From Heliocidaris erythrogramma (lineage: Eukaryota; Echinodermata; Echinoidea; Camarodonta; Echinometridae), in the NCBI GenBank assembly GCA_025617745.1, contig CM046869.1, forward strand, positions 5,542,244 through 5,606,243: a stretch of 64,000 bases of DNA, read 5' to 3'. Position 1 is the first letter of the stretch. Every line of letters starts with the position of its first letter. Position numbers and translations under genes: made by a program. Of this stretch, positions 1 to 64,000 are shown in pieces. The notes below the pieces were generated by a model, which searched no databases, was not told the DNA's origin, and was given only the letters and a program-made list of their open reading frames with translations.

Positions 1-260
1 CAGTAGGATCTTTTTCTTTCATGGGGACCTATAACAATTTGCTATATACAATGTATTCTGAGTACTGCCCCGAGGGTAAACATGGTAAAGGCTCTTCGGA
101 GAAAACCGCAAATTAATGACGGGAGAGTTGTCCACCAGTATGTTACAATCGACTCTACGAATTGCCAATTTGAGATTCGCATAGATGTAGTGATCTCATT
201 TTGCAAAATGCCATAACTTTCTTATTCCTTTTCTGATTTCTTTCAAACTTTTTATTCATT
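1..260 (+). repeat. Dispersed repeat, inverted copy at 39365-39640
   Basis: Blocks such as GTACTGCCCCGAGGGTAAA, CGCAAATTAATGA, GGGAGAGTTGTCC and GAGATTCGCATAG recur in reverse complement at 39365-39640 in esterase intron 6. It is truncated by the window start. Confidence 0.6.
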
Positions 261-784
261 TCCTTTGCTTTCACACAAATCATATTATTACCAAGGTTGG
301 ATTGCCCTTTAATGAGGATTTGGCTATCGGAATTAAAATGGTTGTGGATAAAAAGAAAATAAAGAGGCACACATTCTCCTTCATGACGCTTAATGATAAC
401 CCTTTTGCTTTTCATGCGTGTTATTAGATTTACCCATACTTCCACAAATTTCATTTCCAATTCGAATATTAAAAGGAACTTTAGAAAGATCCTGCGCATA
501 ATACTCTCTTGCCATGAAAGCATCTCAAGCAGGTTGTTTTTCCCGTTCGTTTAATTTCATGAAAGCCGAAGTCTCTTTGTTCACGGCTCTAATCGACCGA
601 TTGCTCGCGGGATTTGGGCTGTTGAACCAAGAATCAAACCTGCTTCTTTTAAAGGATGAGTTGACATTTAGTGGCCTTACGGTAAAAAAGGCTATCCCAT
701 CTCCTTATTTCAATATGGAAGAAAATGATGGCAGCAATTTAAGTTGAGACTGATGGCTCTTTAAATGCTTGTAGGCCTATATTT
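261..784. other. Non-coding stretch
   Basis: AT-rich. The short open frames here (for example 514-747) match nothing I recognise. Confidence 0.4.
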
Positions 785-1070
785 CAAGCATAAATACGAC
801 TGTGAACCACAAGGTAAGGGGTTCGAAACCCTACCACAGCGCTGACATCCTTTGGCAAGACATTAATCTATATTTGCCACACTCGACCCTGGTGTAGTAA
901 TTGGGTACTTGGTAGGATTTATTCCTTGGACGCACTGAGCGCTACGGCTTACCAGAGCTAAAGCTGTGATAATATCCAAAGTCCTTTGGAAGCGCATAGA
1001 GACGTTATATCATAATGTGATATGCGCTATACTAGAACGGAATGTTATTATGTTATTATTATAGTTTGAG
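785..1070 (+). mobile_element. tRNA-derived SINE
   Basis: A box B-like GGTTCGAAACC is followed by a body containing TTTGGCAAGACATTAATCT and GGTGTAGTAATTGGGTAC, as in widespread invertebrate tRNA-SINEs. The 3' domain (AAGCGCATAGAGACG...GCGCTATA) runs into TTATTATTATT. The 5' tRNA-like part seems degraded. Related tails occur at 26044 and 26950. Confidence 0.6.
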
Positions 1071-1857
1071 ATTTATAGCCACATGCTCGGGTAGTCCCAT
1101 AGCCTGTATCTGCATGAGTATAATACGTCATGTATACGTAATATTTAAAAATAATTTTGAGCTATTTGATTATCAGGGCTGTGGTGTTTATTTTAATACC
1201 TTCTAATACATTCTCCTACATTATCAAACTTTCAGAATAGCTTCTATACAGTTTATCTAAAGATGCAATTATATCACCGCTTTATTTCAAAATGCAATCC
1301 TATCACACAACATAACCTTTTAAGAGTTCTCAAACACACGTTTGCTTTTCACGTGTTAATGACAAAAATTTAATTCAGTCCCTCGTGTATTTCTCCGATT
1401 CATCATCATTATACCATAAGAGCCTATCAGCCTTGGGGAATTGCTCTCCCTAATGATTTTAACTGAAGAAACTATCTAGGTACATCAGCCTAGAGGCAAA
1501 AATTCACAAAGCCTTCACAGATGTGGATAGAATTTTGCTAAATCTACGGCGAAAAGGAAAGTCCCAGGCCGATGTAATCCCTGCCAGTTTCACCATCTTG
1601 TAAGTGATATTTCATTAAACTCCGTGACCGCCTAGAGTATTGTCCCCTTTACATGGGGGCTGACCGTAACAGTTTTGTTGAATAAAAATTGAATCGGCTT
1701 GAATTTAACGGAATTCATTTAGCATTTGACATAAAAATATATTACGTATAAATGATGAAGTAGCGGAGATGAAAAAGCGGAGATAGAGAGAGAGAGACAG
1801 AAACAATGAATTTCATACATTAATTGCATATACATGTACTAATATTAATTAGAGTTT

Positions 1858-2808
1858 TTAAAGATCACATTGCAAGAAAATCACAAATATGGCAATTAAT
1901 GTATCACTAGAAACTGGGAAGCTTACAGATGGCAATCGTATAAGTTTTATGTCAACTGCGTATCTGATGATTATAAAAACAACATAAATAAAAGCTCTTC
2001 TAAGCATCTGGAATATCCGAGGATTCGCCAGAAATATAGCGATATTTTGATGTCGTCACATTAGGGATCGATCCTGCTTAAGCAGACGACGTCCTATAAT
2101 GAATGAACGTAATTGCAATGCAATTATTTATCAAATTATAAAGAGTTTGGTATATTTAACATGACCTTATTTCACACCATTCTAAAAGAGAAAGTGAAAC
2201 TGATTCTGATAACTAAAACCGTTTGATTGTAAATACACAGGAGAAGGGTCAATGATCAATGAAATAAACCCCATTTTCAAATTGAAAAGCCCTCCGAATA
2301 ATATCACAGATTGTATTCGTTCCCTCTTGAAACGCCGAACATGCCCCGGTGCAAGCAGCTGAAAATACAATGGCGTCTTATTTTGTTTACAAGTGACTAA
2401 TTCCTTTATTTTTTTAACGCTGCATTTTTCATCAAAATAATACCATACACGAAGTTAAGAGTGAGGCAACAGACTAACATTAAGACTGACGCTAGTCAAG
2501 TAAGAGAAATAAGTGAAGAGGAGATGACAAAACAGGCACTGAAAAATGTGTAAGATGTTATGGGACATCGTCTGCTTAGACAGGACTGGTCCTTCGTGTG
2601 TCGTCACACATCTCAGCAGCGTTCAAGGAGCTCTTCAGCTGCTATATCGGGGGCTGTATTTTACCGTTTTATAATTGATAATAATCATTAATTCAAATGT
2701 TTCCAAGCGTTGAATTTGGATAACCTTGTTTAATTTATGCCATCTATGCAATAATAAGTATTAAGCCAATATTTATTTTGATGGAATTTTCTTGCAATGT
2801 GATCTTTA
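1858..2808. mobile_element. Possible TIR element
   Basis: AAAGATCACATTGCAAGAAA (about 1858-1877) reappears inverted near 2788-2808. Inner inverted blocks with GCAGACGACGTCC/GGACATCGTCTGC occur at about 2080 and 2565. There is no coding region and no clear target duplication. Confidence 0.4.
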
Positions 2809-2934
2809 AGATAGATAAAACAAAAGAGCCATGAATCAAGATTTGAAAATAATAAATGTTATTCTCATGATTCTAGAGGGTTTTTATTTTAATTTAGCAC
2901 CAGTATTACCTATTATGGCTTATTATAGAGCTCA

Positions 2935-3090
2935 CATCAACCTAGGAAATCCTATATAACCATGACAACGTGTATTAATTAACCACACCTGGGTCTAAAG
3001 TGGCAAATATGGATTAGTGTCTTACCAAAGGATAAAAGTGTAGTCACTGCCATACCGGGGTTTGAGACTACGACCTTCGCATCTCAAGCC
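2935..3090 (-). mobile_element. tRNA-derived SINE fragment, reverse orientation
   Basis: Read on the minus strand this repeats the body of the SINE at 785-1070: a TCAAACCCC box B-like segment, CCTTTGGTAAGACACTAATC and a CCCAGGTGTGG block. Its 5' end abuts the TTAA of the 601-bp palindrome, which appears to have inserted beside it. Confidence 0.55.
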
Positions 3091-3100
3091 AAGTATTTAA

Positions 3101-3701
3101 AGGCCAAGTCCACCCTAACAAAAAGTTGATTTGAATAAATAGAGAAAAATCCAACAAGCATAACACTGAAAATTTCATCAAAATAGGATGTAAAATAAGA
3201 AAGTTATGGTATTTGAAATTTTCGCTTAATTTCGCAAAACAGTTATATGCACATCCTGCTCAGTATGCAAATGGAGGAACCAGTGACGTCACCCACTCAC
3301 AATTTCTTTTGTATTTTATTACATGAAATACGAAATATTTTAATTTTTCCTTGTTATAATGTGAAACAAGGTTTGATTCCTCGCTGAACATGTGTAATTG
3401 CCATTGTTGCAACCTATACACAATTTAATGAGAGCTTCCTAATTGTGAAATCTGCAAAAATTAAAATATTCTATATTTCACATAATAAAATACAAAAGAA
3501 ATAGTGAGTGAGTGACGTCACTGGTTCCCTCATTTGCATACTGAACAGGATGTGCATATAACTGTTTTGCGAAATTAACCAAAACTTTAAAATACCATAA
3601 CTTTCTTATTTTACATCCTATTTTGATGAAATTTTCAGTGTTATGCTTGTTGGATTTTCTCTATTTATTCAATCAACTTTTTGTTAGGGTGGACTTGGCC
3701 T
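3101..3701. mobile_element. 601-bp TTAA-flanked palindromic MITE
   Basis: The ends are reverse complements beginning AGGCCAAGTCCACCCTAAC, and the arms pair over roughly 250 bp around a short diverged centre. TTAA stands immediately outside both ends (3097-3100 and 3702-3705). TTAA duplication is the mark of piggyBac-type transposases, so this is probably a non-autonomous piggyBac-like element. It has no coding capacity. Confidence 0.75.
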
Positions 3702-3705
3702 TTAA

Positions 3706-5215
3706 ACTAGTCGATTACGACACTTTTATGGATAAAAAACTGGACTAGTCCCGATGATTTGGAAGTAATATAGGAATATTCATAAATTTGTTTTTAACGG
3801 TATTCTGTCAATAGAAATTTTATTTATTTTCCATTGATTTTTTTGTTTCTTCAGGACATGAATGCTATGTCATATCCACAAGATGTATTATACATGTTTA
3901 GCCATAAATTCATAAGTGCAGTGAATTAGCGTATTTAATTTAATTTAATCTGTCGTTTTGATTTCCTTCATCTATTTGATGTCCCGTATGTCATAATTTT
4001 TTATAGCTCTGATATTAAGCTGTCGGACGAAGAATTAGAACCACGGAATTAAGAATAGTATAACTGTACTAACCAATGCAAAATGGCGCGTATGTACGGT
4101 AAAACCAGGTTAATTGAATTGTATCAGACTTATTATGAATGATGAATGAAAATATTATCATTTGTGAAACACGACCTCTCAGAGAAAAGGAGGACAGACA
4201 ATGAATTAAAAGTGAAATGAATTTTTCTGAATAGCTAAAGTATGAAGACTAAAGAGATTGGATTGACAGAAAATACATGTATGCTGTGAAATTATAAGAC
4301 GTCGTGGCGGGGCCCTTGCCCAAGCTAGAGGTTCCTTACGACGACTTTAAAAAATACATTTCGCAACAAGATATCTCCATCCAATTTAACAAATGGTGAT
4401 TTTTGTTCTCCCCATTCCAAACGTCCCCTAGGCGACTCTTGTCTGCTTCAGCAAAGATGAAGCTTGCCAGTCAACCTTGGCAGATTTAATCGGTTCGGAC
4501 CGATCGTGGAGGGGAAAAACAAGGCTTTGCATAACCCAAGACATCAGAGTTCAAAGATACTGTGACGATAGTTCCTTGCAATATGGCATACGTAAGCCTC
4601 CTCTATAAGAACTGATCACAAATTATCCTTGCTTTTCTTTTCTTTTTAAATGTTTTTCTTTTACGTTATCTATTCTAAGAACAGTCATTCTAATACTTTC
4701 CAACAAAGCATATTATTTAGATATATTCAATGATTACCTTCGATACTAACAGGTATATCAAACTTGAATCATCAAAATGGATGAATTTTAAGATAGTGTG
4801 TTACTCAATTATTCAGTTCTCTTTTCATTCAGATAACGTCAAGATGAGCTGTGATACTCTCACATCATCACCCCATCTATAAAAGTAAATGGATAAAATG
4901 GATTAAACCATTTCATGCATTTATGATATTTCATTTTTACCTTCTCACATTATTACTCTACATATAGGTTTCATAAAGGTATGGAATAGTTTATTAGTAC
5001 AACACTTTCTGAAAAGCCTAAAGCAATTCAACGAAAACTCACGTCTTACATGACTTTCGTATTTACGATGTTTTCCCCAACATAAAGACTAAATAAATGA
5101 TCCCAAGAATTCGTAAGCAATGACAGTAATCGAAATTGGTCGCAAGAACTGGTCTTTTTGTAAGACCCTCCGCCGCAACAGACATTCAATAATTTTGCTC
5201 CCAACAATCGAATGG
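3706..5215. other. AT-rich stretch without recognised features
   Basis: I see no gene, RNA or clear repeat here. It ends at a poly-G run (5220-5239). Confidence 0.4.
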
Positions 5216-5904
5216 CGAAGGGGGGGGGGGGGGGGGGGAGTGGGTGTCAATTATAAAAAAAAACAAATAATATGCTTTTAACAAATTTTAGTACTTCTGC
5301 AGAACTAAAGAAGTATTCTTTCACGTCCAATTTCACTATGCATGTCACAATCTTGTTCATTTTACATGTTTTTGTAACCTAAGCCAAGGCAATCTTTTTC
5401 AATGTTAATTAGATACATCTGTTAATTTGCTCTGTCCTTAGTTATTTTCTTACTGCATTGCTAGGCATTCACCCAAGGGCGTTTTTAAAATCATTTTCTG
5501 GGCTGGGCTGGTTCAGTCATTCTTGAATTAGTCTGCAGCCAGCTCTCACACAGAGATGAACACTTTTTTTTTTTTGTGTGGGGGGGGGGGGGGGCTGGGG
5601 CATCTCCGGGTGGAGCCACAACGGCCGTTTTCTAAGTTTTCCTCTGACACTTGATTTCCATGAAGTCTGCACATTTCCGAGTTCTAGGTTTCCCGGATTC
5701 ACCTGTCTGCCCAAGTTCAGTGGTTTGTATTTAAAGCCCAGTGTAATTGAAAGACGACATTACTTTACAGAAGAATTTAAATGAGTTGTCTAAAAAGGCT
5801 GTTTTACCAATTAAATTGGCAAAATCAAATATACAATATAAGATATTTACATAATCAAGCCCCGCAGGGAAAATGACTTTGGAGAATACTGATGATATAT
5901 ATGC

Positions 5905-6095
5905 AGCAATGGAAATACCCACATGAAAGTCAACTTGAGGTCTGGCCACCTCAAGTCGGCAGACCTCAAGTCGACAACGGAGCTTAGAAAATTTTACAAG
6001 CAAAAAAGTATCAGCTGTAATGTATGGCTGCCTGTTCACTATAAAATTTCGTTGTCGACTTGAGGTGGCCAGACCTCAAGTCGACTTTCATGTCG
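5905..6095. repeat. Nested CCTCAAGTCGAC inverted repeat
   Basis: CACATGAAAGTCAACTTGAG...CCACCTCAAGTCG near 5920-5957 is mirrored at about 6052-6095 (CGACTTGAGGTGGCCAGACC). A further direct copy of GACCTCAAGTCGACAACG lies between. It could form a stable hairpin. Confidence 0.6.
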
Positions 6096-6110
6096 GTATT
6101 TGAATTGATG

Positions 6111-6182
<72 letters not shown>
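6111..6182. repeat. (CA)n/(TA)n microsatellite
   Basis: A CA run passes into an interrupted TA/TACA run. A similar TA/TG tract lies at 6378-6420. These generate spurious Tyr/Ile-rich and Val/Cys-rich open frames. Confidence 0.85.
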
Positions 6183-6376
6183 GCCATGGAAAATATTATT
6201 AGACCAAGAATAGTTACTGATGTGTGTTTTTTGTGGTAAGAAGGAAATAAAATATAAAAGCAAGGTATAATTTGGTATTCATTCAATGAAATGCAAAGAC
6301 AAATCATTTTTATAAATTTGTATGCATAATATACCCTTATTACAGAAGCTTGGTCTAATAATTGTTTCCAAGGCTG

Positions 6377-6377
<1 letters not shown>

Positions 6378-6419
<42 letters not shown>

Positions 6420-6420
6420 A
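6378..6420. repeat. (TA)n(TG)n microsatellite
   Basis: This is an uninterrupted TA run followed by a TG run, a probable polymorphic dinucleotide repeat. Confidence 0.85.
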
Positions 6421-6889
6421 CCAACAGAGGTATACTTGTGTGACTAATTGGACTGTCAAACACAATACATGCCTTTATTCCGTCAGGCTTGTGTGGCTTT
6501 TTTTGCTGCTTGTGTGGCTATTTGAACAATAGAGAGAACAAAGGGAAAGACACACAAGTATACCGGGGTGTGTGTGTATGTGTACGTGTGTATATATGTG
6601 TATAGGTATATATGTAATTTAAAGTAAGATAAAGTTCACTCCGAGAATAAAGACATAGTAGATATCCGTAGGTTTGCTTCCACAAGCGCTTTCGTTTAAT
6701 TCTTCAGGTGGAAGAATACATAGATACATATATATGTTACTCTATCAGGTACATTAGAAGGACATTTATTGTTCTTTTTCTTTGTTCAAATGTCCGCTTA
6801 ACGTTCGAAATGTCCTGCTAATGTAGGGGGCGCTATTATGACGGAATAAACCGTATTGTTGCATGTCCTGCTAAGTTACCAGGTAGGCA

Positions 6890-7140
6890 TATATACATAT
6901 ATATATGTATATATGTATGTATGTATGTATGTATGTGTATGTGTATATGTATATGTATGTGTATTTTATTTTCAATTTGCCTGTCAAATTTACGATCCAT
7001 ATTGTGCTGATATTTATTTCATATCATAAAGGAATACAAGGATACATTTAGACCAGGCCCATGTTCCCTTGCCGAAAGCAGGCAAATTAAAAATAAAATA
7101 CACATACATATACACCTACACATACATATACACACACATG
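6890..7140. repeat. TATG microsatellite with inverted counterpart
   Basis: A TATG-type run followed by TGTATTTTATTTTCAATTTGC (6958-6979) is mirrored at about 7084-7106 and followed by CA/TA repeats. The result is an imperfect hairpin of about 250 bp. Confidence 0.55.
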
Positions 7141-7755
7141 TTTCTAAGCTATTGTTCGAATTTCAACCGATGACTCCACTATTGAATTGCGTCACAAAAT
7201 TCATTGACGGAATAATTGACGGAATAAACCTCACCAATTGTTGACAACCGATGACATATTGAATTACTACCGATGACCCATTGTTCTCTTTGAATGTCAA
7301 GGATACTTGGTGTAGATGAATTGACGATTACGAAAATAAGATGAAATTTTACTAAAAATGGCCCATAAGCGACGAGTGTCCCTTGGTGTGGGGCCATTGG
7401 CTGATGTCCCCGAAGAAGCCACGTAACGGGAAAGGTATCGGGAAAACAGTGAAGAACCTGGAAAACTACTCAACTTTGGCAAACCGGTGAACCTGGGAAA
7501 CCGAATAACTCGGAAACTGTGCATACTTCATGGAAATGAAGTGTCAGAAGAAAACTTAGAAAACGGCCGTTGTTAGAATAAATTGTAACGAGTGTGGCTC
7601 TACCCGGAGATGCCTCAGCCCTCAGAAGGTGTTTTTGCAGGCTTTTAAAAATAATTTATACTAACCTTGTAAACGACGTGTGGAAGAAACTTGAAATGAA
7701 TTTTGGTAAAAGCACATTAAACAGAAATCATTGAAAAATAAATCTAAATGGATTT

Positions 7756-8030
7756 TAGACTCTACACGGTAAAAAATAACTGTAAAACTACAGGTTTTTT
7801 AGCCCTTGAAATTGCAAGTGAATGCCGTTATTTCAATTTTACAGTCTTTTCCTGTCAAACAACAGCAAGTTTATTGGTTTACCGGAAATCAGAATATATT
7901 TACATAATTTTATTGTAAATATATGCTAATTTCCAGTAAAAAAAAAATGTGGAAAAACGGGCATTCCCGGCATCCTGACTACCAGGAAATTCCGGTGAGA
8001 AAACCGGAAAAATGTTTAACAGTGTAGTTA
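7756..8030. repeat. Possible small TIR element
   Basis: The ends read CTACACGGTAAAAAATAAC and an imperfect inverse ...AATGTTTAACAGTGTAG. AT-rich and non-coding. Confidence 0.35.
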
Positions 8031-8039
8031 CATATTCAT

Positions 8040-8581
8040 ATGGCTAAGACCCGTATTCGTTTAACACGTTTAAAAAAAACGCCTAGTGTTCATCATTCTG
8101 ACAGCAAAGGTACGAATAAGATACATTATATGAATAAACTGAGTATAGACTATTCTAAACGGTGGAAATTCAAAGACATTGGAACTGTTTTATACGAAGC
8201 TGCGGAATCTGGATGTACTTTTATACACACTGAAAAGACTGAACAAAACCTTATTTCCGAATGCCTTTCCCATGAAACGAGATCAATTATCATAGTCACT
8301 AGCTGTCTCCAAATTGACAACATTCACATTACACATTGCAGCTTTGCCTGTTGCTTGATTCTCTAATAAGATTAATGTTTGCGTGGGTGCAGTATTTTCT
8401 TTTAGGTATTCCCAAAGAGGAGCCATCAGTCGAAGGAATCCGTGACTATGGTATCAATATTGATCGAAGACAGAGAACCCTGAAAAATGATCCACGTTTT
8501 CAGACTGATATCAGGACCTGTAACGTGGCAGCAAACTCTGGTATTATGGGTATTGTTACCGAAACATTGATTAAAATATAA
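8040..8581 (+). other. Two short open frames of unknown status
   Basis: Frames of 108 aa (8040-8366) and 81 aa (8336-8581) overlap. Neither shows a motif, signal peptide or family that I recognise. They may be chance. They are listed only because they are among the longer unexplained ones upstream. Confidence 0.15.
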
Positions 8582-8840
8582 AGAAGATTTTAGGTTTCAG
8601 TTTCTACAAAGATCGATGTAATAATGGTGGTCGAGAGGCTTATGAATACTACTTATTTGCTAAGGTGAGCACCAACGATTAAAGTTCTAGTTGTGGTTAC
8701 CGACCAAAACCACTTTAAGTTCTTTTAGTCTTTCATATTTTGTTTTTAGTCATAATGAAAGAACTCAATCAAATCTGATTATGCTTCTCACCTTTGGCTT
8801 AGGTACTTGTGCACGTGTCCCGATTATGTGTGGCCAATTA

Positions 8841-8842
<2 letters not shown>

Positions 8843-8876
<34 letters not shown>
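8843..8876 (+). repeat. (GA)n microsatellite
   Basis: A GAGA run of about 34 bp passes into G-rich DNA. Confidence 0.9.
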
Positions 8877-8881
<5 letters not shown>

Positions 8882-8906
8882 AGGAGGAGGGGTGGGGGTA
8901 GAGTAG

Positions 8907-11900
8907 AGCCCTGTGGACGATCAGCTTTTATATGTGTTTCGTAAGTTTAGTTCTATTATAAATCATTATATGTAATGTTCCCTAGGTGGGCAGGCTACCC
9001 TATGTAAAGATGTGATTTAAGTGAATAAATTAATAACAAACAAATAAATAAACAAATAACATAACAAAATAGCCCGTCAGAAAGAAAAAAATGCATATTG
9101 AAAATACCGGACTAGATACTTGCAATGCTATGTCAGCTTCTCGACTTTCCTATAATAATTTGTAGTCGAAATAAAACTAAAAATGCTATTGTACTGATAG
9201 TTATGGCTATCATCACCAAAACCTGTTTTGCAAAAACTTTCAATAAGTAATACATGATCAGTTTTCATTTTTATTTGAAACGATTTAAACATGCTTTTGC
9301 CATGATATATGGGCATGTTTATATATGTATCTGGGGAAAAGCGAACCGGCGTACGGGCAGTGGCGTTTCTATGGATTATGAATCTAGGGGCAAACAATGA
9401 AAATGCATCCCTCCTTCCGAATTGATCAGCTAAAAATACAAACCATATTCATTCTCGTACGAAGATGAACCACTTTGTAAAAATGATTTTAATCTGAAAT
9501 AGGTAGTCAAAGTTTAATAGCTACATGTACAGAAGCGAGGAAGCAAAGCTAGGGAGTGTTAATTTTTACTCTCTTTTAACTCTGACAAAAATATTTCTCA
9601 TGCATTTTACCTCATAGGGAAAATTTGCAAGGGAGCACAGCAACCGAGCGCTTGTTAGAGTTTCTTTCAAACTGCTGGCATTGAATATCGCTATTTTATT
9701 GAAGTCCTATTTTCCGAACGCAAGCTTAACAAAAATCACAAAGAATAAAATTCTATGAATTTAGCAACGTGACCAAAGAAATTTTCTTTTTGAACGTTGA
9801 CCCTTTAAATATGTTGTTTTATTCACTTTACTGTATATTTCATCTGCCCCTTTTCCCTTCCCCCCTATTTCCCCCTATGCACGCGGCTAGCCATTACTCA
9901 TTATTTTTTATTCAGTCTTCAAAATTCCACCCCCTTGATCGCCGCTCCTGCTGTTGACCAATATTCAGTAGATATTTAATAGGCACTCGCTTCGGATTAA
10001 ATTTATAACTAAAAACAACAAAATCAAAGAATTAGAAAAAAGCTCTATTATTGTTTTTTTATGATTGTAATAATCTTTTCCTGTAGTCACTTTAAAAAAA
10101 AATTGGTCTTTCTTCGCAAGGTTCACGGTTCTTCAATGAAATCAAAATATATCATAAATATTAAAGTCTTAGGTTTGAAAAATTCTACCTTAAAAATTGC
10201 TCTAAATTGAAAATTCGAAAGTGTAATTACAGAATCTAATAACTTAATAAATCGCGGTTTCTTTTTCTTACCTCTCACTCGGTGTTCGAACGATGGTGAA
10301 CATGTGAACCCTCCGTTATTTCAGGTTTAAAAATGAGCAGAGCAGAATATTACAGCGGCTGCACAGCTTCAAGTACAGCTATATCTAGAAAATATAAGCA
10401 GTCAAGAATCTTGAGCAGTTATTTCATCGGCTCCTGAAGGTGAAGATCCTTTTCTTTATTCTCTCTTCGGATGAAAACTGTATTGCCTCTCATCCCATCG
10501 ACAAGTCTCACATGTTAGCGCGCGTGTCCTGTGCATTAGATACCACACAAAAATTCGATGAACGTCAATCACGGATAGGGCGATGTAAGCTGCACACCCG
10601 TCCGCACCCTTTCAGACACTCACATATGCTCGCGCCCACATACCGGAAAGTTAACCCGCACTGAGTATGAAAAAAGCAGAAAAAACCTTCTATGTGCAAG
10701 GCCTTGTAGAAAAGAAGACATCTGTTTGTTTGTAATCATTTACTAATGGCTCATTTTGAGACCTTCACTGTATATTGCTTTCATTCATGGTTGATTTGAA
10801 GAAGAAAAAAGAATTAAAGGCAATTTACCAAGTTGCGACACTACTGTGAGGGCAAGGGTGGATCCACAATTTTTGTAAAAGAGGGAGCACAGTGCCGAAA
10901 AGTACAAAATTTAGGCAGCACAATTTTTTATTGTGTGTTTAAGGTTTTACCAGTTGGGTTTCGAAAGGTTTCGATTAGGTTTTTCCCTATGTAAATCCAC
11001 CACTATGTGAGGTAATAGTGTAATCCATCGAAACAAGGACATCTATTGTACATAACGGATAGAAGTCCTCAGAATATAAAAAGTCATGAATTTGGCGGCG
11101 AAAGGTATTTTTAAATTTGATTTGCTTTTATCGGAATGCAAGTTGTTTAAAATCATGGGTAACTTAGTATTCATTAACTTAGATGAGGGAAAAAGAAACT
11201 ACCAAACTACATGTACTTCAATATCTTCACGAATTAATTAGATTGTCACACCCATATAATTTAGGAGAATACTATCACAGCTATATCGATCGATAGCATT
11301 ATACCTGAAAAGATGCCAACTTTAAAATCAAAGTGTGATGGTGTAATACCTTTTGTAATTCGTTGTTTGGACGGTTTCAATACCCGAGTTTAGCATAATT
11401 TTTCATTATTTTTATTTTATACCTCCTGATTTATTCCGGGGGGGGGGGGGGGGGGGAGGCGAAACGATATATTTTTTATTTCAAATTCTAATTCTAATTC
11501 AAATTCATTTATTGATGCAAAATATAAACATATAGGATAATTCCCACTACTCAGTTTTATTATAAATGACCTCCCCATATTTTCTTTGGGGCGGGAGGGT
11601 GGGGGGGGGGGGGGGGACTGCCCCCTGCCACCCCATAATTGAGGCCCCTGAATCGAACATAGATACATAAGTAGATTATGGTAAGGATTGCTTGTCTATC
11701 CGTTTCTCATGGTATGGGCTTCTCATATATAGTTCATGACATATGTACTTGGAAAACAGATTTCCCCTTATGTGTTTTGTTAAAAACCGATTTATGCCAT
11801 AATCTTAGAATAATGGGTCAATATATTCATGAACATTATGATGTATTTTATTTAAAACTATTTCCGCCAAAGCTTTAACTTAGTAAACACGGCAGTTTCT

Positions 11901-12100
11901 GACCCAAATTTTTTAAACTGATGTGTATTCCGTGGGCTTTGATAATAAAGCCATTCTATTATCAATACATTTGTGAATATTTTATTGTGAATAATTTGTT
12001 TAGTAGCATTATGACTACCTCTGGAGTAATGGAGATGACGATTTGGCAATGGGAACATAAAAAATCATTAACTAGACACTTCAGGAATTACAAAAAACTT
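8907..12100. other. Non-coding AT-rich stretch with poly-G tracts
   Basis: There are no recognised genes. Poly-G runs lie near 11440-11456 and 11600-11616. A LINE-like 3' tail pattern (ATTCTAATTCTAATTCAAATTC) stands near 11485-11510. Confidence 0.4.
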
Positions 12101-12134
12101 GGTTAAAACAAGATAAATTTGACAGCGTCTCCTA

Positions 12135-13022
12135 TATGCCTCCGCCTAAATTCAGTTGATGACCCAAACTGTTGAAATATTTTGATAACCAGAATAAAAT
12201 GCATACCTTACACCTTATAACCCCAAAGTCTGATCACTTTATCTCCTCCTAGTCATGAATATAAAATAGTTGAGAGGTGGTGATAATAACGTTAAAAAAC
12301 CATTAATTTCAAATATAATGACCTATCACATTGGACCTACGTGAACAAAAATCCAATCAGTTCGTCTCACTATGTGATTTATCCGAGTTCCCATTTTAAG
12401 CTAATGGCTCAAATTGGTCAAGAGAATGTTAACAAGGCAAAAACCTGAAATTTCATGGTAAATGACCTAAATTATATTTGACCTTTGACCTACATTTGCC
12501 AAAATCTAATCAGATCGTCTTTCTATGGTGATACATGCGAGTACCAAGTTTGAAATTAATGGATCAAATGGTTCTCGAGAAATCGCGTTAGCGAGGCTAA
12601 CACTTGACATTTCAGAAATTGACCTCTATGACCTTTGACCTTTGACCTACGTGTGCCAAATTCGAATCAGATCGTATTTCTATGGTGATACATACTAAAA
12701 CCAAGTTTGAAGTTTATACCTCAAATTTTTCTTGAGTTATCGCAAGAACGAGAAAGCGGTATGGACGGACGGACGACCCGGAAACATAATGCCTCCTTCG
12801 TGAGCGGAGGAATGAAATTTCAGAAATTGACCTCTGTGTCCTTTGACCTTTGACCTACGTACCCTACGATCTAATTAGATCGTCTTTCTGTGGTGATATA
12901 CATGCATACTAGAACCAAGTTTTAGTTCATATCTCATGTGGTTTTTGAGTTATCGCAAAAACGAGAAAGCGGGACGGACGGACAACCGGACATAATGCCT
13001 CCTTCGGTGGGCGGAGGCGTAA
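12135..13022. repeat. DR1-containing repeat family ending in inverted GCCTCCGCC
   Basis: The segment starts near ATGCCTCCGCC and ends GGGCGGAGGCG, suggesting short terminal inversions. Inside are three related units with TGACCTTTGACCT (12479, 12629, 12844), an ATCAGATCGTCTTTCTATGG block, and ends like AACGAGAAAGCGG...GGACGGACGGAC...ATAATGCCTCCTTCG. It looks like a dispersed repeat with internal tandem duplication. There is no open frame. Confidence 0.6.
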
Positions 13023-13800
13023 AATGTATCTCGATGGTGCACGGTGTCCCCTATTTCCGACTAGACTATAGGTTAGGGCGGGCTTACGTAACTTCCGGTT
13101 AGCAACCCTTAGAGCGATGAAAACAATATTCGTGCTTGCTCGAATCCGGCTCGAATCCTGCTAGAATGCTGATCACACAACCTGGTAACAGCTTTTGGCT
13201 CTTATCAGGCCCATGATAGCCTCGGCACTGTGCTGGTCGACGATTCGGTCGAGCGAGCCACGTCGATGGTCTGCTGATCATGCAAGAATCTCTGTATTTT
13301 CATCGGCTGTCAATGGCATTGAACGAGAGAACCCGGATGACCTCCCCGATCTCAAGCTTGGTTCAGCTAAAAATCGGCGGTACCGATACTTCGGCGATTT
13401 GTTCAATTTTATAGGTGGGGGGGGGGGGAGGTATATGTCGGCGATCAGTCGGAGATAAAACAACGATACGCTGACGATTAGTTAATGGTCCCCGGCCGAG
13501 TCAATGAAATCGGAGATAAAACGATGATAGACTAGCCGATGATGAAGACTAGCCGCCGGCACGTCGCCGATGTATCGTCGATTACGTGTGCTTTGTACAA
13601 CTGCGTTTTGAACAATTTTCCCACACTTTTTGTTCACTTTCCTCGGAGCACTGCTACTGATAGCATATATATATATATATATATAATCACTGACATGCCC
13701 CCAATATATCTGCGACGCGCCGGCGGCTAGTCGTTGACTAATCACCGTAGGGTCTTAGATGTGTCGCCGACATGCTGTAATGCTAGGAGTCCACTGGGCC

Positions 13801-14290
13801 GCGCCAGTTGGTGCCAGTTTGCGCCAATGCAATTTGTTGTGGCGCTTAGTGTCGCCAATAAGGTGCCTAGTGGCGTGTAGCGGATCAAACTGCCTCCCAA
13901 CTGGCTCGTGGTGGCACCAAATTTGAATTTGGCGGCAAGAAAATTTCAAAATGTTTGAAATCTTCGTCGCGCCACTTGCATCGAGCAATCAGCACCAAGT
14001 GTCCGCCAAGTGGCATCAAATGGCGCGAACATATCGCCCTTTGGCGCAAACAATCTGCCTATTGGAATCCACTGGAATGTAATGGTGCGCGCCAAGTTGC
14101 GCCAATGAGATTTCGCGCCACATGGCGCCAAGTGGCACCTTGTTTGCGCCACTACGCGCCAAATAATTCCAACAGAGGCGGATAGCCCGCGCCAAAGCGC
14201 GCCAAATGTGCAGTGGCGCGAGCCAAACGGCACCCGATTGGTGACTACTTCGCGCCAAATGCCACCTGGTTGCCCGCCATTCAGCGCCAC
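13801..14290. repeat. GCGCCA/TGGCGC-dense segment
   Basis: By eye about 17 copies of GCGCCA or its reverse complement occur in 490 bp, many as TTTGGCGC-like E2F-type sites. The segment ends directly before a TATA box at 14299. Short imperfect direct repeats such as CCACTGG recur. It may be a promoter or the 5' region of an uncharacterised repeat. Confidence 0.6.
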
Positions 14291-14298
14291 TTGCCGCC

Positions 14299-14306
14299 TA
14301 TAAAAG
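14299..14306 (+). promoter_or_regulatory. TATA box after the GCGCCA segment
   Basis: TATAAAAG lies 53-60 bp upstream of the ATG at 14359, with an initiator-like TCTCACACAAC about 30 bp downstream. Spacing is right for a core promoter. There is no proof of transcription. Confidence 0.45.
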
Positions 14307-14358
14307 CAGGGCGGCATCGCAGGACTTTCTCACACAACTTGCAAGATTTTCAACGAAG

Positions 14359-14565
14359 ATGCCCCCAAAAGGCAAGAAAGGCAGTAGGAAGGGGAAGAAG
14401 GACAAGCCTGAGCAGTCCAAGAAGAAGGACCCCCAGCCCAAGAAGCTCAAGCTGAGCTCCAGGGCGAGGCCCCCTGCAAACATCTCTCATCATCTTCTGA
14501 TGGAGCAGCATCATCACTCCAACATTATCAAAAGCCTCAGACATATCAAAATTGTACTTGTTTAG
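14359..14565 (+). CDS. Short Lys-rich ORF behind a TATA promoter (hypothetical)
   Basis: The 68-residue frame starts MPPKGKKGSRKGKKDKPEQ, and its first 40 residues are extremely basic and rich in Lys, Pro and Ser. That resembles the disordered tail of a histone-like protein, and H2B also begins MPPK. No histone fold follows: the rest (HHLLMEQHHHS...) has no recognisable domain. I see no histone 3' stem-loop. It could be a first exon, a remnant or chance, and its main support is the TATA box at the right distance. Function unknown. Confidence 0.3.
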   Translation: MPPKGKKGSRKGKKDKPEQSKKKDPQPKKLKLSSRARPPANISHHLLMEQHHHSNIIKSLRHIKIVLV

Positions 14566-16440
14566 TAGAGATGTTGTTCATACAGCAGCAAAAGTCATAT
14601 GAGTATTTATTATGTCTGAGGGAGGGGGGGGGGGGGGGGCGCAATTTGAAATTAAATTTTTAGAATGACAGAAACAAGACGATTTATTTTCTCTTTTATG
14701 TTAATTGTATCTATTACATAAATCATAAATTATATAATGTTCCATAAAGTCACTTTCCTGGCAAAACACTTTAGCCATTCTGCATGATATGATACCTCTC
14801 ATAATATACCCTCTCTTCATTTCATTTCTTTGAGATTTCTGACCATGTCATCCCTCTGATGTTGGCGATGTAATACGATTACTTGCCAACTAGTGATTTA
14901 GAGGTATTCTACATCAAATTAAAATTTTAAATGATATTTAGTCGCCAACTAAGCTTTATTAGTTAGGTATTGTTAATAACACCTCGATCTAGTCGCCATC
15001 TAGCTTTATAGATTTAGTTGATAACTAAGGACAGTTTAGTTGCCAACTAGGCATTATGAATAGAGTTTAGTTACCAACTAGCTTAGTAGAGTTTTATAGG
15101 AACATGGGCCCTGGATTCCAATCCAAAGAGAAAGTAACCTTACATAAGAAGGGGACAACTGCAGAAGAAAAGTTCCAGTGGATATTTTCGATACGGTATC
15201 TAGTTTTTCACAAATGTGGAAGAAAACATCTGGATGAGATTTTCTTGTACATTAGTGTATTGGGATAATGCCTCCTCATTGCAGGCCCGGCGAAAACAGA
15301 TCAATATGCTACTACATACAGTGTATAGATATATGCCTGGATACCTTCTCCCCTTCAGGAGATTCCGCCTCCTGTTGATTAATTTCTGGATGTGCTACTG
15401 CCTGTGTTAGGTTGTTATTGGTTCGCATTATTTTTAGACAGATTTCTGAGTGCTATAGTCAGCCTTTTCTTAACCTGGATAACGAAGCTCTATCAATATC
15501 TGATAAGTATAATTGTATTTGTTTTGTGTAAATTTATCAGCAGTGCCATTGGTGTACGATGCCCAATGGGTAAGGGTGGGTAGGGGGCAGTATTTTATTG
15601 CGTAAGAAAGTGAAAGGGGGTGGGAAGACTATAAATGAATAGTGGTATTACCCTCTCCTAATCTTTGCCTATTTATTCTCTCTTTTCCCCTTCCTAACGA
15701 TTCAACGGGTCCTGTAGCTAAGCGGATTAAACAGGTACTATCTTCTATACTCTGTTGTGGAGGGGTAGGCCATACCCTAATTTTTGACTCTTTCTAAGTG
15801 TTACATAGAATCATAATCTGAAAGCTGAAAAATAATTATTCGCATGGAACGACTAGATCGATGGTTTAGATTTTCTGACGCTGACGATGCCGTGTGATAA
15901 AATTGAGGTGGAATAAGATTGGCCATTTACACAATAATTTTGTAGGCTATCACCATGATCCTCAAGACGATTTGTAAGGAAACACCAGTAAATAAAGTAT
16001 ATTGTGTCTTTGATGCAGCTTCATATGATATACATAATCAAAAAATGAAGTATCGAGGAATGTTAAGTGAGGAAAATTGTAGACCTACAGTAAGGAGTGC
16101 AGTATGTATTAGCTGTAAAATAATAAATAACATTTTGTTTGTTAACAACTGAAACGTTGTAACTCGTATTCTGACTGAGGTTTTTCACATTGTCATAGAA
16201 GCAATTTTCTAGATTTAACATTATATATATTTGACTTGGCTCAACATGGCGTTTCAACTTTCCTCACCCCATCCCCTAATATGCTTACCCCATGTTTCTA
16301 CGCCTGATTATACTATACCCCTGGCTGCAAATATTATCACGTGCTCCTTGACATTTCCGTATCGCTAACAGAACTAACAAGGACGAGTTTTGGTGATAAT
16401 GAAACCCTCTTGATTGCCAAATTAGAAACAGATTATGCGA
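14566..16440. other. Intergenic stretch upstream of the esterase
   Basis: It is mostly AT-rich, with poly-G at 14622-14639 and a degenerate repeat of TAGTTGCCAACTAG-like words at 14880-15090. No gene is recognised. Confidence 0.4.
14880..15090. repeat. Degenerate CCAACTAG repeat
   Basis: Five related words (TGCCAACTAGTG, GTCGCCAACTAAGC, TAGTCGCCATCTAGC, TAGTTGCCAACTAGGC, TAGTTACCAACTAGC) are spaced roughly 30-60 bp apart. This suggests a decayed short tandem repeat. Confidence 0.45.
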
Positions 16441-16448
16441 TATAAAAT
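16441..16448 (+). promoter_or_regulatory. Candidate TATA box of the esterase gene
   Basis: TATAAAAT lies 116-123 bp upstream of the exon 1 ATG. That would place a start site near 16470 and give a 5' UTR of about 90 nt with no upstream ATG that I noticed to be strong. This is a motif match only. Confidence 0.4.
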
Positions 16449-16563
16449 AAGACTGTGAAACTTAGTCCACAGCTTAGGATATCACTTCGTGAGAGACATT
16501 CCTTTCCATACTAGTACTGTTTGGTAGACTTATTTCATTGGCTTTTCAACAAATAATTCAGCG

Positions 16564-42439
<25,876 letters not shown>

Positions 42440-42589
42440 TCATCTTAATCTTCTAAAACAGGCAGCATATTTACAATCAGAGAATGATCATTTACCAAAT
42501 TATACTTAAATCTTTGAAAGGCACACGGGTGCAAATATGAATTGGGCACAGTCGTGATGCTTTGTCAGTGTCATAATGCCTGATTTGAA

Positions 42590-43010
42590 TAGTTTTCGTG
42601 TTAAAGATGCTGCACACACACACGCACCCACACACCATTTCATCTTTATTTTGCAAACCATGATAAAAAGCGTACATAACATAGCATATATAATAAGTGT
42701 GATACATTGTAAATATTGAAAATGCGAATTCATAATAAAAAAAAATACATATAAATTAGCAATACATAAAATAGATGAATAAATATGAATATATAAAGGA
42801 AATATATTGCGTAAGTAAAATAAACGTAAATTGTGTTCAAGGTAAAAATGGTTTGCGGGCACACCTAAAAATGCCTAGAGGCCTGCAGTGAGGGTGAATT
42901 CTTTAAATAGGATGGTGTATTGTTCCACAGTTTTGAACCATTTAATTTGATCGAGTTTGACGAAAGCATACTTGTTTTTAGAAATGGTGGACGGAAATTA
43001 AAATAAGTCG
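42590..43010 (-). pseudogene. LINE C-terminal fragment overlapping the esterase 3' flank
   Basis: The minus strand encodes, with breaks, LNGSKLWNNTPSYLKNSPSL, the W-N-N-x-P end typical of LINE ORF2 proteins, followed by an AT-rich 3' region. It lies 150-570 bp after the esterase stop. Confidence 0.5.
42734..42824 (+). promoter_or_regulatory. Candidate poly(A) signals after the esterase stop
   Basis: AATAAA occurs at 42734-42739 and 42819-42824, 295-385 bp after the stop codon. Both lie in sequence that also looks like a minus-strand LINE fragment, so whether the gene uses them is uncertain. Confidence 0.3.
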
Positions 43011-43019
43011 TTGCTTAAA

Positions 43020-43445
43020 AAATAAAAATCGTTTTCTCATTTTGTTGTTTGTGCTTTCTTCGACGTAAGTTGTTGTTTGTGCTTATTTCTTCGACGGAAG
43101 TTATTGAAACCTTGGTAAGTTAGCTATCACGATCATTTGTTCTAATCTTCATGTTGTTTTTCATCCTTCCACGCCGGGGAGGGGGTTAAGGTTTTGATGC
43201 CTCCCATTTACAATTCTGGCCACCATGCTCTTATCCATGTCCGCAATGTCAAAATGTAAGGACTCCTTTTTTTCATTTTGCGTATTCTAAAAATTGTTGG
43301 CAAACCTTTATCAGTTTGGACGGATTGATCTAGCAAAGCCCCTGTTTATTATATTTGTTTCTTTTATAAAGCTCAGATTGTTGTTCAGTTTATCTCCAAC
43401 TGTCCTAGCGATTTTCTCTGACCTTGCTGTTTTTGCTTTGTTCTC
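43020..43445 (+). repeat. Repeat block B downstream of the esterase
   Basis: GTTTGTGCTTTCTTCGACGT, CATCCTTCCACGCCGGGGAG, CTGGCCACCATG and AAAGCTCAGATTGTTG recur at 50738-50985 and then, after the Penelope-flanked insertion, at 58955-59040. Confidence 0.75.
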
Positions 43446-43885
43446 ATTTTCTGCTCTCAGATTTAAGTAATACCGTTTTACATTTTCCTACTACCAAAGT
43501 GGGCTTAGTCCGGCTTAATCGCTGTCAATAGATCCGCTTCCAGACCTGATAACATCCATGTTACATCAGCAAGACAGAAGAGCATCTGCTATGCGCATTT
43601 GTTTCCATGGTTTCTGCCCCCCCCCCCCCCCCGTTCCCCCCGTTCCCGCGCTATTTATAAGGTGCTTTGTTTTGTTCTGCTATATTCTATACTTTCTTTC
43701 TTTGGTATCTTTGCTTTTATCCTTCTTATCTTCTTGTCTTTTATCTTATGTTATACTTTGTTTTTTCTGCTCTCTTCTTCTCATTCTATATTTCCTTTTA
43801 ATCTTATTTTCCTTCTATCTTTCAGTATATTATCATTCGTTTTTCAAATATATCATAAAGAAAGTAAATGTGAGAAAATTACAAT

Positions 43886-43956
43886 GCCCCGACCGGGATT
43901 CGAACCCGGGACCCTGGATTACATGACCAGTGCTCTACCAACTGAGCTATCCGGGC
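43886..43956 (-). tRNA. tRNA-like gene, left arm of a palindrome (Thr-like, anticodon position TGT)
   Basis: Read on the minus strand: acceptor GCCCGGA/TCGGGGC with one G-G mismatch, D arm GCTC-AGTTGGTA-GAGC, anticodon arm CTGGT-CATGTAA-TCCAG, T arm CCGGG-TTCGAAT-CCCGG. A discriminator A would be at 43885. Aligned to eukaryotic tRNA-Thr the anticodon is TGT, but position 33 is A instead of T and the 31-39 pair is T-T. Boxes A and B look good for Pol III. It is possibly a tRNA-derived repeat rather than a working tRNA. Confidence 0.6.
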
Positions 43957-43966
43957 TCCCGCCGAA

Positions 43967-44038
43967 GCCCGGATAGCTCAGTTGGTAGAGCACTGGTCAT
44001 GTAATCCAGGGTCCCGAGTTCGAATCCCGGTCGGGGCA
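43967..44038 (+). tRNA. tRNA-like gene, right arm of the palindrome
   Basis: This is the mirror image of 43886-43956 with one difference in the T stem (CCGAG instead of CCGGG), which breaks one pair. It has the same unusual CATGTAA anticodon loop. Ten bases separate it from its mirror copy. Confidence 0.58.
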
Positions 44039-44439
44039 TTGTAATTTTCTAACATTTACTTTCTTTATGATATATTCAATTTATACTTATACTAATTTTC
44101 TTAAATAACGATAAACAGTGCATCAAATTCATGTTGATATTACCTTAAATGAGTAATGGCATCCAAGAGTGTTGCTAGAACACATCAAAATGGGTAGAGG
44201 TCACGCAAACTGATATATTCAATTTACTTCAATCCTATCAATTATGATATTTAATTACGAATTCAAATTGTCCTCTATAGAAATTCGTTGGCATGGATTT
44301 GCCCGACCGTAGAGGGAAGACCTCTCTCATTGGTAGGCCATTATATAGCGTACGCATGGAATTGGTATGGATGTACCCCCTACTCTCGATGGAAAGAGAG
44401 GGGCTATAGATGTGAGATTGTTACTTTGCTTCGACGGGA

Positions 44440-44511
44440 GCCCGGATAGCTTAGTTGGTAGAGCACTGGTCATGTAATCCAGGGTCCTGGGTTCGAATCC
44501 CAGTCGGGGCA
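44440..44511 (+). tRNA. Third tRNA-like copy
   Basis: It is 473 bp from the second copy. The T stem is CTGGG/CCCAG, a compensatory pair of changes from CCGGG/CCCGG. The D stem has one G-T wobble (GCTT/GAGC). The anticodon loop is again CATGTAA. The 3' flank (ATTGTAATTTTCTCACATTT) is shared with the other copies. The paired change hints at selection on structure. Confidence 0.58.
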
Positions 44512-45058
44512 TTGTAATTTTCTCACATTTACTTTCTTTATGATATATTCAATTTACTTCAATCCTATCGATTATGATATTTAATTATTCGTTTTTTATT
44601 CGTTTTTCCTTCTATCTTCTTATCTTTATACCATTGATGGCTCCATGCCTACCGGAAGTGTCATTCCCACGTTATCTTGCTGTTATTAGTGTAGCGAGGG
44701 AGCAAAGCGACCGAGCAGATATTTTTAACTATTCTCTAACAATTCAATTCAATTCATTTTATTTCACATCTCTTTAAAAAGTTTATAACAATACATGCAT
44801 AAAATCAGAGATAAACAACATATTAAAGGGAATTAACAACAATGCAAGAATATAATATCAAAAATAAATGATACGAGAGAAATTAATATAACGTAACGGC
44901 CAGATGTGGATGTGAGGGGGTAGCAAAGGCCATTGACTTGTCAAGGCTACCCCCGTATTGACATAAACACTGGCATAAAACATAAGTAACAATACAAGAA
45001 CGAAAAAATAACAAACAAATAACATAGGATTACACAAAATAGCAGGCAAGTTTGCTAT

Positions 45059-45295
45059 TTAAGTGGATTGATAGTTCAGAAGGTAAGTTTTGTATTTTCT
45101 TTTAAAAGATTGCAGCGAAGAACATTGTTTAAATACTGATGTCATATTGTTCCACACAGTCGGTCCATTATAACTTACAACTGTTCTTGAGAAACTGTAA
45201 CGGTAGAAGGGGATGTATAAGTTATTGGCGTTTCTTGTTGAATATTTGCTTATATTACTATTATAAATAAAATAATTATTGGATATATCAGGCAA
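45059..45295 (-). pseudogene. LINE ORF2 C-terminus
   Basis: YSTRNANNLYIPFYRYSFSR...YNGPTVWNNMTSVFKQCSSL...FKRKYKTYLLNY is the usual LINE tail with a W-N-N box and basic end. It stops at 45059, followed by the 3' untranslated region to about 44745. Confidence 0.65.
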
Positions 45296-45458
45296 AATAT
45301 TTCTATGATAAGAAAATATAAATGATGCAATTTGAAAAGTGTATAAATCATAAATCTTCAGAATCTTCAGCTTTAGGAATCATCTGTTTGTATGAGCCAA
45401 GCATGACGAATTAGTTTTAACTCGTAGTGCCCGATTTGTAACCGAAAAAGTTATTGCA

Positions 45459-46019
45459 TTAAGTAATTGCACAGTTACCCCATATAATATTGCAATAACG
45501 TAGGTGTGGTAATATCATAGTATTATATAATTTGACAAGAATGCGCAAAGGTAAATCATTTTTCAGTCTGTTCAGGATTCCAATAAACTTAGAAATATTA
45601 TTTGTGATGTGATTTACATGTTCTTTCCAACTCAGATTTTCATCAATAATTACACCTAAAAATTTCGTAAACGGCACCTTTTTAATTTCAGTATCATTAA
45701 TGTACAATTTTATTGTGTTGTATTCGACTTTCTTATTTTTGGGTTTAAAAATCATTAAAGAAGTTTTATTGACGTTTATTTGAAGCCTATTAGCGAGAAA
45801 CCATTGCTTTATTTTATACATTTTATTATTTAAATTATCATTTAATTGGATGGGATCCTTCCCAGATAAAAATAGACTTGTATCATCGGCGAATAATGTG
45901 GTAGATAAAACATCACTGACATACTGAAGGTCGTTGATATGCAATAAAAAAGCAGAGGCCCTTAATTGGACCCTTGAGGTACTCCTACTGTAATATTCTC
46001 AGACGGTGAATAAATTTTA
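45459..46019 (-). pseudogene. LINE reverse transcriptase, catalytic and thumb part
   Basis: After the MITE the minus strand reads ITVGVPQGS, then a stop and a frameshift, then HINDLQYVSDVLSTTLFADD (catalytic FADD box), LNNKMYKIKQWFLANRLQIN and FTKFLGVIIDENLSWKEH. These are RT blocks 5-8. The C-terminal continuation is at 45059-45295. Confidence 0.75.
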
Positions 46020-46028
46020 TTAATACAA

Positions 46029-46237
46029 CACTCTAAAAACTCAAATGTTAAATCTACATGTAAAAGGTTGGAGGAGTGACAACATTTTGAAAATGGTAAA
46101 TTAACACTTTTAACATGCTGGATCTAATAGTTTAAAGGTTGGATGCAGCATGTTAAAAGTGTTCATTTACCATTTTGAAAATGTTGTCACTCCTCCAACC
46201 TTTTAAATGTAGATTTAACATTTGAGTTTTTAGAATG
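46029..46237. mobile_element. Second copy of the CACTCTAAAAA MITE, inserted in a LINE
   Basis: CACTCTAAAAAC and the inverse GTTTTTAGAATG bound a palindrome with TTAACATGCTGGAT and GGAGGAGTGACAACATTTTG arms. It interrupts the minus-strand LINE reverse transcriptase. It has diverged from the 28588 copy at the ends and has lost a clear TA duplication. Confidence 0.65.
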
Positions 46238-46801
46238 AAACATACTGTTTTCGGTTGCTTAAATAACCAATTATCCATTTTAATACTGTTCCTCTGATTC
46301 CATACGAAGATAACTTATCTACTAAGATATCATGATTAATACAATCGAACGCCTTTGAAAAATCTAAAAATATCCCTACTGTTATGTTTTTATCTTCAAA
46401 TGCTTTAGCAATTTTTTCTGTAAAATCAATCAAAGCATGAACAGTATACTGTATCCCTGTCTAAAACCAAATTGCTTACTGTATAATATGTTATATTTAG
46501 ATATAAAAGATATTAGTTTATCATATACAATTTTTTCAAATATTTTAGTGAATACTGATAATATGGATATTGGCCTATAATTCGTCACTAATGCTTTATT
46601 ACCACCTTTAAAAACAGGAATTTCTTTTGCAATTTTTAATGAGTTTGGAAAAACACCCTTTTCAAGGGACAGATTAATAATATTGCACAAAGGAGTTACT
46701 ATTGCATTGATGGAATATTTAACCGTTTTAACACTAATGTCATCGTGACCTGCACTTTTATCTACATCCAATTTAGAAACAATATCATAAATCAATGCCA
46801 T
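46238..46801 (-). pseudogene. LINE reverse transcriptase, N-terminal part
   Basis: Minus strand: VDKSAGHDDISVKTVKYS, FPNSLKIAKEIPVFKGG, NYRPISILSVFTKIFEKIV, QFGFRQGYS in one frame, then after a shift GIFLDFSKAFDCINHDIL and LKWIIGYLSNRKQYV. These are RT blocks 1-4 including the first catalytic Asp (FLDFSKAFD). The frame is broken near 46430 and again by the MITE. Confidence 0.75.
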
Positions 46802-46808
46802 TAGTTAT

Positions 46809-48403
46809 GTTCACACGTAGTACATAGCATCGATGCTATGTAAGTTTCAAAAATATTTCCAGTACGTTCAGACAGGCCGTGATCGACTTGCTTCTATCAC
46901 CCACTCGTGACTATTCATCGCTCACCCGCTGCCTAAACAATAATTACTGCGCCGCACAGAGTGACCCGAGTATAATTGGTACGCACGGTCAAACGCGCCG
47001 AAGTTTGTGTACAGGGGTCATATGATGCGAAGCTTTTGTTTTGAATAATATTTTATTTGTCTTCATAAATCAACATAATAACACAATAACAATTCATTTG
47101 TAATATCGATAATACAATCAAGTAGCAAATACATGTGTTATAATACTTAATTTTAAATAAACCTTGTACATGTCAAAATTGACTGAACTCCAATCTTCAG
47201 AAAAAAAGTTTTGCGGTACAACCATGTGAGTTGGAATAACTCCACGTTCCGGTCAGAATGCTCTGGCCGTCGTCAGGAGAATCTTATGCCAAAATAAAAC
47301 ACATGCATGCACACTATATTCTCTGGTAAGCACATGTAAATCAATATCTAAAGACCACATCATACTTTAGTTAAGGTCTGATTCTGAAAGAGCAGATTCT
47401 CAGCTTTAAAATGATATATAACTCATTGGATGTTCATAACTCAATGTACAAAGAGAAGAATGCACAGTCCCTCATAATGTTACTTCTTAATAAGGGTTTA
47501 AAGTTTGCAGTCTATTGAAGCACTCTGACTTGCAAAGTGTTGTGCTAAGGTGACAAATGGAGGATTAGAACTCAATGAAAATTTCTATGAAGGGATTATC
47601 AGATTGTCCTAAAACTTGGCATACTACATAGACCTATCCTGTTTATCTTAGTGCACAAGTATCAATGCAAGAACTTACTCCGAGAGATTTATGGGAGATT
47701 AAAATGAGACAAGTATTCAGGGTCGTGAAAAAGAAAAGTAATACAACAAAATCCAGAGAAGACACACATAAGTCTGATAAAAAGCTGTCAAAAATACCAC
47801 TTCTAGATTGTTTGGTGCCTCCACATTTTAGATTACTTAGAAAAAATTATACTCTTTCAGGAAATACCCAAAACTAAAATTTGACCATGCATGCCAACCA
47901 AAACACATTGATTGAGCTCTAACTGAAAATCAAACAAACAACAAAACAACCCCCTTCCTTACCACACAGTATACACATTAGCCTACTTAATTACCCCTAT
48001 ATACAGTACATCACATTACGTTACAGTACCAGATGAAACAGACAGAATGATAATAGAAAAAAGTAGGGAAGAGGGTACATCACATGAATACATACATTGC
48101 ATTATATTATAGCACCACATGAAACAGACAGAATTACAATAGCAGCAAGTGAAGATAGCAGCGATTGCGCTCACATTACAAATAGTCACAAGCGCGGTGG
48201 GTGGTCTACCACAAAGCGTCGATGCTTTGTCGCTGGATCCTGAGATTTACTCCTGCTAAACTCGCTGCAAGAATAGTTTGGAAACTCGCTTCTATCTCGT
48301 GACTATCTGCGTTCAGACAGCGTTTGGTTTCGACACTATCTGGTCTTCACCAAAATAGCATCGACACCTCGATAGCATCGATGCTATCGCTCTACGTGTG
48401 AAC
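46809..48403. mobile_element. 1.6-kb non-autonomous TIR element inserted in the LINE
   Basis: The ends are GTTCACACGTAG and CTACGTGTGAAC, each followed inward by a perfect palindrome: ACATAGCATCGATGCTATGT at about 46823 and GATAGCATCGATGCTATC at about 48371. LINE coding sequence resumes on both sides. No transposase frame is seen. A Penelope-like 3' end (47207-47283) is nested inside. The target duplication is unclear. Confidence 0.65.
47207..47283 (-). mobile_element. Penelope-like 3' end fragment
   Basis: Reverse complement of the 58845-58920 terminus (AGAAAAAAAGTTTTGCGGTA, CCATGTGAGTTGGAATAAC, CGTTCCGGTCAGAATGCTC, GCCGTCGTCAGGAGAAT). It lies inside the 1.6-kb TIR element. Confidence 0.65.
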
Positions 48404-48409
48404 GTACCT

Positions 48410-48843
48410 TTTGATACTGGTGTAAAATACATTGACTGGCAAACGTAGTTCCTCAAGTATTTCTTGAAATCTTCTTTTCCTGAGCGGTTACTACTAGCTC
48501 CATGAATATGAGACCCAATGGTACTAAAAAGCGTATTAAAAATATTGACAATTTCGTGCTTATTTTCAATTACCTCTCCATTATTTTCAATTTTATAATC
48601 ATCTGTTCTATTGTTATTTTTTGTTAAAATATTATTAATTATTTTCCATGTTGCTTTAGCATTGTATTTTACATTATCAAATTTATGGTCATAGAATTCA
48701 CGCTTCTTCTGACGGATAAAATTATGAACAACATTTCTATATCTTTTATAAACACTTTCTCTATAAGAAGTAGGATTCTTTAAAAAATTCTTATACAAAA
48801 TATATTTACGTTTACACATCTTTTTTACTTCATATGAAGGCAA
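48410..48843 (-). pseudogene. LINE ORF2 linker between endonuclease and RT
   Basis: A basic stretch (KKMCKRKYILYKNFLKNPTS, RQKKREFYDHKFDN, ATWKIINNIL) is typical of the endonuclease-RT linker in LINE ORF2. The LINE part ends near YFTPVSK, where the inserted TIR element begins (48403). Residues read beyond that point belong to the insertion. Confidence 0.65.
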
Positions 48844-49070
48844 AGCTAATCTATAACACTCCCTTTGCTTCTCACATTAATAGTTGGGAAACTCTCATCG
48901 TATAATTGGGTATATACTTCCAAAAAATTGTCGTATCTTTCATGAACACTATCTATGTAATTCAATAATTCCCAGTCAATAAACTGTAAATTTATACAAA
49001 GGTCTTTCATGTTTTCATCATTAAATTCTCTTCTGGTGTAATGTACATTTAAGCCGTTAGGAAATAAATT

Positions 49071-49733
49071 TCATTTAATTACTATGAAGGGAGTTAAATG
49101 GTCACTAACATCTGTTGTAACTACACCAGATTTTAAGACTTTTTCGGAATGATTATAAAATATATTATCCAATATGGTTGCGGAATGACTGGTTATCCTT
49201 GTGGGTTTATGTATTTGGGGAGTATACAAAAAGGTAACAAAGGTATTGAAAAAGTCATATGTGTGAGAGGTAGAATCTATGTGCATCAAATCAACATTAA
49301 AATCATCCATGACAATACACTCTTTTTTCTCGTTAGAAATCTTGCTTAAAGGTAATTGTAAAATATCATTAAAATCTTTCAATGGTTGACTCGGAGGTCT
49401 GTAAATGACACCAATAACATAAATTTTTGATCCACAGTACACTTCAATAAATAAACACTCAATGTAATTATTAAAATATCTAGATCAAGTCTCCTTACAA
49501 ACTTCAAACATTTACTTACATACATGCTAACTCCTCTTCCCTCTTTTACTATCCCGGTTACTGGCAATAAAGGAAAAATCAGGTATGCTAAAATATACTT
49601 CCTCGTTGTGTCGAAGCCACGTTTCAGAAACTCCTAAGATTGATATGGATTGTCCAAGATTCCCAATACACTGTGAAAAATTACCAAAATTACGTTTAAG
49701 GCTACGGCAATTAAAAGGAAGTAATGTCAACAC
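49071..49733 (-). pseudogene. LINE apurinic-type endonuclease, frameshifted
   Basis: Three minus-strand frames join in order: LLPFNCRSLKRNF...LGVSETWLRHNE, GRGVSMYVSKCLKFVRRLDL, and VIGVIYRPPSQPLKDFND...IVMDDFNVDLMHIDS...TRITSHSATILDNIF...VSDHLTPF. These are the order and motifs of the exonuclease-endonuclease-phosphatase fold (the E of SETW, YRPP, DDFN, SDH). At least two frameshifts make it inactive. Confidence 0.75.
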
Positions 49734-50334
49734 ATCCTTTGCATTATAATTACGTGTTAATTCACAGGGGGATTATGGGGTCCAGTCTCCCACCATAATT
49801 CTCTGACAAGCAAACCAAAAAAGTTTTCGGTTCTAAAGGGGGGGGGGGGCACAATGCATACTTTTCTTTCAAGGGGGGGGGGGGGGCACGGGCCGTAATT
49901 GCCCCCCTAAATCCCCCACTGGGAACAGCTATAGAGGTATGAGTGATGCAAAACCCCCGCTCTAGCTCTATGACCATGCAGGCATGCACTTTGGCAATAT
50001 TGTAATGCTCAACCCCGTCTAAATGAGTGAGAATGCATTGAAAAGTTTAGTACAATGACATGGTGATTTTTTTAAAATGGGAATTTAACTCGCATCTCTT
50101 TGGCAAGGTATAAAAAGTCATTGTTCACGGTGGTACCTCTTCTTTTCTGACAAAACATGGGGGACATTTGATATGATGTCCCCTCAAACAAAATCGGGGG
50201 GGGGGGGGGACGTGTCCCCCCTGTCCCCAACCGATTGACAACCATGATCTCGACCACGCATTGCTAAATAATTTATGACCTGTCCATACATCTGACATAC
50301 CAATTTCATTTAATGTAGACTCAATGTATTCATG

Positions 50335-50565
50335 TGATAGTATCAGTACCCCTTCTATGGGAGAATTGTTCTGTTTTAAAAATTATAATGATGTGCTCTC
50401 ATTTTACCCCTTCATGGAAATATATGTGCTGTTATTTTCTGAGATGAAAAATGGCAATTCCTCTGTTACTCACATTTTATGTTTTTTAATAATGTAACGT
50501 GAATAACCGAATGTGCAGGGCTCGCAGAATGTATGTTTCTTCTTCTTAAGTTTTGATACTGTCCT
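50335..50565 (+). repeat. Copy of repeat block A
   Basis: Diverged copy of 40930-41155 in the same orientation. It is followed after about 170 bp by block B, whereas at the esterase locus the two blocks are about 1.9 kb apart with exon 8 between them. Confidence 0.7.
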
Positions 50566-50984
50566 TAGGTATTCCAATATAAGTGAATTGCGGGGGGGGG
50601 GCTGAGACTGCAGCCCGCACATTTCTGAGTAGACACGTTTTATAAAACCTCGGAAAAAGTGTTAAAATTGTCATTAATGAATGACATCCAATCAGCCCCC
50701 CCCCCCCTTTAAAAAATGCTCCGCGGCCACTGCATTGTGTTGTTTGTGCTTTCTTCGACGTAAGTTGTTGAAACCTTAGGAACTAAACTAAGCTATATGT
50801 ATCACGATCATTCGTTCTTATATCTTCATGTTGTTTTCCATCCTTCCACGCCGGGGAGGGGGTGGGTAGGTTTAAGGTTTTGATGACTCCCATTTAAAAT
50901 TCTGGCCACCATGTTCTTATCCATGTCTGCAATGTCAGAATATAATCAGGACCCCCCCCCTTTCTTTTTCTTTTACAAAGCTCA

Positions 50985-51185
50985 GATTCAGAAAAAAGGT
51001 TTGCGGTACAACCATGTGAGTTGGAATAACTCCACGTTCCGGTCAGAATGCTCTTGCCGTCGTCAGGAGAATGAGAAGAGCGAATAAATCAGCAGAATTT
51101 TATATATGAAGTAGCAATTCACTTATTAAAACGGAATTAGTATAGAAAGAAATAGTAACAGTAACTGAAATGTTTACTACGAGTT
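50985..51185 (-). mobile_element. Penelope-like 3' end, outer left arm of the compound insertion
   Basis: About 190 bp is the reverse complement of 58737-58920, including TTCAGAAAAAAGGTTTGCGG, the CGTTCCGGTCAGAATGCTC block and GTAGCAATTCACTTATTAAA. Repeat block B stops at its outer edge with AAAGCTCAGATT. Confidence 0.75.
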
Positions 51186-53760
51186 GACAGATTACACTTG
51201 AAAAGCACCAGTTACGAGACAGACTCTAGTCTTTATTCTGAGCCGTTCAATCTGTAAAATACAAAAGAACAAAACCAATATGAATATTTGCACATAACTG
51301 CATATTCATATCAAAAGAAGTCTGAATCTCAGTACTGTATAATGATACATTGTATCTCAAATGTTATGACCTGATGCATTATACTTTATAAATATAAAAT
51401 AAAACAGCAAAATGCATACTCTGTAATTTGAATTACCTATGTAATTAATGCCCTTTATGCAAATTCATGCACTGTCTTTTATCTATGTAATTGTTTCTAA
51501 ATTACTTATTTATCATATGCAAACTCATAAAATACATCTTTAGAATGTTTCATAATCATCATCATAATTGTACCTTTTTATCATTTTAGTGATGCATCTT
51601 GCCAACCATTATTTCCTACGTTCACTTTGTACGACCAATTTCTACATGCTGTATTGTGTATACATGTACAGCTTATACCCAAACCCCATTCATTTATCAC
51701 ACCAACAAAAAGGTGTCTTATATTTCACCAAATACATCATAATCATAAAATTCTGTCACACAACATCATTTTGAATGATTAAACCAAAATAATATTCAAG
51801 AAATGTTACTTACAACTTTGGGCTTATGCTGAATTAACTGGATTTCTAACGACAACTCCTAGAAACATCCATCACCAAAAACGTGAAATTAGGCTGGCAA
51901 ACCAAAAACGCCCTCACACATCTAAATCATTACAGTCCCCGCTTCTGACGTCATAATACGAACCAGACTGTTATCACAGTAAATCCTGTAGCTTACATCC
52001 CGGCCCCTTAAATGTGAAGCCTACATATGGACATTTACAAATATTTTCCATTCTACTGAACCTATAAAACTGTATACAAACATTAATCCTTTAAGTTTGG
52101 ATTACGTACATTATAATAAGCTTTCCTTTAAATACATGTATCTTACTTCTCCCTTTAAATCATTTTTCTTGTAAACTGTGACATAGCAAGCAAAATGCAT
52201 AACTGAAGGTTACAGAAATACATGCTTGTTCTGGCATCTTCAATAACAGCTCAATCTGCAAATTGTTCTTAAAAATCTTTACTCATAAAAATTTGAAATA
52301 ACCCAGAAGTTATTCATACTGAATATTTATAAATTGAATAATTAATGTCATGGAATACTATTTAAACACAGGCTTGGGCTATTACCCAAAAAATTTATGC
52401 AACATGTTGACATTAAATTGTTCAGTTCATAGATATAATACTAGAAATAGAATGAAATATAATATCTATTACCAAACAATATGAATTACTCTTTCAGACA
52501 TAAGCTCCTTCTGTATGGAATTCTATTCCATCATATAAACAACTTCTGTTCAAATTTAATAAAGCCGAACTGAGCTGAACTGAAATAATACATTCAGTTT
52601 GGAATACACTAATTTATCAACACATGCATCTATATGCAGGATACTTCATGAATTTGCACAAATTTAAAGTACTGTACAAAACTATCTTCATGATTCTTTC
52701 GCTTTAACATGAACTCCTGGTTATCAAAAATTATGAAATGTACATACGTAATATAATACAAAGGAAAAGTATTGTTCAGCATATATCACCTTGAAGCTAT
52801 ACACACATACAACATGTAATCAAAACTTATTTAAAGACAGACAGCATTGCTATTCTATCCATTTCTCTTATGCTGAGAAGTGAAAACATTACATATAACC
52901 AAATTTTCACTGTTAATTGGTCAATTACAGCTTTCATTGAACAAATAAAGCAATCTATATTCCTTTCAACTGCAAAGTATAGTCCAAAAATTAAGTCCCT
53001 GCCACTTAGCAAAATGATCAATTTTGTACCTGATAATATCAATGAACACCGGGTACTTAAAAGTCCCAAACTGCACTGAAAGAATTTCTACCCTTTCCTT
53101 TGGAAACTATAATTAGTACACTCTATGTTTGTACATGTATCAAATATTCAACCAACAGGTATTGGTATTCCAGTAAAAGTTAACACTATATGTGTAATAA
53201 ATTTCGTTTTCACAAGAGTGATAACACAAATTAATATTTCTGCTCACCCTACACATACATGTATACACATGAAAACAGCTTTTTTTCGTTTTAACAGACA
53301 ATATATAAATATATATATGTGTATAAATATGAAAAATACACAGTTTGTGTTTCCACTTGAAACATTTAAGTCTCTGCTCACAAGTAGAGTTATCAGTTTC
53401 TCAGTTTGGGTGTTCTCATGGTCTGAATATTAATACTGTGCTATGAATCTTTGGTTTTGTTTACAAAAATAAACTTTCTATCAATCCTAATCTTGCTTCT
53501 GGAAATGAATTAATTGTGACATGCAGACTGTTCTCTAGACTTCGTGAAGAAGCTCAAGTTGTTTTCTAGATCCCGCGAAGACGTTCAACTGGGCTATCAT
53601 CTTACACATACCTCGTGAAAATGCATATAAAGCTATTTACGAAAACGTTTAATCGCTATCAACTGGACTTTGCGGAAACGCGTCCCGAATATGCCTACCT
53701 AGACTCCCTTCCAGACTTTATCATTAAATTTTCCATCAAGGAAAAAGTAAAATGAGGCGG
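51186..53760. other. AT-rich interior of the compound insertion
   Basis: I recognise no gene. Short frames show no family. Composition is strongly AT-rich. It lies between the Penelope-like end and the BEL/Pao frames and may include 3' untranslated or LTR sequence of the BEL copy. Confidence 0.35.
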
Positions 53761-53807
53761 CGCTAGGCTCGCACCTCCATCTCTAATACATGTAATCACA
53801 AATTAAA

Positions 53808-55232
53808 CTATTCCCCTGCTTCTAAAATCAAACACAATTTGGTGATGGGTCTCACAAGGACGCTAGATTTCGTCTGGACTTCTACACTGCGAACAAATCC
53901 CTCACGGTCCGGCCTAGTACGAAGGACTTTCGCTAGCTGCCACGAATTACGTGGAAGATTGACATCGGCTACAAGCACTAGATCGCCCACTTTCAGGTTT
54001 CGCTCAGGGTCAACCCACTTCTGCCTGCCTTGTAGCTGTGGTAGGTACTGTTTAACCCACCTTCTCCAAAACACATCAGCTAAGTATTGGGCCTGTCGCC
54101 ATCGACGCCTAGCATACATGTCACCCTCCTTCGTCAATGTCGGAGGAAGTTGTGGCTTGGAGTGTAGATGAAGCAGGTGGTTCGGTGATAGTGCTTCAAA
54201 GTCATCAACACCACTAGCAATCTTGGTGATCGGTCTGCTGTTCACAATGTTCTCGATCTCGCAAAAGAGAGTCTGTAAACTCTCATCAGATAGCAGCTGT
54301 TGACTGGCTAGGGAATATAACAGCTTTCTCACAGTTCTAATTTGCCGCTCCCATACTCCACCATGGTGAGAGGCACCGGGTGGATTGAATGTCCATTGAA
54401 TATTCTTCTGGAGCATGGTGTCATTCAGCTGAGCTTTGTTCCAAGCTTCCATTTCTCTTTTCATTTCCTTCTCCGCTCCTACTAAATTAGTGCCGTTATC
54501 TGACCGAATCTCCCTCACATTGCCTCGACGAACTGCAAATCTCCTTATTGCAGCAATGCAGGAATCTGTGTCAAGGGAGTGAGCCACTTCCAAATGTATA
54601 GCTCGTATAGCCAAGCAGCTGAACATCACTCCGTATCGTTTCACCAGACTACGACCCCTCTTTACTTCAAAAGGCCCAAAATAGTCGACCCCTACTCTGG
54701 TGAATGGTGGTTCATCTGGTCGAAGTCGGTCCTCAGGTAGAGCTGCCATCTTCTGCTTCATCAGCTTTGCTCTTTGCTTGCGGCACACAACACACTTGGT
54801 AGTCATCCTCCTGACTGCTGCACCGGCACCTAGCACCCAGTACTTCTGGTGAAGAAGTGAGAGCATATGATTTCTCCCACTATGTCCTGTCATTTCATGA
54901 ATATGTCTCAGAACTAGGAGTGAAACTGGACTGTTCTTAGGGAGGATGAGAGGATGCTTAGCTTCTGCTGGAAGTGAGGATCTGTGAATTCTTCCACCTA
55001 CTCGTAGCAGTCCTCCTTCTATCTTGGCATCTAACTTGTAGATAGGACTGGTTTTCCACACTCCTGTGTACTTCGCTTGTGCACCCCTCTCCGCATTCTT
55101 GCGCCTCAATGCTTCCATCTCAGCAGGGAAGCATCTTTCTTGTTCATGCTGTAGAATCTTTATTTCTGCATTCTCCAACTCTTTGACAGTTAGAAATTGT
55201 TCCATGCCACTGTTCTCTTTAACTTGTACCAT
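53808..55232 (-). CDS. BEL/Pao integrase and C-terminal domain (remaining open frame)
   Basis: A 474-residue open frame is left. LTVKELENAEIKILQ is the pre-integrase region. H-x-H/C-x2-C zinc residues lie in HIHEMTGHSGRNH...CVVCRKQR. The integrase core has GVDYFGPF, IRSDNGTNLVG and HHGGVWERQIR (D, D, E). A C-terminal RRWRQAQYLADVFWRRW...VGDLVLVADVNLPRNSW domain fits the domain (DUF5641) that follows integrase in Pao elements. The listed start is only the first Met after a frameshift, so no natural protein begins there. Confidence 0.85.
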   Translation of the reverse strand: MVQVKENSGMEQFLTVKELENAEIKILQHEQERCFPAEMEALRRKNAERGAQAKYTGVWKTSPIYKLDAKIEGGLLRVGGRIHRSSLPAEAKHPLILPKNSPVSLLVLRHIHEMTGHSGRNHMLSLLHQKYWVLGAGAAVRRMTTKCVVCRKQRAKLMKQKMAALPEDRLRPDEPPFTRVGVDYFGPFEVKRGRSLVKRYGVMFSCLAIRAIHLEVAHSLDTDSCIAAIRRFAVRRGNVREIRSDNGTNLVGAEKEMKREMEAWNKAQLNDTMLQKNIQWTFNPPGASHHGGVWERQIRTVRKLLYSLASQQLLSDESLQTLFCEIENIVNSRPITKIASGVDDFEALSPNHLLHLHSKPQLPPTLTKEGDMYARRRWRQAQYLADVFWRRWVKQYLPQLQGRQKWVDPERNLKVGDLVLVADVNLPRNSWQLAKVLRTRPDREGFVRSVEVQTKSSVLVRPITKLCLILEAGE

Positions 55233-55495
55233 GAGGATCGACTAGCTATCAGCTTGTCCATTACATCACCGCCATGTGCACTGGATGTTGCATGCACTCT
55301 TGGCTTGACGTCTCGTTTGACTTCCTTATCCATTTCAAGGCTGGATCCACCTAACTCTGGTCCAGTAGGCCAATATTCTTCACCAAGATCTAGAAAATCT
55401 GGTCCCTCTACCCATCTCTGACTGGACTGTAGTTCATCTGCTGTTAGTCCTCTGGAGATGTCATCTGCAGGATTAGCATGGGACTCAACATGATG

Positions 55496-55985
55496 TCACT
55501 GTTGTGGTTCTGAACTTCTGCGAATAGCTGCTACCCTGTTAGCGACAAAGGTATGAAATCTCTTGTCATCATTCGTCACATACTGAAGGACGATAGTACT
55601 GTCTGTCCAGAACACAGATTTACTAATTGGGAGATCTAATTCTCTTCTAAGCATCTGATCTACATGGGTGGAGAGTGTCGCTGCCATCAGTTCCAGTCTA
55701 GGGAGAGTCATCTTGAGTGGTGCGACACGAAATTTCGCAAACACTAAACTTGTGTGTACTCTCCCTTCATCATTCATCATCCGTAGATAAGATGCTGTAC
55801 CATATGCCTTTTCAGAGGCATCTGAAAAGTGATGTAGCTGGTACTCAGTTACCCTCCCAAAATCATGAGGCTTATAACATCGGTTGACCTGAAAGCTCTC
55901 CATCTGGGGTAGGTCTGCTAGCCATCTTTGCCATCTCTGGCACTGCAGGGTTGGTACTGGCTCATCCCAACCTAACTTAAACGAA
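55496..55985 (-). pseudogene. BEL/Pao RNase H region
   Basis: The frame continues FKLGWDEPVP, QRWQRWLADL, HHFSDASEKAYGTASYLRM (RNase H Asp), PRLELMAATLSTHVDQMLRR and SVFWTDSTIVLQYV. It stops at TGA where the family has a Trp codon before HHVESHANPADD, a probable point nonsense change. Coding similarity continues beyond the stop to about 55250. Confidence 0.82.
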
Positions 55986-55986
55986 G

Positions 55987-56689
55987 TCAGTTCCTGAAGT
56001 ATAAGCTTGGCGATGCAATGCTCAATATTCCTCGTCTGGTCAGTGGTTTGACCTTGGGTGTTATCTTGTACCCAATACTATCTAGCTCAAGGTTCCAGCT
56101 CACACCTAATGCTCGCTCTACTGGCATCACTTCGTGGCTAAAATCGAGTCCCTTAACTTCCTTGGCTCTCTCTTCCATAGGAATGGAATCAATGACACTT
56201 GGACTGTTGCTAACCCATTTCGTGAGCTGGAATCCACCACTTTGAACCAGACTTCTCAGCTCTGCAGCCAGCTTGATTGCCTCTACTTCAGTCTCGGTAG
56301 ATATGAGGCAATCATCTACATAGAAGCTATGTTGTACTGCCTCTACTGCTTCAGTACTGTAACTATCCTTGTTGTCATCACTAGTTCGTTTCAAAGCAAA
56401 GCTGCAGGCACTGGGGCTCCAAGTGCCTCCAAATAAGTGGACGCACATCCTGTAAACTTTAGGCTCTCTTTCCATGTTGCCGTCTTCCCACCAGAGAAAT
56501 CGTAAGAGATCTCGATCTTCTTGTGGCACACGTACCTGATGGAACATGGCTTTGATATCTGCCATAACTGCAACCGGATACTGCCTAAACCTCAACAGTA
56601 CCCCCACCAGAGCATTGGTCAAGTCAGGTCCTTGCATCACTTCAGTGTTCAGAGACTTCCCTGTCACCTGGCGAAGCTCTAACTCCTAC
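55987..56689 (-). pseudogene. BEL/Pao reverse transcriptase fragment
   Basis: The 226-residue frame contains [33 protein letters not shown] (catalytic Asp), LRFLWWEDG, the CSFALKRT block and [10 protein letters not shown] (YVDD). These are characteristic of Pao-type RT. The 5' part is missing. After [11 protein letters not shown] the expected continuation is replaced by a jump into KLILQEL in another frame, which implies a small deletion that is not a multiple of three. Confidence 0.85.
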
Positions 56690-56997
56690 ATGTGGAAAAA
56701 AGGGGTGAAATAATGACATCCTAATGATGAATATAAATCAACAAAACAAAGGTAATGAACAAGTTGAGAAACATGAAATCCTGTTGAGGGAAGCAATTGT
56801 GGTTAAAATACATGTGGAAAAAACGATTGATAAAAAAGAAGACATCAGGAGTTGCCTGTGGGGGGAGAGAGGTGATGAACAATGGTAAACCTGTATAACC
56901 TGTGGAAAAAAGGGGGTGAAGACAAAATCGGAAAGAGTAAAGAACACAAAATTCTGTTGAAGAAAGCAATTAAGGTTGAACATCTGCGGGGAAAAAA
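56690..56997 (-). repeat. Inverted copy of the Penelope-like 3' region
   Basis: Reverse complement of about 57999-58300 over roughly 300 bp with few differences (GTTGAAGAAAGCAATTAAGG, TAACCTGTGGAAAAAAGGGG, AGGAGTTGCCTGTGG, CCTAATGATGAATATAAA). It joins the BEL fragment on the left and the TTAGGG tract on the right. Confidence 0.88.
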
Positions 56998-57020
56998 GGG
57001 TTAGGGTTAGGGTTAGGGTT
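56998..57020 (+). repeat. Telomere-type (TTAGGG) tract at a Penelope-like junction
   Basis: 23 bp of TTAGGG register (three full units plus partial ones) lies exactly between the inverted repeat arm and the truncated reverse transcriptase. TTAGGG is the ancestral animal telomere repeat. Confidence 0.85.
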
Positions 57021-57909
57021 TTGGCTCCGTTACGTTGACGACACGTTTGTCATTTGGCCGCACGGTCCGAAAAAAACTGAACGATTTCCAGGACTTTCTC
57101 AACAAACATCACCCCTCCATCAGCTTCTCGTCAGAAGCAGAAAACAATAACTCTCTTCCTTTTCTTGATGTTTTGATCACCCACAGGCCTGACGGTTCAC
57201 TCTCCCATAGTGTTTACCGTAAACCTACCCACACAAACCGCTATCTAAACTTCCGATCTTTCCACCATCCGTCCGTCAAACGTTCGGTCTCCAGTTCCCT
57301 GATCAGGAGAGCTCACAACGTCTGCGACTCAACCAGCCTTGACAACGAGTTAAACACATCAAAGCAGCCTTAGTCAACAATGGTTTCCCTCCTCAGGAAA
57401 TACGCACATCTGTTAACAAACCCCATTCTCCCCCACCAACCAGGCACATCTCGTCCTGCACTATTCCCTACACAGGTCAGGTCTCTCACCGCATTCAACG
57501 AGTCCTGCAGAAGGCCAACATACGGGTTTTCTTCAGTTCTAAACACAAACTTCACAAGTCTCTCTACACACACAAAGACACAGCTTCTCCCGACAGCAAA
57601 CCAGGAGTGTATCGCATACCATGTTCCTGCGGCCAGGTCTACATCGGAGAGACGGGGAGGGACATCAAATCTCGCATCAAGGAACACCGTGCCCATGGGA
57701 GACTTGGTCACTACAACCAATCTGCCATTATCAATCATTCTGTCTCTCGTGATCACCAGATTAACTGGGAAGACACCAAACTTGGAGTCCCCGCTTCCAA
57801 CTGGTACACCAGGAGGGTCCGTGAAGCCATCGAGATTCACAAACATAACACAGTTACACAGGACAAGGGTTTACAGATCAGCGACATTTGGTTTTCACTC
57901 TTCCAATAA
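57021..57909 (+). pseudogene. Penelope-like element: RT C-terminus and GIY-YIG endonuclease
   Basis: The sequence starts at the RT catalytic box, LRYVDDTFVIW (YVDD codons at 57031-57042), so the N-terminal RT is missing. LNDFQDFLNKHHPSI, LPFLDVLITHRPDGS, YRKPTHTNRYL and, in a third frame, NNGFPPQE and LQKANIRVFFSSKHKL follow. The endonuclease comes last: GVYRIPCSCGQVYIGETGRD and RIKEHRAHGR...SAIINHS, ending at TAA (57907-57909). G-x-Y and Y-I-G motifs are intact. Two single-base frameshifts (an A-run near 57072 and one near 57350) break the frame. By family knowledge this protein makes target-primed cDNA and cuts the target. Confidence 0.9.
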
Positions 57910-58920
57910 TAACTAGTGTTATAATTTTTGTTTTTGTTTTGTTTGTTTTGTTTGTTCATTTTTTTTTTTTTGGTTTTTTTTTTTGGTTTTTTTTTTCCGC
58001 AGATGTTCAACCTTAATTGCTTTCTTCAACAGAATTTTGTGTTCTTTACTCTTTCCGATTTTGTCTTCACCCCCTTTTTTCCACAGGTTATACAGGTTTA
58101 CCATTGTTCATCACCTCTCTCCCCCCCACAGGCAACTCCTGATGTCTTCTTTTTTATCGTTTTTTCCACATGTATTTTAACCACAATTGCTTCCCTCAAC
58201 AGGATTTCATGTTTCTCAACTTGTTCATTACCTTTGTTTTGTTGTTTTATATTCATCATTAGGATGTCATTATTTCACCCCTTTTTTCCACATGTATGTT
58301 TTTAACCTTAATGTCTTTCCTCAACAGGATGACTTGTTTCTCTCCACAGATTATCTCCAACAGGATTTCATGTTTCTCTCCTCAATTTGTTCATTATCAT
58401 GTTTTTTCACCTTTCTCTCCACAGCCACACCGGTCCACTTCATTCACAACATTTATTATTAATATACTCATTCTGGTGTCAATATTTCACCTTTTCCATA
58501 TGTGTGTTTTAACCTTAATTTTCTTTCCTCAACAGGATGTCATGTTTCTCTCCACAGATTACCTACTGTCCTAATCCCCCTTTTGTTTCCAGCTTATCCA
58601 GAAGGTTAATTGGTTTCTTAGTCCTATTGTTCACTTGTTTTCAATGTTTCTTTTCAACGCAGGACTCGTTTGATGTTACTTATCCTTTCAATGCAGGCAC
58701 CTTGATGTTATTTATCCTTTCAATGTAGGTACTTTGATGTTACTGTTACTATTTCTTTCTATACTAATTCCGTTTTAATAAGTGAATTGCTACTTCATTA
58801 TATAAAATTCTGCTGATTTATTCGCTCTTCTCATTCTCCTGACGACGGCCAGAGCATTCTGACCGGAACGTGGAGTTATTCCAACTCACATGGTTGTACC
58901 GCAAACCTTTTTTCTGAATT
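57910..58920 (+). repeat. Penelope-like 3' region with tandem pyrimidine-AG units
   Basis: After T-rich DNA (57925-57998) come repeated modules of 100-250 bp containing CCTCAACAGGAT, TCTCTCCACAGAT and TTTTCCACATGTA, each resembling a pyrimidine tract plus AG. The last part (58737-58920) is a terminus that also occurs at 50985 and 47207. The 3' edge is near TTTTTTCTGAA at 58907-58917. Confidence 0.75.
58849..58920 (+). ncRNA. Hammerhead-like core in the Penelope-like terminus (candidate)
   Basis: CTGACGA is followed by a CGG-C-CAGA/TCTG-A-CCG hairpin, then GAACGTG and a GAGTT/AACTC hairpin. The order matches CUGANGA, stem II, GAA, stem III on the coding strand of a Penelope-like element, a group known to carry hammerhead ribozymes. 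Against it: C15.1-G16.1 replaces A-U, the base after stem III is G, and no stem I is evident. The other two termini show the same block. Confidence 0.3.
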
Positions 58921-59629
58921 ACAAATTCACCATGCAAACCTTCAAATCCTATAAAGCTCAGATTGTTGTGTGCAGTTTGTATCTCTAACTGTCCCGGCGA
59001 TTTTCTGTGACCTTGTTGTTATTGCTTTGTTCGCATTTGTATTATTATTACAATATGACAATATATTATGCTCTTCCTCGATATGACGGTCAAGAGCCAA
59101 TACATCTAATCGGATTTATCATTTTTTGCTTCAAAGTCCGATATTCGAATTGTAATGAGTGTGATGGCCGTACATAACCAATCATTAAAAATATTTTGCT
59201 CTGTAGATAGGGATTCCATGACGCTGTATATCTGTATATTCACAATTATGAGCTCCAAATATTATACAATTACTTCTACAAAGAGATATTGAAATATTTA
59301 AATACTCTTAATTCACTCTGTTACTTCACAATCCTACCAACTCCTTGTCAACAAATCAAGAAGCTTTGCTTGGAGCTGTTTCCAGTGTGGTTCTAACAAC
59401 GTTGGGTCTATATGTAGTTCATCGCTGCAAGGGCTTGATTTTTCCCCAGCAAACAGTTTTATTCCTCTATGTGACAGCAGTGTTGATGGTGTTCCAACGG
59501 ATTTCCCACAAACATCTACACCTGTCCAGTAAGTAGTCATATACTAGCCACTCCTCTGCAACTCTACCAAGACAGTATGTCTTCCCAGAGTTTCTTGCCG
59601 GTACAAAAAATCCAAAGCAAGCATTCCAT

Positions 59630-60045
59630 GTTATGGTTATTAACTGCAATGGTCTTAAAGGTAGTGTTAAGAGAGCAAACTTCCAGGCAGAAATGTTCCA
59701 ATATTCACCAGACATCATTCTAGGATACGATTCAAAGTTGGATGCAGACATTTCATCTTATTCCACTCTTTCCAGCTCATCTACCTGTCCTACGCAAAGA
59801 CCGTAACCAACATGACGGTCGAGTGTTTGTTGCAACCAAAAGTTTGGTGATTGTTAGTGAATGTTCACGTCTTGATACTTGCTGCGAAATCCAGTGGATC
59901 AAATTGGAGATGCTTAATGCCACGCCCCTCTTCATTGGTAGCTTCTATTGTCCTCAAGGAAACCGACATGTTGGCATCTCAGGTCTAGAAGCTTCCTTAT
60001 CCACCCTGATGGGAAACCAACATACCCAGCTGATAACAATTAGAA
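59630..60045 (+). pseudogene. LINE endonuclease fragment
   Basis: Plus-strand frames give VINCNGLKGSVKRANFQAEM and SPDIILGYDSKLDAD, then after a frameshift near 59790 DGRVFVATKSLVIVSECSRL and ATPLFIGSFYCPQG. This is the N-terminal part of an exonuclease-endonuclease-phosphatase domain from a LINE different from the one at 44.7-49.7 kb. It is cut off before the catalytic D-x-N block. Confidence 0.6.
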
Positions 60046-61690
60046 ACATTTACTTACATTCAACAAATCAGGGAAGTTATATTTAGATATATGAAATGAC
60101 CCTTTGTTTTAAAGAATGGGCACCTAAAGCACTTTTCCGAATTTAGATGCCCGGAAATCTTACTTCATAATTATACTGAATATAGGCCTATTAATACTAG
60201 ATTTGGTTAACTCAATTATGAAGGAAAATAGCAGCATGAGAGAGCCAGGGCCCAAATTTTAGCTGGCCCCATATCCAGAATTATTCGGCATGAAAAACGC
60301 AACTTACATGCAAAATGTCATGCTTTTATGAAAAAGTGCACAATTATTTCACCAATCCACCTGACTAACGTATACCATCTAGCCTCATGACCATCAATTT
60401 ATTTTTTTTCTAATGAAAATTGCTACATATAGTTTTGAGCCGAATTTTGAGCCGAGTTTGCCGCCCTCATGTGGTAATACATGATTTAAAGCGTTTCTTT
60501 GGGAACGACTACTTGGGAAAGGGGGTAATATTTTATCAAAATTAAAAAAAAATAGTTAGCTACCCAATGTTTCGTAATAAATAATATTTGAATGTTTTAT
60601 TTATTTCCTCTTCACATGGCTGTAATATTTCATAATAAATCTGTGACACATTTGATTCATTTCATAAAGTCACCTCACGTGTATTACACCCACAATTAGT
60701 CAATTAATCTCACATGTACAACTTACTACGTCTACGGCTGAAATTCCTCCAAAAGAATAGCGAAAACATGGCCTTGCAATTCATGCCTGATACTCATACA
60801 GATGATAAATTTCTTGAAGACAATCTTCTATCCTCCGAAGACTGGGGTGAGAATGGAGTATGATTTAATGACAGAATGTTTGTGAATGTAAATAAAAAGG
60901 TTATTTCCTTATTCGATAGCTCCGTGAGTTACTCCCCGAGCCTCGGGGCTACATTAACAGCAGTGACAGCCTTCGCGCTTGGGCACGTTGCACTGCCACC
61001 GCACGCGCTCGTTGACGACTGCACTGGAGCTGCGACCTGTAGTGTAGGCCTAGGCCTAGTGTAATTTGACGCCTTTGAGTCGATGAGTAATTATCGAATT
61101 AGAAAAGAACTATCATTTCAAACTTATTAGATAGTCACAGTCATTCTCTTAAGTTGGTCTGGTTGTAAACTAACTAGGCCTGGCTATACACCGCGATGTA
61201 CAAGCCGCGTTAGGCTAGCGAGTAGTGTTGCGAACTGTGAAGTGTGAGTGTGACTAGGCTAGGCCTACAATTACAAATTACAAAAAGTACAAAGTGTGAC
61301 AAGATGTACATGGGCAATTCCATGAAAAATGTTCACTTTAGTAAAAAAATGAAGTTTGCAATTGCACTTAAATTCTCAAATATTCTTGAAAAGTAATGTA
61401 TAAATGTTCATTTTCCAATAGACAAATCATTAAACTGACAAATTTTCGTATTTTTTTCCACCAGTGAAAATCTAATATGATGTATCGCAATAACACAAAA
61501 ATGTGGCTATTTTTGAAGAGTTTATTCTTCCTGTCTCTAATGAAGGCCTAAAATCTACTGGAGGTCTCCTTCAACTTTTAAACAGTAGTTCAGTGTACAT
61601 ATCAACAGAAAATCACATGGAATGTTTATATCATTCATCAATTTTCGAGGCATTGATCCTCAAAATTGTGTGATTTCTTTATCATTAGAA
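60046..61690. other. Mostly non-coding flank
   Basis: AT-rich apart from the CpG-containing patch at about 60920-61040, whose 62-codon frame (60876-61064) matches nothing I know. No RNA gene or repeat is recognised. Confidence 0.35.
60770..60850 (+). other. Possible small first coding exon
   Basis: An ATG at 60770 opens an acidic frame MALQFMPDTHTDDKFLEDNL ending ...SSEDW at GACTGG|GTGAGA, a fair splice donor. Unspliced, the frame stops after 32 residues. A CpG-richer patch follows (60,920-61,040). I cannot link it to any gene. Confidence 0.2.
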
Positions 61691-61691
61691 G

Positions 61692-63377
61692 TGTCATGTC
61701 CGTTACGTTTTTCACTTAAAGTTTTCATAGCCAACAGGAAATTTGTATTTGGTTACTGTAAATTCAGTTTCTATGTTAGAACTAAATCCCCTTACATGTG
61801 TAGCAACCATTTTTCCTTACCACTGTCAGTTTTCAAGCAAATGGCGTAACGGACATGACACTTTATATACGACAAGTGGCAGAAACCACATTGTGGGCTC
61901 CATTTAATAGATTGATTATTATTTTCAATTGCTTGAGGATAGTGGGATGTTTCTAGATACTAGTGACTCATAAATATAAATCTGCTTGTTATATTTAAGA
62001 CACAACAACAAGCAGATTTTCCAGTTTACCCATGGAAGTCTGTAGATTTCAGATGATCTTGCTAGCCCTGTTACATGTATGTAATCCCATTCCAACATCT
62101 TGATCATGATTGATGACCAACATGCAGCAGCAGGTATGTCCCTGTTTATTTACATAGTGGATTACTGAAGCCAAGACAATGCAGTTCCACTATTGGCCAT
62201 CTCCCTAGCACTTTTCCATGATAACTTAGACCTCATTTCATAATGACACTGGTTTTGTGGAACTGCTTTAGTGCATGTTGCAGATACATGTAGTTAACTT
62301 TCTTTCTTTAAAACTGATGTGAATCATTCAGGGCATTTTCATGATATGTTCAAACTTTTGATCAGGTCTGGTTCATTAAGTTTTCTTTGCCTCAAAGCTT
62401 GAGACGTGCTCTACTTTGTTGTATGTTGTTGTGGTACTCTAAGCATTATATTCCATGCATTGTAGTATAGTTGTTAGATCACTAAAACCTGCAAAAAAGA
62501 ACTTAGATGTGTTACTATTTAACATTTGGTAGTAGTACTGAGCTGTTAGTTTTGTCTTTTTTATGCCAAATGTTTTTTTGAAAGAAAGAAGTGAAGATAT
62601 GGTTCACTTCACAAGGGTGTCATGTCCGTTACGCTAGCATATTAATACTATCTGAGAAATATTAGCCTATAAAGGAGAAAACACCATAGCATCAACTAAT
62701 AATTTGTTCTGTTTTGGTATGGAGGGTAGTATTAACTAAAATGTATCATAAATTGTAGCTAGCTGGTGCAGAAGCAAGTTTGCTTTATTTTTTATATCTT
62801 GTGTAAACATTGAAAAACCAACCCTTCTAAAATTACAGAAATATATGAGATAGTACAGAATACCAGTTATGATGTGTGTCCCTATCTTTCAACCTTACTA
62901 TATGAACAATAAAATATCTGCCATATCTCGTAATAAAACAAATATGTCCGCTCACAAAAAGTGGACAAAACTGTCATGTCCGTTACGCTCAATGCGTCAT
63001 GTCCGTTACGCTACATTCTGAGCTATAAAAAAAGAATGCAATGTAAAACTAATCTCAAACATGAATTTATGATTACAGCATGACTTTAAGTTTTAATTAA
63101 TACCCAAACCAGGTTCATTCTATCCCAAAACTCACAGGAATTTTCATAATAAAAAGTAGGTTAAAAAGCCTTGTCCATTTTGTGTCATGTCCGTTACGCT
63201 CACAACGAGTGCATTTTCTCCACGACCGTTCAATAAAATGATGTGAAATTTCATGAGTATATCCCTGATAGTCAAATGTGTCTGATAAACTCAATAAAAA
63301 TTGTTTGGAGACTGCCAATTCTATTGTGTGATGTTTTGAATTACAAAAAACTGTCTGAATGTCATGTCCGTTACGCT
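61692..63377. repeat. Seven dispersed copies of TGTCATGTCCGTTACGCT
   Basis: Copies at 61692-61707 (partial), 61844-61861 (reverse), 62618-62635, 62972-62989, 62996-63012, 63183-63200 and 63360-63377. Six are on the + strand and one is inverted. The DNA between copies shows no shared sequence by eye, so only the 16-18-bp core is repeated. Confidence 0.85.
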
Positions 63378-63581
63378 GGAATTGACCACATGCTGATGCC
63401 TGGCTTGCTTTTCGCTGAAACTACATATATTTTAAATTGAAGAAGTAAACTAAAACTTCAACTATGGATTGATTGCATTACTTACGTTAAATTTGGTTAA
63501 CCAACCTACAACTTACCCAAATTTCCAAAACAATGATTTATCATGTTTATTGCGTCTGCCCACAGTTAGCCAGGACTCCGA

Positions 63582-63643
63582 CTAGCTTTGTGAGTGTAAA
63601 AGAAAAAAAATTTGGCTATACGCCTTTTACATCACAAAGCTAG
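63582..63643. repeat. Short inverted repeat
   Basis: CTAGCTTTGTGAGTGTAAAAG (63582-63602) and its near-perfect inverse (63624-63643) are separated by about 21 bp. It could be a hairpin or the two ends of a tiny decayed element. Confidence 0.55.
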
Positions 63644-64000
63644 GTGTTTTTTCCGCCAATCTAATTGCGCACGGGTTAACAGGACATGGAAAATGCCCTG
63701 AAATAACACTTTCCTGATAACTCCTGCGACCGACAGGTCCTTCAGGCTTCACCACAGCATCTCCTAGGGAAACTTTTGGAATGATTATTTGTTTATGATT
63801 ATACATATTTTACAAAAGAATACAAAAAAAAACATAAAAATTTCAGAGAACTCACAAGTGTTTGTGTCCATGCCTCCACTTGTCATGCAGATTTAAAATG
63901 GCAGCTGCGTGCGATTATTGAAACTATACGTTGCCAACAGCGCACGCAGTCGCTCGGGATTGGATTTCAATACATGTACATCCAACAAAGCAATCACAAT

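Follow-up and report, generated by a model that had tools for sequence, protein, structure and literature searches.

An 18-bp word repeated within 1.7 kb of a 64-kb window and the DNA transposon that almost certainly carries it

The locus and the repeated word

The window (that is, the whole 64-kb stretch of DNA analysed here) corresponds to C17:5542244-5606243 of a genome of 1.06 Gb in 26 contigs, and it was this same genome that was searched in all the genome-wide comparisons. To judge from its carboxylesterase-family exons and reverse transcriptases, the window reads as eukaryotic DNA resembling that of an animal. On its minus strand it holds a 1382-codon frame with reverse transcriptase, RNase H and integrase domains (18558-22706), which we take to be a Gypsy-type LTR retrotransposon, and frames with DUF5641, integrase zinc-binding and reverse transcriptase domains (53808-56667), presumably BEL/Pao-like. 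The plus strand harbors carboxylesterase-family exons at 16564-17070 and 38232-38780, aligned with the beginning of the profile and with a portion further along it, as well as frames at 59537-60086 that by eye resemble a LINE endonuclease, with no such Pfam hit. Three tRNA genes or tRNA-derived repeats, one of them on the minus strand, lie in 0.7 kb (43885-44511), within inverted repeats of about 110-120 bp. Near the right-hand end of the window is the element with which this work is concerned, embedding an array of the 18-bp word TGTCATGTCCGTTACGCT (Table 1).

Table 1. Coordinates of the element, its ends and the copies of the word (positions of the window)
Feature	Position	Strand	Remarks
Left target-site duplication ACAT	61308..61311	.	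Read directly
Whole element, one copy of a dispersed non-autonomous DNA transposon (almost certainly)	61312..63387	+	2076 bp; ends common to other genomic copies
5' terminal inverted repeat GGGCAATTCCA	61312..61322	+	238 exact genome matches of the 21-bp 5' end
Motif copy 1	61692..61709	+	1 mismatch
Motif copy 2, inverted	61843..61860	-	1 mismatch; one 21-bp unit here, two in tandem in L047
Motif copy 3	62618..62635	+	
Motif copy 4	62972..62989	+	
Motif copy 5	62995..63012	+	1 mismatch; 23 bp after copy 4
Motif copy 6	63183..63200	+	
Motif copy 7	63360..63377	+	End 10 bp short of the 3' terminus
3' terminal inverted repeat, TGGAATTGACC on the plus strand	63377..63387	-	233 exact genome matches of GTTACGCTGGAATTGACC
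Right target-site duplication ACAT	63388..63391	.	Read directly

A search of both strands of the window allowing up to 3 mismatches returned seven copies of the word, each with 0 or 1 mismatch, and no eighth one. The sequence-only reading, which had pointed out this cluster, was thus right about the number of copies, while some of its details have to be amended: the full 18-mers begin one base before the 61844 and 62996 that it gave (at 61843 and 62995), the close pair is separated by 23 rather than 24 bp, and no copy exceeds one mismatch, where variants of one to three bases had been described. Its statement that chance cannot explain the cluster is borne out by the finding that 0/100 shuffles reach seven copies (chance expectation 0.00), which rules out a chance origin. 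The same applies to its preference for a non-coding role: in a six-frame reading the sites occupy differing frames among many stops, and the comparison of the six frames of 59501-64000 with Pfam yielded only CLIP1_ZNF and DUF4210, both below their cut-offs. A viral or prokaryotic source of the word was also discarded, only single hits per record having been obtained (in 2, 10 and 23 records). Literature searches with the word (11- to 18-base forms; CCGTTACG) and with the word of the terminal inverted repeat gave, judging by title, nothing on a transposon or on such a motif among the matches listed.

The DNA between the copies had been described as not being a tandem repeat and as lacking conserved surroundings. 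The flanks were compared within the window for 20 of the 21 motif pairs, leaving out copies 4 and 5 (62972/62995). With the word as anchor, none of the 40 flank comparisons scored above 3, the 95th percentile of the null from the same region being 3; the flanks fail to align, which excludes a tandem array or a decayed satellite, and the spacers are not decayed copies of one repeat unit. In unanchored local comparisons, 4/40 scores lay above the 99th percentile of the null (44.0). One of them, 59 (61692/61843), is trivial, since each flank contains the motif of the other; the remaining three (45, 46 and 49) all involve the copy at 63360. Because these three scores beat the 99th percentile of the null, a weak and patchy similarity may exist among the motif flanks inside the window copy. 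A short match, ATGTCCG----CTCACAA, between 62944 and 63186, noticed by eye and partly computed, is uninformative.

The element and its family across the genome

The ends of the element are sharp: it starts with GGGCAATTCCATG... and finishes with ...GTTACGCTGGAATTGACC, so that its termini read GGG...ACC, and the two 11-bp terminal inverted repeats (TIRs), GGGCAATTCCA and GGTCAATTCCA (the reverse complement of TGGAATTGACC), are identical at 10 of 11 positions, with one mismatch. The target-site duplications (TSDs) are of 4 bp and of varied sequence. Both ends could be placed in 15 copies, and in 14 of these, the window copy among them, the duplications match, L046 being the exception; the 5' end of another copy, L049, gave no match by exact word. 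Two of the features by which class II elements of the TIR order are recognized, inverted repeats at fixed ends and a duplication of constant length, were found.

The sequence-only reading had proposed counting the word over the genome, and the count gave 1,750 exact 16-mers (861 forward and 889 reverse) versus 0 and 1, respectively, for the reversed pattern used as control. The list of 100 places, which covers contig C1 alone, resolves into 15 clusters, with 97 of the places, and three single sites; these 15 clusters, among the matches listed, keep the order and the orientation of the sites observed in the window, four of them being stretched by inserts. The window copy aligns over about 2.1 kb with all 15 loci, in one piece at 11 and in two at four, and the 11 single-piece alignments show 95.0-98.1% identity. 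Hence, the claimed lack of conserved surroundings holds within the window copy, whose anchored flanks are unalike, but not between copies, where the same order and near-identical spacers recur elsewhere.

The exact ends, 238 at the 5' side and 233 at the 3' side, indicate a family of about 240 copies. Ends were paired within 30 kb, among the matches listed, using 100 5' ends and 94 3' ends; five 3' ends on C9 (the listed 5' ends extending to C8) and one on C7 (29129744), with no listed 5' end nearby, were left out of the pairing. Of the resulting 81 pairs, still among the matches listed, 66 span 2,001-2,105 bp, two are shorter and 13 exceed 2.2 kb. Eleven intact copies differ from the column majority by 0.10-1.49%, a low divergence that points to a recent spread of the family. 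On the basis of the termini, the 4-bp target duplications, the hundreds of ends and this low divergence, we consider it nearly certain that the element in the window is a copy of a young non-autonomous cut-and-paste DNA transposon.

Typical copies of the family carry eight motif sites. The window copy has seven, because at copy 2 it retains a single 21-bp unit, whereas the intact copy L047 possesses two in tandem. The sites span 1.7 kb of the 2.1-kb element, and the motif is absent from the 5' terminus, no site within 7 mismatches occurring in the first 380 bp. The sequence-only reading had regarded the possibility that the word is the end of an abundant transposon as fatal to its own proposal, and this is essentially what emerged: such an element carries the word as a repeat, both subterminally and internally, with the last copy 10 bp before the 3' terminus. 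A perfect 13-bp hairpin is also present inside the element, at 61978-62019 (z-score -6.0 for 61970-62027).

No transposase or autonomous relative was found in the intact copy, in the long copies that were opened or in the relatives that were scanned. Indeed, L047 contains no frame of 100 codons. Six of the 13 paired copies longer than 2.2 kb were inspected in full or in part (L045, L046, L054, L056, L073 and L074): the inserts of L045 and L056 have no frame of 100 codons, and L046 and part of L073 gave no Pfam hit. The insert of L054 includes a DDE_3 fragment below the cut-off (E 0.022) and was read as a foreign insert, presumably Tc1/mariner; L074 (C6:47871641-47879719) is an element copy holding a retrotransposon insertion with long open frames (L074:1-5001) and a reverse transcriptase domain (E 1.5e-15), also read as foreign and which we assume to be DIRS-like. 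Pfam searches retrieved no transposase from the six frames of L070-L072, where L071 gave one sub-cut-off hit (Fuz_longin_2), nor from the three frames of the stored strand of L061 and L066. To our knowledge, no Sola profile is among those used in these searches.

Conservation of the word and its possible role

The word is rich in CpG: in 61692-63377, this dinucleotide accounts for 15 of the 119 dinucleotides inside the motif copies versus 7 of the 1566 outside, and the family majority has 17 CpGs in its eight sites versus nine in the other 1947 bp (o/e 0.17). Given this surplus, the founder of the family seems to have lost its CpGs elsewhere but to have kept those of the word. In the young family itself, differences are about equally frequent in the motif (6/1548) and in the spacers (94/21329), so that the motif is not clearly better kept, as expected since little time has passed.

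A better keeping of the motif than of its flanks is seen between families only. With a 5'-end pattern lacking the word (and therefore blind to the motif), 21 older relatives were found, eight of which were fetched. Five of these eight (L062, L063, L064, L065 and L068) have the motif inside the element, in nine sites with up to 4 mismatches, and in L065 two sites are 23 bp apart, as copies 4 and 5 of the window element are. At the same threshold, L061 and L067 have no motif inside the element, and the sole match of L066 lies upstream of its 5' end. In plus-strand blast alignments with the young element, for which five relatives were informative, 109 of 122 motif cells match at non-CpG positions versus 504 of 675 flank cells (Fisher p = 2.6e-4, an optimistic value because alignment cells are not independent), and 27/40 versus 3/10 match at CpG positions. 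The relatives found through the word itself (L058-L060), which are a biased sample, gave 76/84 for the motif and 419/551 for the flanks.

The position of the word with respect to the ends is also recurrent. In six older relatives (L058-L060, L062, L063 and L068) it stands beside a 3' end resembling TGGAATTG, and L064 has a likely 3' end without it. A further relative, L069 (L069:208-628), is a 421-bp foldback with arms of about 200 bp and the TSD TCTA. At either end of it the motif lies 10 bp inward, and both arms contain the motif once more (0 to 3 mismatches). Other close inverted pairs of the L069 arm occur across the genome (52 matches; 40 of 504 candidates scored). The retained CpGs of the word, its better keeping in the older relatives and its location next to the ends suggest that it serves a function in the element.

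The cluster is almost certainly the internal and subterminal repeat array of the transposon; by analogy with known systems, the word is probably the recognition site of a transposase or accessory DNA-binding protein acting in trans. Such a protein would be supplied by an autonomous relative, and the several sites per element, one of them beside the 3' terminus, might serve to recruit it and assemble it on the element. This agrees with the DNA-binding or insertion-related role favored by the sequence-only reading. Counting against a binding site of this kind are the lack of a transposase among the sequences scanned, an array that is wider than usual, the motif-free 5' terminus, the three of eight motif-blind relatives that are themselves motif-free, the missing word at the likely 3' end of L064 and the similar divergence of motif and spacers in the young family.

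The same sites might instead bind a host transcription factor (Myb-like or zinc-finger), either driving transcription of the element or acting as the target of a repressor. A sharply bounded word of 18 bp is what a protein with a long DNA-binding site would require, the sites are in mixed orientation and internal as well as terminal, and the core contains TAACGG, which we assume to resemble a Myb site, as had been remarked. However, a position beside the 3' end in six older relatives and at both ends of L069 is what would be expected for a transposase and is not needed by a promoter, and the intact copy L047 has no 100-codon frame to express; overall, we judge a host factor unlikely.

The word might even have no function, being a mosaic of ancient small duplications that became fixed in the founder element before it amplified. 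Two sites that amount to simple tandem units of 21 bp, and the about equal divergence of motif and spacers within the young family, would fit this idea, which nevertheless appears quite improbable in view of the CpGs surviving mostly inside the word and of the better keeping of its non-CpG positions in the five informative older relatives. Equally doubtful, in our opinion, is that a word arrayed over most of the body lets a protein coat the element or phase chromatin across it, protecting its CpGs; the sites toward the 3' end stand partly at nucleosome-like steps (354, 188 and 177 bp), and if this were true, the word would do more than mark the ends of the element.

As for the RNA motif, the clustered enhancer and the silencer nucleation site that had been proposed, they found no support. 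The sites at 61692 and 61843, inverted with respect to each other, do pair in minimum-energy folds of 61680-61872, and might form a transcript hairpin whose small-RNA product would be complementary to the remaining sites; yet such folding is to be expected of any 18-mer with an inverted copy, and no Rfam match reached the gathering score in 60.5-64 kb (six were below threshold), so that an RNA role is very improbable. A near-perfect hairpin with a stem of 12 + 7 bp lies just outside the element, at 63582-63643 (for 63570-63655, z-score -4.7 against shuffles on both strands); it might represent a short foldback element or the precursor of a small RNA. No Pfam domain above the cut-off was detected in 59501-64000 or in L042:5201-10000, which starts about 270 bp past the right end of the element; therefore, no host gene can be tied to the insertion. 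An enhancer or silencer specific to this chromosomal site, which a cluster of identical sites in non-coding DNA might suggest, has a negligible probability, given the recurrence of the array at many genomic sites with target duplications and the absence of Pfam domains above the cut-off in the 1.8 kb to the left and in about 5 kb to the right.

The odd motif cluster is in this way settled as the signature of a mobile element, a cause of an ordinary kind, and it teaches some caution, in that a long word repeated between unlike spacers can be a transposon when a single copy is in view. The 18-bp word, together with the 11-bp TIR and the 4-bp TSD, also offers a handle for tracing the autonomous element responsible for the recent mobilization of the family.

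Comparison with known transposons

The superfamily to which the element belongs can be approached through its ends. Tc1/mariner was rejected, since the TA target duplication given in the cited part of PMC10741241 contrasts with the 4-bp duplications of varied sequence found here; likewise, the 5'-TG...CA-3' termini and the TIRs of 40-270 bp that the same part reports for Ginger differ from the GGG...ACC termini and the 11-bp TIR of this element. Sola elements, on the other hand, are described there as having 4-bp TSDs and TIRs of 11-1124 bp (PMC10741241). The element has a 4-bp TSD and an 11-bp TIR falling within the reported range, the latter being a weak criterion. It resembles Sola (PMC10741241, PMC3627910) in its 4-bp TSDs, in being AT-rich and in having TIRs that range from 11 bp upward and vary among relatives (11 bp here, arms of about 200 bp in L069); the DDD transposase that defines Sola was not found among the sequences scanned. 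The signature is therefore best described as Sola-like, an assignment that is unproven.

The hAT elements have TSDs of 8 bp, unlike the 4-bp ones of the window element, which would lie outside hAT if that length is defining. In the cited passages of PMC3260210, the AAACGG subterminal repeats of Ac, located in the 200 bp at each end, bind the Ac transposase cooperatively. As in Ac/Ds (hAT), there are 11-bp TIRs, non-autonomous elements of varied size and a repeated word; unlike what those passages describe for Ac/Ds, the motif is of 18 rather than 6 bp and extends over most of the 2.1 kb, and the TIR is another one (PMC3260210). In the En/Spm (CACTA) system, the subterminal repeats are recognized by TnpA, as stated in the cited part of PMC2613891, and the element shares with it a repeated word near the ends and their asymmetric arrangement. 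Its ends, however, are GGGC and not CACTA, its TSD is of 4 and not 3 bp, and sites are also placed deep inside (PMC2613891); without the CACTA termini and the 3-bp duplication given in that same part, membership in CACTA was rejected. By analogy, the element may well work as Ac/Ds and En/Spm do, without being by its ends a member of En/Spm, and its motif array is wider and longer than the subterminal repeats with which it was compared.
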